Source: Mesorhizobium sp. RMAD-H1 (GTDB taxonomy: Bacteria > Pseudomonadota > Alphaproteobacteria > Rhizobiales > Rhizobiaceae). Taken from it: a stretch of 64,000 nucleotides of DNA. Made by a program: the position numbers and the translations under genes. A model generated the notes under the pieces. The model saw only the letters and a program-made list of their open reading frames with translations. It had not been told where the DNA came from and did not search any database. Positions 1-64,000 of the stretch are shown here, piece after piece; the stretch's first letter is position 1, and the number at the start of each line of letters is the position of its first letter. The stretch lies in the NCBI RefSeq assembly GCF_014191375.1, contig NZ_JACHWN010000002.1, positions 248,001 to 312,000 on the forward strand. The letters run 5' to 3'.

Positions 1-592
1 CCTTGCCCGTTCCGCCAAGCGTGACGCCATGCAGGATCGAGACATTATCCTCGATCACTGCCGTCTCGCCCACGACCAACCCGGTCGCATGGTCGAGGAA
101 TATCCCGTTGCCCAGTTTCGCCGCCGGATGGATATCCGTCTGGAAGACGGAGGAGGAACGGCTCTGCAGGTAATAGGCGAAATCCTTGCGCCCCTCCCTC
201 CAGAGCCAGTGCGCCAGGCGATGCGTCTGGATGGCGTGAAAGCCCTTGAGATAGAGCACCGGATCGAGAAAGCGGTTGCACGCCGGATCACGGTCATAGA
301 CGGCCTGGACGTCGACGCGCAGGACCTGCGACCATTCCGGCTCGGCAAGGCGCATCTCGGCGAAGGTCTGGCGCAGGATGCCCGCATCCAGATCCGCATG
401 ACCCAGCCTTTCGGCGATGCGGTGGCCCACCGCGTCTTCCAGGCTGCCCTGGTTGAGGACCGTCGAATAGAGAAAGGCGGCCAGGATCGGGTCGCGCTGC
501 GCTGCCTCTTCGGCCTCGGCGCGGATCGCGTCCCAGATCGGATCCACCTGCTCGATGGCGTTGACCATCTTGGCGGTATTGTGTGTGGGCAT
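1..592 (-). CDS. cysE: Serine O-acetyltransferase (partial, C-terminus beyond window)
   Basis: The enzyme transfers acetyl from acetyl-CoA to L-serine, giving O-acetylserine for cysteine synthesis in the cytoplasm. The minus-strand reading from the ATG at 590-592 begins MPTHNTAKMVNAIEQVDPIW and continues with the helical N-terminal SAT domain, including the region DPACNRFLDPVLYLKGFHAI and the following HRLAHWLW. It then enters the left-handed beta-helix with DIHPAAKLGNGIFLDHATG, which carries a catalytic histidine in this family. About 197 codons are visible; the last part of the hexapeptide domain lies outside the window. The neighbours upstream (hydrolase, DUF192, cold-shock) share its strand. 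Identity is known from family motifs; enzyme activity is inferred. Confidence 0.93.
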   Translation of the reverse strand, partial: MPTHNTAKMVNAIEQVDPIWDAIRAEAEEAAQRDPILAAFLYSTVLNQGSLEDAVGHRIAERLGHADLDAGILRQTFAEMRLAEPEWSQVLRVDVQAVYDRDPACNRFLDPVLYLKGFHAIQTHRLAHWLWREGRKDFAYYLQSRSSSVFQTDIHPAAKLGNGIFLDHATGLVVGETAVIEDNVSILHGVTLGGTGK

Positions 593-695
593 TTCAATAC
601 TCCCGGCCTTCGCCGCTATTCTTGCTCTTTCCCAGCAACATAGAGCAAATTCATTTGCTTGACACGTCAATTTGCCGAAACGCGGCCGTGAAGGC

Positions 696-1466
696 TCAAA
701 TGGGGTGTTCGCGCAGGAATTCCAGCACCGCCCGCTTGAATACCTTGTCGCCCACGGCGAGCATGTGATCCCGGTCCGGGATGTCCAGTGACCGGCCGTT
801 CGGCAGCAGCCTTGCCAGATCATGCGGGCTGCCGCCGATATCGTCCTTGGTGCCGACCGCCACCAGGGTCGGCTGTGTGATGCGGCCGATCGCCTCGGCG
901 CTCAGCGTCTCCTTCGACGTGAGGACGCAGGCGGCAAGCGCCAGCCGGTCGCTTTTCGTCTGGTCAGCGAATTTGCGGAACATCAGCCCGCGCGGATGGG
1001 TGATGGTCGCCGGATCCTCGGCAAGAAGCGCCTCATGGATCGGCCCCCAGTCGCCGGCGCCGGTGACCATGCCGATGCCGAGCCCGCCGAAAATGAGGCT
1101 GTGCACATGTTCGGGGTGCTCCAGCGCCATGAAGGCGGCGATGCGGGCGCCCATGGAATAGCCCATGACATGCGCCTTCCCGATCCCCAGATGGTCGAGA
1201 AGCGCCACCGCGTCGCCGGCCATCAGGCTCGGCGTGTAATCGGCGGGCTCATGGCTCTTTTCCGACTGGCCATGCCCGCGATCGTCGATGGCGATGACCC
1301 GGTATCCCGCCTCCGTCAGCGTCTGGAACCAGCCGGGCGACACCCAGTTGACATAGCTCGACGAGGCGAAACCGTGGATCAGCAGCACGGGGTCGCCCTC
1401 GCCCTGCTCGCAATAGGCAAGGCGCAGGCCGTCATGCTGGAAAGTGCGGATTTCAGGCGTGTTCAC
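696..1466 (-). CDS. Alpha/beta-fold hydrolase
   Basis: A 256-residue cytoplasmic alpha/beta hydrolase of unknown substrate. The oxyanion-loop motif HGF lies at about residue 31, DDRGHGQS at 61-68, the nucleophile elbow GYSMG puts the serine at about 104, and a late DHM supplies the probable catalytic histidine. There is no signal peptide or membrane segment. It follows the DUF192 gene by 33 bases on the same strand, so co-transcription is likely. Similar proteins are annotated as esterases, haloperoxidase-like enzymes or epoxide hydrolase relatives; the sequence does not decide between them. Confidence 0.85.
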   Translation of the reverse strand: MNTPEIRTFQHDGLRLAYCEQGEGDPVLLIHGFASSSYVNWVSPGWFQTLTEAGYRVIAIDDRGHGQSEKSHEPADYTPSLMAGDAVALLDHLGIGKAHVMGYSMGARIAAFMALEHPEHVHSLIFGGLGIGMVTGAGDWGPIHEALLAEDPATITHPRGLMFRKFADQTKSDRLALAACVLTSKETLSAEAIGRITQPTLVAVGTKDDIGGSPHDLARLLPNGRSLDIPDRDHMLAVGDKVFKRAVLEFLREHPI

Positions 1467-1499
1467 TCCTCAAGCCCCTTCGTCAGAATTCCGGATCGG

Positions 1500-1979
1500 T
1501 TATTGCGCGGCGCATTCGCCGCATATGGCGGGATGGCGCACATGATCGCCGATGGCAAGCCCCAGCCGCTTCGCCACGCCGGCGCGCAATTCAATGACGA
1601 AGGCGACCGGCACCACCGACGAGACGATCGCTTCCGAAAACGGCTCGGTGTTTTCGCGAATGGTGGCGATGGCGCCGTCGCGGCCGACGAACACCATGTC
1701 GAGCGGCAGCGGTGTGTTCTTCATCCACATCATCACCGTGCGTGTCTGGTCGAAGACGAAAAGCATGGCGCGATCTTCCGGAAAGTCGGTCCTGTACATC
1801 AGCCCGCGCATCCGCTCGGCATCGGTATCGGCTATCTCGACACCCAGCGACACCGGGCCTTTCGCGGTCTGGAAAACGAGCGGATGCTTGTCGAGAGGCA
1901 GCCGCATCGGCTCCGCCATTTCGGCGCGGGCGGGCAGCACGAAGAGAAGCAGCAGGAAGACTGTGAGGAAACGCGGCAT
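1500..1979 (-). CDS. DUF192 family exported protein
   Basis: A 159-residue member of the DUF192 family, whose function is not established. Residues 1-20 (MPRFLTVFLLLLFVLPARAE) form a good signal peptide, so the protein should act outside the cytoplasmic membrane. The DUF192 core follows, with LGVEIADTDAERMRGLMYRT and MWMKNTPLPLDMVFV. I chose the ATG at 1979 because a longer reading (to 2024) only adds residues in front of the signal peptide. It sits between the cold-shock gene and a hydrolase on the same strand; linkage of DUF192 and double cold-shock genes is common in rhizobia, from general knowledge. Confidence 0.85.
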   Translation of the reverse strand: MPRFLTVFLLLLFVLPARAEMAEPMRLPLDKHPLVFQTAKGPVSLGVEIADTDAERMRGLMYRTDFPEDRAMLFVFDQTRTVMMWMKNTPLPLDMVFVGRDGAIATIRENTEPFSEAIVSSVVPVAFVIELRAGVAKRLGLAIGDHVRHPAICGECAAQ

Positions 1980-2080
1980 GGGCACCATCCCTGGAGGGCT
2001 GAAATGCCCGAAGCTTTCGCCCATCGACCCGCGCGCGTCAATGACGGAGCGGATCTTTCACCCTTCTGCCTTCAGGGGAA

Positions 2081-2662
2081 TCAGTGCGAAGCGGGAAACT
2101 GCGTTCCGATGTCAGGATGGATTTCCGCGGCCATCAGGCCCTTTTCCCCGTTGCCGTAGCGCACGAGAACCACCTGGCCGGGACGCAATTCGGTCAGGCC
2201 GAAACGCCGCAAGGTTTCCATGTGGATGAAGATATCCTCCGTCCCCTCGCCGCGCGTCAGGAAGCCGAAGCCCTTTGTCCGGTTGAACCATTTGACGATG
2301 ACGCGTTCGAGCCCGCTTGTCGGCACAACCGTAACATGTGTGCGTTGCGGCGGCATCTGCGCGGGATGGACGGCGGTGGACGTGTCCATCGAGACCACGC
2401 GGAAGCATTGCAATCCGCGCTCGCCGCGCTTGACCTCGCAGACCACGCGCGCGCCCTCGAGCGCGGTCTGGAAACCGTCGCGGCGCAGGGACGTGACATG
2501 CAGCAGAATATCGGAAAGGCCGGGCTGATCGGGCACGATAAAGCCATATCCCTTGGCGACATCGAACCATTTGATCGACCCGGATATCTCAATGAGGTCG
2601 ACGAGATCCTCGGAAGAGGCGCCGTCAAGGAACTGGTCCTTCGACACGAATTTGTCTGCCAT
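2081..2662 (-). CDS. Double cold-shock-domain protein
   Basis: A 193-residue single-stranded nucleic-acid-binding protein with two cold-shock domains. Domain 1 spans about residues 27-92 with [15 protein letters not shown] and a DILLHV RNP2-like strand; domain 2 spans about 119-185 with [15 protein letters not shown] and DIFIHM. The linker is basic to neutral and contains QMPPQRTH. Two-domain proteins of this type are usual in alphaproteobacteria and are linked to stress or stationary-phase RNA chaperoning. The start has a strong ribosome site (AAGGAGGGG, about 10 bases upstream). A perfect 17-base palindrome lies about 43 bases upstream of the start. Confidence 0.93.
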
Positions 2663-2704
2663 AGCGCCAGTCCCCTCCTTTCAGCCTCGTCCAAATCTAA
2701 ACTG

Positions 2705-2721
2705 ATTCTCAACTTGAGAAT
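2705..2721. promoter_or_regulatory. 17-bp perfect palindrome in the cold-shock gene promoter region
   Basis: ATTCTCAA-C-TTGAGAAT is a perfect 8-1-8 palindrome in the divergent spacer between the cold-shock gene (start 2662) and the VOC gene (start 2948). The position and symmetry suggest a repressor operator for the minus-strand gene. It resembles iron-type operators (Fur, Irr, RirA) only loosely, so the cognate regulator is unknown. Confidence 0.5.
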
Positions 2722-2947
2722 AACACTCCCATAGCGCGAGCGGGCAAGTCCCTACTTCCGTTTATTGGCCGGATACCACAGACTTTATTTTCTCCGGCCG
2801 ACTTCGGACGGTAAAGAATGGCGGCAGGCCGTTGACAGGCTTGCCGATTTCATTAACCCAACCATATCAAAAAAATATCGCAACCGACGTCCTCGGCGCG
2901 TTCACATTTTCAACCGCAGCCATTGCCAACACAGAACAGGAACCGAC

Positions 2948-3388
2948 ATGCGCTACCTGCACACCATGGTCCGTATCCGCGACATCGATGAATCGCTGGA
3001 TTTCTACGTCAACAAGTTCGGCCTGGAGGAGATCCGCCGTATCGAGAACGAGAAAGGCCGCTTCACCCTGATCTTCCTGGCTGCCCCCGAGGACAAGGAA
3101 CGCGCTACCTCCGAGCGCGCACCGGAACTGGAGCTGACCTACAATTGGGATCCGGAGGAATATACGGGCGGACGCAATTTCGGCCATCTCGCCTATATGG
3201 TGGACGATATCTATGCTGCCTGCCAGAAGCTGCAGGACAAGGGCGTGACGATCAACCGCCCGCCGCGCGACGGCCACATGGCTTTCGTCCGCTCCCCCGA
3301 CGGCATCTCCATCGAACTCATCCAGAAAGGCGGAAGCCTGCCGCCGCAGGCCCCCTGGGCATCGATGCCGAACACCGGCACCTGGTGA
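2948..3388 (+). CDS. gloA: VOC family protein, lactoylglutathione lyase-like
   Basis: A 146-residue vicinal-oxygen-chelate protein that matches the glyoxalase I subgroup (isomerises the methylglyoxal-glutathione hemithioacetal to S-lactoylglutathione). The N-terminus MRYLHTMVRIRD supplies the first metal histidine, GGRNFGHLAYMVDDIY the second histidine, and the late SIELIQ a metal glutamate. The length is close to single-domain bacterial GloA. I placed the start at 2948, preceded by GGAACCGAC, because an upstream extension to 2765 is not family-like. A tandem octamer array begins six bases after the stop codon, followed by pccB. Confidence 0.85.
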   Translation: MRYLHTMVRIRDIDESLDFYVNKFGLEEIRRIENEKGRFTLIFLAAPEDKERATSERAPELELTYNWDPEEYTGGRNFGHLAYMVDDIYAACQKLQDKGVTINRPPRDGHMAFVRSPDGISIELIQKGGSLPPQAPWASMPNTGTW

Positions 3389-3393
3389 TCGAA

Positions 3394-3441
3394 GGGCAGT
3401 AGGGCAGTAGGGCAGTAGGGCAGTAGGGCAGTAGGGCAGTA
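3394..3441. repeat. Tandem octanucleotide repeat GGGCAGTA x6
   Basis: Six uninterrupted copies of GGGCAGTA lie between the VOC stop codon and pccB. Eight-base units are a typical substrate for slipped-strand mispairing, so copy number may vary between isolates. The array lies in non-coding DNA about 95 bases ahead of the pccB start. Confidence 0.95.
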
Positions 3442-3466
3442 GATGAATTGCCAAGCCTGGCATTGA

Positions 3467-3492
3467 GGCAATAGGCTTGCAACCCTATTGCC
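3467..3492. repeat. 9-bp inverted repeat ahead of pccB
   Basis: GGCAATAGG and CCTATTGCC form a perfect 9-bp stem with an 8-base loop. It is followed by a short direct repeat, GCCTTATTCCCTTA, twice in 3491-3520 with CT between the copies. No T-run follows, so it is not a standard terminator. It lies in the pccB leader region and could affect the mRNA 5' end. Confidence 0.7.
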
Positions 3493-3535
3493 TTATTCCC
3501 TTACTGCCTTATTCCCTTATCACGGGAGGAGCCTC

Positions 3536-5068
3536 ATGAAAGACGTGTTGATCGAACTGGAACGCCGCCGCGAGATCGCCAGACAGGGCGGCGGCCAGGC
3601 CCGCATCGATGCGCAGCATGCGAAGGGCAAGCTGACGGCGCGCGAGCGCATCGACGTCTTCCTCGACGAAGGTTCCTTCGAGGAATTCGACATGTTCGTC
3701 GAGCACCGCTCGACCGATTTCGGCATGGAGAATACCAAATTCGCCGGCGATGGCGTCGTCACCGGCTGGGGTACGGTCAACGGACGCACCGTCTTCGTCT
3801 TCGCCAAGGATTTCACCGTTTTCGGCGGCTCGCTCTCCGAAGCCCATGCCGAGAAGGTGCAGAAGATCCAGGACATGGCGCTGCGCAACCGGGCGCCGAT
3901 CATCGGCTTCTACGATGCGGGCGGGGCGCGCATCCAGGAGGGCGTGGCGGCGCTCGGCGGCTATGCGGAGATCTTCCAGCGCAATGTGCTCGCCTCCGGC
4001 GTCATCCCGCAGATTTCCGTCATCATGGGGCCGTGTGCGGGCGGCGACGTCTATTCGCCGGCGATGACCGATTTCATCTTCATGGTGCGCGACACCTCCT
4101 ACATGTTCGTGACCGGCCCCGACGTGGTCAAGACCGTCACCAACGAGAGCGTGACGGCGGAGGAGCTTGGCGGCGCGGTGGTCCACACCACCAAATCCTC
4201 CATCGCCGACGGCGCCTATGACAATGACGTCGAGGCGCTCCTGCGGATGCGCCGGCTGATCGATTTCCTGCCGGCCTCCAACACGGCGGAAATCCCGGAG
4301 GTCGCCTGCTACCAGTCCACGGACGAGCAGGATTTCTCGCTCGACCGGCTGGTGCCCGACAATGCCAACAAGCCCTACGACATCAAGGAACTGATCCTGA
4401 AGACGATCGACGAAGGCGATTTCTTCGAAATCCAGGAGAGTTTCGCGAAAAACATCGTCTGCGGTTTCGGCCGCATCGAAGGGCGGACCGTCGGTATCGT
4501 GGCCAACCAGCCGATGGTGCTGGCGGGCGTCCTCGATAGCGATGCCTCGCGCAAGGCGGGGCGGTTCGTACGCTTCTGCGACTGCTTCAACATTCCGATC
4601 GTGACATTTGTCGACGTGCCGGGCTTCCTGCCGGGAACGAGCCAGGAATATGGCGGCCTCATCAAGCACGGCGCCAAGCTGCTCTTCGCCTATGCCGAAG
4701 CGACCGTGCCGAAGATCACGGTCATCACCCGCAAGGCCTATGGCGGAGCCTATGACGTGATGGCGTCAAAACATCTGCGCGGCGACATCAACTATGCCTG
4801 GCCATCGGCCCAGATCGCGGTGATGGGCGCCAAGGGCGCCGTCGAGATCATCTATCGCAAGGATATCGGCGACCCGGAAAGGATCGCCGAGCACACCAGG
4901 CGCTATGAGGACCGTTTCCTGTCGCCCTTCGTCGCCGCGGAGCGCGGCTATGTCGACGAGGTGATCATGCCCCATTCGACCCGCCGGCGTGTGGCGCGGG
5001 CGCTCAGGATGCTGCGCAACAAGGACCTGGAAAATCCCTGGAAGAAGCACGACAACATCCCGCTCTGA
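3536..5068 (+). CDS. pccB: Propionyl-CoA carboxylase, carboxyltransferase (beta) subunit
   Basis: A 510-residue biotin-dependent carboxyltransferase that moves carboxyl from carboxybiotin to propionyl-CoA, yielding methylmalonyl-CoA. The start at 3536 follows GGGAGGAGCCTC, a strong ribosome site. The N-terminal crotonase-fold half contains [18 protein letters not shown] and [13 protein letters not shown]; the C-terminal half contains [15 protein letters not shown] and [10 protein letters not shown]. The C-terminal DNIPL is the usual ending of PccB proteins. The partner alpha subunit (pccA) is not in the window; in rhizobia it is often encoded nearby or after small genes. The acyl-CoA preference for propionyl over other substrates is inferred from overall similarity. 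Confidence 0.95.
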
Positions 5069-5272
5069 CATCTGCGCTCCGTGCTCCGGTCGCAACGGGG
5101 GCACCCTGCCCTGCCTCGGCTAAAGCCATGCAAATATGAATGATTCGTTCATGAAAAATGTGACCGGCCAGAATGTTGTTTATGCTGGACTTGTCGCGGG
5201 GTTGGAGTACCCTTCTTTCATGGGCGAGACCATGGGGGCTGTGGCACCAGTATCCTGAAACAGGAGGTGACT

Positions 5273-5701
5273 ATGCAGCACAAGACGCTCGAGCAAATGC
5301 AAGTCATTGCCGAAGCCAACCCCGACATCACCCGTCCGGTCATGAGCAGGGCCGAACGGCTGGAACGTTGGGCCGCGCTCCTTGAAAAAGAGCCCGGCAG
5401 GCTTCTGGCAACGCTTCCCGGTACGGAATATCAACCGGTCGAGACACGGGAGACGATGCGCAGCGCCGGCTCTCCGATCTCGGTTGCATTTGAAGACGCC
5501 GTCTTCCGTGCCGAAGGCATGAAAGACGACAGCTATGGCGAAGCAAAGCGTTTCTTTGAAATAACGGACCGCCAACTGCACGAAATCGTTTGCTATTGCC
5601 ATTATGGTGCAACGGTTTCCGCTGCCACGGCCGCCCGTCACGTCAGGGGCGCGATCGGCGGATCCGGGATGTTCGCCAGGCTACGCGGTTCATTCGTTTG
5701 A
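5273..5701 (+). CDS. Hypothetical protein, 142 aa
   Basis: I do not recognise this family. The start at 5273 follows AGGAGG with a 5-base spacing; a GTG two codons upstream overlaps the ribosome site and is less likely. The protein is soluble, slightly acidic, without a signal peptide, and carries a compact CYCHYG motif around residue 114 in the segment RQLHEIVCYCHYGATVSAA, which could bind a metal or hold a disulfide. The N-terminal MQHKTLEQMQVIAEANPD is helical. Codon use and GC match neighbours, so it looks real. An inverted repeat (GTTCAT / ATGAAC) overlaps its stop codon. Confidence 0.65.
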   Translation: MQHKTLEQMQVIAEANPDITRPVMSRAERLERWAALLEKEPGRLLATLPGTEYQPVETRETMRSAGSPISVAFEDAVFRAEGMKDDSYGEAKRFFEITDRQLHEIVCYCHYGATVSAATAARHVRGAIGGSGMFARLRGSFV

Positions 5702-5706
5702 TGAAC
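5688..5706. repeat. Inverted repeat over a stop codon
   Basis: GTTCAT and ATGAAC form a 6-bp stem with a 7-base loop around the TGA stop of the preceding hypothetical gene. There is no U-tract, so a terminator role is doubtful. Confidence 0.4.
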
Positions 5707-5791
5707 GATATCAATAGACGGGACAGGATATGATGCGGCTCGCCGATGGCGGGCCGCAAGGATGAAATGAGGTGCCGTCAGACAAGGCTCC

Positions 5792-6100
5792 TCAGAAGGA
5801 TCTCGGCGGAACGAACAGGCAGATCGTCCGCGAGTCCGACTTTCCGGCAACCGAGCACCAGTGGAAGAGCCCATCGGGCGATTGACGGATGCGGCTATCG
5901 CGGTAGCCGACCACCTCCCCTGTGCCGGTGATGACATATCCCTCAGGGCGTTCGGCCACCGACTTGGCGCTCACCGGGCGGCAATCCATGTCATGGCAGC
6001 ACTGGTAGGGATAGGTCCAGCCGCTGGGCGCATCGTGCGCCAAGGCCTGAAATTGAGTCGGCGGGAGAAACAGCAACACCGTAAATGCTGTGACCAGCAT
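5792..6100 (-). CDS. Exported cysteine-rich hypothetical protein
   Basis: A 102-residue protein of unknown function. From the ATG at 6100 the reading begins MLVTAFTVLLFLPPTQFQALA, a clear signal peptide, followed by HDAPSGWTYPYQCCHDMDC. The clustered cysteines and the later HWC and TIC positions suggest disulfides in the periplasm. The open frame continues upstream to about 6298, but that part is basic and not secretion-like, so the shorter form is preferred; no good ribosome site decides it. Similar small SGWxYPxxCC proteins occur in rhizobia without a known role, from general knowledge. Confidence 0.6.
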   Translation of the reverse strand: MLVTAFTVLLFLPPTQFQALAHDAPSGWTYPYQCCHDMDCRPVSAKSVAERPEGYVITGTGEVVGYRDSRIRQSPDGLFHWCSVAGKSDSRTICLFVPPRSF

Positions 6101-6490
6101 GAGCGCGCGCGCGACGGTCGCACCATTCAAATTCCTGCTATCGGCTCCACAGGAGAGATGTCGTGTCCACAATGACAGCCGCCTTGACCGGAACCTGGCC
6201 CGTCCGGGTGGAACGGCCAATTTCTCCAACGGGAACCGAAGAGCTGTCTTGTCTGCGTTGAGCATGCCATACCTCATCACGGATAGGGTTGTCGTCATCC
6301 CACCCGCCCGGAATCGATCGCAATAACTTCAACTGACTCGTCTGCCTGACCGGCCAGGCTCCCTGGCCGGAGCATTCGGAAAACAGGCACTATCGGAAAT
6401 TACCCGAGTCGGGGGCAATTTCCAAAAGGCCGGGAAAATGGCCTTTTCACATTGTGCGAGGCCAGCCTGCGGCCTCGTCCGGCGGCGTTT
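6101..6490. other. Gene-free spacer with two hairpins
   Basis: This 390-base spacer has no convincing gene. It holds a perfect 9-bp hairpin at 6350-6370 (CCGGCCAGG / CCTGGCCGG, 3-base loop), a terminator-like hairpin at 6424-6447, and a GAGGCC / GGCCTC inverted repeat near 6459-6477. The N-terminal extension of the cysteine-rich gene could reach into its left part. Confidence 0.6.
6424..6447 (-). terminator. Probable terminator of the FlbD-like gene
   Basis: AAAAGGCC and GGCCTTTT form an 8-bp stem with an 8-base loop, ending in TTTT when read on the minus strand. It lies 44 bases beyond the stop of the gene at 6491-6673. The hairpin is symmetrical and could also act on the plus strand. Confidence 0.55.
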
Positions 6491-6673
6491 TCAGCCGGCC
6501 GGCTTGATGCCGATCCGCTGCTGGATCGTATCGATGTCCTCCTTGACGAAGAACGTCAGATCGGGAGTCGTGGTCACGATATGCGCGCCGGTACCATAGG
6601 CATTGTACGACACGACATGATCGAAATTGATCGTGATGCGTTCGCCGTTGACGTCAGTCAGTTCGATCCACAC
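6491..6673 (-). CDS. FlbD-like small protein
   Basis: A 60-residue protein that begins WIELTDVNGERITINFDHVV after its start codon and ends with FFVKEDIDTIQQRIGIKPAG. The pattern (short beta-rich protein opening with xxLTxxNG and ending in VKEsxxEVxxxI) matches the FlbD family, which is found in flagellar clusters. No flagellar genes are present here, so it is an orphan copy. I chose the GTG at 6673 because AGGAAGGG lies seven bases upstream; a TTG at 6718 would add 15 residues without a ribosome site. Function is not established. Confidence 0.65.
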   Translation of the reverse strand: MWIELTDVNGERITINFDHVVSYNAYGTGAHIVTTTPDLTFFVKEDIDTIQQRIGIKPAG

Positions 6674-6845
6674 GTCTTTTCCCTTCCTGTTTGCCTGATC
6701 AGGAATAGGATAGGACAAAGACGGCGAGAGACAATCCTCGTCGATGCGCCGCTCTTAATGGAATCTTTCACCGAAGGGCCCGATTCCGGCGCTTGCGCCC
6801 GGCTGGAGCGGCCTCCCCCAATAAATCTCGGAAATCCAAAGACCG

Positions 6846-7340
6846 CTAGAAACGGTTTGGATCCAGCGGCGCTTCCATCCTGACCTTCTCGATTTCACGG
6901 CCGAGGCTGTCGGACCAGCCCTCCCCGCGCCAGACGACCTCGAAGCCGCAGCGCTCGTAAAGGCGGATGGCGGGGAGATTGCGCGCATGCGTGTCGATGC
7001 TCGCTTTTGCATATCCCTTGAGCACGATTTCGGCCATGAGCGCGTCCATCAGCGTGAGGCCGACGCCGCGCCTGTGAAAGGCTGGATCTATCCAGAGGTC
7101 GGAGATGTAATCGGCATCCGTATCCCGCGCGCCCCAGCCGAGAACAATTCCGGCCGTTTCGGCGAGGAGAACCTGCGGATAGAAATCATCGGCGAAGGCG
7201 CGAAAGACCTTTTCCGTGCGCTCCCCCACGCCCGGCTCGTTCGCTTGCTGCTCGAAGCGGGAGAAGGCGGAAATCCAGGCACGGCATCCCACAGCGGCGA
7301 TCGCAGCCCTATCGCTGGCAGCCGCCCGCCGGATTTCCAT
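6846..7340 (-). CDS. GNAT family N-acetyltransferase
   Basis: A 164-residue acetyl-CoA-dependent acyltransferase of the GNAT fold. The N-terminus MEIRRAAASDRAAIAAV is strand 1 and helix 1; acetyl-CoA motif A is seen as ISDLWIDPAFHRRGVGLTLMDAL at about residues 79-101 (R/Q-x-x-G-x-G/A type), and the late NLPAIRLYERCGFEVV is motif B. The substrate is unknown; the general layout resembles RimI-like and small-molecule acetyltransferases. It begins six bases after the gatA stop on the same strand and so probably lies at the end of the gatC operon. Confidence 0.85.
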   Translation of the reverse strand: MEIRRAAASDRAAIAAVGCRAWISAFSRFEQQANEPGVGERTEKVFRAFADDFYPQVLLAETAGIVLGWGARDTDADYISDLWIDPAFHRRGVGLTLMDALMAEIVLKGYAKASIDTHARNLPAIRLYERCGFEVVWRGEGWSDSLGREIEKVRMEAPLDPNRF

Positions 7341-7346
7341 GGCGCC

Positions 7347-8831
7347 TTACCACCAGGCCGGCGCCGCAAAGCGGCCCGCGGCCTCTTCGATCACATGGGC
7401 CGTCTGGAAGAGCGTCTCCTCTTCGAAAGGCCGGCCGATCAACTGCAGGCCGAGCGGCAGCCCCTGCCCGTTCAACCCGGCGGGAACGGCGATGCCGGGT
7501 AGCCCCGCCATGTTGACCGTCACCGTGAAGATGTCGTTCAGATACATCTTCACCGGATCCGCCGCGAGATCCTCATCGGCGACGCCGAAGGCGGCCGAGG
7601 GGGTCGCCGGCGTCAGGATCGCATCGACGCCCGCATGGAAGACGTCCTCGAAATCCTTCTTGATCAGCGTGCGGACCTTCTGCGCCTTCAGATAATAAGC
7701 GTCGTAATAGCCGGCGGAGAGCACATAGGTGCCGATCATGATGCGGCGCTTGACCTCGCGGCCGAAACCGGCGGCGCGGGTCTTCTCATACATGTCGATA
7801 ATGTCCTTGCCCGGCACGCGCAGGCCATAGCGCACGCCATCATAGCGCGCGAGGTTGGACGAGGCCTCGGCCGGCGCGACGATATAATAGGCGGGAAGCG
7901 CGTATTTGGTATGCGGCAGCGAGATGTCGACGATCTCCGCACCCGCATCCTTCAGCCAGGCGATGCCCTGCTGCCAGAGCTTCTCGATCTCTTCCGGCAT
8001 GCCGTCGACGCGGTATTCCTTCGGGATGCCGATCTTCATGCCCCTGACCGACTTGCCGATGGCCGCCTCGTAATCCGGCACCGGCAGATTGACCGAGGTG
8101 GTGTCCTTCAGGTCCACCGAAGACATGGATTTGAGCAGAATGGCGCTGTCGCGCACGTCGCGCGCGATCGGGCCCGCCTGGTCGAGCGAAGACGCGAAGG
8201 CAACGACGCCCCAGCGCGAGACGCGGCCATAGGTGGGCTTGATGCCGACCGTGCCGGTGAACGCCGCCGGCTGGCGGATCGAGCCGCCGGTATCGGTAGC
8301 CGTCGCGCCGGCGCAGAGCCGGGCCGCGACCGCGGCGGCGGAACCACCCGACGAGCCGCCGGGCACCAGATCGGCATTCGAGCCCCTGGCGCGCCACGGG
8401 TTCTTCACCGGGCCGTAATAGGAGGTCTCGTTGGACGAGCCCATGGCGAACTCGTCCATGTTGAGCTTGCCGAGCATCACCGCGCCGTCGGCCCAGAGAT
8501 TGGCGGTGACGGTCGATTCATAACGCGGCTTGAAGCCGTCGAGAATGTGCGAGCAGGCCTGCGTGTGCACGCCCTCGGTGGCGAAGAGGTCCTTGATGCC
8601 GAGCGGGATGCCCTCGAGCACGCCGCCCTCGCCCTTCGCCAGGCGCGCGTCGGAGGCCTTCGCCATGTCCCGCGCCTTTTCCGGCGTGACTGCGACATAG
8701 GCATTCAGCGTATCGTTCGCAGCCTCGATGGCCCCGAGATAGGCCTCGGTCAGCTCCGTCGCGGTGATCTCTTTCGCCTTGAGCTTGTTGCGCGCCTCGG
8801 CAATGGTGAGTGCGGTCAAATCGGTCATCAT
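7347..8831 (-). CDS. gatA: Asp-tRNA(Asn)/Glu-tRNA(Gln) amidotransferase subunit A
   Basis: A 494-residue amidase-signature subunit that releases ammonia from glutamine for the transamidation of Glu-tRNA(Gln) and Asp-tRNA(Asn). The Ser-cisSer-Lys triad is visible: lysine in [14 protein letters not shown] near residue 79, the glycine/serine-rich loop [16 protein letters not shown], and the nucleophile in [13 protein letters not shown]. Length matches GatA. An ATG pair opens the frame (8831 or 8828). The partner gatC lies upstream with a GNAT gene between; gatB is not in the window, although rhizobial gatB is normally found near gatA, from general knowledge. Confidence 0.97.
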
Positions 8832-8840
8832 CGGAGCCTT

Positions 8841-9320
8841 TCAGTGCATCAGGGGAGAAAGGCGCTTTTCGAAAAAAGCACTGTAATCGGAATCGGGATA
8901 GTCCAGCACGACGCCGCAGCGGGTAAAGCCGGCGCGCTCGTAAAGGCGCCAGGCGGCGGCAAAGCCGGGGCCAGTGCCGGTCTCAAGGACCAGGCGGGAA
9001 AGACCCTTGCGCTGCGCGAGCTTCGTGATCGCGTCCAGGAGCGCCGACCCGACCCGCAGGCCGCGCACTTCGGGCAGCGTAAACATGCGCTTGACCTCGC
9101 CGACATCGGGCGAATGCACCTTCAGGGCACCGCAACCGATGGCACGCCCGCCCTCGTCGCGGGCGATGAACACCGTCGTGTCCGGGCACGCCATCTCTTC
9201 CACGGTCATCTTGAACTGGAACTCGATCGGAGACAGCGGCAGAAGATGCGCGTTCAGCTGTTCGACCAGCCCGCGCACGTCGTCCTGCAGCGGCGTTTCC
9301 ACTGAAATGGCAACGCTCAT
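8841..9320 (-). CDS. GNAT family N-acetyltransferase between gatC and gatA
   Basis: A 159-residue GNAT protein of unknown substrate. The acetyl-CoA-binding motif appears as VKRMFTLPEVRGLRVGSALLDAI near residues 76-98, and the C-terminal half has AAWRLYERAGFTRCG. It lies five bases after gatC and nine before gatA, so the three genes almost certainly share an mRNA. A place inside gatCA hints at a link with amino acid or tRNA metabolism, but this is only contextual; the family includes many drug, polyamine and protein acetyltransferases. Confidence 0.85.
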   Translation of the reverse strand: MSVAISVETPLQDDVRGLVEQLNAHLLPLSPIEFQFKMTVEEMACPDTTVFIARDEGGRAIGCGALKVHSPDVGEVKRMFTLPEVRGLRVGSALLDAITKLAQRKGLSRLVLETGTGPGFAAAWRLYERAGFTRCGVVLDYPDSDYSAFFEKRLSPLMH

Positions 9321-9325
9321 GCAGC

Positions 9326-9613
9326 TTACTCCACGACCTTCGGCACGACGAAGAAATTCTCCTCGGTGACCGGCGCATTGGCGACGATGTCGGCGGCCTT
9401 GTTGCCGTCGGTCACCACATCCTCGCGCATGCGCATGGCGATCGGCGTGACGGAGGTCATCGGCTCGACGCCGCTCACATCCACCTCGTTCAGCTGCTCG
9501 ACGAAGCCCAGGATCGCATTGAGTTCACCGGTCATGCGCTCCGCGTCCTCATCGCTGACGGCGATGCGGGCAAGATGCGCCACGCGCTTCACGGTTGAAA
9601 GATCAACTGACAT
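9326..9613 (-). CDS. gatC: Asp-tRNA(Asn)/Glu-tRNA(Gln) amidotransferase subunit C
   Basis: A 95-residue subunit that holds GatA and GatB together. The sequence is typical: [20 protein letters not shown] at the start, [25 protein letters not shown] in the middle, and [19 protein letters not shown] with [12 protein letters not shown] at the end. Its start codon lies inside the last codons of the upstream parE, an 11-base overlap, so its translation may depend partly on the toxin mRNA unless an internal promoter exists. Confidence 0.97.
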
Positions 9614-10019
9614 GCTGATACCACCTGATTGAATGCTTTAGGCGTGGGCTATATCGGGCAGGAGGCCCAAGCGCAATAATGCTTATGTCTCTTTGGATTC
9701 CGACAAGGGCGGCGAGCCGTCGCGGCAAATCGGTGCGACTATGCAGGAAATCGACGATAATCACCTGCTGGGGATATTCTATGAAAATCACAAAATGCCT
9801 CCCCATGCGCGCAAAGCGCAAATCCTCGGGTAAATCCCGATCAATCAGGCCGCGGCAGTCCTGCGATACCGCCGTTCCCGCGGCAATCGCCACACAGCAG
9901 GCGATCAAGTCTTCCTTATAGGCTTCCGCCTGGCGTGGACCGAAGGTTTCGTGCGTCCAACGGGCGATGTCAGTAAGCGATGCTTCCGCCTGCCGGGTCA
10001 GGCGCCACGATCTGCTCAT
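9603..10019 (-). CDS. parE: ParE-type toxin with C-terminal extension
   Basis: A RelE/ParE-superfamily toxin; chromosomal ParE toxins usually poison DNA gyrase. Residues 1-104 have the normal layout: [22 protein letters not shown], then a [48 protein letters not shown] core with the late strand and arginine pair expected for the family. The remaining about 34 residues (from LVGIQRD to WYQHVS) are not family-like, carry mainly non-specific content, and run over the gatC start, so this may be read-through of a lost stop. It overlaps the parD stop by one base. Confidence 0.85.
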
Positions 10020-10276
10020 CAGGACCTTGAGTGAACAGCAGCGAATGCACGGCGAATCGCGTCCTCGCCACTGCCTTCGGCCAGATCGCCGCGCCGCGCC
10101 TGTTCCAGCCCTGTCATCAAACGCTCACGCAGGTCGCCGAGCTCCGCCTCCTCCCGTTCAAGAAGGCGTAAGCCGGCACGGAGTGCTTCCGAGGCATTCT
10201 GATAGCGCCCCGATGCAACCAACCGGTCTACCAGAGCGGATTGGCTGTCGGTGAGAACGACGTTTCGGGTGGCCAT
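10019..10276 (-). CDS. parD: ParD-type antitoxin
   Basis: An 85-residue antitoxin, MATRNVVLTDSQSALVDRLV at the start, with a ribbon-helix-helix DNA-binding N-terminus (residues 1-45, including SGRYQNASEALRAGLRLLER) and a C-terminal tail that wraps the toxin (ELGDLRERLMTGLEQARRGD). It should neutralise ParE and repress its own promoter. I chose the ATG at 10276; a longer reading to 10405 crosses the operator. The stop codon TGA and the parE ATG share one base, typical for coupled toxin-antitoxin translation. Confidence 0.92.
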   Translation of the reverse strand: MATRNVVLTDSQSALVDRLVASGRYQNASEALRAGLRLLEREEAELGDLRERLMTGLEQARRGDLAEGSGEDAIRRAFAAVHSRS

Positions 10277-10294
10277 GCAAATCTCCGTCACTTT

Positions 10295-10313
10295 ATTGGC
10301 AATATATGCCAAT
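10295..10313. promoter_or_regulatory. parDE operator palindrome
   Basis: ATTGGCA-ATATA-TGCCAAT is a perfect 7-5-7 inverted repeat centred 28 bases upstream of the parD start. Ribbon-helix-helix antitoxins bind such short palindromes to repress their own operon, so this is the likely ParD or ParDE operator. Confidence 0.75.
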
Positions 10314-10349
10314 CTCGCGGAAATGTCGACGCCCCCGGCCGATTGCCCT

Positions 10350-11057
10350 TCAGAACGACAGCGTGTCGCCCGCCTTCGGCACCTCCACCTTGGTACCGCT
10401 CGCATCCTCCATCGCCGCCACGAACTTGTCCGCCGTCTGGTCGATGATCGGGAACGAACCGTAGTGACAGGGAATGACGGTGGAGAACTTCAGGTAACGC
10501 TGGCAGGCCAGCGCCGCCACCGCGCCGCCCATGGTGAAGCGGTCGCCAATCGGCACGAGGCCGATTTCGGGACGGTGCAGCTCGTCGATCAGCGCCATGT
10601 CGGAAAAAATGTCGGTATCGCCCATATGATAGAGCGTCGGATCATCCTCGAAATGGAAGACGAGACCGTTGGCGTTGCCGAGCGAATGCGAAACACCGTC
10701 CTCGGTGATGGTGGCGGAGGAATGCAGCGCATTGACGAAAGTCACCGAAAACGCATCGTGGGACAAGGTGCCGCCGGTATTGCCCATATCGACCTTTTCC
10801 ACGCCCTGGCGGGCGAGCCAGCTGGCGAGATCGGCATTGGCGATGACGGTTGCGCCCGTCTCCTGCGCGATCTTGATCGTATCGCCGACATGATCGCCAT
10901 GGCCATGGGTGAGAGCGATATGCGTGATCTCCTGGGTGGCAGCCTTGACATCCACGTCCTTCGCGCCGGGATTGCCGGTCAGGAAAGGATCGATCAGGAT
11001 CGCCGCACCTGATATGTCGACGCGAAAGGCCGAATGGCCAAGCCACTTGATCTTCAT
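10350..11057 (-). CDS. UPF0173 metal-dependent hydrolase (metallo-beta-lactamase fold)
   Basis: A 235-residue member of the metallo-beta-lactamase superfamily, UPF0173 group. Metal-binding [11 protein letters not shown] lies at about residues 49-59, with later ligands in HMGDTDIF and [11 protein letters not shown]. The opening [14 protein letters not shown] and closing DTLSF are diagnostic for this group. The protein is cytoplasmic with no signal peptide. The natural substrate is not established. It lies directly upstream of parD on the same strand, separated by about 70 bases that hold the parD operator, so the two are probably separate units. Confidence 0.9.
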
Positions 11058-11148
11058 GAGATTTTCTCCTTGGGATATCGCAATCGTCAGGAGACAGTTA
11101 TGACGCGGGCAAGGCGCAATTCAAGAGCAGAAACGGAAAGGGTGTGAA

Positions 11149-11640
11149 TTGACCGTACTGGCTATCGAATCCGTCGAGAAGGCCCTGGCGCCCGGCCGCA
11201 CCATTGCAGGCCTGGACCTCGGCACCAAGACGATCGGCCTCGCCGTTTCCGACCGCGGCCTCTCCTTCGCCAATCCGCGGCCCGTGATCAGGCGCGCCAA
11301 GTTCACCATCGACGCGCAGCTGCTTCTGGCGGCGCTGAAGGCGGAGAATGCCGGGGCGGTCGTCATCGGCCTGCCGGTCAACATGGATGGCAGCGAGGGA
11401 CCGCGCGTGCAGGCCACCCGCGCCTTCGTGCGCAATATGGAGAAACTAACGGACCTGCCCTTCGTCTATTGGGACGAGCGGCTTTCAACGGTCGCGGCCG
11501 AGCGGGCGCTGATCGGCATGGACGTCTCCCGGCAGAAGCGGGCGGAGAGGATCGATTCCGCGGCGGCGGCCTTCATCCTGCAAGGGGCGCTCGACCGGCT
11601 GAATGCGCTTCGTCGCGAGGCGGATGCGGATCAGGAATAG
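11149..11640 (+). CDS. ruvX: YqgF/RuvX family Holliday junction resolvase-like nuclease
   Basis: A 163-residue RNase H-fold protein. In other bacteria YqgF is linked to 16S rRNA 5' processing and anti-termination and was proposed as a Holliday junction resolvase. Metal ligands are the aspartate in [13 protein letters not shown] (residue 23), the glutamate in [14 protein letters not shown], and the aspartate in [13 protein letters not shown]. Nucleic-acid contact loop [13 protein letters not shown] is intact. The start is TTG at 11149, preceded by GGAAAGGG about eight bases upstream; no ATG is available in frame near the conserved region. Confidence 0.93.
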
Positions 11641-11643
11641 CGC

Positions 11644-11919
11644 TCAGGCCCGCGCCTGAAACCAGGCACGGATTTCGCGCCGCCGGCGAAAGGCGAGGAT
11701 GGCGAACAGGATCAGCGTGTCGATCAGGCAGGCGCGCGCCGCCAGCGGCGGTATCGCCTGCGGGTCCATATCAAGCACATTGCCATAGACCGCAAAGACC
11801 AGGTCGTGCATCTGCCGGCTGAAGAAGGCCGTGCCGAAACTGATGTCGTTGAGCGAGAGAAAATACCAGCCCCAGAAGAGAGCGAGCGGGCCGGCCCAGA
11901 AGATCAGGAGATAGCGCAT
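11644..11919 (-). CDS. Small membrane protein (DUF6105-like)
   Basis: A 91-residue protein with two predicted membrane segments, residues 3-22 (YLLIFWAGPLALFWGWYFLS) and about 60-77 (AARACLIDTLILFAILAF), and a basic C-terminal tail RRRREIRAWFQARA that should face the cytoplasm. The short loop has FFSRQMHDLVFAVYG. It is convergent with ruvX, only three bases apart. Proteins of this type are widespread in rhizobia and of unknown function; the DUF assignment is from memory and not checked. Confidence 0.7.
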   Translation of the reverse strand: MRYLLIFWAGPLALFWGWYFLSLNDISFGTAFFSRQMHDLVFAVYGNVLDMDPQAIPPLAARACLIDTLILFAILAFRRRREIRAWFQARA

Positions 11920-12096
11920 GGCGTCCGTCTCCTCTCCTGCAAGGCTCTCTGTTTGGGAATCATCGGGGGTGTGTCCTTTCGACCGGCACCTTGGTTGGTT
12001 AACGCCCTGACGGCAATCGAAACCATTTGTTAAGGTTAATTGATCCCCAATTGCAGGACTTGCTTATGCAACAATCCTGTTGCATAGTGACCTTCT

Positions 12097-12399
12097 ATGC
12101 CGTTTCACGAAGACGATACGAACCGCATTTATCGGGCGATAGCGGATACGACCCGCCGACTGATCATCGACGAGCTGGCGTTACGTGATCGCCAGTCATT
12201 GTTCGAGATTTATACGCGTGTGGTATCCAAGCATGGCATAGGTCACAGCCGACAGGCGTTCTCGCGGCACCTATCCCAACTTGAGGACGTCGGCATCATC
12301 GAAGTGGAGTGGCAGGGCACGACGAAGCTCCACTCTCTGAACACCGCGCCGTTGGCTCGATTGCGGAACGGTTGGTTATCCCGGTTCAAGGAGCCATAA
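12097..12399 (+). CDS. ArsR-type winged-helix transcriptional regulator
   Basis: A 100-residue repressor-like protein. The N-terminal helix YRAIADTTRRLIIDELALRD is the ArsR dimer/DNA fold opening, GHSRQAFSRHLSQLEDVGII is the recognition region, and VEWQGTTKLHSLN is the wing. It lacks the CxC metal site of arsenic sensors. It is directly abutted by a VOC-family gene (stop TAA ends at 12399, next ATG at 12400), a pairing widely seen with dioxygenase-like resistance proteins, so it probably regulates the pair. Confidence 0.87.
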   Translation: MPFHEDDTNRIYRAIADTTRRLIIDELALRDRQSLFEIYTRVVSKHGIGHSRQAFSRHLSQLEDVGIIEVEWQGTTKLHSLNTAPLARLRNGWLSRFKEP

Positions 12400-12795
12400 A
12401 TGAGAATCTATGTGACAAGCGTTTTTGTCGAAGACCAGGCCAAGGCCCTCGATTTCTATACGCGGGTGCTCGGCTTCGAGGTGAAGCACGATATTCCGGT
12501 CGGTGATTATAGCTGGCTCACCGTTGTCGAGAAGGGCAATCCTGACGGCACGGAATTGCTGCTGGAACCCAGTGAACACCCGGCGGTCAGGCCTTACAAG
12601 GAGGCGCTCGTACGCGACGGCATCCCCGCAACCTCTTTCCAGGTCGATGATCTGGGGGCGGAATTCGACAGGCTTCGCAAGCTTGGGGTGGAGTTCACGC
12701 AGCCGCCTATGGATGCAGGCAGCGTCAAGATGGCTGTCCTGAACGACACCTGCGGAAACCTGATCCAGTTGGTCGAGATGACCGAGGCGGGGTAA
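12400..12795 (+). CDS. VOC family glyoxalase/dioxygenase-like protein
   Basis: A 131-residue protein with two beta-alpha-beta-beta-beta modules. The sequence opens MRIYVTSVFVEDQAKALDFY, has a VKHDIPVGDYSWLTVV strand, GTELLLEPSEHPAVRPYKEAL in the first module, and PATSFQVDDLGAEFDRLRKLG in the second, ending with DTCGNLIQLVE that carries a metal glutamate. It resembles small PhnB/glyoxalase-like proteins used in resistance or catabolism. It starts on the base after the regulator stop, so the two are translationally linked. Substrate unknown. Confidence 0.85.
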   Translation: MRIYVTSVFVEDQAKALDFYTRVLGFEVKHDIPVGDYSWLTVVEKGNPDGTELLLEPSEHPAVRPYKEALVRDGIPATSFQVDDLGAEFDRLRKLGVEFTQPPMDAGSVKMAVLNDTCGNLIQLVEMTEAG

Positions 12796-12816
12796 GCACC
12801 GCCAAACTCAACGCCC

Positions 12817-14445
<1,629 letters not shown>

Positions 14446-14591
14446 CGACAGTTCCCATCTGCTTGCAGACCCCGTTCGGCACCGGGGCGATTCCCGCTAA
14501 TGTAAGACGTCCTATGCTTATTTGCTAAATTTTCCCCTTCTTGCGGCGCCTTTCCGCGGAATGATGGCAAACTCCACCGATTTCTTGGGGA

Positions 14592-14610
14592 TACGCCGCT
14601 TGCGGGCGTA
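14592..14610 (+). promoter_or_regulatory. Hairpin in the pyrB leader
   Basis: TACGCC and GGCGTA form a 6-bp stem with a 7-base loop, 30 bases before the pyrB start. No T-run follows. It could affect pyrB mRNA, but no pyrimidine-sensing mechanism can be read from the sequence. Confidence 0.3.
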
Positions 14611-14639
14611 CCGCATCAGGCCTATAGGGGTGTCTTGAT

Positions 14640-15623
14640 ATGACATCAGATCCGGCCTCTCCCATCTTCCCTCACCGCCACCTGCTTGGCATCAAGGGCC
14701 TTTCTCCCCAGGACATCGTCTGCCTTCTCGATCTGGCAGACCAGGAAGTGGCGATTTCCCGCCAGCCTGAGAAGAAAAAGACCGTGCTGCGCGGGCGGAC
14801 CCAGATCAATCTCTTCTTCGAATCCTCGACGCGGACGCAATCCTCCTTCGAGCTGGCCGGCAAGCGGCTCGGCGCCGATGTGATGAACATGTCGGTCGGC
14901 AATTCATCGGTGAAGAAGGGCGAAACGCTCATCGACACGGCGATGACGCTCAACGCCATGCGCCCCGACATCCTCGTCATCCGCCATGCCTCGGCGGGCG
15001 CGGCGGCACTGCTGGCGCAGAAAGTCGGCTGCTCGGTCGTCAATGCCGGCGACGGCGCGCATGAGCACCCGACCCAGGCGCTGCTCGACGCGCTGACCAT
15101 CCGCCGCGCCAAGGGCCGGATCGAAGGGCTGATCGTGGCGATCTGCGGCGACGTGCTCCACTCGCGCGTGGCGCGCTCCAACATCCTGGCTCTCAACGCG
15201 CTCGGCGCCCGTGTCAGGGTGGTCGCGCCCTCGACATTGCTCCCCTCAGGGATCGCGCAAATGAGCGTGGAGGTCTTCAATTCCATGGAGGAAGGGCTGA
15301 GGGACGCGGACGTCGTGATGATGCTGCGCCTGCAGCGCGAGCGCATGGCGGGCTCCTTCGTGCCTTCGGTGCGCGAATATTTCCGCTATTACGGCCTCGA
15401 CCGCGAAAAGCTGAAATTCGCAAAGCCCGATGCGCTGGTCATGCATCCGGGCCCGATGAACCGCGGCGTCGAAATCGCCTCCGATATCGCCGACGGCCCG
15501 CAAAGCGTCATCCAGCAGCAGGTCGAGATGGGCGTCGCCGTCCGCATGGCGGTGATGGAGGCGCTGCTCGATCCGCGCCGCAACGAGGACCTGTCCGGTC
15601 CCGCCACGGGAGGACGGGCATGA
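14640..15623 (+). CDS. pyrB: Aspartate carbamoyltransferase catalytic subunit
   Basis: A 327-residue enzyme that joins carbamoyl phosphate and aspartate, the committed step of pyrimidine synthesis. The carbamoyl phosphate site [19 protein letters not shown] is at about residues 61-79, [12 protein letters not shown] is the second contact, and [12 protein letters not shown] near residue 278 the C-terminal aspartate-domain motif. No pyrI regulatory gene follows; instead the next gene is a degenerate dihydroorotase starting at the ATG that overlaps the pyrB stop by four bases. Such enzymes often form dodecamers with the inactive dihydroorotase partner, from knowledge of Pseudomonas. Confidence 0.97.
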
Positions 15624-16906
15624 GCGCGGTCGTCTTCGAAAATGCCCGCATCGTCGACCCCTCCCGCGGGCTCGACGAAAAAGGAACAGTCATCGTCAAG
15701 GACGGCAGGATCCTTGCCTCGGGCGCGGATGCGCGCGGGCAAGGGGCGCCGGAGGGCGCGGAGCGCTTCGACCTCAACGGCAAGGCGATCATCCCCGGGC
15801 TGGTCGATGCCCGCGTTTTCATCGGCGAGCCCGGCGCGGAGCATCGCGAGACCATCGCCTCGGCGAGCCGGGCGGCGGCGGCGGGCGGTGTCACCTCCAT
15901 CATCATGATGCCGGATACCGATCCGGTGATCGACGATGTGGCGCTGGTCGAATTCGTCAAGCGCACGGCGCGCGACACGGCGATCGTCAACGTCCATCCG
16001 GCGGCGGCGATCACCAGGGGACTGCGCGGCGAGGAGATGACGGAGGTCGGTCTCCTCAAGGAGGCAGGCGCGGTCGCCATCACCGAAGGGCGTAAGACCA
16101 TTGCCAACACGCTGCTGATGCGCCGGGCGCTCACCTATGCGCGCGATTTCGGCGTGGTGGTCTCCCACGAGACGCATGATCCCTATCTCGCCGCCAACGG
16201 CGTGATGAACGAGGGGCTTTTCGCAAGCTGGCTCGGCCTGCCCGGCATTCCCCGCGAGGCGGAGGTCATCCCGCTCGAACGCGATTTGCGTCTGGCAGGG
16301 CTGACGAAAGCCAAGTATCACGCCGCACAGATTTCCACGGCAATGTCGGCCGATGCCATCCTGCGGGCCAAGGACCTGGGCCTGCCGGTCACGGCGGGAA
16401 TTTCGATCAACCATCTCTCGCTCAACGAGAACGATGTCGGCGAGTTCCGCACCTTCTTCCGCCTGTCGCCGCCCTTGCGGACGGAAGAGGACCGGCTGGC
16501 GATGGTGGAGGCCGTGCGTGCCGGCGTGATCGATCTCGTCGCCTCCGCGCACGACCCGCAGGACGTCGACACCAAGCGCCTGCCCTTCTCGGACGCCGCG
16601 GCGGGCGCCATCGGCCTCGAGACCCTGCTTGCGGCGGCGTTGCGCCTCTATCACAATGAAAGCCTGCCGCTCATCCGCATCATCGAGGTTCTGTCGACCG
16701 CACCGGCGAGGATCTTCGGCCTCGATGCGGGAACGCTGAAGCCCGGCGCGCCGGCCGATCTCGTCATCGTCGACCTTGACGAGCCGTGGATCGTGCGGGA
16801 AGAGGATCTGCACTCGCGCTCCAAGAACAGCTGCTTCGAGGGCGCCCGCTTCCAGGGTCGCGTATTGCAGACTATGGTTGCCGGGAAGGCGGTATTTAAC
16901 ATATAA
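15620..16906 (+). CDS. pyrC: Dihydroorotase-like protein, probably inactive (PyrC')
   Basis: A 428-residue amidohydrolase-fold protein at the position of dihydroorotase. The usual metal motif D-x-H-x-H-x-R is changed to DARVFIG at residues 63-69, so both histidines and the arginine are missing; the TDHAPH motif is changed to SAHDPQ at 309-314, losing the aspartate. The rest is well conserved ([25 protein letters not shown]). It overlaps pyrB by four bases. In Pseudomonas an equivalent inactive PyrC' is needed to assemble aspartate carbamoyltransferase; that role is inferred here. A separate active dihydroorotase would then be expected elsewhere. Confidence 0.9.
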
Positions 16907-16936
16907 GTTGAAATCCCGAGCCGAGGGGGAGGCATC

Positions 16937-17551
16937 ATGATCGATCCGACACTATTGCAGGCGAACCTGCCCGGCCTGCTTGCCGCCCTTGTCTTCGGCT
17001 ATCTCCTGGGGTCCATCCCCTTCGGCCTGATTCTCACGCGGCTTGCCGGGCTCGGCGATGTCCGTTCCATCGGCTCGGGCAATATCGGCGCGACCAACGT
17101 GCTGCGCACCGGCAACAAGAAGCTCGCCGCCGCGACGCTGCTCCTCGATGCGCTGAAAGGCACCGCCGCCGTGCTTCTCGCCTGGCGCTGGGGCCCGGAA
17201 TTCGCGCTCGCCGCCGGCTTCGGCGCATTTCTCGGCCATCTCTACCCCGTCTGGATCGGCTTCAAGGGCGGCAAGGGGGTAGCCACCTATCTCGGCGTCC
17301 TCATCGGCTTTGCCTGGCAGGGTGCGCTGGTCTTCGCCGCGGTCTGGCTCGCCGTGGCGTTCGTGACACGCTATTCCTCGCTTTCGGCCCTCGTCGCGGC
17401 GGTTGCGGTGCCGATCGCGCTCTATTTTCTCGGCCTGCGGGACGTCGCCCTCCTCTTTGCCATCATGAGCCTCATCGTATTCATCAAACACAGGGCCAAT
17501 ATCGCCCGTCTCCTGAACGGAACGGAAGGCAAGATCGGAGCCAAGGGATAA
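16937..17551 (+). CDS. plsY: Glycerol-3-phosphate acyltransferase PlsY
   Basis: A 204-residue integral membrane acyltransferase that moves an acyl group from acyl phosphate to glycerol 3-phosphate, the first step of phospholipid synthesis. The PlsY motifs are present: [20 protein letters not shown], then [17 protein letters not shown] near residues 46-62, [21 protein letters not shown] and the terminal region [15 protein letters not shown]. About five hydrophobic membrane segments can be seen. It starts 30 bases after the pyrC stop with GGGGGAGG as ribosome site, so it may share the pyrBC transcript. Confidence 0.95.
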
Positions 17552-17582
17552 TGAGGGTTCCGGCGAATTCACCGGCATCGGC

Positions 17583-17677
17583 CCGAAAATCGAAATCGAT
17601 TTTCGGAAAGAACGATGCCTAGATTCAATGACTCAGAGCGTCCTTTGCGCGCCCGATCGGGCGCGCGGCGCCCTGAG
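17583..17677. repeat. Mosaic palindromic repeat (RIME1-like)
   Basis: Two linked palindromes lie here: CCGAAAATCG-AAAT-CGATTTTCGG (17583-17606) and a larger one from CTCAG (17632-17636) to CTGAG (17673-17677) around the perfect 20-base GCGCGCCCGATCGGGCGCGC (17647-17666). This arrangement agrees with the Rhizobium-specific intergenic mosaic elements (RIME) described in rhizobia. It overlaps the start and the first about 21 codons of dprA. The class name is recalled, not searched. Confidence 0.8.
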
Positions 17678-18808
17678 GGAATTCGCCTTTCCGAACGCCA
17701 GAGGCTGAACTGGCTGCGCCTGATCCGCAGCGAGAATGTCGGCCCGGTCACCTTTCGCGACCTGATCTCGCATTTCGGCTCCGCCGGCGACGCGCTGCAG
17801 ATGCTGCCCGAGCTGATGCGACGCGGCGGTGGAAATCGGCCCATCCGCGTGGCCACCGTCGAGGATGCCGAGCGGGAGATGGAGCTCGTCCACAGGATCG
17901 GCGCGCGCTTCGTCGGAATGGGCGAGCCGGACTATCCGCCCTATCTGCGCCATTACGAGGCGTCACCGCCGCTCGTCGCCGTCAAGGGGGATGCCAGTCT
18001 TTTCAACGCCCCGCCGGTCGCCATTGTCGGCGCGCGCAATTCCTCGGCCGCCGGCAACCGCTTCACGCACCGGCTTGTCAGGGAGCTCGGCACCGCCGGC
18101 TACGCCATCGTGTCGGGTCTTGCGCGCGGCATTGATGCCGCCGCCCATGAGGCAAGCCTCGAAACCGGCACCATCGCCGTCCTCGCCGGCGGGCTCGACA
18201 AGCCCTACCCGCCGGAGAACATGCATCTCTATCATGCCATTCCGGAAAAAGGTGGCGTGCTGATCAGCGAAATGCCCATGGGCTGGGAGCCGCGCGCCCG
18301 CGATTTTCCCCGCCGCAACCGCATCATTGCCGGCATCTCGCTCGGGCTGGTCGTCATCGAGGCCGCCGACAGGTCCGGTTCGCTCATCAGCGCCAGGCTT
18401 GCCGGCGAGATGGGGCGGCTCCTGTTCGCCGTTCCCGGCTCGCCGCTCGATCCGCGCTCGGCAGGAACGAACAGGCTCCTGAAGAACGGCGCGATCCTGG
18501 TGACCGAGGCCGATGACGTCATCCAGGCGCTCGCGCCGCTGATCGGCGACGCAGCCCGGGATGCGCTGCCGCCCGGTCCCTCGGATAATATGCTGGACGA
18601 GGCGGCGGTCTCTCCCATGCCGCTCCTGGCGGACTCGGACCGGGAGCGTATCGTCGAGGCGCTGAGCCCGGTGCCGACCGACCCCGACATCCTCATCCGC
18701 CATACGGGCCTGCACCCGTCGCAGGTATTCCTGGTGCTGCTCGAGCTCGACCTTGCCGGCCGTATCGCCCGCCATTCAGGCGGCGCCGTCTCGCTTCTGC
18801 CCGTCTGA
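17615..18808 (+). CDS. dprA: DNA processing protein DprA
   Basis: A 397-residue DprA/Smf protein, which loads RecA on incoming single-stranded DNA in transformation and is widely conserved even in non-competent bacteria. The SAM-like N-terminal region is LSERQRLNWLRLIRSENVGPVTFRDLI; the Rossmann-like core has AIVGARNSSAAG, IVSGLARGIDAAAHEASLETGTIAVLAGGLDK and RRNRIIAGIS; a C-terminal winged-helix region follows (HTGLHPSQVFLVLLELDLAGRI). The first about 21 codons, including the ATG at 17615 and its GGAAAG site, lie within a mosaic repeat. A TTG at 17645 is the only other early start, and it too lies in the repeat. Confidence 0.93.
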   Translation: MPRFNDSERPLRARSGARRPEGIRLSERQRLNWLRLIRSENVGPVTFRDLISHFGSAGDALQMLPELMRRGGGNRPIRVATVEDAEREMELVHRIGARFVGMGEPDYPPYLRHYEASPPLVAVKGDASLFNAPPVAIVGARNSSAAGNRFTHRLVRELGTAGYAIVSGLARGIDAAAHEASLETGTIAVLAGGLDKPYPPENMHLYHAIPEKGGVLISEMPMGWEPRARDFPRRNRIIAGISLGLVVIEAADRSGSLISARLAGEMGRLLFAVPGSPLDPRSAGTNRLLKNGAILVTEADDVIQALAPLIGDAARDALPPGPSDNMLDEAAVSPMPLLADSDRERIVEALSPVPTDPDILIRHTGLHPSQVFLVLLELDLAGRIARHSGGAVSLLPV

Positions 18809-18976
18809 ACCGGCTTCACGCTCGGCCCTGATCGTATCCTCGCTTTCGATGTAGGCCATTTCGATGAAATATGCGAGCATCGGATAGTCTGTGGCATAGG
18901 CCATCGAACGCAATTCGCCCAGCATTTGCTGGACATAGGAAAGGACTTCAATGCGCTTTATCTCTGTATTGTTCAT
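18776..18976 (-). CDS. Small conserved-looking hypothetical protein, 66 aa
   Basis: A 66-residue acidic, helical protein without known motifs: MNNTEIKRIEVLSYVQQMLG, then ELRSMAYATDYPMLAYFIEMAYIESEDTIR. It lacks a signal peptide. The last 11 codons overlap the 3' end of dprA on the opposite strand. Regular amphipathic spacing suggests a dimer-forming helical adaptor. The start has AAGG nine bases upstream. Similar short proteins follow dprA in rhizobia, as I recall, which supports it being real; function unknown. Confidence 0.7.
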   Translation of the reverse strand: MNNTEIKRIEVLSYVQQMLGELRSMAYATDYPMLAYFIEMAYIESEDTIRAEREAGSDGQKRDGAA

Positions 18977-19243
18977 TGCAGACCTTGAAAATTTCTAATC
19001 GCAAATCGATAAATTTCAGCATGCCAATATTTATTGAAAAATACGGCCATTTACTGGCCAACCGCATATGGCTAATACTACTTTGACTTTCATTTCCATA
19101 TGAAGCAACCACTGGTTGTATTTCACGAAAAATATCGTGTTGCCCTTGACCAAACCGAATGGGCTGTTCATTTGGGGGACAAATTTTACCCCATCGAATG
19201 TACTTTTGTGTAGCGACAGGGGCCCGCAGAACAGGGTCAAGGT
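18977..19243. other. AT-rich spacer between dprA and topA
   Basis: This 267-base region is clearly more AT-rich than its surroundings and has no convincing gene. It contains a GGCCA-TTTAC-TGGCC inverted repeat at 19045-19059. It must hold the topA promoter and the promoter of the 66-aa gene. Confidence 0.6.
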
Positions 19244-21847
19244 ATGAACGTCGTCGTTGTCGAATCGCCTGCCAAGGCAAAAACAATCAACAAATATCTC
19301 GGTTCGGACTACAAGGTCCTGGCCTCCTTCGGCCATGTTCGCGATCTCCCGGCCAAGGACGGGTCGGTGCGCCCGGACGAAGATTTTGCCATGTCATGGG
19401 AGGTCGACACGCCTTCGGCCAAGCGCCTCAACGACATTGCCAAGGCGGTGAAGGAAAGCGACGGCCTCATTCTGGCAACCGACCCCGACCGCGAGGGCGA
19501 AGCCATCTCCTGGCACGTCCTCGAAGTGCTGCACCAGAAGAAGGCGCTCGGCTCGAAGCCCGTCAAGCGCGTCGCCTTCAACGCCATCACCAAGAAGGCC
19601 GTGCTCGATGCGATGGCCAATCCGCGCGAGATCGATGCGCCCTTGGTCGACGCCTATCTGGCACGCCGCGCGCTCGATTATCTCGTCGGCTTCACGCTTT
19701 CGCCCGTGCTCTGGCGCAAGCTGCCCGGCGCACGCTCCGCCGGACGCGTTCAGTCGGTGGCGCTGCGCCTCATCTGCGACCGCGAGGCGGAGATCGAGCG
19801 CTTCGTCCGCGAGGAATACTGGAACATCGCCGCGCTTCTGAAGACGCCGCGCGACGATTCGTTCGAAGCGCGGCTGACCGCCTTCGACGGCAGGAAGCTC
19901 GGCAAGCTCGATATCAAGAATGCCGAACAGGCGGCGGCCATCCGTGCCATGCTGGAAGGCGCGACCTTCCGGACGGCCTCGGTCGAGGCTAAGCCGACGA
20001 AGCGCAATCCCGGCCCGCCCTTCACCACATCGACGCTGCAGCAGGCTGCGTCGGCCAAGCTCGGTTTTTCCTCCGATCGCACCATGAAGATCGCCCAGCG
20101 TCTTTACGAAGGCATCGACATCGGCGGCGAGACGGCGGGCCTGATCACCTACATGCGAACCGACGGCGTGCAGATGGATCCTGACGCCATCCAGGCGGCG
20201 CGGCGCGCCATCGGCAGCGGGTTCGGTGAAAACTATGTGCCGGAGAAGCCGCGCTATTATTCCACGAAGGCCAAGAACGCCCAGGAAGCGCACGAGGCGA
20301 TCCGTCCCACGGATTTTGCCCGGCATCCCAAGGAAATGCGCCGCTATCTCGATGAGGACCAGGCCAGGCTCTACGACCTGATCTGGAAGCGCGCGATCGC
20401 CAGCCAGATGCAGTCCGCCGATATCGAGCGCACGACCGTCGAGATCGAGGCCGTCAACGGTTCGCAGACCGCACAGCTTCGCGCCACCGGCTCCGTCACC
20501 CGGTTTGACGGCTTCATTGCCGCCTATACGGAACATCGGGAAGACGAGGACGACGACGAGGACAGTGCGCGCCTGCCGGAGATCCGCGCCGGCGAGGCGC
20601 TGGCGCGCGAGAAGATCAACGCCACGCAGCACTCCACGGAGCCGCCGCCGCGCTATTCCGAAGCCACCCTCATCAAGAAGATGGAGGAGCTCGGCATCGG
20701 CCGTCCTTCCACCTATACGGCGACGCTCAGCACATTGCGCGACCGCGAATATGTCACCATCGAGAAGCGCAAGCTCATTCCGGAGGCCAAGGGGCGTCTG
20801 GTCACGGCGTTCCTGGAAAGCTTCTTCGACCGTTATGTGGAATATGACTTCACGGCGGATCTGGAGGAAAAGCTCGACCTGATCTCGGACGGCAAGCTCC
20901 TGTGGAAGGATGTCCTGCGCGATTTCTGGAAGGATTTCTCGGGCGCTGTCGGCAATATCAAGGAATTGCGCGTCACCAATGTGCTCGACGCGCTCAACGA
21001 GGAGCTGGCCCCGCTCGCCTTCCCGCCGCGCGCGGACGGCAGCGACCCGCGCAGCTGTCCCAATTGCGGCACCGGCACGCTGTCGCTCAAGCTTGGGAAA
21101 TTCGGCGCTTTCGTCGGCTGCTCGAACTATCCGGAATGCAAATACACCCGTCAGCTGGGCGCCGACGCCAATGGCGGCGATGGCAATGGATCGGCCGCAT
21201 CCGACGAGCCGAAGGTGCTGGGCACCGATCCTTATACCGGCGAGGAGATTACGGCTCGAAATGGTCGCTTCGGCCCCTACATACAGCGGGGCGAAGGCAA
21301 GGATGCGAAGCGCGCAAGCCTGCCGAAAGGCTGGTCGTTCGAGACGATCGACCATGAAAAGGCGCTGGCGCTCCTGTCCCTGCCGCGCGATATCGGACAA
21401 CATCCGGAAACGGGCAAGATGATTTCCGCCGGCATCGGACGCTATGGTCCCTATGTGACGCATGACGGCACCTTCGCCAATCTCGAGAATGCCGAGGACG
21501 TGTTCTCGATCGGCATCAATCGTGCGGTGACCGTCCTCGCGGACAAGCAGGCGAAGGGCGGGCGCACCCGCTCCACGCCGGCAGCGCTCGCGACATTGGG
21601 CGAACATCCCGATGGCGGCCCGATCACGGTGCGCGACGGCCGCTATGGCCCCTATGTCAACTGGGGCAAGGTCAACGCCACGCTGCCGAAGGGCAAGGAC
21701 CCGGCGACCGTCACGCTCGAAGAGGCCCTGGCGCTGATCGCGGAAAAGGGCGGCGCCTCGGCCAAGAAGCCGGCCCGGACCAAGGCGACCAAGACCCCTG
21801 CCCGCAAGGCACCGGCCAAGACGGCGAAGAAAACGAAGACCGAATGA
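19244..21847 (+). CDS. topA: DNA topoisomerase I
   Basis: An 867-residue type IA topoisomerase that relaxes negative supercoils by single-strand passage. The Toprim domain opens the protein (VVVESPAKAKTINKYLG, with acidic DPDREGE at about residues 79-85). The active tyrosine lies in GLITYMRTDGVQ near residue 304. A C-terminal topoisomerase zinc-finger-type repeat CPNCGTGTLSLKLGKFGAFVGCSNYPEC is intact, followed by three further repeat modules (xRNGRFGPYIQ, GIGRYGPYV, RDGRYGPYV) and a lysine-rich tail (KKPARTKATKTPARKAPAKTAKK). The start has a weak ribosome site. The tail gives non-specific DNA binding, from knowledge of the family. Confidence 0.98.
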   Translation: MNVVVVESPAKAKTINKYLGSDYKVLASFGHVRDLPAKDGSVRPDEDFAMSWEVDTPSAKRLNDIAKAVKESDGLILATDPDREGEAISWHVLEVLHQKKALGSKPVKRVAFNAITKKAVLDAMANPREIDAPLVDAYLARRALDYLVGFTLSPVLWRKLPGARSAGRVQSVALRLICDREAEIERFVREEYWNIAALLKTPRDDSFEARLTAFDGRKLGKLDIKNAEQAAAIRAMLEGATFRTASVEAKPTKRNPGPPFTTSTLQQAASAKLGFSSDRTMKIAQRLYEGIDIGGETAGLITYMRTDGVQMDPDAIQAARRAIGSGFGENYVPEKPRYYSTKAKNAQEAHEAIRPTDFARHPKEMRRYLDEDQARLYDLIWKRAIASQMQSADIERTTVEIEAVNGSQTAQLRATGSVTRFDGFIAAYTEHREDEDDDEDSARLPEIRAGEALAREKINATQHSTEPPPRYSEATLIKKMEELGIGRPSTYTATLSTLRDREYVTIEKRKLIPEAKGRLVTAFLESFFDRYVEYDFTADLEEKLDLISDGKLLWKDVLRDFWKDFSGAVGNIKELRVTNVLDALNEELAPLAFPPRADGSDPRSCPNCGTGTLSLKLGKFGAFVGCSNYPECKYTRQLGADANGGDGNGSAASDEPKVLGTDPYTGEEITARNGRFGPYIQRGEGKDAKRASLPKGWSFETIDHEKALALLSLPRDIGQHPETGKMISAGIGRYGPYVTHDGTFANLENAEDVFSIGINRAVTVLADKQAKGGRTRSTPAALATLGEHPDGGPITVRDGRYGPYVNWGKVNATLPKGKDPATVTLEEALALIAEKGGASAKKPARTKATKTPARKAPAKTAKKTKTE

Positions 21848-21875
21848 AAACGATCGACATCTCTGCGGGGCCAAT

Positions 21876-22035
21876 CACCCCCCTCTGCCCTGCCGGGCAT
21901 CTCCCCCTCAAGGGGGGAGATTGGCTGGCATCCATGGTGGGGCTTCCTTCTGCAATGAGGGCGATTGGCGAAAGCGGAACTCATATCCAATCTCCCCCCT
22001 TGAGGGGGAGATGGCCGGCAGGCCAGAGGGGGGTG
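21876..22035. repeat. Palindromic element between topA and rnr, 49-bp arms
   Basis: The arms at 21876-21924 and 21987-22035 are each 49 bases long, inverted, and differ at a few positions only (GCCCGGCAGGGC against GGCCGGCAGGCC). Each arm carries its own shorter hairpin (CTCCCCCTC / GAGGGGGAG type). The 62-base centre has no open frame. It looks like an intergenic mobile-repeat copy; it lies between the topA stop and the rnr start and would form a long hairpin in a read-through mRNA. Confidence 0.85.
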
Positions 22036-22077
22036 TCGTCACCAGCGTTTCCCTTTGAACAGAAAAGGCTCTAGGAG

Positions 22078-24387
22078 TTGGCGCGCCGGATTTCGAAACC
22101 ACCAAAAGCTGGACGGACGAGCTCGGACGCCCGCGCGCATCTGCCCACGCGTGACGATATCCTGACCTTCATCAACGAGAATCCGGATCGCGCGGGCAAG
22201 CGCGAGCTCGCCAAGGCGTTCAACCTGAAGGGCGACGCCCGCATCTATCTGAAAGACCTGCTGCGCGATCTCGCCGATGAAGGGCTGATCGAAAAGCGTG
22301 CCAAGCGGCTGACCACCAAGGGAGCGCTGCCGCATGTCACGGTCCTCGACATTACGGGGCGCGACGCGGATGGCGGGCTGATCGCCAGGCCCGCCGAATG
22401 GGAGGCGACCGGCGAGCCGGCGCCCGAGGTGCTCATCCGCCCCTCGCGCGGCGACACAGGCCCCGCGCCGGGCGTGGGCGACCGGGTTCTGGCCAAGATA
22501 TTCCCCTCCACCGAGAAGACCGGACCGGCCTATACCGCGCGCATCATGAAGCGGCTGGAGCACCGGCGCGACGCGGTGCTGGGCGTGCTGCGCCAGACCA
22601 GCGACGGCGAATGGCGCATCGAGCCCGTGGAGCGCCGGCAGGCCGAGCTGGTGGTCGACAGCGGAGCGCTGAACAACGCAAAGGCCGGCGATCTCGTCGA
22701 GGTCGATGTCACCCGCGCCGGCCGCTATGGGCTCGCCCGCGCCAGCGTGCGCCAGGTGGTCGGCTCGATCGACAGCGAAAAGGCGCTGTCGATGATCGCC
22801 ATCCATGCGCATGAGATCCCGCATGTATTCCCGGATGAGGTGCTGCGGGAGGCGGAAGAGGCAAAGCCCGCCACCATGGCCCATCGGGAGGACTGGCGGG
22901 AGCTTCCGCTCGTCACCATCGATCCGGCCGACGCCAAGGACCATGACGACGCGGTCTATGCCGAGCCGGACAATGATCCCTCCAATCCCGGCGGCCATAT
23001 CGTGACGGTGGCGATTGCCGATGTCGCGGCCTATGTGCTGCCCGGCTCGGCGCTCGACCGCGAGGCGCTGAAGCGCGGCAATTCGGTCTATTTCCCGGAC
23101 CGCGTGGTGCCGATGCTCCCCGAACGCATCTCCAACGATCTCTGCTCGCTGAAGGAGCTTGTCGACCGCCCTGCCCTCGCCGTGCGGATGATCTTCACCG
23201 CCGAAGGGCGCAAGCGCTCGCACAGCTTCCACCGCATCATGATGCGCTCCGCCGCCCGCCTCGCCTATCCCCAGGCCCAGGCGGCGATCGACGGCGCGCC
23301 CGACGAGAAGACGGGCCCCATCCTCGACACGGTCCTGAAACCGCTGTGGGAGGCCTATGCGGCGCTCAAGCGTGGGCGCGACGAGCGCGAGCCCCTGGAG
23401 CTCGACCTGCCGGAAAAGAAGATCCTGCTTGACGCCGAAGGCAAGGTGGACAAGGTCGTCATTCCTCCCCGCCTCGATGCGCACAAGCTCATCGAGGAGT
23501 TCATGATCCAGGCGAATGTCGCGGCGGCGGAAACGCTGGAGCGCAAGCGCCAGCCGCTGATCTTCCGCACCCACGACGCTCCGTCGATGATGAAGCAGGA
23601 AGCCCTGCGCGAGTTCCTGCGCACGCTCGATATCAGCCTTGCCAAGGGAGCCCAGCTGAAGCCGGGGCAGTTCAATCAGATTCTCAAGCGCGTCGAGGGC
23701 AGCGCGCATGAGGAGCTGGTCAACCAGGTGGTGCTGCGCTCGCAGAGCCAGGCCGAATACAGCCCCGACAATATCGGCCATTTCGGCCTGAACCTGCGCC
23801 GCTACGCGCATTTCACCTCGCCCATCCGCCGCTATGCCGATCTGATCGTCCATCGCGCGCTGATCGGCGTGCTCGGCCTCGGCTCCGGCGCGATCACGCC
23901 GGACGAGGAGGCGCGGCTCGAGGAGATCGCAGCCCTCATCTCGGCCACGGAGCGCCGCGCGATGGCGGCCGAGCGCGACACCGTCGACCGGCTGATCGCG
24001 CATCATCTGGCGACCCAGATCGGCAATGAATTCCAGGGCAGGATTTCCGGTGTCACGAAATCCGGCCTCTTCGTCGCGCTTGCGACATATGGCGCAGACG
24101 GCTTTATTCCCATTTCCACGCTCGGCGACGAATATTATCTATACGACGAAGCGAACCACGCCGTGACCGGCGAACGCAGCGGCAAGGGCTATCGCCTCGG
24201 CGATATCGTGGATGTCAGATTGGTCGAAGCGCTTCCGATAGCGGGAGCGCTTCGCTTCGAGATGGTGTCCGAGCCGCATCCCATGCCGGCATCGATGCGT
24301 TCGCACCACAAGTCGAGCCGCGCCATGCGCGGCCGCCGGGGAAGACCGTCGGGCATTCCCCGGGCCAAGCGGAGAGGACGTCCATGA
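22078..24387 (+). CDS. rnr: Ribonuclease R
   Basis: A 769-residue 3'-5' exoribonuclease that degrades structured RNA. The N-terminal helix-turn-helix region reads TRDDILTFINENPDRAGKRELAKAFNLKG; the RNB domain has the metal aspartates in IDPADAKDHDDAVYAE (about residues 281-296) and the channel region SPIRRYADLIVHRAL; the C-terminal S1 domain begins NEFQGRISGVTKSGLFVAL, and a basic tail ends it. The start codon is TTG at 22078, with AAAAGG about 9 bases upstream; it lies 42 bases after a palindromic element. Confidence 0.95.
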   Translation: MARRISKPPKAGRTSSDARAHLPTRDDILTFINENPDRAGKRELAKAFNLKGDARIYLKDLLRDLADEGLIEKRAKRLTTKGALPHVTVLDITGRDADGGLIARPAEWEATGEPAPEVLIRPSRGDTGPAPGVGDRVLAKIFPSTEKTGPAYTARIMKRLEHRRDAVLGVLRQTSDGEWRIEPVERRQAELVVDSGALNNAKAGDLVEVDVTRAGRYGLARASVRQVVGSIDSEKALSMIAIHAHEIPHVFPDEVLREAEEAKPATMAHREDWRELPLVTIDPADAKDHDDAVYAEPDNDPSNPGGHIVTVAIADVAAYVLPGSALDREALKRGNSVYFPDRVVPMLPERISNDLCSLKELVDRPALAVRMIFTAEGRKRSHSFHRIMMRSAARLAYPQAQAAIDGAPDEKTGPILDTVLKPLWEAYAALKRGRDEREPLELDLPEKKILLDAEGKVDKVVIPPRLDAHKLIEEFMIQANVAAAETLERKRQPLIFRTHDAPSMMKQEALREFLRTLDISLAKGAQLKPGQFNQILKRVEGSAHEELVNQVVLRSQSQAEYSPDNIGHFGLNLRRYAHFTSPIRRYADLIVHRALIGVLGLGSGAITPDEEARLEEIAALISATERRAMAAERDTVDRLIAHHLATQIGNEFQGRISGVTKSGLFVALATYGADGFIPISTLGDEYYLYDEANHAVTGERSGKGYRLGDIVDVRLVEALPIAGALRFEMVSEPHPMPASMRSHHKSSRAMRGRRGRPSGIPRAKRRGRP

Positions 24388-24815
24388 ACCAGCCTGTCGA
24401 AAATCCCCAGGTTTTCGGTGCGGACGTTGCCGCCGCCCGGCCCGTTCGCCCGCTTCTGCAAGCCATGTGGCGCGGCTTTTGCGGACGCTGCCCGCATTGC
24501 GGCGAGGGCAAACTGTTCCGCGCCTTCGTCAAGCCGGTCGATGCCTGCGCGGTCTGCGGCGAGGAATTCCATCACCAGCGCGCCGACGATCTGCCGGCCT
24601 ATCTCACGATCTTCGTCGTCGGCCATATCGTGGTCGGCGCCTTCATGGGCGTGGAAGCCACCGTCGATCTGCCGCTCTGGGCCCACATGGCGATCTGGGG
24701 CCCGCTCACGATCCTTCTGGCGCTCCTGCTCCTGCAACCGCTCAAAGGCGCAACCATCGGCCTGCAATGGGCCTATTACATGCACGGGTTCGGCGGCGAA
24801 GAGGATCACATCTAG
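24384..24815 (+). CDS. DUF983 family membrane protein with CxxC pairs
   Basis: A 143-residue protein with a cytoplasmic N-terminal zinc-ribbon-like part, CGRCPHCGEG at about residues 34-43 and CAVCGEEFHH near 57-66, followed by two membrane helices (YLTIFVVGHIVVGAFMG and MAIWGPLTILLALLLLQPL). The C-terminal GATIGLQWAYYMHGFGGEE is conserved in this family, whose function is not known; some members lie near cytochrome oxidase genes. The start overlaps the rnr stop by four bases (ATGA), so it is in the same operon. Confidence 0.88.
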   Translation: MNQPVENPQVFGADVAAARPVRPLLQAMWRGFCGRCPHCGEGKLFRAFVKPVDACAVCGEEFHHQRADDLPAYLTIFVVGHIVVGAFMGVEATVDLPLWAHMAIWGPLTILLALLLLQPLKGATIGLQWAYYMHGFGGEEDHI

Positions 24816-24831
24816 CGCAATTCGAAGCCCG

Positions 24832-25581
24832 ATGCCGCCCGCAAGCGCCCCACAGATGCAAGGACGGCCGACGGAGCCGGACCAGTTGCCATTGCGCCCC
24901 CGCGACGCGGCCTCCCTGATTCTCGTCGACCGCGAGGACAAGGACTTCCGCGTCCTGATGGGACGCAGGCACATGAGCCATGTCTTCATGCCGGGCAAAT
25001 TCGTCTTTCCCGGCGGGCGGGCCGATCCGGCCGATGGCGATATCGCCGCGGCGGCCGAACTCGTGGGCCCGGACGAACAGAAGCTCATGGCCGGCATGGG
25101 CGCCCGCGCCACGCGGCGGCGCGCGCGGGCGCTGGCGCTCTGCGCGATCCGCGAGACCTATGAGGAAGCGGGACTGTTCCTCGGCAGCCCCGTTGCCAAC
25201 GGGGCGAAGCCGGCCTCCAGCCATCCGGACTGGACGGCTTTCGCCGCCCGCGGCCTGATGCCCGATCTCTCGGTCCTGCGCTATGTCGCGCGCGCCGTCA
25301 CCCCGCCGGGCAATATCAGACGTTTCGATACCCGTTTCTTCATCGCCTTCCGCGATGCCGTCGCCGGCCATCTGCCGGAGGGCACTGGTCCTTCCGGCGA
25401 ACTGGAGGATTTGCGCTGGCTCTCTTTCGAGCAGGCCCGTTCCCTGGACCTGCCCTCGATTACACTGACGATCCTCAAGGAAATCGAGGCGCAATTGCGG
25501 GACAGCCCTGCCCCGGCTCCCGGCCTTCCGGTGGTTCAATACAGGATGCGGTATGGCCGCTATGTCCGTGAGATCGTCTGA
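24832..25581 (+). CDS. NUDIX hydrolase
   Basis: A 249-residue nucleoside-diphosphate-linked-moiety hydrolase. The Nudix box is seen as GKFVFPGGRADPADGD...REtyEEAGLF; RETYEEAG lies near residues 107-114. PRDAASLILVD opens the fold. The length is above the minimum of about 150 residues; the extra region lies between the G-rich start and the REtyEEAG helix, as in the CoA/ADP-ribose pyrophosphatase-like NUDT7/19 type. The start is at 24832, although an ATG at 24856 (8 codons later) is equally possible, neither having a strong ribosome site. It ends inside the next gene (29-base overlap). Confidence 0.85.
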   Translation: MPPASAPQMQGRPTEPDQLPLRPRDAASLILVDREDKDFRVLMGRRHMSHVFMPGKFVFPGGRADPADGDIAAAAELVGPDEQKLMAGMGARATRRRARALALCAIRETYEEAGLFLGSPVANGAKPASSHPDWTAFAARGLMPDLSVLRYVARAVTPPGNIRRFDTRFFIAFRDAVAGHLPEGTGPSGELEDLRWLSFEQARSLDLPSITLTILKEIEAQLRDSPAPAPGLPVVQYRMRYGRYVREIV

Positions 25582-26767
25582 CGACGGGACCGCCCTTTCT
25601 CCTCCGGGCCGGGAGCGGCCCGCGGCGCACTGGCGCTCGCTGGCGGCGGCGATCGCCACGATCAGCGCCGTCGGCATGGCGATCGGCCTCGGCATCCCGC
25701 TCCTGAGCGTGCTTCTGGAAAGCCGCGGCTATTCGGCAAGCCTCATCGGCGCCAATACGGCGGTGGCGGGCCTTGCCTCCATCGCCGCCGCTCCGCTTTC
25801 GGCGCCGATCGCCGCGCGCTTCGGCGTGATACGGTCGATCCTCGCCATGCTGCTCCTGGGCGGCTTCGCCTTCCTCGGCTTCCATTTCTTCCAGGCGCTG
25901 TGGGCGTGGTTTCTCTTGCGCGTCGTGCTGCATTTCGCGCTGACCGCCCTGTTCGTGCTGTCGGAATACTGGATCAACGCCTCCGCGCCGCCGGAAAAGC
26001 GCGGGCTAGTGCTCGGCATCTACGCCACCACGCTGTCGCTCGGCTTCGCGCTGGGACCCTGGATCTTCGCGCAGATCGGCAGCACCGGCATGCTGCCTTT
26101 CGGGATCGGCTTCGCCATCATCATGCTTGCGGCCGTGCCCGTGCTTCTCGCCTGGAGGGACAGCCCGGATTTCGAGGATGGCGAGCACGTGCCTTTCGTC
26201 CCCTATATCTTCGCGGTTCCCACCGCCACCGCCGCCGTCTTCGTCTTCGGGGCGGTGGAGACCGGCGGCTTCGCCCTCTTTCCTGTTTTCGGCGCCCGCA
26301 TCGGCTATTCCGAAAGCGAGGCGGCCCTGCTCCTGACCATGATCGGCCTTGGCAATGTGCTGCTGCAGATCCCCCTTGGCATCATCAGCGACAGGATCCG
26401 CGACCGCCGCAACCTGCTGCTGGCCTGCGCCGCCATCGGCCTTGCCGGCATGGTCCTCCTGCCCTTCATCATCGGCAACTGGTATCTGGTGGCGGGGCTC
26501 CTCTTCCTCTGGGGCGGCGTCGTGGCGGGGCTCTACACGGTGGGCCTCGCCCATCTCGGCTCGCAGCTCACCGGGCGCGAGCTTGCCTCGGCCAATGCCG
26601 CCTTCGTCTTCTGCTATGCGGTCGGGACCCTCGCCGGTCCACAGGCCGTCGGCATAGGCCTGGACGCCATGGGGCCGAAGGGTTTTGCCGTCGTTCTCGG
26701 GATATTTTTCGCCCTTTACATGCTTATTGCCGCTTTCAGGCTCCTTGCGCACAAGAAGCGGGCTTGA
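25553..26767 (+). CDS. Major facilitator superfamily transporter
   Basis: A 404-residue membrane transporter with about 12 hydrophobic helices. The first begins after residue 24 (LAAAIATISAVGMAIGLGIPLL), and the conserved loop between helices 2 and 3 is SAPIAARFGVIRSILAM. A second half starts near VPYIFAVPTATAAVFVFG, with the loop GIISDRIRDRRNLLLAC. It resembles sugar- or drug-efflux MFS proteins of the UMF-2/YcaD type, but the substrate is unknown. It overlaps the NUDIX gene by 29 bases, so they are co-translated. Confidence 0.88.
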   Translation: MAAMSVRSSDDGTALSPPGRERPAAHWRSLAAAIATISAVGMAIGLGIPLLSVLLESRGYSASLIGANTAVAGLASIAAAPLSAPIAARFGVIRSILAMLLLGGFAFLGFHFFQALWAWFLLRVVLHFALTALFVLSEYWINASAPPEKRGLVLGIYATTLSLGFALGPWIFAQIGSTGMLPFGIGFAIIMLAAVPVLLAWRDSPDFEDGEHVPFVPYIFAVPTATAAVFVFGAVETGGFALFPVFGARIGYSESEAALLLTMIGLGNVLLQIPLGIISDRIRDRRNLLLACAAIGLAGMVLLPFIIGNWYLVAGLLFLWGGVVAGLYTVGLAHLGSQLTGRELASANAAFVFCYAVGTLAGPQAVGIGLDAMGPKGFAVVLGIFFALYMLIAAFRLLAHKKRA

Positions 26768-26869
26768 CTTTTCGGCGCTTATCCGTAGTGTCGCGCCGAA
26801 TTTCCGCTGCCGGATGAAATCGCCGGAATCGCAGGCGGTTTCAATCAGAAAAAGAGCAGGTACGTTAAA

Positions 26870-27037
26870 ATGGCTAAGGCTACGACCATCAAGATCAAGC
26901 TTTTGTCGACCGCAGACACCGGTTTCTTCTACGTTACGTCGAAGAACAGCCGCACGATGACGGACAAGATGACGAAGCGCAAATACGATCCCATCGCGAA
27001 GAAGCACGTCGAGTTCAAGGAAACCAAGATCAAGTAG
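26870..27037 (+). CDS. rpmG: 50S ribosomal protein L33
   Basis: A 55-residue ribosomal protein, [20 protein letters not shown] at the start, followed by the [21 protein letters not shown] and [12 protein letters not shown] segments characteristic of the cysteine-free (zinc-independent) L33 found in proteobacteria. It binds the E-site region of 23S rRNA. It is followed 19 bases later by a strong terminator. The ribosome site is poor (AGCAGGTACGTTAAA). Confidence 0.97.
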
Positions 27038-27056
27038 TCTGGTTTCGTAAGCTGCC

Positions 27057-27086
27057 AAAAACGCCGTCCCTCGGGGCGGCGTTTTT
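27057..27086 (+). terminator. rpmG terminator
   Basis: AAAAACGCCG and CGGCGTTTTT form a perfect 10-bp stem around a TCCCTCGGGG loop, followed by further T residues. The stem is symmetrical, so it may work in both directions. It lies 20 bases after the rpmG stop. Confidence 0.9.
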
Positions 27087-27191
27087 GTTTCGGACGATGC
27101 CGAGCCATGGAGATGACGCAAAAGTTGATTTGGCGGATCCGGCAATTGCGATTAGCCTTGGTGGGGTCCAACCAAGCCCCGGAGACAGACG

Positions 27192-27353
27192 ATGAAAACG
27201 ATCCTCGTACTTGCCGCCGCTTACGGCCTCTCCATATCAGCAGCCGCAGCAGATTGCGCCGCCCATTCGGCATCCGTTGACAAAAAGACGACCACGGCAA
27301 GCCTTTCGGCCGACAAGCAGTCCACCGATAAAAAAGAGACCAAGACCGAATAG
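27192..27353 (+). CDS. Small exported protein, 53 aa
   Basis: A short gene too small for usual prediction. From ATG 27192 the product begins MKTILVLAAAYGLSISAAAA, a textbook signal peptide, followed by DCAAHSASVDKK and a lysine/threonine/serine-rich tail to KETKTE. It has a GGAGA ribosome site eight bases upstream. The mature product would be about 33 residues, with a single cysteine. It has its own downstream terminator at 27402-27420, which supports an independent transcript. Function unknown. Confidence 0.7.
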   Translation: MKTILVLAAAYGLSISAAAADCAAHSASVDKKTTTASLSADKQSTDKKETKTE

Positions 27354-27401
27354 GTCCCGTCTCCACGATCCGGGCAGCGCCCGGCCATAAAGGTCACCGA
27401 A

Positions 27402-27420
27402 CCGCCTGTCGGCGGGTTTT
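27402..27420 (+). terminator. Terminator after the 53-aa exported gene
   Basis: CCGCC-TGTC-GGCGG followed by GTTTT forms a 5-bp GC stem with a short T-run, 49 bases after the 27353 stop. It is a modest intrinsic terminator. Confidence 0.65.
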
Positions 27421-27450
27421 GAGTGTTGCCTACCATGCGATCATCTCGAG

Positions 27451-27480
27451 CGCCGCCCTCTTCGGGCGGCGTTTCATTTT
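27451..27480 (+). terminator. Second terminator
   Basis: CGCCGCCC and GGGCGGCG form an 8-bp stem with a 5-base loop, followed by TTTCATTTT. It lies 31 bases after the previous terminator. Either it is a back-up for the same transcript or it ends a short RNA that begins in this spacer. Confidence 0.7.
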
Positions 27481-27696
27481 GCCTGCAGACCGGCATTCTG
27501 CCTGCAGTTTCGAGAGCAAATCATTGGAATGACAAAGAAAAAGGGGGTCGGCCGGCAATAGGCAGCGGTACGAGGATTCCACTGTGTGCCAACGCCGACC
27601 GACCGACCCCACGGACCCAGGAGATGCGGCGGACCTGAGCATCATGGGGTATTTTGCGCGTGGATGCCCCCAACCACGCGTTCTTGCTCCCAAGAA

Positions 27697-27708
27697 ATTT
27701 GCGCAAAT
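27697..27708. repeat. 12-bp perfect palindrome
   Basis: ATTTGCGCAAAT is a perfect 12-base palindrome in the gene-poor spacer. It has the form of a small operator but no gene starts close by. Confidence 0.4.
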
Positions 27709-27766
27709 GAAAGAGAAAAGCAACTAAATCTTAACCATCCGGCAGGACATCCTGATAAATTGGTAA

Positions 27767-27790
27767 ATGCGTATTTGCGCATATACGCAT
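27767..27790. repeat. 8-bp inverted repeat in AT-rich patch
   Basis: ATGCGTAT and ATACGCAT flank an 8-base centre TTGCGCAT. No gene starts near it; role unknown. Confidence 0.4.
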
Positions 27791-27861
27791 TGAATACCCC
27801 GAACGGTTCCGTTTCTCGTGGCGGCCTCACCCGGCATCGTAGGGATAGCGGGAAAGGGAGA

Positions 27862-28033
27862 GGCATGGATTCCAGTGACGGGCACTGGAATGCCGGATTG
27901 AGATGATTTCACCTGGTGGCAACCATTCTGCCGCTGAAGAGGCTGCCACAGTTCTACCAGAAGAGCGCTTGAAGATTGTCGGCCGATAGCTAACTGCCGT
28001 CATCCCAGCGCTTGTCGCTGGGATCCGTGCCTC
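27862..28033. repeat. Composite element with inverted repeat copies A and B
   Basis: Copy A (core ATTCCAGTG-ACGGG-CACTGGAAT, 27869-27891) and copy B (core ATCCCAGCG-CTTGT-CGCTGGGAT, 28002-28024) lie in opposite orientation about 110 bases apart. Each core is a perfect 9-5-9 palindrome and is flanked by GGCATGGA or its complement. The same arrangement, with shared GCTAACTGC next to the right copy, recurs at 37981-38130. Confidence 0.8.
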
Positions 28034-28123
28034 ACCCTTGCCACTGCGATGACGGCACAGAATGACCGGCCGCCGATTCCGCCAAAACACCAGCCTGTTT
28101 GAATCGCCTCAGCCGGCCGCTCC

Positions 28124-29497
28124 TCAAGCGACCGCCCCCACCACGCGGTTGCGGCCGTTCTTCTTGGCCTCGTACAGCGCTATGTCGGCGCGCTTGAAAA
28201 GTTTCTCGACGCTGTCGTCGCGGGGCTGCAGGGAAGAAAGTCCGATGCTGATCGTGACGTCGACGCCCATCGTGCCGTTGCGGATGAGAAAGGGCGTGGA
28301 GGCGACCGTTCCGCGGATGCGCTCGGCGACGACCGCCGCCATCTGCGCGTCGGTATCTGGCAGCACCACCACGAACTCCTCCCCGCCATAGCGGCAGGCA
28401 AGGTCGATGCCGCGGATATTGCGGTGCAGGCGCCCCGCGAAATCGCGCAGCACGTCGTCACCGGCATCATGGCCATAGGTATCGTTGATGCGCTTAAAGT
28501 GGTCGATGTCGGTCATCAGCACAGATAAGGGCCGCTCGCGCGAGATCGAGCGGGTGAACAGCATCGACATGTGGCTGTCGAGATAGCGGCGGTTGTGCAG
28601 GCCGGTCAGGCTGTCGGTTACCGCCATTTCGATCGTCTGGCTGAGGCTCTTGCGCAACAGGTCGTTGTAGCGCTTGCGCTTGACCTGGGTGCGCACGCGG
28701 GCAAGCAGCTCGTTGCGGTCGAGCGGACGCATCAGATAGTCGTTGACGCCCAGGTCCAGCCCTCGGGCGACGAGACCGGTCTCGCCATGCTCGGCAATGA
28801 GGATGATCGGCAAAAGGCGCGTGCGCTCGATCGCCCGCATCTGCGAGCACAGGCGCAAAGGATCGTAGCTCGACAGGCCGGTGGAGATGATCACGCAGTC
28901 ATAGCCGCCTTCCACCACGCTGATCAGCGCGGACGAGGGTTCGGTTATGATATCGACCTGATTGTCCTTCGAAAGAAGGCTCTCCAGCCGCGATGCCGCC
29001 GCCAGGTCTTCGTCGACGACGAGGAGCTTCGCCCGTGCCTTGACATCCTCCGTCCGGCTCATCAGCAGGGCCTCGATTTCCGCCTCGCGCGCAGCCGACG
29101 CCCGAAGGAAAAGCTCGTCCGAAAGGTTCTTCAGCCGCGCCAGGCTCTTCACCCGCGAGATCAGCTGCAGGTCGTTGACGGGCTTCGTGAGAAAATCGTC
29201 GGCGCCGGCCTCCAGCCCGCGGACGCGATCCTCCGGGCGGTCGAGCGCCGTCACCATCACGACAGGAATATTGGTCGTCTTCGGATCGGCCTTGAGGCGG
29301 CGGCAAACCTCGAACCCGTCCATATCCGGCATCATGACGTCGAGAAGAACGATATCGACATTGCTGCTCTGGCAGATATCGAGCGCTTCCCGGCCGCTGA
29401 GGGCTGTAACCACGTCATAATATTCTGCAAGAAGCCGCGATTCGAGCAGCTTCACATTCGCAGGAAGATCATCGACGACAAGAATGCGCGCTGTCAC
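28124..29497 (-). CDS. pleD: PleD diguanylate cyclase response regulator
   Basis: A 457-residue protein with REC-REC-GGDEF layout. REC1 has VVDDLPANVKLLE and phosphoacceptor aspartate in VLLDVMMPDMDG near residue 53; REC2 (about 155-270) has lost the acceptor (CVIISTGL), as in PleD, and acts as an adaptor. The cyclase domain has DSLTGLHNRRYLD and the active site RYGGEEFVVVLPDT; RGID five residues before it is the inhibitory c-di-GMP site. PleD makes c-di-GMP when phosphorylated and controls polar development. It lies 12 bases after divK, on the same transcript. Confidence 0.96.
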   Translation of the reverse strand: MTARILVVDDLPANVKLLESRLLAEYYDVVTALSGREALDICQSSNVDIVLLDVMMPDMDGFEVCRRLKADPKTTNIPVVMVTALDRPEDRVRGLEAGADDFLTKPVNDLQLISRVKSLARLKNLSDELFLRASAAREAEIEALLMSRTEDVKARAKLLVVDEDLAAASRLESLLSKDNQVDIITEPSSALISVVEGGYDCVIISTGLSSYDPLRLCSQMRAIERTRLLPIILIAEHGETGLVARGLDLGVNDYLMRPLDRNELLARVRTQVKRKRYNDLLRKSLSQTIEMAVTDSLTGLHNRRYLDSHMSMLFTRSISRERPLSVLMTDIDHFKRINDTYGHDAGDDVLRDFAGRLHRNIRGIDLACRYGGEEFVVVLPDTDAQMAAVVAERIRGTVASTPFLIRNGTMGVDVTISIGLSSLQPRDDSVEKLFKRADIALYEAKKNGRNRVVGAVA

Positions 29498-29509
29498 AGA
29501 AGGCCTCTC

Positions 29510-29881
29510 TCAGGCATCGCCCAGATAGGATTTGATGGTTTCGATGAACCGCGGAACTGAAATAGGCTTTGATATATAGGCCTCGCAGCCGCCTTGGCGA
29601 ATGCGTTCCTCATCTCCCTTCATCGCGAATGCGGTCACCGCGATGACCGGAATGCGATGCAGCTCATCGTCCTCCTTCAGCCATTTCGTGACTTCGAGGC
29701 CGGAAACCTCGGGCAACTGGATATCCATGAGGATCAGGTCGGGCTTGTGCTGCCGGGCGAGATCCAGCGCCTCCAGGCCGTTGCGCGTGCGAATGGTCTC
29801 GTATCCGCTTGCCTCGATCAGATCCCGGAAAAGCTTCATGTTGAGCTCGTTGTCTTCAACGATCATCACTTTTTTCGTCAT
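29510..29881 (-). CDS. divK: Cell-cycle response regulator DivK
   Basis: A 123-residue single-domain receiver protein: [19 protein letters not shown] opens the acid pocket, [13 protein letters not shown] has the phosphoacceptor aspartate at about residue 53, and the later VTAFAM and YISKPI supply the Thr and Lys. There is no output domain. DivK relays phosphate in the DivJ-PleC network and controls CtrA activity in Caulobacter; rhizobial versions are essential, from family knowledge. It precedes pleD in the same order as in Caulobacter and rhizobia. Confidence 0.97.
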
Positions 29882-30097
29882 TGAAAGCTTTCTCGCATCT
29901 GGCAGCGCTTGCCGTTCATTATGCGCGCGGCAATAATCCCGCTACAGCCGCCCAATCGGTTATTGGCATCCTAAGTCGATTTGATTGACGAAAGGCAAAT
30001 GAACCCAGCCGATGTTCCCGCGCTTACTATAAGGTTGCGGAACGGATTGCCTAGCCCTAAAAATCAGCCCACTCTAATGAACGCCGTGCCGGATCCC

Positions 30098-30394
30098 ATG
30101 AAAACCAACATGTCAACTGATCGTGCCCACACGCTGGCGGTGCAGGCGCTCTCCTTTCTGGCGCAGGATGCGGAGCTTCTGCCGCGCTTCCTTTCGCTGA
30201 CCGGCATCCAGCCGGGCGATATCAGGACCGCGGCCCGCGAACCGGGCTTCCTTGCCGGGGTGCTGCAATTCTATCTCGCGCACGAACCCACGCTCATGCG
30301 CTTCTGTGAGGCGACCGGCACCAACCCCACGGAAGTCCAGCGTGCTCTCCACGCCCTGCCGGGCGGCGACGAGGCCTGGGACCGACAGATCTGA
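30098..30394 (+). CDS. DUF3572 family protein
   Basis: A protein of about 98 residues, largely helical, with AHTLAVQALSFLAQDAELLPRFLSLTGIQPGDIRT and AREPGFLAGVLQFYLAHEPTLMRFCEATG. This is the DUF3572 pattern; function unknown. It lies divergent from divK, as is usual in rhizobia. The ATG at 30098 is chosen; ATGs at 30077 and 30110 are also possible and none has a good ribosome site. The six-base gap to the next, convergent gene is very short. Confidence 0.82.
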   Translation: MKTNMSTDRAHTLAVQALSFLAQDAELLPRFLSLTGIQPGDIRTAAREPGFLAGVLQFYLAHEPTLMRFCEATGTNPTEVQRALHALPGGDEAWDRQI

Positions 30395-30399
30395 CCTGC

Positions 30400-31008
30400 C
30401 TATAAGACCAGCCGCATCAGCGGACGCCCCTCCTTGCGCACCGTCAGCTTCTGGAAACCGGCGGCCTCGAAGACGCGGGTCGAGCCGACGAAGAGACCGA
30501 CGGATTTCGCCTGCTTGGCTTGGTCCATCGGGCAAGCCTCCAGGACGCGCGCGCCGTTCGCCCGGGCGAAATCGATGCCTGCCGCAAGCAGCCCGTGGGA
30601 GATGCCCTTGCCGCGCGCGGACGATCTGGCGAAGAAGCACGAAACCGCCCAGACCGCCTCATCCTCCACCGGCGCATCGTCCAGGGGAGCGCTGACGCGG
30701 CCCTTGTTGTTCCACTCCGGCACGTCGGCGCGCGGGCCGACCTGCATCCAGCCGACGGCCTCGCCGCCGGCATAGGCCAGAATGCCGGGCGGAGGCCCCT
30801 CCTCCACGCGGCTGCGCATCAGTTCCTTTTTCTCGGGCCCCGACAGCGACTGCCGGAGCTTCGGCGGCAGCCGGAAATGCAGGCACCAGCAATTATAGCA
30901 GGCGCCGCGCGGGCCAAAGAGATCGGCGAAATCCGGCCAGCGTTCCGGCGTCAGCGGCGCCGTGGCGATTTCTATCGGTGCATGAAGGCGCATCGCGCTT
31001 GCCGCCAT
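30400..31008 (-). CDS. GNAT family N-acetyltransferase
   Basis: A 202-residue GNAT-like protein with an unusual N-terminal cysteine cluster [14 protein letters not shown] near residues 35-48. The acetyl-CoA loop reads [20 protein letters not shown] (R-G-K-G-I type) near 125-144, followed by [12 protein letters not shown]. Relatives with the CYCWCL-type pattern are annotated as acetyltransferases of unknown substrate. It is divergent from dinB, so the 50-base spacer between them must hold both promoters, including the LexA box. Confidence 0.82.
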
Positions 31009-31034
31009 GGCATCCCTCCCATATGATTCACAAT

Positions 31035-31049
31035 GTTCTTCTTATGTTC
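31035..31049. promoter_or_regulatory. LexA (SOS) box ahead of dinB
   Basis: GTTC-TTCTTAT-GTTC is an exact match to the alphaproteobacterial LexA operator GTTC-N7-GTTC. It lies 10 bases upstream of the chosen dinB start and 27 upstream of the GNAT start on the other strand. Because the box would lie within coding sequence if dinB began at 31023, the later start is favoured. Confidence 0.85.
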
Positions 31050-31058
31050 GCAACGCCG

Positions 31059-32372
31059 ATGAGCTCTGTCAACGATCCGCTGAGCGGTTTCTGCCGCGAT
31101 TGCCTGGCGCTGCAGCGTGCCCAGGGCCGGCGCTGCCATGCCTGCGGCAGCCCGCGTCTCGTGCGTCATGAAGAGCTCTACAGCCTGTCGCTGGCGCATA
31201 TTGACTGCGACGCCTTCTATGCGGCGGTGGAAAAGCGCGACAATCCCGAGCTCAGGGACAAGCCGCTGATCATCGGCGGCGGCAAACGCGGCGTCGTCTC
31301 GACCGCCTGCTATATCGCCCGCATCCATGGCGTGCGCTCGGCCATGCCGATGTTCAAGGCACTGGAGGCCTGTCCGCAGGCTGCTGTCGTCAAGCCCAAC
31401 ATGGAGAAATATGTCCGGGTGGGACGCGAAATCCGGCGGCTGATGCTGGAGCTGACGCCCCTGGTCCAGCCGCTTTCGATTGACGAGGCCTTTCTCGACC
31501 TCAAGGGCACGGAAAGGCTGCATCGCGATCCCCCAGCCCGCGTGCTGGCCCGCTTCGCCAGGCGCATCGAGGATGAGATCGGCATCACCATCTCCGTCGG
31601 CCTTTCCTATTGCAAATTCCTGGCGAAGGTTGCTTCCGATCTCGAAAAGCCGCGCGGCTTCTCCGTCATCGGCGAAAAGGAGGCGGTGTCCTTCCTGCAG
31701 GACAAGCCGGTGACGCTGATCTGGGGCGTTGGCAAGGCCTTTGCGGCGACCCTGCAGGCGGACGGCATCCGCACCATCGGCCAGTTGCAGGGCATGGAGG
31801 AATCCGCGCTGATGAAGGCCTATGGCACGATGGGCCAGAGGCTTTACCGCTTGTCGCGCGGGATGGACGTGCGGCGGGTCGAACCGGAGGGCGAGATGAA
31901 GAGCGTCTCGTCGGAGACCACCTTCAACACCGATCTCGCCTCCGCCGACGATCTCGTGCCCATCCTGCGCTCGCTTTCGGAAAAGGTGTCGCGGCGGCTG
32001 AAGGCCGGCGGCATTGCCGGGCGTACCGTGGTCTTGAAGCTGAAAACCCGCGATTTCAGGATCAGGACCCGCAACCGGCAGCTTTCCGACCCCACCCAGC
32101 TCGCCGACCGGATCTTCCGCACCGGCCTGCAGCTTCTCGAAAAAGAGCTCGACGGCACAAAGTTCCGCCTGATCGGCATCGGCGTCAGCGATCTTGCCGA
32201 CGCGGGCAAGGCTGATCCGCCCGACCTGGTCGACGCCCAGGCGACAAAACGGGCGGTCGCCGAAAGCGCGATCGACAAGCTGCGCACCAAATTCGGCAAC
32301 AAGGCCGTCGAGACCGGCTATACCTTCGGCAAGGGGCGTCCGGAGCGGCCGCCGGAAGGCACGGAGGGATAG
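31059..32372 (+). CDS. dinB: DNA polymerase IV (translesion Y-family)
   Basis: A 437-residue Y-family polymerase that bypasses lesions without proofreading. Catalytic acids are in [15 protein letters not shown] and SIDEAFLDL; the steric-gate/finger region is [23 protein letters not shown], and [17 protein letters not shown] is the thumb helix-hairpin-helix. An N-terminal extension has CRDC at 12-15 and CHAC at 26-29, a possible zinc ribbon seen in rhizobial DinB proteins. Start chosen at 31059, just downstream of a LexA box. The C-terminus lacks an obvious beta-clamp-binding QLxLF motif; this may be lost or atypical. Confidence 0.93.
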
Positions 32373-32468
32373 TATATCCTGCCTCGGCGCTATAAAGCTT
32401 CGGGTTGACAATTTTGAGGAAAATGCCGCTCTTGTCTTGCCTCTGACACCGAATTTAGAGGCGTTTTC

Positions 32469-33395
32469 GTGCAGCATTTTCCCTATGTCGGCTCCGGCCC
32501 GTATTGCTACGCCAATTCCTTCGCCATGATGTTCGGCGAGGATGCGCCACCGGTGGCGATCATCGAATTCGCGACCGGCAGCCCTTTCGGCATGCAGCTT
32601 GTCGGCGGCACGCTCCCCTTCTTCGATCCCTGTGGCTGGACGCCGGAAGCCGGCTTTGAAGAGGCTCTCGCGGCGCTGGGATGGACGTCGTCAGTGACGA
32701 AGGGCCAAAACGCAGAGGAGGCGCTCGCGCGGCTCCGGCAGGCGCTCGTCAGCGGCCCGGTATGGGTCGGGCCGGTGGAGATGGGGCATCTGCGACACCA
32801 GCCGGGCATGAAGGGCCCCATCGGGGCAGATCATTACATCGTCGTGCTTGCCGTTGAAGGCGACAGGGTGCGGATGCACGATCCGCAGGGTTATCCCTTC
32901 ACGTCCCTGCCGCTCGCAGATTTTCTCGCCGCATGGCGGGCGCAAACGCTCGATTATGGCGAGCCCTTCACCATGCGAACCGATTTCCGACGCGTGCGAA
33001 AGGTCTCGGACGAAGATGTGATCCGGGCCTCGCTGCCCAATGCGATCCGGTGGCTGTCGATGGGCGAGTCGCGCCACCTGCCATCGGGAACCCTTGGCAA
33101 TGGCAAGGCCGCCGAAACCCTGGCGGACATGATTGAAGCCGGTTGCGACGAGGACCTGCGCGGTCATCTCATCCATTTCGCGGTGCGCGTAGGCGCGAGA
33201 CGGCTTGCCGACGCCGCGACCTGCCTGGCGCGGATCGGCGAGGCGCACGCAGCCCAAATCGCGTCCGGACAGGCGCAACTGGTCGGCGCGCTGCAATATC
33301 CGTTCACCACGGGTGGCGATGCGGAAGCGGCTGTCCTGTTGCGGGCATTGGCGCCGACCTATGACAGGCTGCTGTCGGCGCTGCAGGGAGAATAG
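32469..33395 (+). CDS. Papain-fold C39-like protein
   Basis: A 308-residue protein whose N-terminal half looks like a C39-type cysteine peptidase fold: PYVGSGPYCYANSFAMMFG with Cys13, GPIGADHYIVVLAVEGDRVRMHDPQGYP with His122 and Asp138. This Cys-His-Asp order fits the butirosin-H/C39 clan. The C-terminal half (about 170-308) is helical with no motif I can name, and has no ABC transporter domain. It could be a peptidase, an acyltransferase like BtrH, or inactive. It begins 96 bases after dinB, with a weak GAGGCG ribosome site. Confidence 0.65.
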   Translation: MQHFPYVGSGPYCYANSFAMMFGEDAPPVAIIEFATGSPFGMQLVGGTLPFFDPCGWTPEAGFEEALAALGWTSSVTKGQNAEEALARLRQALVSGPVWVGPVEMGHLRHQPGMKGPIGADHYIVVLAVEGDRVRMHDPQGYPFTSLPLADFLAAWRAQTLDYGEPFTMRTDFRRVRKVSDEDVIRASLPNAIRWLSMGESRHLPSGTLGNGKAAETLADMIEAGCDEDLRGHLIHFAVRVGARRLADAATCLARIGEAHAAQIASGQAQLVGALQYPFTTGGDAEAAVLLRALAPTYDRLLSALQGE

Positions 33396-33436
33396 GAAGC
33401 CCCGCACCGTGCTCCGCCGCGGGAGCTTCCGAGCAT

Positions 33437-36400
33437 TCAAACCAGCTCTACATCCACCACGCCCTTGATCGCCTTCATGGCGCTGGCGATCTGCGGGGTG
33501 ACGCGGTAGCGCTCGGGAAGCTCGATCTCCACCTCGCGCAGGCCGTTCTCCTTGATGACGATGAGGCTCACCTGCCCGTCGCCGCGCGTCGCGAGATGCG
33601 GGGCGATCTGCTTCAGCGCTTCGCTCGAGCGCAGGTAAAGCCGCAGGGCCTTCTGGATGCGGCTCGCCTCGTCCTCCAGCGATTGCACGGTCTGGATGCG
33701 CAGGCTGATCCCTTCCGGCCGGTTCTCGGCCGCCACCGTGATCACCACCGATTTGCCCGATTCGAGCAGGTCGCGATATTGCGCAAGCCCCTCGGAGAAC
33801 AGCACCGCTTCGAACTGCCCGGTCGCGTCCGACAGCTGCACGATGCCCATCTTGTTGCCGGTGCGCGTCTTGCGCTCCTGCCGGCTCGTCACCGTGCCGG
33901 CGAGGCGTCCCGCGCTCGCCCCGCGCTTGACCGCGATGGAGAAATCCGCCCAGCTCTGCACCCGCATCTTTTCCAGGACCGAACGGTATTCGTCCAGCGG
34001 ATGGGCGGAAAGATAGAAGCCCACCGCCTGGAACTCGCGATGCAGCTTCTCGGAAGGAAGCCAGGGCGCCACGACGGGAAGCTGCAATTTCTCCTTCGGT
34101 CCGCCGCCTAGGCCGAAGATATCCGCCTGGCCGCTGACCGCATTCTCCTGCGTGCGCTGCGCATGGCCCATGATGCGGTCGAGACCGGCGATCATCGCCT
34201 CCCGCTCCCGCTTGAAGCAATCGAGCGCGCCGGCATTGATCAGGCTTTCCAGAACCCGGCGGTTGACGATGCGCGGATCGATGCGCTCGCAGAAATCCTC
34301 AAGGCTTTCGTAGGGATTCTCCTGTCTTTTTTCGACAATGTGATCGACGGCGGCCTCGCCGACGCCCTTGATGGCGGCGAGCGAATAGAAAATCTTGTTT
34401 TCGCCCACTTCGAATGGGCGGAACGAGGTCATGACCGATGGCTGCACGACCTCGATGCCGAGGCGTTCCGCCTCGCGGCGGAAATCGTTGAGCTTGTCCG
34501 TGTTAGACATATCGTAGGTCATGGAGGCGGCGAGGAACTCGACCGGGAAATGCGCCTTCAGATAGGCCGTCTGGTAGGAGACGATGGCATAGGCGGCAGC
34601 GTGCGACTTGTTGAAGCCGTAGTCGGCGAATTTCGCAAGCAGGTCGAAGATCATGTTCGCCTGCGCCTTGCCGACGCCGCGCTCGACCGCGCCATCCACG
34701 AAGCGGATGCGCTGCTTGTCCATCTCCTCGCGGATCTTCTTGCCCATGGCGCGGCGCAAGAGATCCGCTTCACCGAGCGAATAGCCGGAAAGCTCCTGCG
34801 CGATCTGCATCACCTGTTCCTGATAGACGATGACGCCTTGTGTCTCCTTCACCAGGTGATCGATCTTGGGATGGATCGAGGCGATCTCCTCCTCGCCATG
34901 CTTGCGCGCATTATAGGTCGGGATGTTCTCCATCGGGCCGGGACGATAGAGCGCCACCAGCGCGATGATATCCTCGATGCGATCCGGCTTCATGCCGATC
35001 AGCGCCTTGCGCATGCCCGCGCTTTCCACCTGGAACACGCCGACCGTCTCGCCGCGCGACAGCATCTCATAGGTGAGCTGGTCGTCGAGCGGCAGGTTGG
35101 AGAGGTCGATCTCGATGCCCTTGCGGGCGATGAGCTTCACCGCCGTCTGCAACACCGTCAGCGTCTTCAGGCCGAGAAAGTCGAACTTGACCAGCCCCGC
35201 CTGCTCCACCCATTTCATGTTGAACTGGGTGACCGGCATGTCCGAGCGCGGATCGCGATACATCGGCACCAGTTCCGACAGTGGCCGGTCGCCGATGACG
35301 ATGCCCGCCGCGTGGGTCGAGGCATGGCGGTAGAGCCCTTCAAGTTTCAGGCCTATATCGAGAAGACGCCCGACCACCGGCTCCTTTTCGCGTTCCTCGA
35401 TGAGCTTCGGCTCGCCCTCGATCGCCTGGCCGAGCGTTACCGGATTGGCCGGGTTCTGCGGCACGAGCTTGCAGAGCCGGTCCACCTGGCCATAGGGCAT
35501 TTCGAGCACGCGGCCGACATCGCGCAGCACGGCGCGGGCCTGCAGCGTGCCGAAGGTGATGATCTGCGCCACCTGGTCGCGGCCATATTTGCCCTGCACG
35601 TAGCGGATGACCTCGTCGCGCCGGTCCTGGCAGAAATCGATGTCGAAGTCCGGCATCGACACGCGGTCGGGATTGAGGAAGCGCTCGAACAGCAGCGAGA
35701 AGCGCAAGGGATCGACGTCGGTGATCGTCAGGGCATAGGCGACGAGCGAGCCTGCGCCCGAGCCGCGGCCCGGCCCGACGGGAATGCCCTGCGCCTTCGC
35801 CCATTTGATGAAGTCCGACACGATCAGGAAGTAGCCGGGGAACTTCATCCGCGTGATGATGCCGATCTCATATTCGAGACGCTCGACATATTGCTCGCGC
35901 GTATAGCCCTCCGCCATCCCCACGGACTCGATACGCCGCTCGAGCCCCTCGCGCGCCTGGCGCGCCATCTCGTCGGCTTCCGCCTGGAGGGCGGCTTCCG
36001 GTTCCTCCGCATCGCCGGTGAAACGCGGCAGGATGGGCTTGCGGGTCTCGGGGTAAAAACAGCAGCGCCGCGCGATCTCGATCGTGTTCTCGAGCGCCTC
36101 GGGCAGGTCGGCGAAGAGCGCCGCCATCTCGGCCTGGCTCTTGAGATAATGATCAGGCGTCAGGCGACGACGCTCGTCGGAGGAAAGCAGCTGCCCATCC
36201 GCGATGGCGAGCAGCGCGTCATGCGCCTCGAAATCGGCGCTTTCGAGAAAAAAGGCCTCGTTGGTCGCCACCAGCGGCAGGGCATTCGAATAGGCGAGCT
36301 CGACCATGCGCGCCTCGATCATCCGGTCATAGCCGGCGGGGCGCTGCAGCTCGACATAGAGACGGTCGCCGAACAGGGCCTGAAGGTAGTGCAGGCGCTG

Positions 36401-36949
36401 CTGCGCGCGATCGCCCCGGTCGGCGGCAAGCGCACGGCCGATGGGCCCCAGCGCGCCGCCGGTCAGCGCGATGATCCCTTCCGAACGGCCCTCCAGCCAA
36501 CCCGCCTCGATATGGACGGGATCGCCCGGCGGCGTATCGAGATAGGAGCGGCTTACGAGCCGCACCAGATTGGCATACCCCTCCTCGGTGGCGGCGATCA
36601 ATACCACGGGGGCCAGCCCCAGCGCATCGCGCCTCGAGGCACTGCGGCTGTCGTCGCCGCTGTCGCCGAAGCTGATATCGAGCTGGCAGCCGACGATCGG
36701 CTGAACGCCATCCTTGACGGCCTTCTGGGCGAATTCCAGCGCCCCGAAAAGATTGTTGGTGTCGGTGATGGCAATGGCCGGCGCATTGTCCTTGACCGCG
36801 TGACCGATGATCTTGCCGATCTGCAGCGCACCCTCGAGCAGGGAATAGGCCGAATGGACCCTCAGATGGATGAAGCGCGGGCCGGATGTTCCATAGGCCC
36901 CGTTCAATTCACCCATGCCTGCCCGTGCTGTGCTGTCCGCCACTTTCAT
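33437..36949 (-). CDS. dnaE: DNA polymerase III subunit alpha
   Basis: An 1170-residue C-family replicative polymerase. The PHP domain is FIHLRVHSAYSLLEGALQIGKI at the start; the catalytic aspartates are in PDFDIDFCQDRRDEVI near residue 436-450; SGAGSLVAYALTITDVDPLRF is the palm, and the region EDIIALVALYRPGPMENIPTY, IREEMDKQRIRFVDGA and ADYGFNKSHAAAYAIVSYQTAY the fingers. An OB-fold follows (TSRQERKTRTGNKMGIVQLSD) plus a tau-binding C-terminus. The start is the ATG at 36949. Length and PHP indicate DnaE1, not the SOS-linked DnaE2. A 28-residue SOS-box peptide gene lies 124 bases upstream on the same strand. Confidence 0.98.
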   Translation of the reverse strand: MKVADSTARAGMGELNGAYGTSGPRFIHLRVHSAYSLLEGALQIGKIIGHAVKDNAPAIAITDTNNLFGALEFAQKAVKDGVQPIVGCQLDISFGDSGDDSRSASRRDALGLAPVVLIAATEEGYANLVRLVSRSYLDTPPGDPVHIEAGWLEGRSEGIIALTGGALGPIGRALAADRGDRAQQRLHYLQALFGDRLYVELQRPAGYDRMIEARMVELAYSNALPLVATNEAFFLESADFEAHDALLAIADGQLLSSDERRRLTPDHYLKSQAEMAALFADLPEALENTIEIARRCCFYPETRKPILPRFTGDAEEPEAALQAEADEMARQAREGLERRIESVGMAEGYTREQYVERLEYEIGIITRMKFPGYFLIVSDFIKWAKAQGIPVGPGRGSGAGSLVAYALTITDVDPLRFSLLFERFLNPDRVSMPDFDIDFCQDRRDEVIRYVQGKYGRDQVAQIITFGTLQARAVLRDVGRVLEMPYGQVDRLCKLVPQNPANPVTLGQAIEGEPKLIEEREKEPVVGRLLDIGLKLEGLYRHASTHAAGIVIGDRPLSELVPMYRDPRSDMPVTQFNMKWVEQAGLVKFDFLGLKTLTVLQTAVKLIARKGIEIDLSNLPLDDQLTYEMLSRGETVGVFQVESAGMRKALIGMKPDRIEDIIALVALYRPGPMENIPTYNARKHGEEEIASIHPKIDHLVKETQGVIVYQEQVMQIAQELSGYSLGEADLLRRAMGKKIREEMDKQRIRFVDGAVERGVGKAQANMIFDLLAKFADYGFNKSHAAAYAIVSYQTAYLKAHFPVEFLAASMTYDMSNTDKLNDFRREAERLGIEVVQPSVMTSFRPFEVGENKIFYSLAAIKGVGEAAVDHIVEKRQENPYESLEDFCERIDPRIVNRRVLESLINAGALDCFKREREAMIAGLDRIMGHAQRTQENAVSGQADIFGLGGGPKEKLQLPVVAPWLPSEKLHREFQAVGFYLSAHPLDEYRSVLEKMRVQSWADFSIAVKRGASAGRLAGTVTSRQERKTRTGNKMGIVQLSDATGQFEAVLFSEGLAQYRDLLESGKSVVITVAAENRPEGISLRIQTVQSLEDEASRIQKALRLYLRSSEALKQIAPHLATRGDGQVSLIVIKENGLREVEIELPERYRVTPQIASAMKAIKGVVDVELV

Positions 36950-37031
36950 TCCCTGACTTTCGCATCAGACGACTCTCGGCCGCCTTTGCGTCAGTCTTAG
37001 GGATCGTGCGCGGCATGTCCAGACAAAGCCG

Positions 37032-37047
37032 CACCGGAAGGCCGGTG
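37032..37047 (-). terminator. Weak hairpin between the 28-aa gene and dnaE
   Basis: On the minus strand CACCGG-CCTT-CCGGTG forms a 6-bp stem with 4-base loop, followed by CGGCTTTGTC, with only a poor U-tract. It lies 26 bases downstream of the 28-aa gene stop and could partly separate it from dnaE. A TTGACC just before it may instead be a -35 element of a dnaE promoter. Confidence 0.35.
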
Positions 37048-37073
37048 GTCAACAGCTCTGCCGGACGGGAGGC

Positions 37074-37160
37074 TCAGATCGCGCTGACCCAGATCGCAAA
37101 AGTGGCGATAAACAGGCTGACGGAAACGAAGGACAAGACGTCGTGGACAAGATCGGTCAT
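37074..37160 (-). CDS. 28-aa membrane peptide under an SOS box
   Basis: The product is MTDLVHDVLSFVSVSLFIAT followed by FAIWVSAI: a short N-terminus with two acidic residues and then about 18 hydrophobic residues, one membrane helix. The start has a near-perfect ribosome site (AGAGGAG, seven bases before ATG). A LexA box, GTTC-N7-GTTC, lies 38 bases upstream with a CTTGAC -35-like element beside it. The size, single helix and SOS control match the Caulobacter division inhibitor SidA (29 residues). Sequence homology cannot be shown by eye. It is followed by dnaE on the same strand. It is too short for normal gene callers. Confidence 0.65.
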   Translation of the reverse strand: MTDLVHDVLSFVSVSLFIATFAIWVSAI

Positions 37161-37197
37161 GATTAAACTCCTCTATGTTCGCGTATGTTTATCTTTT

Positions 37198-37212
37198 GTT
37201 CCAATTTTGTTC
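37198..37212. promoter_or_regulatory. LexA (SOS) box of the 28-aa gene
   Basis: GTTC-CAATTTT-GTTC on the plus strand (GAAC-N7-GAAC on the minus strand) matches the alphaproteobacterial LexA operator exactly. It is 38 bases upstream of the 28-aa start, beside CTTGAC at 37217-37222 on the minus strand, so a bound LexA would cover the promoter. Confidence 0.85.
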
Positions 37213-37459
37213 CAAAGTCAAGCATGTTTTCCCCGCTGTTTTATGCCCATGGTTTTCAAAACGTTAATGGATGCGAGGCATTTACGGCTGCCGATAAGCT
37301 CCTCGCCGGGATCTCGTCGCCGATGGTTTTATTCCGCTGCCCGTAAGCTCCTCGCGGTCTGAATTCGACCGCTCGTCGCTGGCAGCGGGGGATCGTTACC
37401 ACGCCCGCTTTCCGCGTCTGGCCATTTGAGAAAGAACACCCCGAACCGGGAGATGGGAA

Positions 37460-37523
37460 GACGGGCGGTCATGCGAACACTCGATCTTTGGTTTGTTTGA
37501 CTGCGGTCACAGGACCGCCCGTC
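37460..37523. repeat. 11-bp inverted repeat with internal 9-codon frame
   Basis: GACGGGCGGTC (37460-37470) and GACCGCCCGTC (37513-37523) form a perfect 11-bp stem around a 42-base loop. The loop contains an ATG frame encoding MRTLDLWFV and a stop (37471-37500). It may be an RNA hairpin with a leader peptide or a repeat; there is no downstream gene that would obviously need a leader. Confidence 0.4.
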
Positions 37524-37862
37524 CGGCGATTTCCGTCTCCGCCCCTTCCAATCACGGAGAAAGCCGGCGGCATCCCCGCGCAGGTCTGTCACCCCTGCGT
37601 CTGATATCCGCCGCTCTCCCCCGCTTCGACGCCTTTTTCCGGCGCCACCGGTCGTAGTGCCGGCGAGGAGCGCTTGGGCGGAGCCTCCCCAGCCCCACCG
37701 CTCGGCAGCGATGAACCGGAGGCGCCGGTCCTTCCCCGCAAAACGCCGTCGCGAGCCGCGTTCCCGCGGGAAGAACTGCGGGCAAGGATAAAGGCAGGGT
37801 GGGAAACGTGGGATAAGTTTTTGGGAAAGAGGCTCTGTTGCGGCCGATCTTGCCGTTCCGGA

Positions 37863-38345
37863 ATGGATCATCGGATCAAGTCTGATGATGACGGCTGTAG
37901 GGAGGGAGGTGGCTGGGTGCACGTTTGGGAGAAACGTTTGGATCCGAATAATCCGGCCCGTTGGGCGATGAGGACTGTAGAGGCATGGATCCCAGTGACA
38001 AGCACTGGGATGACGGGGTGGAGATGTTCTCCCCCTACCGAAGCCGGTCTTGCCGTGCGGAAAGACTGAGGTTGGCTGCTAACTGCAAAGCAGTCGTCAT
38101 CCCAGTGCTTGTCACTGGGATCCATGCCTCTGCGGCGGCGTTGCCACAACGATAAAGAAGACGCGGCCGTTCCTGCCCTAGATGAAAGGCTCGAGTGGCA
38201 GGGAAGTGAAATGCTCCAATGGCAGACGCTGTGACCGGCATTCGTCAGCCTATCTGGCAGGTGATAGCCCTATCCGGCAGCCATTGCAGCAGGAATGAGC
38301 GATTTCGCCCTCCCCCGTCATCCCTCGCTTGACCCGATGATCCAT
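37863..38345. repeat. Inverted 30-bp repeats framing an internal repeat pair
   Basis: Left copy, 37863-37894 (ATGGATCATCGGATCAAG then TCTGATGATGACGG), and right copy, 38315-38345, are inverted versions (right reads CCGTCATCCC...TTGACCCGATGATCCAT). They enclose the composite element with copies C and D. The nested layout suggests successive insertions or a compound repeat. Confidence 0.6.
37981..38130. repeat. Composite element with inverted repeat copies C and D
   Basis: Copy C (core ATCCCAGTG-ACAAG-CACTGGGAT, 37989-38011) and copy D (core ATCCCAGTG-CTTGT-CACTGGGAT, 38099-38121) are inverted and about 88 bases apart, both flanked by AGGCATGG or CCATGCCT. Right-hand flank GCTAACTGC is shared with copy B at 27990. 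This is the second instance of the same composite structure in the window. Confidence 0.85.
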
Positions 38346-38385
38346 GGCTCGATGCTTCCGCCCCGCCGACGTGGGCGAAGCCTGC

Positions 38386-40380
38386 TTAGCTGCTGGTCAA
38401 GCGGGATGCCCGCGTCTTTTCCATCGCCTTGGCGAGGTGCGAGTCGCGCTCATAGACATCCTCATAATAGCGGATCTTGCCCGTCGCAGCGTCCGGCCAG
38501 GCGGTGAAATAGGCGATATAGACCGGGATCTGCTCCGGCACTTTCACGCCGCGCTCGTTCTTGCCGAAATATTTGTCGAGGCTTTCCACCGGCACGCCCA
38601 GCACCGCGGCCGCCATGTCGCGCGGGCGCTCCAGGCGGATGCAGCCATGGCTCAAGGCCCGCATGTCCCGCTGGAAATAGGATTTCGCCGGCGTGTCGTG
38701 CATGTAGATGTCGTGCGCGTTGGGGAAGAGGATCTTCAGTTCGCCCAAGGCATTGTCGAGGCTCGGGATCTGCCGGATGCCGACATGCGCGCCGCCCGCC
38801 GCAACGCGCGACCAGTTGACCGAGCTCGCGGGAACGCGCTTGCCGCCGCTATAGACCTCATAGCCGTTGCGCTCGAGATAGCCCGGGTCGCGCAGGATGC
38901 GCGGCATCATCTCGTTGAGGATGATGGAGCGCGGCACGCCCCATGACGGATTGAACACCACCGTCTGGATCCTGTTGTAGAAGAAATAGGTCTGATGCCG
39001 CGGCGAGCCGACCACGACATTCATCGCGAGCTTCTCCTGGCCGTCGGCGAAATATTGCGCGCGGTAGGCGGGCTGGTTGACGAAGACATAGCGGTTGCCG
39101 AAATCATGCGGCAGCCAGCGCAGGCGCTCCATCGCATAGAGGATGCGGTCGCGCTTCACGCTCACCGATTCACCCTGCAGCGTGGCGATCGTGTTGCGCC
39201 CGATGATGCCGTCGGGCGCCTTGCCGGCATGGCGCTGGTAATCCTTGATCGCCGCCACCAGTGCCGGATCGTAAGTGGTGGCGCCCTCATGCGCGGTGAG
39301 CACCTCCTGATGCTTCGCCAGATAGTCCGCCGGCGCCTTCTTCAGGATCAGCGCCACCACATTGGCGATCTCCGGGTTCTCGTCTCCGGGGCGGATCAGC
39401 GTATCGGACGCGATGCGCACCTGCACCTCGTTTTCCCGGCCTTCCAGATCGGCCAGGCTCTTCTTCAGATCCGCATACCATTTGCTCTGCGGCTGGAAGG
39501 AGGCGAGATAGGCGGCCGGATCCTTGGAAATGGCCAGCTTCTCCAGCACCTCGCGCGCCTTCACCCGGCCGCGCGGCAGATCATGCATCTCGCTGAGGCG
39601 ATCGGCGATGATGCGCCCCTCGCCCGCGTCGATGGCATAGCGCAGCGCCCGCGCCGTCAGCGTGATCTCGAAATCGGCGAGCTTCTGCAGGCGCTCCTGC
39701 CTCTCCGACGCGTCGAAACTGTCCGCCGGGATGATGACGGCATATTCCTCGGGGTCGAGCCCCTCTTCGCCCGCCCGCGCGAAGAGCGCCGCCACATCCT
39801 TTGCCTTCGGCGCGATCTCGAGGCCCTGGGACCAGAGGAATTTCTGATGCGAGGAATAGAAGTCGACGATGGCGTCGGCGATTTCCTTTTCGGCGCGCAC
39901 GTCGATCGTCTTCAGATGCTCGATGGCATCGGCGAAGATTTCGGCGCCCTCCACCGGCGGCACCCGTGGCGGCAGGGGCGGCATGCCGGACGTGATCGCA
40001 TCGCCCGCCGGCCGGTCCGCACTCTCGGTGGCCGCCGTCATCTGCATGTCGAACTTGGAGAAATCGATGCGGACCAGCGCTTCTGGCTTGTAGTCATAGA
40101 TCTGTGGTCCCCTTACGGTGACCCGCTTGACGGGAGCGGCCGGCTGCGCCGGCTGGCTGGCGCGGGCCCTCGGCTGCGCCGGGGCGGCGGCGCGCGGCGT
40201 ACCTGTCCTGACCGTGGGCGGCGGCGGGGCCGCCTCGGCCTGCGGTTGGTTTCTCTGCCGGAAGAGCTCCAGAAGCGTGCTCGCCGCGTGGGCGTCGCTT
40301 GTGGTCAGCACCGTCGAAATAGCAAGCACGGCACCGATGGCCGCTGTGGCCAGGGCTTTGTTTCTGGAAGAAAAATGCAT
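38386..40380 (-). CDS. L,D-transpeptidase (YkuD domain) with peptidoglycan-binding region
   Basis: A 664-residue periplasmic enzyme for 3-3 cross-links in peptidoglycan. MHFSSRNKALATAAIGAVLA to AHA (residues 1-32) is the signal peptide; the ATG at 40380 is preferred over 40407. A proline- and arginine-rich linker (about 45-80) follows, then a helical LdtD/YcbB-like scaffold (about 130-380), a PG-binding motif KDYQRHAGKAPDGIIGRNTIATL and the YkuD domain ending with ALSHGCIRLERP, where the cysteine is the nucleophile and DIYMHDTP supplies the histidine. It resembles LdtD of E. coli; whether it acts in growth or stress is unknown. Confidence 0.9.
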   Translation of the reverse strand: MHFSSRNKALATAAIGAVLAISTVLTTSDAHAASTLLELFRQRNQPQAEAAPPPPTVRTGTPRAAAPAQPRARASQPAQPAAPVKRVTVRGPQIYDYKPEALVRIDFSKFDMQMTAATESADRPAGDAITSGMPPLPPRVPPVEGAEIFADAIEHLKTIDVRAEKEIADAIVDFYSSHQKFLWSQGLEIAPKAKDVAALFARAGEEGLDPEEYAVIIPADSFDASERQERLQKLADFEITLTARALRYAIDAGEGRIIADRLSEMHDLPRGRVKAREVLEKLAISKDPAAYLASFQPQSKWYADLKKSLADLEGRENEVQVRIASDTLIRPGDENPEIANVVALILKKAPADYLAKHQEVLTAHEGATTYDPALVAAIKDYQRHAGKAPDGIIGRNTIATLQGESVSVKRDRILYAMERLRWLPHDFGNRYVFVNQPAYRAQYFADGQEKLAMNVVVGSPRHQTYFFYNRIQTVVFNPSWGVPRSIILNEMMPRILRDPGYLERNGYEVYSGGKRVPASSVNWSRVAAGGAHVGIRQIPSLDNALGELKILFPNAHDIYMHDTPAKSYFQRDMRALSHGCIRLERPRDMAAAVLGVPVESLDKYFGKNERGVKVPEQIPVYIAYFTAWPDAATGKIRYYEDVYERDSHLAKAMEKTRASRLTSS

Positions 40381-40668
40381 GATGTCCGCCCAATAGTTTT
40401 TTATCACGACTGATGGTGATCGCCGCGCGCGATTCCGTCGGAAAGCTCACATTTGACAAATCTCGTATAGATTCTTTTAACGGCGAAACTTTCTTTGCCT
40501 CTCCGTGCGCATCACCGTTCACATTCGCTTGAGGGCGTGGCTTTTCTGCACCTTCCCGAAAGGTACCCGCGCAATCTGCCGCAGTGGATTTCGCCGCTTT
40601 GCGCGATAAAAGCGCCCCAGCAACGGGCCGCCCGCACGGGGCAGATTATGCAAAACGGGGTAATGCAA

Positions 40669-42288
40669 ATGGCAGACGCGATCACCGCCGATCTCTTTCC
40701 TCTGAGCCGGGACGAAACGCCCTACCGCAAGCTGACTGCCGACCATGTCTCGGTCGACAGCTTCAAGGGACAGGAAATCCTGAGCGTCGATGCCGAAGGG
40801 CTGCGGCTTCTCGCGGAGACCGCCTTCGCCGATATCAACCACTTGCTGCGCCCCGGCCATCTGCAACAGCTCGCCAGGATCCTCGAAGACCCGGAAGCGA
40901 CGGATAATGACCGCTTCGTCGCCTACGACCTGCTAAAGAACGCCAATATCGCCGCGGGCGGCGTGCTGCCCATGTGCCAGGACACCGGCACCGCAATCAT
41001 CATGGGAAAGAAGGGCCGCCGCGTCTGGACCGAGGGGGGCGATCGGCAAGCGCTCGCCAGGGGCGTGCTCGATGCTTACGAGAAGAAAAACCTGCGCTAT
41101 TCGCAGCTGGCTCCCCTCTCCATGTTCGAGGAGAAGAACACGAAGAACAATCTGCCGGCGCAGATCGACATCTATGAGGAAGGCGAGGACGCCTATAAAT
41201 TCCTGTTCGTCGCCAAGGGCGGCGGCTCGGCCAACAAGACCTTCCTTTATCAGGGCACGCCGTCGCTCCTGACCCATGACCGGATGATCGACTTCCTCAA
41301 GGAAAAGATCCTGACGCTCGGCACATCAGCCTGCCCGCCCTACCATCTCGCCGTGGTGATAGGCGGCACCTCGGCGGAAATGAATTTGAAGACGGTCAAG
41401 CTCGCCTCGACACGCTATCTCGACAACCTCCCGACCCAAGGCTCCGAAAGCGGCCACGCCTTCCGCGACCTCGCCATGGAGGCCGAAATCCACAAGCTGA
41501 CGCAGTCGCTCGGCGTCGGCGCGCAGTTCGGCGGCAAATATTTCTGCCATGACGTGCGCGTCATCCGCCTGCCCCGCCATGGCGCCTCGCTGCCCATCGG
41601 CCTCGGCGTCTCCTGCTCCGCCGACCGCCAGGCCAAGGGCAAGATCACCAGGGATGGCATCTTCCTCGAGCAGCTGGAGACCAACCCGGCCAAATACATG
41701 CCCGATATCGACGAGGAGAAGCTATCCTCCCATGTGGTGAAGATCGACCTCAACCAGCCGATGAATCAGATTCTGAACGAACTCTCGAAACATCCTGTCA
41801 AGACGAGGCTTTCGCTCTCCGGCCCGATCATCGTCGCCCGCGATCTGGCGCATGCCAAGATCCGCGAGCGGCTTGAGCGTGGCGAGCCGATGCCGGACTA
41901 TTTCAAGAACCACCCGATCTATTATGCCGGTCCCGCCAAGACGCCCGCCGGCTATGCCTCCGGCTCCTTCGGCCCGACCACGGCGGGACGCATGGACTCT
42001 TACGTCGACCAGTTCCAGTCCTTCGGCGGCTCCATGGTGATGCTCGCCAAGGGCAACCGGTCACGTCAGGTGCGCGAGGCCTGCGGGCGGCATGGCGGCT
42101 TCTATCTCGGCTCCATCGGCGGCCCCGCCGCGCGCCTGGCGCAGGATTGCATCAAGAAGGTGGAAGTCGTCGAATATCCCGAGCTCGGCATGGAGGCGAT
42201 CTGGCGGATCGAAGTGGAAGATTTCCCCGCCTTCATCGTCATCGACGACAAGGGGAACGACTTCTTCAAGGAATTGAATTTGGGGTGA
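40669..42288 (+). CDS. fumA: Fumarate hydratase, class I (Fe-S)
   Basis: A 539-residue oxygen-sensitive [4Fe-4S] fumarase that hydrates fumarate to malate in the TCA cycle. The cluster cysteines lie in [20 protein letters not shown] near residues 102-121, then [18 protein letters not shown] and [19 protein letters not shown], and [14 protein letters not shown] near the end. The C-terminal half carries the beta subunit [22 protein letters not shown] with [26 protein letters not shown]. The start at 40669 has GGGG eight bases before it; a longer frame to 40495 is not family-like. No fumB/C neighbour is seen. Confidence 0.95.
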
Positions 42289-42313
42289 ATACGATTTGGG
42301 GTCAGCGCCCGGT

Positions 42314-42474
42314 GCCCCTCACCCTTACCCTCTCCCCGTAAACAGGGAGAGGGGGACCTTGATGTTGCAGCATGCCTTTCTTGATTTTTGCCAGGCACCA
42401 AAGACGAATAACGAGACACCATTGCCAAACGTCCCCCTCTCCCCGCGCGCGGGGAGAGGGTAAGGGTGAGGGGC
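42314..42474. mobile_element. MITE-like element 1 (161 bp)
   Basis: Ends are GCCCCTCACCC and its inverse GGGTGAGGGGC, with longer inverted arms ACCCTCTCCCCG / CGGGGAGAGGGT. The centre (AGGCAC, AGACGAA, AACG) is shared with element 3 at 52155-52313. It has no coding frame. It is placed between fumA and a convergent hydrolase. The element is a good candidate for a non-autonomous miniature transposable element. Confidence 0.75.
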
Positions 42475-42503
42475 AACTGCAAGCGCTTCCGTCAAGACAG
42501 CAA

Positions 42504-43415
42504 CTAAGCCGCCGCCTCCACAGCCTCCCCGTCCGTCACGAACCGCGCCACGCGGGCGGCCACTTCGGGACTGGCGATGATGCGGCGGTGGCCGAGGCCG
42601 TCGGCCCAGTGGAGCATGACATCCGGGCCGGCTTTTGCTTTCGCTTCCGCCGAGCGTGCCGGCACTTCCTTGTCGTCATGAGCGTGGATCACCAGCGCCG
42701 GGATCGCCATCTGCCGCAGGTGCTGGGGCGTATCGAAGGCGGCGAGCGGACGGCACGCGATGCGCAGCACCTCGTCATCCATGGCGTCGCGCACCTCGGG
42801 CCGCAGCCCCACCACCCTGCCGAATCCGTCGAAGACCTCGGTCATGGAGTGCGGCGCGGCGATGGTGACGAGCTTTTCCGGCCTGCGCGCCCGATAGCAG
42901 GCAACCGCTCCCGCCGCCGCATTGACGATCACGGCGCCGCCGAAGGAATGGCCGATCATCGCATGGAAAGGCCCGTATTGCCGCCAGGCGGCATCCACCG
43001 CCGCGATCGCCTGCACCATGTTGAGCGCCCTCCCCGGCGAGGCGCCATGTCCCGGCAGATCGATGGAAACGACCCGCTCGCCTGCTTCCAGCAGCGCGTC
43101 GATGATGGCGAGCATGTCGGCCGTGCGCGAGCCCCAGCCATGGACGACGAGCGAGATGCGCCCGGACGGTGAAGGTCTGTCGGGCTCGAAGAGATGGGAT
43201 GTGAACATGCCCCGGTCGATCGCCAGATCCAGGCGGTGCGCCTTGCGCATCTTCGCCTCGGCGCGTGCCAGCTTTTCCGCATGGGACCTGGTTTTCGGCT
43301 TGCGGGCGGGCGTGCGGCAGAAAAGCTTGAAAGCGGCGCGGCCGGCCTGCTTCGGCGCGACGCGCCCATATAGATCGAAACCGAGACGGGTGACCTGGAA
43401 GACGAAGGGTGTCAT
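42504..43415 (-). CDS. Alpha/beta-fold hydrolase
   Basis: A 303-residue cytoplasmic hydrolase. The nucleophile elbow is GHSFGG near residue 158, the oxyanion motif VVHGWGSRTADM near 88-99, DLPGHGASPGR near 122, with VIHAHDDKEVP near the C-terminus supplying the acid and GLGHRRII the histidine. The chain begins with a 70-residue basic region without a signal. ATG 43415 is chosen; a GTG at 43430 is possible. It is divergent from a MarR gene whose operator-like palindromes lie between them, so the regulator probably represses the hydrolase. Substrate unknown. Confidence 0.85.
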   Translation of the reverse strand: MTPFVFQVTRLGFDLYGRVAPKQAGRAAFKLFCRTPARKPKTRSHAEKLARAEAKMRKAHRLDLAIDRGMFTSHLFEPDRPSPSGRISLVVHGWGSRTADMLAIIDALLEAGERVVSIDLPGHGASPGRALNMVQAIAAVDAAWRQYGPFHAMIGHSFGGAVIVNAAAGAVACYRARRPEKLVTIAAPHSMTEVFDGFGRVVGLRPEVRDAMDDEVLRIACRPLAAFDTPQHLRQMAIPALVIHAHDDKEVPARSAEAKAKAGPDVMLHWADGLGHRRIIASPEVAARVARFVTDGEAVEAAA

Positions 43416-43487
43416 AGTCCAAAAACCCACTGAAGCAAGTGCAGGAAAAGTGCGAAGCGGTTTTCCGTCCGGACTTGCGCGAAAAAA

Positions 43488-43514
43488 TGTTCAACCATGA
43501 ACAATATTGTACAA
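43488..43514. promoter_or_regulatory. Palindromic operators between hydrolase and marR
   Basis: TGTTCA-ACCA-TGAACA (43488-43503) is a perfect 6-4-6 palindrome and is followed by TTGTACAA (43507-43514), an 8-bp perfect palindrome three bases before the marR ATG. The two are spaced for cooperative binding by a MarR-type dimer that regulates itself and the divergent hydrolase. Confidence 0.65.
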
Positions 43515-43516
43515 GA

Positions 43517-43981
43517 ATGAACAAAAAGCAAGACGCGCCGAAGCCGTTTCCCTGGGACAATCCGCGCTTCAAGAACTGGGTCGCCATGATGCGAGCCGAA
43601 AGGGCGGTAGGGCGCGAACTCTCCCGCGCGCTCGCGCCGCTCGACCTCAAGGTGGCGCAGCTCGACGCCATGATCAATCTCTACCGCCATCCCGGCCAGT
43701 CGCAGCACGATCTCGCCCGCCGGCTCCTGGTGGGCCGCTCCAACATCACGATGCTCCTGCCCCAGCTCGAGGCGCAGGGGCTCTTGCGCCGCGAGGGCGA
43801 TCCGAAGGACAAGCGCGTGATGCGGCTTTACCTGACCGGTGAGGGTGAGAAGAAACTGATGCAGGCTCTGGAGGTCTATACCGCACTCATCGACCGGGTG
43901 ATGAGCCAGTCGACCCCTGAGGAATGCGACATGATGGGCGATATCATGCGGCGCATCACGGAGATGCTGAAGGAAGACTAG
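43517..43981 (+). CDS. MarR family transcriptional regulator
   Basis: A 154-residue winged-helix regulator of the MarR fold. The N-terminus PFPWDNPRFKNWVAMMRAERAVGRELSRAL forms the dimer helix; the DNA-binding part is QLDAMINLYRHPGQSQHDLARRLLVGRSNITMLLPQLEAQGLLRREGDPKDKRVMRLYLT with the wing DKRVMRL. The start at 43517 is preferred over one at 43439, since the upstream part overlaps palindromic operators. It is divergent from a hydrolase. The ligand is unknown; such regulators often respond to phenolic compounds. Confidence 0.9.
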   Translation: MNKKQDAPKPFPWDNPRFKNWVAMMRAERAVGRELSRALAPLDLKVAQLDAMINLYRHPGQSQHDLARRLLVGRSNITMLLPQLEAQGLLRREGDPKDKRVMRLYLTGEGEKKLMQALEVYTALIDRVMSQSTPEECDMMGDIMRRITEMLKED

Positions 43982-44171
43982 GGGCCGTTCCCTGAGACGG
44001 AAACGTTGGCCCTTTCGCTAAAGCATGATGCCGAACGCGAAGCGGCTCTCCGTTTGAAGCGCTCCGGAATGGTTCCTCGCCACTCCACCAGCACTTAGAA
44101 GGCCATCGCTGTTTAACGCGCCCCTGATTCCATCAAAACAGGAATCGCTACGTAACCACCTCTGATGGCAC

Positions 44172-44783
44172 CTACCACATGGTGGCCTTGGCCCGCTCCG
44201 GCCAGGCCGCATCATAGGCCTCGCCGTCGATAGCCTTGCCGCTGGTGCGCGCCAGGATCTGGCCGGGAGTCGGCAGGCCCTTGGGATCGACATGCTTTTC
44301 CGGGTTCCAGAGTTCGGAGCGGTGGATCGCCCGCGCGCACTGGAAATAGACCGCTTCGACGGCAATGATCATCACCGAGCGCGCCGCCTTGCCCTGCATC
44401 GTAAAGGAGGCGCAAAGCTCGGGATCGACCGAGATCGTGGCGCGGCCGTTGACGCGCAGCGTGGTGCCCGAGCCCGGCACGAGGAAGAGCAGGCCGGCCC
44501 GCCCGTCGCGGATGATGTTCTTCAGCGAATCGGCGCGGTTGTTGCCGTGCCGGTCCGGCATCATCAGGGTGCGTTCGTCATGAATGCGCACGAAGCCGGC
44601 GAGATCGCCGCGCGGCGAGCAGTCGAGCCCCTCCGGCCCTGATGTCGCCAGCGCGACGAAGGGCGAAGCCGCGATGAAGGCCGCATATTCCGGGATGATG
44701 TGGTCCGTCTCCTTGACGAGCGATGTCTCGCCCGGCTTGCCATAGAGCGCTTCGAGTTCCTCAACCGTCCTGATGATCGTCAT
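44172..44783 (-). CDS. Pyridoxamine 5'-phosphate oxidase-like FMN-binding protein
   Basis: A 203-residue split-barrel protein of the MSMEG_1061-type PNPOx-like family. It starts MTIIRTVEELEALYG; barrel strands include FVALATSGPEGLDCSPRGD, TLMMPDRHGNNRADSLKNIIRDGRAGLLFLVPG and TLRVNGRATIS, with arginines that bind flavin phosphate. The start at 44783 has GAGGCGAC before it; an earlier ATG at 44819 would reach into MITE-like element 2. Such proteins bind FMN or F420 or heme; the function here is not known. The C-terminal AYDAAWPERAKATMW is typical. Confidence 0.85.
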   Translation of the reverse strand: MTIIRTVEELEALYGKPGETSLVKETDHIIPEYAAFIAASPFVALATSGPEGLDCSPRGDLAGFVRIHDERTLMMPDRHGNNRADSLKNIIRDGRAGLLFLVPGSGTTLRVNGRATISVDPELCASFTMQGKAARSVMIIAVEAVYFQCARAIHRSELWNPEKHVDPKGLPTPGQILARTSGKAIDGEAYDAAWPERAKATMW

Positions 44784-44810
44784 GTCGCCTCGCTTCGTCT
44801 GTTGTGGAAT

Positions 44811-44921
44811 GCCCCTCATCCGCCTGCCGGCACCTTTTCCCCGTGATGAACGGGGAGAAGGAGGAAGCGGCGACGTCTACGCTCTCCCCGTCCTTCACGG
44901 GAGAGGGTAAGGGTGAGGGGC
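44811..44921. mobile_element. MITE-like element 2 (short, 111 bp)
   Basis: Ends are GCCCCTCA and TGAGGGGC, with CCCCGTGATGAACGGGGA near one arm and CTCTCCCCG...GGGAGAG near the other. The right arm GGGAGAGGGTAAGGGTGAGGGGC is identical in type to those of elements 1 and 3, but the centre has diverged or is partly deleted. It lies between the PNPOx-like gene and the DUF971 gene. Confidence 0.65.
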
Positions 44922-44928
44922 AAACCTG

Positions 44929-45288
44929 TCACCGCTCGCGGCTGAGCCCCTTTTCCGCCAATTCGTCGAGATAGGCCTGCCAGCGGCTTTCCTTTTCCCG
45001 GCCGAGTTCCCTGAGATAAGTCCAGCTGAAGAGCCCGGTGTCGTGCATGTCGTCGAAGGTGATGCGGACCGCATAGTTGCCGACCGGCTCCATCTTCAGA
45101 ATAGTTACATTGATCTTGCCGGGAACGGTCACGCGCTGCTCCGGCGAATGCCCCTGCACTTCCGCCGATGGCGACAGCACGCGCAGCATTTCTGCCGAAA
45201 GCACATGGACCTCGCCATTGTCGAAACTGATCGTCAGCGTCTTGCGATCAGGCGAAACGCGCAATTCCTTCGGCCAGACATCGGTCAT
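44929..45288 (-). CDS. DUF971 family protein
   Basis: A 119-residue small protein: WPKELRVSPDRKTLTISFDNG at the start, then VHVLSAEMLRVLSPSAEVQGHS and DMHDTGLFSWTYLRELG at the end. This is the DUF971 domain, related to the N-terminal part of gamma-butyrobetaine hydroxylase and also found near Fe-S or molybdenum genes. The histidine-aspartate pairs suggest a metal site. It is divergent from moaA. Function unknown. Confidence 0.88.
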   Translation of the reverse strand: MTDVWPKELRVSPDRKTLTISFDNGEVHVLSAEMLRVLSPSAEVQGHSPEQRVTVPGKINVTILKMEPVGNYAVRITFDDMHDTGLFSWTYLRELGREKESRWQAYLDELAEKGLSRER

Positions 45289-45421
45289 GACGCTCTCCTT
45301 TTCCCGCCCTGCTTCGCCCCCGTGATAGGCGCATTGGGCCGGGCCGGCAAGCCGTCCTGACCGGCTTGTGACTGGACACGCCCCGGCTCACATCTTATCT
45401 CTGGTAAAGGAGGAGCAATTC

Positions 45422-46471
45422 TTGGACGAGAGCACAGTGAATCATCCGGCAGATCAGAATGTCTTGCGCACCGAAACGCCGATGATCGACCCCTTCGGCC
45501 GGGCGATCACTTACTTACGCGTCTCGGTGACGGACCGCTGCGATTTCCGCTGCACCTATTGCATGGCGGAAAACATGACGTTCCTGCCGAAGAAGGACCT
45601 GCTCTCGCTCGAAGAGCTCGACCGGCTCTGCACCGTCTTCATCGAAAAGGGCGTGCGCAAATTGCGGCTGACCGGCGGCGAGCCGCTGGTGCGCAAGAAC
45701 ATCATGCACCTGATCCGCGAGCTCTCCCGCCACCTCCGCTCGGGCGCGCTCGAGGAACTGACCTTGACCACCAACGGCTCGCAGCTCGCGCGCCATGCGG
45801 CGGAACTGGCCGAATGCGGCGTGAAGCGCATCAATGTCTCGCTCGACACGCTCGATGCCGACAAATTCCGCGCGATCACCCGCTGGGGCGAGATCGGCCG
45901 CGTCCTGGAAGGCATCGACGCCGCCCAGGCCGCCGGCATCAAGGTCAAGATCAACGCCGTCGCGTTGAAGGATTTCAACGATCATGAAATCCCCGATATG
46001 ATCCGCTGGGCCCATGGCCGCGGCATGGACATGACGCTGATCGAGACCATGCCGATGGGCGAGATCGATCTCGACCGCACCGACCAGTATCTGCCGCTCT
46101 CCATGCTGCGCGCCGCGCTCGCGCGGCAATTCACCCTGACGGACATTCCCTACAAGACCGGCGGGCCCGCCCGCTATGTCGAAGTGGGCGAGACCGGGGG
46201 CAGGCTCGGCTTCATCACGCCGATGACGCATAATTTCTGCGAGAGCTGCAACCGCGTGCGCATCACCTGCACGGGCACCCTCTTCATGTGCCTTGGCCAG
46301 GAGGATGCCGCCGACCTGCGCGCACCGCTGCGCGCCTCCGAAGGCAACGACCTCCTATCCCAGGCGATCGACGAAGCCATCGGCCGCAAGCCGAAGGGCC
46401 ATGATTTCGTCATCGACCGCCGCCACAACCGTCCCGCGGTGTCGCGTCACATGAGCGTCACCGGCGGTTGA
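45422..46471 (+). CDS. moaA: GTP 3',8-cyclase MoaA (molybdenum cofactor)
   Basis: A 349-residue radical SAM enzyme that converts GTP to 3',8-cyclo-GTP, the first step to molybdopterin. The SAM cluster cysteines are in CDFRCTYCM near residues 42-50, and the second cluster in [13 protein letters not shown] near 262-274; [15 protein letters not shown] is the SAM motif, and the C-terminal GG (VTGG end) is required in family members. The start is TTG 45422, preceded by AAAGGAGGAG with good spacing; ATG 45482 would cut typical N-terminal residues. The neighbours mobA and mobB follow after an EamA gene. Confidence 0.95.
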
Positions 46472-46563
46472 TCCGCCACAAGCTGCGTCAGCGGCGGAAA
46501 AAGCCGGACTTTTGCGTCCCTCAGTGACAGATTCCAGTCGCGCGGGCTCGCGCGGCGCGATAA

Positions 46564-47523
46564 ATGGATGATCAATCTGGAATCATCCTCGTGGCGCTTT
46601 CCCCCAACGTCCGCAGCTGCATTTTCATGATGCTCGCCATGGCGAGCTTCACCGTCAATGATTCCATCACCAAATATCTCTCGGAAAGCATGAATACCGG
46701 CCAGATCATGCTTCTGCGCGGCATTCTCGCCACGGTGGTGATCCTGCTCATCGCCCGGCGGCGCAGGGCGCTGATCCCGGTCGGCGAGGCGCTGCATCCG
46801 ATGATCCTGCTGCGCGCCATCGGCGAGATGGGCGCGACCATCATCTATCTCATCGCGCTGGCGCATCTGCCTCTGGCCTTCACCTCCGCCGTCTTCCAGT
46901 CCGTTCCGCTCGCCGTCACCATGTGCGCCGCCCTTTTCCTCAAGGAGACGGTCGGCTGGCGGCGCTGGCTGGCAATAACCGTCGGCTTTGTCGGCGTGCT
47001 CATCATCGTGCGCCCCGGCGCCGACGGCATCAATCCCTATGCCCTGATGCTGCTGGTCGGCGTCGGCTTCACCGCCTGCCGCGATCTCGCCACCAGGCGT
47101 GTGCCGGATATCATACCGACGCTGATGATCTCCGCGCTCACCTCCTTTGCCGTCACCCTGACCGGCGCGGCGCTGATCGTCCCGATGGGCGGCTGGTCGC
47201 CGGTCGGCTGGGGCGAAATCGGCCTTCTCGTGATCGCCTCCCTTCTCCTGCTGACCGGCTATCACTTCATCATCCTGGCGATGCGCGAGGGCGAGATCTC
47301 CTTCGTTTCCCCATTCCGCTATACCAGCCTCCTGTGGGCGATCCTGCTCGGTTTCGTGATCTTCGGCGATATTCCCGATATGCTGACGATCATCGGCTCG
47401 GCAATCGTCGTCCTGAGCGGCATCTATACGCTCTACCGCGAGAGTGTCGTCGCCCGCCGTGGCCGGATTGCAGCTTCGGCGGCAAAACTGTCTGAGGAAG
47501 CGGCGGCAGCCGAGGTGAAATAG
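46564..47523 (+). CDS. EamA/DMT family permease
   Basis: A 319-residue inner-membrane protein with 10 predicted helices arranged as two EamA repeats. The first repeat runs from CIFMMLAMASFTVNDSITKYLSESMNTGQIMLLRG (EamA start) to the second starting at ALMLLVGVGFTACRDLATR. It resembles S-adenosylmethionine, carboxylate or amino-acid exporters, but the substrate is not clear. It lies between moaA and mobA on the same strand, 92 bases after moaA and one base before mobA, so it may be expressed with them. Confidence 0.87.
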   Translation: MDDQSGIILVALSPNVRSCIFMMLAMASFTVNDSITKYLSESMNTGQIMLLRGILATVVILLIARRRRALIPVGEALHPMILLRAIGEMGATIIYLIALAHLPLAFTSAVFQSVPLAVTMCAALFLKETVGWRRWLAITVGFVGVLIIVRPGADGINPYALMLLVGVGFTACRDLATRRVPDIIPTLMISALTSFAVTLTGAALIVPMGGWSPVGWGEIGLLVIASLLLLTGYHFIILAMREGEISFVSPFRYTSLLWAILLGFVIFGDIPDMLTIIGSAIVVLSGIYTLYRESVVARRGRIAASAAKLSEEAAAAEVK

Positions 47524-47524
47524 C

Positions 47525-48181
47525 ATGATGGAGAATACCGCTCACAGGCTGCTGGGCGTGATCCTCGCCGGAGGACGCTCACAACGCATGGGCGGCGGCG
47601 ACAAGGGCCTCCTGCCGCTGGGCGGGAAGCCGCTGGTCGCCCATGTCATCGAAAGGCTGCGCCCACAGCTTCCATTCCTGGTCGTCAATGCCAATGGCGA
47701 TCCCGCCCGTTTCGCGCAGTTCGGCCTGCCCGTCGTCGAGGACCGCATCACCGGCTACCAGGGGCCCCTCGCCGGCCTGCAGGCCGTGATGCGCCATGCC
47801 CTCGATATGAACGATGAGGCAAGGCCCAGCCATATCGTCACGGTCGCCGCCGACACGCCCTTCTTCCCCGCCGATCTCGTTGCCCGCCTCGTGCAAGCAC
47901 AACAGGCGGAAGGGGCCGAAATCGCCTTGGCGGCATCGGGCGGTAACATCCACCCGGTCTTCGGATTGTGGCCCGTCGCGCTTGAAGGCGACCTTGCCTC
48001 CTGGCTCTCAAGCGGTGAAAAGCCGAGGGTCAGCGCCTGGGCGAAGCGGCATCGCCTCGCCGAGGTGCGTTTCGGTCCGCTGCAGGCGGCCGATGGCGCG
48101 ATCGTCGATCCTTTCTTCAACATCAATACGAGAGAGGATCTTGCGCAGGCCGAGCAATTGCTGACAAAACTCTCCCCATGA
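47525..48181 (+). CDS. mobA: Molybdenum cofactor guanylyltransferase
   Basis: A 218-residue nucleotidyltransferase that joins GMP to molybdenum-molybdopterin, giving Mo-bis-MGD for DMSO reductase-family enzymes. The loop VILAGGRSQRMGGGDKGLLPLGGKPL binds GTP, and EDRITGYQGPLAGLQAVM and VAADTPFFPADLV supply magnesium residues. The start has no strong site because it follows the previous stop by one base; an ATG two bases later (ATGATG) is also possible. It overlaps mobB by four bases. Confidence 0.95.
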   Translation: MMENTAHRLLGVILAGGRSQRMGGGDKGLLPLGGKPLVAHVIERLRPQLPFLVVNANGDPARFAQFGLPVVEDRITGYQGPLAGLQAVMRHALDMNDEARPSHIVTVAADTPFFPADLVARLVQAQQAEGAEIALAASGGNIHPVFGLWPVALEGDLASWLSSGEKPRVSAWAKRHRLAEVRFGPLQAADGAIVDPFFNINTREDLAQAEQLLTKLSP

Positions 48182-48693
48182 GCACGGCGCAAAAACGGAT
48201 TTTCGGCATCACCGGCTGGAAGAACTCGGGGAAGACGACCCTCACGGTCCGCCTCGTCGAGGAACTGACGCGGCGCGGATGGCGCGTCTCCACCATCAAG
48301 CATGCCCATCATGATTTCGACATCGACCATGAGGGCACCGACTCCTTCCGCCACCGCAAGGCCGGCGCCGGCGAGGTCGCGATCGTCTCCGGCCGCCGCT
48401 GGGCGCTGATGCACGAATTGCAGGATGAAGACGAACCCTCGCTCGGCGACATCGTGGCGCGGCTCGCCCCCTGCGATCTCATCATCGTCGAGGGCTACAA
48501 GCGCGAGGCGCACAAGAAGATCGAGGTCCGCAGACTGGAGAGCCGCAAGGGCGAACGGCTTTCGGCAAGCGACCCGAACATCGTCGCCGTGGCCAGCGAC
48601 CATCCCGTCGGGGAAGAGACCATTCCGGTTTTCGCTCTCGACGACATCACGCGAATCGCCGATTTCATCGAGGTGCAGAGCGGGCTGCGCTGA
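48178..48693 (+). CDS. mobB: Molybdopterin-guanine dinucleotide biosynthesis protein B
   Basis: A 171-residue P-loop GTPase-like adaptor that assists MobA. The P-loop is GITGWKNSGKTTLTVRLVEEL near residues 10-30, HHDFDIDHEGTDSFRHRKAGA contains conserved histidines, and IIVEGYKREAHKKIEV near residue 102 is the Walker B-like motif. It overlaps mobA by four bases (ATGA). Not essential in E. coli; its exact role is unclear. Confidence 0.93.
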   Translation: MSTAQKRIFGITGWKNSGKTTLTVRLVEELTRRGWRVSTIKHAHHDFDIDHEGTDSFRHRKAGAGEVAIVSGRRWALMHELQDEDEPSLGDIVARLAPCDLIIVEGYKREAHKKIEVRRLESRKGERLSASDPNIVAVASDHPVGEETIPVFALDDITRIADFIEVQSGLR

Positions 48694-48929
48694 ACCTCCT
48701 TCTTTTATCAAAACTGCCGGAAAGCCGGCCGCCACGCAATAAAATTGCGACGATTTGCCGTGGCGTTCACATTATTGTTCCTATGCAATAGCTCACTATT
48801 ACCTGTTGCTTTCACAATGAAAAAAATGGGAGTATTCCCGCCCAGGCGCGGGCGACCGCGACCTTCGCCCGAAGGCTGAACCAAAAAAATGGACGGGGAA
48901 CAGCCGGGCTTTAACAGAAGAGGTATGAC

Positions 48930-49736
48930 ATGCGTATCATGAAGCGTTTCGCTCTTGCAGCGTCCGCGGCCGCCCTTGCTTTGACGGTGGGCGCGGTTGC
49001 GATGGACAACGCCCAGGCTCAGGACAAACTGAAGCTGACTATCGCCTCCGAGGGCGCCTACCCGCCCTTCAACGTGCTGACGCCCGATGGCAAGCTCGAA
49101 GGCTTCGACATCGATATCGCCAAGGCGCTCTGCGATGAGATGAAGGCGGAATGCACCTTCGTCGCCCAGGAATGGGACGGCGCGATTCCCGCCCTGCAGG
49201 CTGGCAAGTTCGATGCCTATATCGCGTCCATGTCGATCACCGAGGAACGCAAGAAGCAGGTCGACTTCTCAAACAAGTATTACAACACGCCTCCCGGCAT
49301 CGCCGCGCCGAAGGATACCGACATCAAGGGCGTGACCAAGGAAGACCTCGCCGGCAAGACCATCGGCGTGCAGGGCTCTACCACCCATGCCAACTATTCG
49401 GAAAAGACCTTCACCGACAGCGAGGTCAAGTCCTACCCGACCGCCGACGAATATCGCCTCGACCTCGCCAACGGCCGTCTCGATGCCGTCAATGACGACA
49501 GCGTCACGCTGATGGAATGGCTGAAGACGCCGGAAGGCGCCTGCTGCAAGATGGTCGGCACCTTCCCGCCGGTTCCGGAAATCCACGGCCCGGGCGCCGG
49601 CGTCGCCATCAAGAAGGGCCGCCCCGAGCTGGTGGAGAAGTTCAACGAGGCCATCGCCGCCATCCGCGCCAACGGCAAGTACAAGGAAATCAACGACAAG
49701 TACTTCAATTTCGATGCCTATGGCAGCGACAGCTGA
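48930..49736 (+). CDS. Polar amino acid ABC transporter substrate-binding protein
   Basis: A 268-residue periplasmic binding protein of the lysine/arginine/ornithine/histidine type. Signal peptide MRIMKRFALAASAAALALTV to about residue 30 (AQA cleavage). The ligand pocket has EGAYPPFNVLTPDGKLEGFDIDIAKALCDEM, EWDGAIPALQAGKFDAYIASMSITEERKKQVDFS and IGVQGSTTHANY. CCKMVG near residue 210 forms a disulfide site typical of this family. It precedes two permeases with an attenuating hairpin after it. Similar genes bind octopine, histidine or lysine; the exact ligand is not shown. Confidence 0.92.
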   Translation: MRIMKRFALAASAAALALTVGAVAMDNAQAQDKLKLTIASEGAYPPFNVLTPDGKLEGFDIDIAKALCDEMKAECTFVAQEWDGAIPALQAGKFDAYIASMSITEERKKQVDFSNKYYNTPPGIAAPKDTDIKGVTKEDLAGKTIGVQGSTTHANYSEKTFTDSEVKSYPTADEYRLDLANGRLDAVNDDSVTLMEWLKTPEGACCKMVGTFPPVPEIHGPGAGVAIKKGRPELVEKFNEAIAAIRANGKYKEINDKYFNFDAYGSDS

Positions 49737-49770
49737 TCGCAGGATCGTCGATATCTGAATGAAAGGAAAG

Positions 49771-49791
49771 CGGCGGAAACCTCTTCCGCCG
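49771..49791 (+). terminator. Attenuating hairpin between binding protein and permeases
   Basis: CGGCGGAA and TTCCGCCG form an 8-bp stem with a 5-base loop and are followed by TTTTCCCC. The position between binding protein and permease genes is typical for hairpins that raise the amount of periplasmic protein over membrane subunits by stabilising or terminating mRNA. Confidence 0.65.
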
Positions 49792-49867
49792 TTTTCCCCA
49801 AGGGCAAGAAGAAAAGACCAGGGACGCGCCGCTCAGGCTTTTGGCGGTCCCGAAAAGGAACAGGCGA

Positions 49868-50593
49868 ATGGAGCATTATGCGGCGCTTCTGAGCTTCGGC
49901 GAAGGGGGCTGGGGAAAGAGCATAGCCCAGGGCGTGCTCGTCACCGTGTCGCTCGCGCTGGCGACCTTGCCTTTCGGCCTGCTGATCGGCTTCTTCATTG
50001 CACTGGGAAAGCAGTCCAAGGAACCTTCCCTGCGGCTTGCCGCCAGCATCTATACCACCGTCTTTCGCGGCCTGCCGGAGCTGCTGACGCTCTTTCTGGT
50101 CTATTTCGGTGCGCAGATCGGCTTGCAGAAACTCGTCGCGATGCTCGGCATCGACGCCACCATCGAGATCAATTCCTTCGTCGCCGGCATGCTGGCGCTG
50201 GGCGTGGTCTTCTCCTCCTATGCGAGCGAGGTTTTCCTGTCCGCCTTCCGCGCCATTCCCGTGGGGCAGTATGAGGCCGGCTATGCCATCGGCCTCTCGG
50301 GCGGGCTGACCATGCGCAAGATCATCCTGCCGCAACTGGTCCGCATCGCGCTGCCGGGCCTCGCCAATCTCTGGATGGTCCTCCTGAAGGACACCTCGCT
50401 CATCTCGGTCATCGGCCTCGCAGACATATTGCGCCAGACCGGCGTCGCGGCGCGCGTAACCAAGGAAGCTTTCCTGTTCTTCGGCACGGCCTGCCTGCTC
50501 TACCTGATCCTCGCCATCATCTCGTCCTTCTTCATCAACCGCATAGAGGATTGGGCATATCAGAACCGCGAGACGGCCAAGGAGCGCGCCTGA
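49868..50593 (+). CDS. Amino acid ABC transporter permease 1
   Basis: A 241-residue membrane subunit of the HisQ/HisM type. TMs include VLVTVSLALATLPFGLLIGFFIAL and, after EPSLRLAASIYTTVFRGLPELLTLFLVYFGAQIGL, the central EAA loop YEAGYAIGLSGGLTMRKIILPQLVRIALPGL, which docks an ATPase. The ATG at 49868 has AAAAGGAACAGGC ahead of it. Its stop overlaps the next ATG by one base. Confidence 0.93.
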   Translation: MEHYAALLSFGEGGWGKSIAQGVLVTVSLALATLPFGLLIGFFIALGKQSKEPSLRLAASIYTTVFRGLPELLTLFLVYFGAQIGLQKLVAMLGIDATIEINSFVAGMLALGVVFSSYASEVFLSAFRAIPVGQYEAGYAIGLSGGLTMRKIILPQLVRIALPGLANLWMVLLKDTSLISVIGLADILRQTGVAARVTKEAFLFFGTACLLYLILAIISSFFINRIEDWAYQNRETAKERA

Positions 50594-51432
50594 TGGTGAA
50601 CGCAAACACCGCAGCCCCCGCCACCGAAGCCATGCTGCCTCCGCCTGCCCTGCCCCGTCCGTGGACGCGCACGCGCGTGGCGGGCTATGTCATCGTCGGC
50701 CTTTGGCTGGCATTGTTCATCGGCCTCGCCATCTATCTCTACAATGCCTGGCGCATCGACCTGTTCGAGACCTATGGCCCCCGCTACTGGTCCGGCCTGA
50801 AGACCACGCTCACCCTGGTCGCCATATCGAGCCTGCTCGGCGCGCTCGTTTCCATACCGGTAGCCATGGCCGGCCTGTCGAAGAACCGGTTCTGGCGCGC
50901 CATTTCCCATGGCTATGTCTATTTTTTCCGCGGTACGCCTCTCCTCGCGCAGACCTTCCTCATCTATTACGGGCTCGGTTCGTTCCGTCCGCAATTGCAG
51001 GAACTGGGGCTCTGGTTCTTCTTCCGCGATGCCTGGAACTGCGCGGTCCTCGCCTTCACGCTGAACACCGCCGCCTACCAGGCGGAAATCCTGCGCGGCG
51101 CCATTAAGAGCGTTTCCGTCGGCCAATGGGAGGGAGCGGCGGCGCTCGGCCTGTCCAAGCGGATCACATTCTGGAAGATCATCCTGCCGCAGGCGCTGAT
51201 CGTCGCGCTGCGCCCCTATGGCAACGAGCTCATCCTGCTGCTCAAGGGCTCGGCCATCGTCGCCATCATCACCATTTACGACCTGATGGGAGAGACGCGC
51301 CGCGCCTATGCACGGACATTTGATTTCCAGACCTATCTGTGGGCGGCGGTGATCTACTTCGTCATCGTTGAGTTGATCCGCAATCTGTGGGACTTGATAG
51401 AACGGCGTCTCACGCGCCACCTCGCCCGCTGA
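50593..51432 (+). CDS. Amino acid ABC transporter permease 2
   Basis: A 279-residue permease with a hydrophilic N-terminus (about 1-30), several membrane helices and the EAA loop WEGAAALGLSKRITFWKIILPQALIVALRPYGNELILLLKGSA near residues 175-217. It pairs with the previous permease. The usual ATP-binding gene does not follow; a GST gene comes 25 bases later. The ATPase must be encoded elsewhere or the operon is incomplete. Confidence 0.93.
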   Translation: MVNANTAAPATEAMLPPPALPRPWTRTRVAGYVIVGLWLALFIGLAIYLYNAWRIDLFETYGPRYWSGLKTTLTLVAISSLLGALVSIPVAMAGLSKNRFWRAISHGYVYFFRGTPLLAQTFLIYYGLGSFRPQLQELGLWFFFRDAWNCAVLAFTLNTAAYQAEILRGAIKSVSVGQWEGAAALGLSKRITFWKIILPQALIVALRPYGNELILLLKGSAIVAIITIYDLMGETRRAYARTFDFQTYLWAAVIYFVIVELIRNLWDLIERRLTRHLAR

Positions 51433-51457
51433 ACAAATCTCATCCAGGAAACCCGAC

Positions 51458-52078
51458 ATGCTGAAAATCTGGGGCAGAGCCAACTCGACCAATGTCAAGA
51501 AGGCGCTTTGGGCCGCAGCCGAGCTCGATCTCGACTATGACCACGTCATGGCCGGCGGCGCATACGGCGTCGTCGATACGGCGGAATTCCGCGCTCTCAA
51601 CCCCAACGGTCTCGTTCCCGTGATCGAGGATGACGGCTTCGTCCTCTGGGAATCGAATGCGATCGTCCGCTATCTCGCGGCTAAATACGGCGTGGGCAGA
51701 TTGTGGATCGATGATGCGGCCCGGCGCGCGGATGCGGAGAAATGGATGGACTGGGCGAGCACAACCCTCGCCGCTCCCTTCGTCGACATCATATGGCATA
51801 CGGTGCGGCTGCCGGAGGAGAGGCGAGACCCGGCGATCAGGGCTCGCGGCCTGACCGCCTTTGCCAAGGCGCTGGAAATTCCGGAAAGGACGCTTTCGGG
51901 CCAGCCATGGCTTTCCGGCACCGAATTCGGCATCGGCGACATACCGCTCGGCGTCTATGTCTATGCCTGGATGAACCTTCCGATCGAACGGCCTGAACTC
52001 CCCCATCTTGCCGCCTGGTACGAACGGCTGAAAGAACGCCCCGCCTATGCCAGGAGCGTGATGACGCCGCTGACATAG
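51458..52078 (+). CDS. Glutathione S-transferase family protein
   Basis: A 206-residue thioredoxin-fold plus helical domain protein. The opening MLKIWGRANSTNVKKALWAAAELDLDYD gives a GSH-site Ser/Asn-type pattern (RANSTNVKK), followed by NPNGLVPVIEDDGFVLWESNAIVRYLA, which binds glutathione, and a helical C-terminal domain with GTEFGIGDIPLGVYVYAW. Similar proteins conjugate or reduce substrates; the substrate is unknown. It directly follows an ABC transporter. Confidence 0.9.
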   Translation: MLKIWGRANSTNVKKALWAAAELDLDYDHVMAGGAYGVVDTAEFRALNPNGLVPVIEDDGFVLWESNAIVRYLAAKYGVGRLWIDDAARRADAEKWMDWASTTLAAPFVDIIWHTVRLPEERRDPAIRARGLTAFAKALEIPERTLSGQPWLSGTEFGIGDIPLGVYVYAWMNLPIERPELPHLAAWYERLKERPAYARSVMTPLT

Positions 52079-52154
52079 AGCAGCCCCGTTTCATATCGGC
52101 GGGACAGCGCCCCCGGCTGCCGCCCATCCCCGCAGGGGGAAATCTCGCAATTTG

Positions 52155-52313
52155 CCCCTCACCCTACCCTCTCCGTTCAACGGGGAGAGGGGAGGCATAG
52201 ATGTTGGCGGCATATGTTCCTGGTTTGCCAGGCACTTCAGACGAAGTAGTGAAGCGCCGATGCCCAACGCCCCCTCTCCCCGTCCTGACGGGGAGAGGGT
52301 AAGGGTGAGGGGC
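52155..52313. mobile_element. MITE-like element 3 (159 bp)
   Basis: Ends GCCCCTCACCC and GGGTGAGGGGC, inner arms CCCTCTCC and GGGGAGAGGG, and a centre with ATGTTGGCGGCAT, TTTGCCAGGCAC and AGACGAAG that matches element 1. It lies between the GST gene and a convergent penicillin acylase gene. Confidence 0.75.
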
Positions 52314-52366
52314 ATTCCACAACGCTCCCGCTTCTGCCCAACGTGAAATGCTCTGGGCTGCGCATA

Positions 52367-54826
52367 TCACTCCGCCGGCATCAGCCTCCACGTACCGAGC
52401 AGCCCATCCTGATAGGCCGCTTCGGAAACGGGAATGGTGAACGCCTGGATATTGCCCCAGCGTTCCGCCATGTCGCGATAATGCGGTGACAGCACATTGC
52501 CGGACTGGCCGGTCGTCTGGATATAGGTGGAGCGATCAGGATTGCTCAGGTCGAAGATGCCGCGATAGCTGGTGCCGTGTGTGGCCCGATAGGGATTGTT
52601 CTCGTCGTTCCAGTTCGGCGTGCCGCGATCGAGCGTAAAGGAGCCGCCGGACGCCGGCTCGTTGACGTCGAATATCAGATCGAGCGGCTTTACCCGTGCG
52701 AAAGGCCGGTGCGCGCCATAGGCATAGTGCAGCGCTCCCCAATTCCACTTCTCGCGGTCGGAGCCGAGGCGTGTTTCCAGATCGGCTGTCGCATCCTTGA
52801 GGGCGAGCGCCAGCACGTCGCCGCAGCTCTCCCGCTCCGCCGTGTGCCGGTCGTCGCACCAGTCGCGTGCGGCATCGGGCGATAGCCAGCGCAGCATCGC
52901 GTTGACCCGCGCCCGCCAGAAAGCCGGGAAGGCATCGCCGAGATCGTCGGAAATGATGCGTTTCGTGGCAAATCGCAGCCATGCCTCGAAGATGAGCGGC
53001 TCGCTGAGCGTCTTGTCCTGCCGGTAGTCCCAGCGCCTGAGCGCCATCACATCATCGGCATTCACATCGCTGCGCCCCTCGATGAGATCGAGCATGACGG
53101 GGCCTAGCGCGGCATAGGCCGGCGAATAGTCGTCCCCCTGCGCCTGCCGGTTGGTCTCGAGTGTCTGCTTGACATTGCTGTCGAGCACCAGCGTGGCAAT
53201 GCGGTCGCGCCGCCATTCCTCGTCCCAGTCGAAGGTCAGGAACGGCCCGTAGCTGCCGTCGACGATCTTGCTGTTGGCCGTGCCGATGGCGCCGCGTGCC
53301 GGATTGTATTGCCGCGGCAGCGCGTCATAAGGGATATAGCCCTTCCAGTCATAGATCGCATCCCAGCCGGGCACGGGCGCGCGCCCCATGATCTTGTTGG
53401 CGGGATCGCGCACCGGCACCCGCCCCGGCGCGATCAGGCCGATATTGCCGTCGACATCCGCCACCACCATCGACTGCATCGGCGTCACGAAATCCTGCAT
53501 GCCATCGAGAAACTCCAGGACCGACTGGAAATCCCACAGCCGGAACCCGGCCGACATTGTCGTGTCGTCATGGGCAAGTGCGGTCCATTGGAGCGCCGGA
53601 ACGGTTCCGCTGGGCAGGTAGCGCTGCAGCCCGCGGTAGTTCGCCGGAAGCACCGGGCCATGACGGGTGGCGCGGCGCTCGAAGCTCACATCCGCCCCGC
53701 CCTTTACCCGGATGGTCTCCGTCCGCTTGTCGAAGGGGCGGTAGCCGTCGGGCGTCAGATATTCGTCGGGATTTGCCGGGTTGATCCGCTCGACGAAGAT
53801 GTCCTGCACGTCCGCCGCCGTGTTGGTGAAGCCCCAGGCGACACGGTCGTTGCGCCCGAGAAACACCAGCGGCGTCCCCGGCAGCGTCACGCCGACGAGA
53901 TTGCGCGCCGCGCCGTCCGGCGCCTTTACCTGGAGATGCGCCAGAAACCAGAGCGATGGCGCGCTGAAGTCGAGATGCGGATCATTGGCGAGAATCGGCT
54001 TGCCGGTCTCGGTCTTTTGCCCTGAGAGAACCCAATTGTTCGATGCGCCCTGCCCCATCATCCGGTCGACCGCCGCGAAACGCTGCTCAGTGGAGTGAAC
54101 GGCGCTGATCGGTCCGCTGGCCAGCCCCAGCACCGTCTTGAGATCCGGCAGGGGCGGCGGTGCGTCCTCCTTGAGCGGCGGCAGGAGATCGTTGATTTCG
54201 GCGTCGGTCATGCCCAGGCGGGCGAATTTCAGCCGCTCCATCTCCTCCGCGATATTGGCGCCGAGCGTTATCGACATCATCTTGACCGCGGCCACCACGT
54301 CCGTGGTCGTCCAGGGCTCCGGCCTGCGGTTGAGGATGACGAATTCGGGCGAGAATTTCGAGGCGAACGGCCGACCGCCCTGCTCCAGGAAAGCGTTGAC
54401 GCCGCGCACATAGGCCTCGATCACCTCGCGATCCCGCTCCTTCAGCGCATTGAAGGAAGCGGCCGCCGCGCCATAGGAATCAAGCGTGCGCAGGAACATG
54501 TCGGTACCCACCGTCGGCTCCCCGAAGATTTCGGAAAGCCGCCCCTGCGCGGCCATGCGCGCCACCTCCATCTGCCAGAGCCGCTCCTGCGCATGGACGA
54601 AGCCCAGCGCCTGGGCGACATCCTCCAGCGTCTGGCCCGATATGTGCGGCACGGCGTTGCGGTCGCGCGCCACCGTTACCGGCGCGGTGAGACCCGCCAG
54701 TTGCGCTTCGCCGCTTGCCGGTGCGACCGACCGGGCCAACCAGATATAGGTGACGATGACGGCGAGCAGCGCGAGCGGAAGAAGAGAAAAAACAAGCCAC
54801 AAAAGACCTTTGATGATCCGCCGCAT
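52367..54826 (-). CDS. Penicillin acylase family protein (Ntn hydrolase)
   Basis: An 819-residue Ntn-hydrolase. MRRIIKGLLWLVFSLLPLAL to about residue 32 is a membrane anchor or signal; then alpha subunit part (PHISGQTLEDVAQALGFVHAQERLWQMEVARMAAQGRLSEIFG), a linker, and the new N-terminal serine in QGASNNWVLSG near residue 239, beta-subunit start, with ILANDPHLDFSAPSLWF. Autocatalytic cleavage before that serine is expected. ATG 54826 is preferred as AGAGGAAA precedes it. Members split N-acyl bonds in beta-lactams or quorum-sensing acyl-homoserine lactones; substrate not known. It is divergent from an oxidoreductase gene. Confidence 0.92.
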   Translation of the reverse strand: MRRIIKGLLWLVFSLLPLALLAVIVTYIWLARSVAPASGEAQLAGLTAPVTVARDRNAVPHISGQTLEDVAQALGFVHAQERLWQMEVARMAAQGRLSEIFGEPTVGTDMFLRTLDSYGAAAASFNALKERDREVIEAYVRGVNAFLEQGGRPFASKFSPEFVILNRRPEPWTTTDVVAAVKMMSITLGANIAEEMERLKFARLGMTDAEINDLLPPLKEDAPPPLPDLKTVLGLASGPISAVHSTEQRFAAVDRMMGQGASNNWVLSGQKTETGKPILANDPHLDFSAPSLWFLAHLQVKAPDGAARNLVGVTLPGTPLVFLGRNDRVAWGFTNTAADVQDIFVERINPANPDEYLTPDGYRPFDKRTETIRVKGGADVSFERRATRHGPVLPANYRGLQRYLPSGTVPALQWTALAHDDTTMSAGFRLWDFQSVLEFLDGMQDFVTPMQSMVVADVDGNIGLIAPGRVPVRDPANKIMGRAPVPGWDAIYDWKGYIPYDALPRQYNPARGAIGTANSKIVDGSYGPFLTFDWDEEWRRDRIATLVLDSNVKQTLETNRQAQGDDYSPAYAALGPVMLDLIEGRSDVNADDVMALRRWDYRQDKTLSEPLIFEAWLRFATKRIISDDLGDAFPAFWRARVNAMLRWLSPDAARDWCDDRHTAERESCGDVLALALKDATADLETRLGSDREKWNWGALHYAYGAHRPFARVKPLDLIFDVNEPASGGSFTLDRGTPNWNDENNPYRATHGTSYRGIFDLSNPDRSTYIQTTGQSGNVLSPHYRDMAERWGNIQAFTIPVSEAAYQDGLLGTWRLMPAE

Positions 54827-54897
54827 TGGCCTAGTTTCCTCTCCGGGTCGGGGACTCATTTGGCAAGCCCCCACACTATGGAAGAGGAACAGAGATA

Positions 54898-55767
54898 ATG
54901 GCAACAGTGGCATTCATTGGTCTCGGCGTCATGGGATATCCGATGGCGGGCCACCTCAAGACGCGGGGCGGGCATGATGTGACCGTCTATAACCGGAGCG
55001 CGGCCAAGGCGGAAAAATGGGCTGCCGAATTCGGCGGCAAGCATGCCGCGACCCCTGCCGAGGCCGCCAGGGACAAGGATTTCATCTTCTGCTGCGTGGG
55101 CAATGATGACGACCTGCGTCAAGTGACGATTGGCGAGAACGGCGCCTTCTCCACCATGAAGAAGGGCGCGATCTTCATCGACAACACCACCGCTTCGGCG
55201 GAAGTCGCCCGTGAGCTGGCGGCGGAGGCCGAGAAGCGTGGCTTCCATTTCATCGACGCGCCCGTTTCCGGCGGGCAGGCCGGCGCCGAGAACGGCGTGC
55301 TGACGGTCATGGTCGGCGGCGAGGAGACCGTCTTCGAACGCGCCAGGCCGGTGATCGAGGCCTATGCGCGCGCCGTCGGCCTGATGGGCCCCGCGGGCGC
55401 CGGCCAATTGAGCAAGATGATCAACCAGATCTGCATCGCCGGCATCGTCCAGGGGCTGGCCGAGGGCATCCATTTCGGCAAGAAGGCCGGCCTCGACATC
55501 GAGAAGGTGATCGGCGTCATCTCCAAGGGCGCGGCCGGCTCCTGGCAGATGGAAAACCGCTACAAGACGATGAACGAGGGAAAATACGATTTCGGCTTTG
55601 CCGTCGACTGGATGCGCAAGGATCTCGGCATCTGCCTCGAGGAAGCCGATCGCAACGGCGCGCTCCTGCCGGTCACCGCGCTCGTCGACCAGTTCTACAA
55701 GGAAGTACAGAAGCTCGGCGGCAGCCGCTGGGACACCTCGTCGCTTCTCGCCCGCCTCGAGAAATGA
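54898..55767 (+). CDS. NAD(P)-dependent beta-hydroxyacid dehydrogenase
   Basis: A 289-residue enzyme of the 3-hydroxyisobutyrate / 6-phosphogluconate-like dehydrogenase family. Rossmann motif AFIGLGVMGYPMAGHL at residues 5-20, substrate loop DAPVSGGQAGAENGVLTVMVGG near 120-140, and the catalytic lysine in GAGQLSKMINQICIAG near 170-183. The C-terminal all-helical domain has MRKDLGICLEEADRNGALLPV. It may act on 3-hydroxyisobutyrate, tartronate semialdehyde or similar; the substrate cannot be decided. The start has AGAGGAACAGAGATA ahead. It overlaps the next gene by four bases. Confidence 0.93.
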   Translation: MATVAFIGLGVMGYPMAGHLKTRGGHDVTVYNRSAAKAEKWAAEFGGKHAATPAEAARDKDFIFCCVGNDDDLRQVTIGENGAFSTMKKGAIFIDNTTASAEVARELAAEAEKRGFHFIDAPVSGGQAGAENGVLTVMVGGEETVFERARPVIEAYARAVGLMGPAGAGQLSKMINQICIAGIVQGLAEGIHFGKKAGLDIEKVIGVISKGAAGSWQMENRYKTMNEGKYDFGFAVDWMRKDLGICLEEADRNGALLPVTALVDQFYKEVQKLGGSRWDTSSLLARLEK

Positions 55768-56465
55768 TCAGCCGGTCTTCCAGTGCCGGCGAACTGATCG
55801 CGTATCTGAAAACGCTGCGTTCGGAAGACAACATCGCCGGCATGAGGCGCTTCGGCATCGTTGCCGAGGTGGCGCTCGGCATCTCCAATCCCGATCTGCA
55901 GAAGATCGCACGGCTTGCGAAACGCGACCACGAGCGGGCGCTCGAACTGTGGCGAAGCGGCATCCGCGAGGCGCGGATGCTGGCCCTCTACACGGCGGAA
56001 CCGGCGCGGCTCACCATTGCGCAGGCCTGGGCCTGGGCGCAGGATTTCAACTCCTGGGAAATCGTGGATGCGGCCGCCGATCTCTTCGTGAAGGCAAGGC
56101 TGGAACGGGAGCTCATCCCCGCCTTCGCCGCGGATGAACGCGAATTCGTCCGCCGCACCGCCTTTTCGATGATCGCCAGCGCTGCCGTGCATCTCAAGAA
56201 CGAGCCGGACGCGACAATCCTCGCCTGGCTGCCGCTGATCGAGGCGCATGCAACGGACCGGCGCAATTTCGTCCGGAAGGCCGTGAACTGGGCGCTGCGC
56301 AGCATTGGCAAGCGCAACCTCACCTGCCACGTGCAGGCGCTCGCCCTAGCGCGGCAGCTGGCGGAACAGGGCGACAGGAGCGCCCTCCGGATCGGCAGGG
56401 ACGCGGTGAAGGAACTGGAATCGCCCAAAGTGCTCGAGCGGCTTGCCGCTAAAGCGAAGGCGTGA
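55764..56465 (+). CDS. AlkD-like DNA alkylation repair protein (HEAT-like)
   Basis: A 233-residue all-helical HEAT-like repeat protein. AlkD removes 3- and 7-alkylpurines from DNA without flipping. Key features are GIVAEVALGISNPDLQKIARLAKRD, then ALELWRSGIREARMLALYTAE (W-x-x-x-x-x-E-A-R), DFNSWEIVDAAADLF (SWEIVD), and FVRRTAFSMIASAAVH and NFVRKAVNWALRSIGKRN, typical of the DNA alkylation repair domain. The aspartate/tryptophan/arginine of AlkD have plausible counterparts. It overlaps the dehydrogenase gene by four bases, so they are co-translated. Confidence 0.9.
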   Translation: MISRSSSAGELIAYLKTLRSEDNIAGMRRFGIVAEVALGISNPDLQKIARLAKRDHERALELWRSGIREARMLALYTAEPARLTIAQAWAWAQDFNSWEIVDAAADLFVKARLERELIPAFAADEREFVRRTAFSMIASAAVHLKNEPDATILAWLPLIEAHATDRRNFVRKAVNWALRSIGKRNLTCHVQALALARQLAEQGDRSALRIGRDAVKELESPKVLERLAAKAKA

Positions 56466-56477
56466 AGAAGCTGCGCG

Positions 56478-58034
56478 TCAGGCCGCGCGGCGCCGCTTGG
56501 CCGGGCCTGATTTCGGCTTGATCGCCGGCATCGCTTCCATGACGCGCGAAGGCGGGAAGATGGCGAGCCCCTCCGTACCCTCGCGCAATTTCGAATAGAG
56601 CCGGAATTCGCCGTCATGCATCGCCATCAGCGCCTGCACGATGGGCAACCCGAGGCCGGTGCCCTGCTCCGCGCTCTTGATGGCGATGCTGCCCTGCCCG
56701 AAGGCCGACAGCACGACCGGGATCTCCTCCTGAGGGATGCCCGGCCCGTTGTCGCGGATCGAGATATATTGCCCGCCGCCGGCGGTCCATCCGACCTTGA
56801 CCTGGATTTCCCCGTTCGCGGGCGTGAACTTCACCGCATTGGAAAGCAGGTTCAGCACCACCTGGCGGACGGAGCGGACATCGGCCCAGAGGAACGGCAG
56901 ATCCTTCTCGAAATGCTCCGTCAGCCTGATGTTCTTCTTCTGCAGCTTGATCTGCATCAGGTGGATGCTTTCACCAACCACATCCACCAGCCGCACCGCT
57001 TCCTCGTTGAGCGTGTAGCGCCCAGCTTCCACCCGGCTCAGATCCAGGATTTCGTTGATCAGGTTCAACAGATGCTGGCCGGACGTGTGGATGTCGCGCG
57101 CATAATCCTTGTAGGTATCATTGCCCATTCCCCCCAGGATTTCCTTCGACATCACCTCGGAAAAGCCCAGGATGGCGTTGAGCGGCGTGCGCAGCTCATG
57201 GCTCATCGAGGCGAGGAACCGCGATTTGGCGAGATTGGCCTCCTCGGCCCGCCGCCGCGCCTCGTCCGACATGGCGTTTGCCGTTTCGAGCTCCGCGATC
57301 AGCGAGTCCTTCTCGCTCTGGAAGGCCAGCGTCATGCGCGCCGAGCGGTTGAAATGCGTCGCGATATAGGTGAAGAAAACCAGCGCCGCCACCAGCATCA
57401 CCACCATCGTGCCGTGAAAGGTCGGCGGCAGTTCCGTCCTGGCCGTCAGGCTGTAGGCCACGATCGGCAGCGCAAATGCGGCGATCGTCGCCCCGCGCAG
57501 CGCCGAGCAGATGATGGCGGTCGCCGCCATCGCCACAAGGAGGACCAGCGCCTGCGCGAAGGGAAAGAAATCGATGCCGCAGGTCCCGCAATGGATCGTC
57601 GCGAAATAGGCCCAGCCGATGCCGGTTATCGCATGGCCGGCGAAGAAGACGTTCTTCCAGTGCTCGAGGTCGATCTGGTCCGCCGGCGTCTGGTTGAACT
57701 TGCGCGTCGCCAGCGCCAGAATGCCGTAACAGCCGATCGTCAGCAGGGCCCAGATCGTCATCTGCCGCCCGAGACCGATCAGGAAACCGGAGAAAGCCAC
57801 GATCAGCACAAGGAATCCGACCGAGACGGCACCCGCCGTCAGGCCGCGGGCGTACATCAGCAAGATTTCATATTCATAATTGGCCTGACCGGCCTTCTCG
57901 AGCGGGCGATCGCGGGTCTTGCGCACCGCTTTCGCGAGCTCTGCATTACGCGAGACGCGGCGTCGATCGACGATATTCTTGTCGGCGAGCGTGGACCATG
58001 ACGCCATTTCAGCAGTTTCCGCGCTAGATTCCAC
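56478..58034 (-). CDS. Membrane sensor histidine kinase, PdhS/DivJ-like
   Basis: A 518-residue kinase with six predicted membrane helices (about residues 60-225), a HisKA domain with phosphoacceptor histidine in FLASMSHELRTPLNAILGFSEVM, and an ATPase domain with VRQVVLNLLSNAVKF (N box), IRDNGPGIPQEEIPVV (G1) and GTGLGLPIVQALM (G2). LNAILGFSE and SGQHLLNLINEILDLSRVEAGRY are of the kind in DivJ/PleC/PdhS kinases that act on DivK and PleD, both encoded in this window; the match is inferred. No partner response regulator is next to it. Confidence 0.88.
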   Translation of the reverse strand: MESSAETAEMASWSTLADKNIVDRRRVSRNAELAKAVRKTRDRPLEKAGQANYEYEILLMYARGLTAGAVSVGFLVLIVAFSGFLIGLGRQMTIWALLTIGCYGILALATRKFNQTPADQIDLEHWKNVFFAGHAITGIGWAYFATIHCGTCGIDFFPFAQALVLLVAMAATAIICSALRGATIAAFALPIVAYSLTARTELPPTFHGTMVVMLVAALVFFTYIATHFNRSARMTLAFQSEKDSLIAELETANAMSDEARRRAEEANLAKSRFLASMSHELRTPLNAILGFSEVMSKEILGGMGNDTYKDYARDIHTSGQHLLNLINEILDLSRVEAGRYTLNEEAVRLVDVVGESIHLMQIKLQKKNIRLTEHFEKDLPFLWADVRSVRQVVLNLLSNAVKFTPANGEIQVKVGWTAGGGQYISIRDNGPGIPQEEIPVVLSAFGQGSIAIKSAEQGTGLGLPIVQALMAMHDGEFRLYSKLREGTEGLAIFPPSRVMEAMPAIKPKSGPAKRRRAA

Positions 58035-58170
58035 AGCCTGAGATTGCAGCCCAAAGATTACCCATGCCGGGCAGAATATGGAGCAATGATTAAAAGAACC
58101 TCAAGTTTTACGTTAGAATTAATAATTAAAATGTAACAACTTCCCGCCATCTCTGGTCGAAACGGGTAAA

Positions 58171-58869
58171 ATGGGGAACGGGCGCAAGGTTTTCAGGCGC
58201 AGATATGGAAGCGGCGGATGGTATCGCCGCAGGCCGGCCCGGCCGCGCTCGCCGCTGCGCCGCCTGTTCGACTGGCTGCTGACGATCGCCTTCTTCGTCC
58301 TCGTTGCACTTATCGCCGCGCGGCTCAATCCTCCGCGGCCCGATCGCGGTCCGCCGGCGGGGCCGGCCTATGTCATCGACGGTGACACGCTCGTCGTCAA
58401 CGGCCGGCATATCCGCCTGCAGGGGATCGACGCGCCGGAGATGAAGCAGCTCTGCCGCCGGCAGGAGCGCGATTATGACTGCGGCGCGGAAGCCCGCAAT
58501 GCGATGAAAAGGCTGATCGGCGGACGCGCCGTGCGCTGTTCGGGCTCGCGCGAGGATAAATACAACAGGCTTCTGGGCGAGTGCAAAGCGGGTGACGTCG
58601 ATCTCAACCGCGGCATGGTGGAGGACGGCTGGGCGGTCGCCTATGGCAATTATACGGATGAAGAAGCCCAGGCCCGCCGGGAACGGCGCGGCATCTGGGC
58701 CGGAACCTTCGAGCGCCCGCAGGACTGGCGAAGAGAGCATGAAGCCATGCAGGAAACGCCGCATGAAGGCCCCTCACCCCTCGAAACCTTCATGGAGAAT
58801 CTCTATCTCTGGCTGAACAAGCTCGTATCGGCCCTATATGACCAGGTGCAGAAAAATACCGCACCTTGA
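58171..58869 (+). CDS. Thermonuclease-family protein (SNase-like), membrane-anchored
   Basis: A 232-residue protein with a very basic N-terminus (RRRYGSGGWYRRRPARPRSP), a membrane helix (LFDWLLTIAFFVLVALIAAR), and a staphylococcal-nuclease OB domain (AYVIDGDTLVVNGRHIRLQGIDAPEM near 66-92, DKYNRLLGECKAG near 130-142). Arginine and glutamate of the catalytic set (RLQGIDAPEM; KYNRLLGE) are present, so it may degrade DNA and RNA. The C-terminal amphipathic tail is unusual. Start at 58171 lacks a strong ribosome site. Confidence 0.88.
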   Translation: MGNGRKVFRRRYGSGGWYRRRPARPRSPLRRLFDWLLTIAFFVLVALIAARLNPPRPDRGPPAGPAYVIDGDTLVVNGRHIRLQGIDAPEMKQLCRRQERDYDCGAEARNAMKRLIGGRAVRCSGSREDKYNRLLGECKAGDVDLNRGMVEDGWAVAYGNYTDEEAQARRERRGIWAGTFERPQDWRREHEAMQETPHEGPSPLETFMENLYLWLNKLVSALYDQVQKNTAP

Positions 58870-58908
58870 TGGCCGCCGCGCAAACGACCCGGATCCGAAC
58901 TGACAGAC

Positions 58909-59547
58909 ATGCACGAAAAGGACATGGCCATCCTGCTGGCCGAAATTTCGCAATGCCGCATCTGCCGGGATGCCCCGCGTTACGGCAAGCCGCTTGCGCA
59001 TGAGCCCAGCCCCGTCTGCGTGATCTCGCAGACGGCCCGCATCGCCATTTGCGGCCAGGCGCCGGGCATCCGCGTCCATAATACGGGCCTGCCGTTCAAC
59101 GATCCTTCCGGCGACCGCCTCCGGCAATGGCTTGATGTGACGCGGGAGGAGTTCTACGATCCCGCCCGTTTCGCCATCATTCCCATGGGCTTCTGCTTTC
59201 CGGGCTATGACGCCCACGGCAGCGACCTGCCGCCGCGCCGCGAATGCCGCGAGCTCTGGCACGACCGCATCTTCGCCGGGATGCCGCAGATCGAGCTCGT
59301 CATTGCCATCGGGCAATATGCGCAGGCCTATCACATGGGCAGCCGCCGCAAGAGCTCCATGACCGAGACCGTCCTCGACTGGCGCGCGTCGCTGGAAGCG
59401 CCTGGGGAGAACGGGCGCATCATTCTGCCCCTGCCGCACCCCTCCTGGCGCAACAGCGGATGGCTGAAGCGCAATCCATGGTTCGAGCGCGAGCTCATCC
59501 CCGAGCTTCAAGGCCTTGTCCAAAAATTGACCAATAATGGAAAATAA
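58909..59547 (+). CDS. Uracil-DNA glycosylase family protein
   Basis: A 212-residue UDG-superfamily protein. Motif 1 is GQAPGIRVHNTGLPFNDPSGDRLRQWL near residues 48-74 and the C-terminal motif LPLPHPSWRNSGWLKRNPWFE near 171-190 carries the histidine/arginine DNA-contact loop. CRICRD at 14-19 holds two cysteines, but a full four-cysteine cluster as in family 4 is not seen. Family-level assignment is safe, the base specificity is not. It starts 40 bases after the nuclease gene. Confidence 0.85.
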   Translation: MHEKDMAILLAEISQCRICRDAPRYGKPLAHEPSPVCVISQTARIAICGQAPGIRVHNTGLPFNDPSGDRLRQWLDVTREEFYDPARFAIIPMGFCFPGYDAHGSDLPPRRECRELWHDRIFAGMPQIELVIAIGQYAQAYHMGSRRKSSMTETVLDWRASLEAPGENGRIILPLPHPSWRNSGWLKRNPWFERELIPELQGLVQKLTNNGK

Positions 59548-59641
59548 TTCCGCTTCTACGCGGCATATATAGAAAGGTTTTCTTGAAATCTCGAGCATTC
59601 TTGCTGCATAAGGTATTCAATTTTCAGAAGAGGCCATACCC

Positions 59642-60121
59642 ATGGACAGACTGGATCGGAAAATTCTGCGGCTCCTGCAGGAGGATGCCACCCTTGCGGT
59701 CGCCGACGTCGCCAAGAAGGTCGGGCTTTCGACGACGCCCTGCTGGCGGCGTATCCAGAAGCTGGAGGAAGACGGCGTCATCAGGCGCCGGGTGGCGATC
59801 CTCGATCCGGTGCGGATCAATGCGCGGGTGACGGTCTTCGTGGCCATCCGCACGAGCTCCCACAGCCATGAATGGCTGAAGCGCTTTTCGGAAGTGGTGC
59901 AGGAATTCCCCGAGGTCGTCGAATTCTACCGCATGAGCGGCGATATCGATTATCTCCTGCGCGTCGTCGTCCCCGATATCGCCGCCTATGATTCCTTCTA
60001 CAAGCGCCTCATCGCCAAGATCGACATACGCGACGTGTCGTCCTCCTTCGCGATGGAGCAGATCAAATATACGACGGAACTGCCGCTCGACTATATGACG
60101 CTGGACAAGGAACCGGCATAA
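59642..60121 (+). CDS. Lrp/AsnC family transcriptional regulator
   Basis: A 159-residue regulator. The winged helix is LDRKILRLLQEDATLAVADVAKKVGLSTTPCWRRIQKLEEDGVIRRRVAILDP (residues 3-56), followed by the RAM ligand/oligomer domain (VTVFVAIRTSSHSHEWLKRFSEVVQEFPEVVEFYRMSGDIDYLLRVVVPDI). GDIDYLL is the effector-binding turn. Lrp-type regulators respond to amino acids. It is convergent with cobT, with an imperfect hairpin between them. No obvious target gene is adjacent. Confidence 0.93.
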   Translation: MDRLDRKILRLLQEDATLAVADVAKKVGLSTTPCWRRIQKLEEDGVIRRRVAILDPVRINARVTVFVAIRTSSHSHEWLKRFSEVVQEFPEVVEFYRMSGDIDYLLRVVVPDIAAYDSFYKRLIAKIDIRDVSSSFAMEQIKYTTELPLDYMTLDKEPA

Positions 60122-60123
60122 AC

Positions 60124-60167
60124 AGCGCCCCCCCTTTCTCCCGCAAGGAGAGAAGGAGGGGCAGCGC
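60124..60167. terminator. Possible bidirectional terminator between lrp-like gene and cobT
   Basis: CAGCGCCCCCC...CTTTCTCC and GGAGAGAAGG...GGGGCAGCGC lie around a CGCAA loop, a long imperfect stem in the 49-base convergent gap. It carries only short T-runs. Confidence 0.5.
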
Positions 60168-60170
60168 AAT

Positions 60171-61193
60171 TCAATTCGCTTTCCCGCTCACGCCGGCCTG
60201 CTCGAAGGTCGCCATCCCCGTATGGCAGAGTGCGGCCGCCTTGACGATGCCGGCGGCGAGTGCCGCGCCCGTTCCCTCGCCGAGCCGCATGCCGAGATCG
60301 AGCAGCGGCTTCTTGCCGAGCTTTTCCAGCACTTTGCGATGACCGGGCTCCGCGGAGACATGGCCGAACAGGCAATGGTCGATCGCCGCCGGATTGGCCG
60401 CATGGAGGATCGCCGTCGCCGATGTCGCGACATAGCCGTCGATGATGACAGGCACTTTCTCCATGCGCGCGGCGAGAATGGCGCCCGCCATGGCGGCGAT
60501 TTCGCGGCCGCCGAGGCGGCGCAGGAGTTCCAGCGGATCCTTCAGATGGTTGCGGTGCAGCTCCACCGCCGCGCGCACCGCCGCCGCCTTGCGCCGCAGG
60601 CCTTCGCCATCCGCCCCGGTGCCCGGCCCGACCCATTCCTCGGCCGTCCCGCCATAAAGCCCATGACAGATCGCCGCCGCGATCGTCGTATTGCCGATGC
60701 CCATCTCGCCGATGCAGAGCAGATCCGTGCCGCCGGCGATCGCCTCCATGCCGAAGGCCATGGTCGCCGCGCAGGTCTTCTCGTCCATAGCCGCTTCCTC
60801 GGTGATGTCGCCGGTCGGCAGTTCCAGCGCCAGGTCGAACACCTTGAGGCCGAGATCATTGGCGATGCACATCTGGTTGATCGCAGCCCCACCAGCCGCG
60901 AAATTCTCCACCATCTGCGCCGTCACGCTCGAAGGATAGGGCGAGACGCCCTTGGCCGTCACGCCGTGATTGCCGGCGAAGACGGCCACGAGCGGCCGCG
61001 TCACCTGCGGCTTCGCCCGGCCCGTCCACGCGGCGAGCCAGACGGCGATCTCCTCGAGCCGCCCGAGCGAGCCCGCCGGCTTCGTCAGCACCGCGTCGCG
61101 CTCGCGCACCGCCTGCGCGGCCCGCTCGTCCGGCCCCGGAAGATTGCGGATCAGTTCGCGGAAATCGTCGAAAGGCAGGCCGGTCGTTGTCAC
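60171..61193 (-). CDS. cobT: Nicotinate-nucleotide-dimethylbenzimidazole phosphoribosyltransferase
   Basis: A 340-residue enzyme that activates dimethylbenzimidazole for the lower ligand of cobalamin. Features include LTKPAGSLGRLEEIAVWLAAW, VAVFAGNHGVTAKGVSPYP, GEMGIGNTTIAAAICHGL and, near the C-terminus, GMRLGEGTGAALAAGIVKAA, with the catalytic glutamate. It lies divergent from cobS, and the pair supplies the two steps of nucleotide loop assembly. Length is as expected. Confidence 0.96.
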   Translation of the reverse strand: MTTTGLPFDDFRELIRNLPGPDERAAQAVRERDAVLTKPAGSLGRLEEIAVWLAAWTGRAKPQVTRPLVAVFAGNHGVTAKGVSPYPSSVTAQMVENFAAGGAAINQMCIANDLGLKVFDLALELPTGDITEEAAMDEKTCAATMAFGMEAIAGGTDLLCIGEMGIGNTTIAAAICHGLYGGTAEEWVGPGTGADGEGLRRKAAAVRAAVELHRNHLKDPLELLRRLGGREIAAMAGAILAARMEKVPVIIDGYVATSATAILHAANPAAIDHCLFGHVSAEPGHRKVLEKLGKKPLLDLGMRLGEGTGAALAAGIVKAAALCHTGMATFEQAGVSGKAN

Positions 61194-61361
61194 GTCTTGT
61201 TATCCTGTCACGCAAGGTTGATGGCAATTGGGTCGCGCAAGTCCTATAAGCACCTTCGGCGAAAATTCAAATGACGCTGGCGTTACATGCCGTCGCAGCC
61301 CCTCGAACGGGATTTGTGGAACCCAAACACGTCCTGAAATGCGGGAATGGAGAACAGGATC

Positions 61362-62144
61362 ATGAACACAGACGGTCTTCTGGCGGAAATCATGCGCTCG
61401 CTGGGCTTCCTGACGCGCCTGCCGATATCGCAGACCTGGTTTACGGGCCAGAACGGCTCGCTTGCCACCAACAGCCGGGTTTTCCCGCTGGCCGGGGCGG
61501 TGATCGCCCTGCCCGCGGCCCTCGCCCTCATCGTCGCCAGCCTTTTCAACCTGCCGCCAGCGGTCGCAAGCCTCCTCGCGATTGCCGTTCTCGCCATCGT
61601 CACCGGCGCCCTGCACGAGGACGGGCTGGCGGATGTGGCCGATGGCTTCTTCGGCGGCGCGACGGAGAAGCAGCGCCTCGAGATCATGAAGGATTCGCGC
61701 ATCGGCACCTTTGCCGCCCTCGCCCTCATCGTCTCGGTCGGCCTGCGCACCCTGCTGCTTGCGGCCATCATCGAGCATGTCGGCCCGGGCCTTGCCGCCC
61801 TTGCCCTCATCGGCACGGAAGCGGCGAGCCGGGCCGTGCTGGTGCAGTTCTGGCACATGCTGCCTTCGGCACGGCCGGGCGGGCTGGCCGATGGGGCGGG
61901 CTCGCCCGACGGCACCGCCGCCTTCACCGCCCTCCTCGCCGGCTTTCTCATCCTGATCGTCGCCTATGTGCCGGCGGGCGGCATCGGCGGATTGCTGATC
62001 GCCGTCCTGCTCTGCGGCGCCGCCACCTTCGGCTTTGCCAATCTGTGCACGCTCAAGATCGGCGGCCAGACCGGCGACACGCTGGGCGCGGCGCAGCAGA
62101 TCGCCGCGGTGGCGCTTCTGGCGGGTCTTGTCATGATGGTCTGA
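61362..62144 (+). CDS. cobS: Adenosylcobinamide-GDP ribazoletransferase
   Basis: A 260-residue membrane enzyme that joins the lower ligand alpha-ribazole to adenosylcobinamide-GDP. It opens MNTDGLLAEIMRSLGFLTRL, has NSRVFPLAGAVIALPAALAL, ALHEDGLADVADGFFGGATEKQRLEIMKDSRIGTF near residues 88-120 (the conserved acid-rich loop) and several hydrophobic helices. The ATG at 61362 has GGAGAACAGG before it. It shares a 168-base spacer with cobT; no cobalamin riboswitch can be recognised there by eye. Confidence 0.95.
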   Translation: MNTDGLLAEIMRSLGFLTRLPISQTWFTGQNGSLATNSRVFPLAGAVIALPAALALIVASLFNLPPAVASLLAIAVLAIVTGALHEDGLADVADGFFGGATEKQRLEIMKDSRIGTFAALALIVSVGLRTLLLAAIIEHVGPGLAALALIGTEAASRAVLVQFWHMLPSARPGGLADGAGSPDGTAAFTALLAGFLILIVAYVPAGGIGGLLIAVLLCGAATFGFANLCTLKIGGQTGDTLGAAQQIAAVALLAGLVMMV

Positions 62145-62198
62145 TGCGACCACATTGAAGGGAAACGGAAGGTCCGCCAACGAGATGAACCCAACGAG

Positions 62199-62438
62199 AT
62201 GAACATGGAATCGCCCTGCATCCTCGTCTGCTCGATAGACGCCAAGACCGGCTACTGCTTCGGTTGCGGCCGCACGATGGACGAGATCAGCGCCTGGACG
62301 ATGATGTCGCCGGAGCGTCGCCGCGAGATCGCGGCCGCGCTTCCGGCACGCCTCGAAACGGTGGAGCGCAAGCCCAGGCGAGAGACCCGCCGGGCTCGCA
62401 TGGCGCGCGAAAGGCTCGCACAGGGGAACGATGCATGA
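62199..62438 (+). CDS. DUF1289 family protein
   Basis: A 79-residue protein with four cysteines in the pattern [31 protein letters not shown], the zinc-binding DUF1289 signature. The C-terminus is basic ([18 protein letters not shown]). Function unknown; the family is broadly found beside unrelated genes. It starts ATG 62199 (MNMESPCI) and overlaps the next ATG by four bases. Confidence 0.9.
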
Positions 62439-63139
62439 ACCGCCTTTTCTGGATCATCGTCGCGGTCGTCGGCGCCATCATCCTGCTGCTGATGGCCAAT
62501 AATGACAGCGGCAGCACGCTAGGGCTTGCCAATGACGCCTTCGCCCGCGCCGCCTATCTCGGCATCTGGGGCATCGTCATCGCCGCAGGGTTCCTCGGCT
62601 CAGGCATCAGGCTCGGCGATTTCGCCCGCAACATCGCCATCTGGGTCGTCATCATCCTCGCCCTCGTCGCCGGCTATCAGTATCGTTACGAGCTGCAGGA
62701 CGTCGCAAACCGCATCACGGCCGGCCTCGTCCCCGGCAGCGCCATGTCGAACAGGGCGAGCGACGGCAGCCTGACGGTCACGCTCGCCAAGAGCGCCAAC
62801 GGGCATTTTCAGGTGAACGGCAGGGTCAATGGCGCGCGCGTGCCGTTCCTGGTCGATACCGGCGCCTCGATGATCATTCTCTCGAGCGATGATGCAAGAC
62901 GCGCCGGGATCGACACCGACAGCCTCTCCTATTCGGTTCCGATCATGACCGCCAATGGCAGCACCAGCGCCGCGGCGGTCCGGCTTAAAACGCTGCAGAT
63001 CGGCGATATCGAGCGTCATGATATCCGCGCGCTGGTCGCGCAGGACAGCCGGCTGAGCGGCAGCCTGCTCGGCATGAATTTCCTCGATACGCTGCGCGGA
63101 TTTTCCGTCCGCGGCGACGAACTGGTCCTGTCGGATTGA
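62435..63139 (+). CDS. Retropepsin-like aspartic protease, membrane-anchored (TIGR02281 type)
   Basis: A 234-residue protein. Two to three membrane helices occupy residues 3-20, 37-53 and 65-79; the C-terminal domain has the active-site motif [23 protein letters not shown] near residues 139-161 and ending [24 protein letters not shown]. One catalytic Asp-Thr-Gly is present, so it should act as a dimer. Peptidase targets are unknown. It starts inside the DUF1289 stop. The C-terminal LVLSD is intact. Confidence 0.9.
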
Positions 63140-63141
63140 AA

Positions 63142-64000
63142 TCAGGCCGCCTCGGCGGCGTTCTCCCCGATTTCGGCGAAGGCCTTGCGGATGACGCCGC
63201 TATCGGCATCCGCACGCGTCGCCTCGGTCGAGAGCAGCTGCCGCCAGCGTCGGGCGCCGGGCATGCCCTGGAAAAGCCCGATCATGTGGCGGGTCACATG
63301 CGAGAGCCTGCCGCCGGCGGCGATGTGCCTGTCGGCATAGTCGCACATCGTCTCGATGAGTGTGGCGGCATCGATGGGCGCATGCCCATCCCCGAAAATG
63401 CGCCGGTCTGCCTCGATCAGAACACCAGGATTGTGATAGGCGGCGCGGCCGAGCATGACGCCGTCGACATGCTCTAGATGGTCCAGCGCTTCATCGAGCG
63501 TCTGGATGCCGCCATTGATGCCGATGAAATGGTTCCGCAATTTCCCTTTCAGCCGATGGACGCGGTCGTAGTCGAGCGGCGGGATATCCCGGTTCTCCTT
63601 CGGCGACAGTCCCTGCAGCCAGGCCTTGCGCGCATGCACCCAGAGCGCATCGGCCCCGGCGTCGATCACCTGGCGGGCGAGCATATCGAGCGCCACCTCC
63701 GGGTCCTGATCGTCGACGCCGATCCGGCACTTGACGGTGACGGGGATATCGACCGCCCGCTTCATCGACGTGACACAGGCCGCGACCAGCCCGGGCGTCT
63801 TCATCAGGCAGGCGCCGAAGGTGCCTGACTGCACCCGGTCCGACGGGCAGCCGACATTGAGATTGATCTCGTCATAGCCGAAATCGGCGCCGATCCGCGC
63901 CGCCTCCGCAAGCTTCGCCGGATCGGAACCGCCGAGCTGCAGGGCGACGGGATGCTCCTCCGCCGAAAACCCGAGCAGCCGCTGGCGATGGCCGTGGATG
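63142..64000 (-). CDS. dusA: tRNA-dihydrouridine synthase A (partial, N-terminus beyond window)
   Basis: An FMN enzyme that reduces uridines 20/20a in the D-loop of tRNAs. From the window edge the minus frame reads HRQRLLGFSAEEHPVALQLG and then EINLNVGCPSDRVQSGTFGACLM (the catalytic cysteine is in NVGCPSDRVQ), VTVKCRIGVDD, DALWVHARKAWLQGLSPKENR (DusA-specific), GINGGIQT and DGVMLGRAAYHNPG. The last C-terminal part is normal, GENAAEAA. About 286 codons are visible, and an N-terminal stretch lies outside the window. It is convergent with the aspartic protease, 2 bases apart. Confidence 0.95.
   Translation of the reverse strand, partial: IHGHRQRLLGFSAEEHPVALQLGGSDPAKLAEAARIGADFGYDEINLNVGCPSDRVQSGTFGACLMKTPGLVAACVTSMKRAVDIPVTVKCRIGVDDQDPEVALDMLARQVIDAGADALWVHARKAWLQGLSPKENRDIPPLDYDRVHRLKGKLRNHFIGINGGIQTLDEALDHLEHVDGVMLGRAAYHNPGVLIEADRRIFGDGHAPIDAATLIETMCDYADRHIAAGGRLSHVTRHMIGLFQGMPGARRWRQLLSTEATRADADSGVIRKAFAEIGENAAEAA

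Follow-up and report, generated by a model that had tools for sequence, protein, structure and literature searches.

A 28-codon gene with a LexA-type operator upstream of dnaE in Mesorhizobium probably encodes a divergent SidA ortholog

What is the very short reading frame that precedes dnaE, next to a LexA-type box, in Mesorhizobium sp. RMAD-H1? The initial annotation of this DNA likened it to SidA of Caulobacter, an SOS inhibitor of 29 aa that resides in the inner membrane and acts on FtsW (PMC4211646). All coordinates refer to the window, i.e. the whole analyzed stretch of 64,000 nucleotides. The relevant features are as follows.

33437..36949, minus strand: dnaE, DNA polymerase III alpha subunit (replicative), the downstream neighbor, assigned with family models
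37032..37047, minus strand: hairpin CACCGG-CCTT-CCGGTG with six perfect pairs, between the peptide ORF and dnaE
37074..37160, minus strand: ORF of the putative SidA-type single-helix peptide, with an ATG start, 28 aa (MTDLVHDVLSFVSVSLFIATFAIWVSAI) and a stop
37168..37174, minus strand: ribosome-binding site AGAGGAG, read from the sequence
37198..37212, no strand assigned: LexA-type operator, an exact GTTC-N7-GTTC (GAAC-N7-GAAC in the direction of the peptide gene), found as a motif match
37216..37221, minus strand: hexamer TTGACT, resembling a -35 element, immediately before the operator, read from the sequence

The minus-strand ORF of 28 aa, its ribosome site, the single hydrophobic stretch and the exact box are all as initially annotated; only the spacing between operator and ATG, given there as 38 bases, has to be corrected to 37. 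The hydrophobic stretch covers residues 8–26 of the peptide (mean Kyte-Doolittle value of 2.14, based on hydropathy only). AGAGGAG, the exact box and TTGACT would together form a compact LexA-type promoter, in which TTGACT may act as a promoter element. A generic sigma-70 scan found no full promoter. Many of the printed relatives have a purine-rich site resembling AGAGGAG before the peptide gene and TTGAC at the equivalent place (both seen by eye, uncounted). The box alone is not significant within the window: chance would give 1.37 exact boxes where three are present, and at least three occur in 16 of 100 shuffles. GTTC-N7-GTTC is also found upstream of recA in the same genome (locus L057).

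As initially annotated, the downstream neighbor is dnaE. Its product scores 1516 bits with the replicative model PRK05673 (cut-off 1002). The possibility that the neighbor is dnaE2 was rejected, as the error-prone model PRK05672 gives 612 bits, below its cut-off of 939. The 124-nt spacer between the peptide gene and dnaE (36950-37073, minus strand) folds better than its shuffled versions (z -3.3). It contains the hairpin, which has no T-run, and a terminator scan found no terminator. Going upstream from the peptide gene, more than 1 kb passes before the next large frame that matches a family, an L,D-transpeptidase gene. The window peptide has no match in Pfam, NCBIfam or PHROGs, and plasmid records gave no match either.

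We then asked how far the frame and the box are conserved. Searched with the window peptide, 35 of 61 relatives gave a match at E<=10. Profile A1, built from 20 of the peptides from relatives, found a match in 372 of the family's 394 genomes at E<=1 (chance hits included) and in about 311, counted by eye, at E<=1e-3. Length and operator were counted in 98 distinct loci (100 loci minus two duplicates, L076 = L013 and L299 = L089). This set was compiled from the peptide search and the profile searches, without 18 order-level loci and with 40 further places, about one per genus. It was drawn from the strongest matches listed, so that the figures favor clear members; three chance hits (L025, L028 and L030) were kept in the counts. 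Exactly 28 aa are encoded at 90 of the 98 loci. An exact box lies within 120 nt upstream at 89 of them, and a box with at most one mismatch at 93; among 2729 control windows taken from these loci, 4 contain a box. The pN/pS ratio is 0.17 over 324 pairs of peptide genes at >=75% identity. Relative to loci L001, L003 and L061, the window gene shows 7, 5 and 9 synonymous changes, respectively, and no nonsynonymous ones. M1, D7, S13 and F17 are invariant in the 20-row alignment. Because length, box position and pN/pS hold across the 98 loci, we consider the peptide gene to be real and its LexA-type operator conserved; the amino acid sequence, judged by these substitutions, is under purifying selection. 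A chance ORF was rejected on the same length, box and selection data. The refuting outcome named in the initial annotation, a frame not conserved in relatives and lacking synonymous bias, did not occur.

We then took the region before dnaE from ten genomes linked to Caulobacter or Phenylobacterium, one of them a MAG labeled CAULO1. A peptide of 29-30 aa lies directly upstream of dnaE in all ten, preceded by an exact GTTC-N7-GTTC in nine; the box of C. hibisci has one mismatch. All ten peptides (nine distinct) exceed the cut-off of 35 of the NCBIfam SidA model NF033228, with 57.5-74 bits, and hence it is SidA itself that lies directly upstream of dnaE. The published tags for sidA (CCNA_02004; PMC10769358) and dnaE (CC1926; PMC1839093) belong to two different tag series and fit this arrangement.

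The sequence link between the rhizobial peptide and SidA is visible mainly at the level of profiles. The search space, 384.8 kb of Caulobacteraceae DNA, comprised 7275 ORFs when nested starts are counted and 3286 distinct ends. Three rows of the profile order19 do not belong to the window's order, so the ranking was repeated with the 16 rows that do. With this 16-row profile, 27 SidA frames (each nested start counted separately) precede the first unrelated ORF; the ten SidA loci lie at E 0.0088 to 1.2, with L230 below that first unrelated ORF (0.77). A 92-row profile of the window's set places 21 SidA frames first among the 7275 ORFs, with the ten SidA loci at E 0.33 to 18 and L226, L227 and L230 below unrelated ORFs. 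The top single match of both profiles is the SidA peptide of another Caulobacter contig (L207). Aligning SidA with profile A2 by hhalign resulted in a probability of 85.9% (P 5.2e-6) over 23 columns without gaps, and gapless scores of six SidA peptides are 2.1 to 3.0 sd above those of block-shuffled versions. A search of the ten whole Caulobacteraceae genomes with profile A3 found the sidA place in only four, at E 0.02-0.21, and in one of them it was not the best match. Homology to SidA is found by profile, whereas single E-values and the whole-genome search are weak. The window peptide has no match to NF033228 even at E<=10, and none of its 61 relatives passes the cut-off of that model; the rhizobial peptide would therefore be a divergent ortholog outside NF033228 and is not a member by the NCBI definition.

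The surroundings of the gene show a second link. An ABC ATPase gene lies upstream at many loci; its nearest NCBIfam model is LolD (as a fragment). Both lolD upstream and dnaE downstream are found in 6 of the 10 Caulobacteraceae and in 23 of 30 order- and class-level loci, the latter chosen for having dnaE (L098, L106, L109 and the earlier copies of L327-L331 are not among them). Within the main set, lolD is upstream at 54 of the 98 loci, where many stretches cover only about 500 bases upstream. Taken together, lolD and dnaE are both found at 27 of these loci; a further 27 have only lolD, 24 (including the window) only dnaE, and the last 20 show neither, so that at least one is present at 78. 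Where tested, dnaE is next on the same strand at 53 of 83 loci and on the opposite strand at none. Among class-wide matches, 20 of 24 new loci were inspected (L344-L347 were left out): 15 combine a downstream dnaE with an exact upstream box, 4 of these being rows of the query profile, and 5 have neither. Both dnaE and the box are still present at class-wide matches as weak as E 0.02 and 0.1. The ancestral order is likely to have been lolD-sidA-dnaE, as far as can be read from present gene orders. The resemblance to SidA, initially proposed from length, box and helix, now extends to descent: common ancestry is supported by profile matches from both directions, by the shared lolD-peptide-dnaE order and by the shared position of the operator.

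Proximity to dnaE also suggests a different role, that of an upstream ORF or leader tuning dnaE expression during SOS. Such a role would fit the same-strand position of dnaE, which follows after a structured spacer of 124 nt, and it resembles that of sORF25 of Sinorhizobium meliloti, a possible upstream ORF in the 5'-UTR of dnaE1 that may or may not be the same gene (PMC10117765). However, it is the amino acid sequence that is under purifying selection, and at the 27 loci with lolD only (no dnaE within the fetched flank of at least 450 nt) the peptide retains its box. Conversely, the 700 nt preceding the DnaE match contain no exact box in 15 of 16 genomes examined, and in the remaining one box and peptide both occur there; 15 of the 16 were picked for a peptide copy away from dnaE. 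We therefore regard a leader function as very unlikely. The distribution of boxes suggests that the operator goes with the peptide and not with dnaE, and that linkage to dnaE, though ancestral, is dispensable. A role dependent on dnaE was rejected, as the box stays with the peptide where dnaE is elsewhere. The suggestion in the initial annotation that an SOS transcript may also reach dnaE can accordingly apply locally at most; as a general rule it fails, given that the box is kept by peptides parted from dnaE.

Based on these data, we propose that the 28-aa ORF is, in all probability, a divergent SidA ortholog: a LexA-repressed membrane peptide that would delay septation through FtsW/FtsI/FtsN. 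In the undamaged cell, LexA on GTTC-N7-GTTC beside the -35 element would keep the peptide gene silent. Upon DNA damage, RecA would be activated and LexA cleaved, and the peptide would be made. It would then insert in the inner membrane as one helix and keep FtsW/FtsI/FtsN, which act late in division, in an inactive state, and septation would be held back until repair. The sequence data themselves show the ORF, the purifying selection on it, the conserved operator, the common ancestry with SidA and the shared locus; it is by orthology that we infer translation, SOS induction, membrane insertion, the division block and the FtsW complex as target.

Membrane peptides of this size under SOS control can act in another way, too. 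TisB of E. coli is likewise a LexA-controlled single-helix peptide, of 29 aa. A second example is DinQ, an SOS-regulated toxic single transmembrane peptide of the same species (PMC3567139). Compared by description only, both are, like the window peptide, small SOS-controlled peptides with a single helix; they themselves are toxin-type peptides with antisense RNAs and an inhibitory leader. A peptide of their kind would damage the proton-motive force and slow growth without binding the divisome. We consider this quite improbable for the rhizobial peptide, which sequence and locus tie to SidA and whose gene has a short leader. Moreover, the invariance of D7, S13 and F17 in 20 rows and the length of 28 aa held in 90 of 98 loci suggest a specific partner.

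Whether SidA descent also implies the SidA target is a separate matter. Identity between the window peptide and one Caulobacter SidA amounts to 6 of 28 residues. The C-terminal halves differ: the rhizobial peptide lacks the FVWMMC of SidA and may thus make contact through a different surface. Rhizobia grow at the pole. A search for FtsW/RodA-family proteins found one each in the window's genome and in a further genome (G020), and two each in two Caulobacteraceae genomes. These differences would be compatible with a peptide that descends from SidA but has come, in rhizobia, to act on another target or to have another output, for instance at the pole where the cell grows. Nevertheless, the sole remaining FtsW/RodA member is still an obvious candidate target, and operator, place and size are unchanged; we thus judge a changed target or output unlikely, and retain delayed septation through the FtsW complex as the preferred reading.

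Among known systems, SidA of Caulobacter (NF033228; CCNA_02004) is the closest: it shares the size of 28-29 aa, one hydrophobic helix, GTTC-N7-GTTC and the place directly upstream of dnaE, and it differs in the low identity noted above and in that its model does not recognize the rhizobial peptide. The remaining systems were compared by description only. DidA of Caulobacter is also a DNA-damage-induced small membrane division inhibitor (PMC4211646); unlike the window peptide, it is 71 aa long, is driven by DriD and not by LexA, and binds FtsN. SOS likewise induces the division inhibitors YneA of Bacillus, SosA of Staphylococcus and SulA of E. coli. YneA interacts with FtsW (PMC13396833), SulA acts on FtsZ, and yneA is described as unrelated to sulA and sidA (PMC4211646). 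In S. meliloti, the Ribo-seq study that notes sORFs such as sORF25 as possible upstream ORFs also lists SEP6, a peptide of <30 aa with a membrane helix and reportedly conserved in Hyphomicrobiales (PMC10117765). Going by these descriptions, sORF25, with its position in the dnaE1 5'-UTR, or SEP6 might be the rhizobial SidA-type gene. Excerpts retrieved by literature searches included no paper on a SidA homolog in rhizobia and no account of how rhizobia hold division during DNA damage. What appears to be new here is a wide extension of the range of a known kind of peptide, SidA.

If the proposal is true, the SOS division checkpoint would be older and more widespread than present annotation suggests, and SidA would become a class-wide family rather than a local curiosity. 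Some ninety natural variants would serve for mapping the divisome contact. The case would also illustrate how a core SOS gene can escape notice by having 28 codons and falling outside the present SidA model. With a defined 28-codon gene and a conserved operator in most genomes of the family, the proposal is directly testable.

SidA-like peptides also occur away from this arrangement. At nine further loci (L232-L240) eight have no box within 180 nt, and L239 has one. Four of those without a LexA box (L232, L237, L238 and L240) have surroundings that gave us the impression of being phage-like; the other four (L233, L234, L235 and L236) come from two genomes of one genus (G001 and G003). Scanning viral contigs with two neighboring proteins, one with a DUF3799 PDDEXK-like domain, gave 21 loci on 19 contigs. 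SidA-like peptides (E<=1e-8) are encoded at seven of these loci on six contigs (L300, L301, L302, L303, L316/L318 on one contig, and L317), where L300 and L317 match partly by construction, their peptides being in the profile, and the other four contigs are independent of that. None of the seven has a box within 150 nt upstream. Several of the viral or phage-region peptides, such as MRDLLHDIASFVAVSTFIATFAVWAGYLAEKV, are encoded upstream of a gene for a DUF3799 PDDEXK-like protein. A search of annotated phage records with one prophage peptide produced one weak, irrelevant match only. Judging by their likeness to SidA, the phage peptides are possible division inhibitors. The kil gene of lambda offers a model for a phage-encoded role, and assigning them a similar one is only a guess by analogy. 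More broadly, and tentatively, SidA may be no Caulobacter speciality but the ancestral SOS division checkpoint of Alphaproteobacteria, located between lolD and dnaE and unrecognized by current models in most of the class, of which prophages would have captured LexA-independent copies that stop host division; we give this extended scenario slightly less than an even chance.

The two other exact boxes of the window differ in their surroundings. One (31035-31049, minus strand) has TTGACA upstream and precedes by 26 bases the ATG of the gene at 30400-31008 (minus strand), which codes for a GNAT acetyltransferase and is located about 2.4 kb beyond dnaE; from this placement, the gene is likely to be another SOS gene. 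The other (62426-62440, minus strand) falls within a plus-strand frame of 291 aa (62264-63139) and is probably due to chance. Across genome G000, the exact GTTC-N7-GTTC occurs 136 times, compared with 69 for the pattern read backwards.
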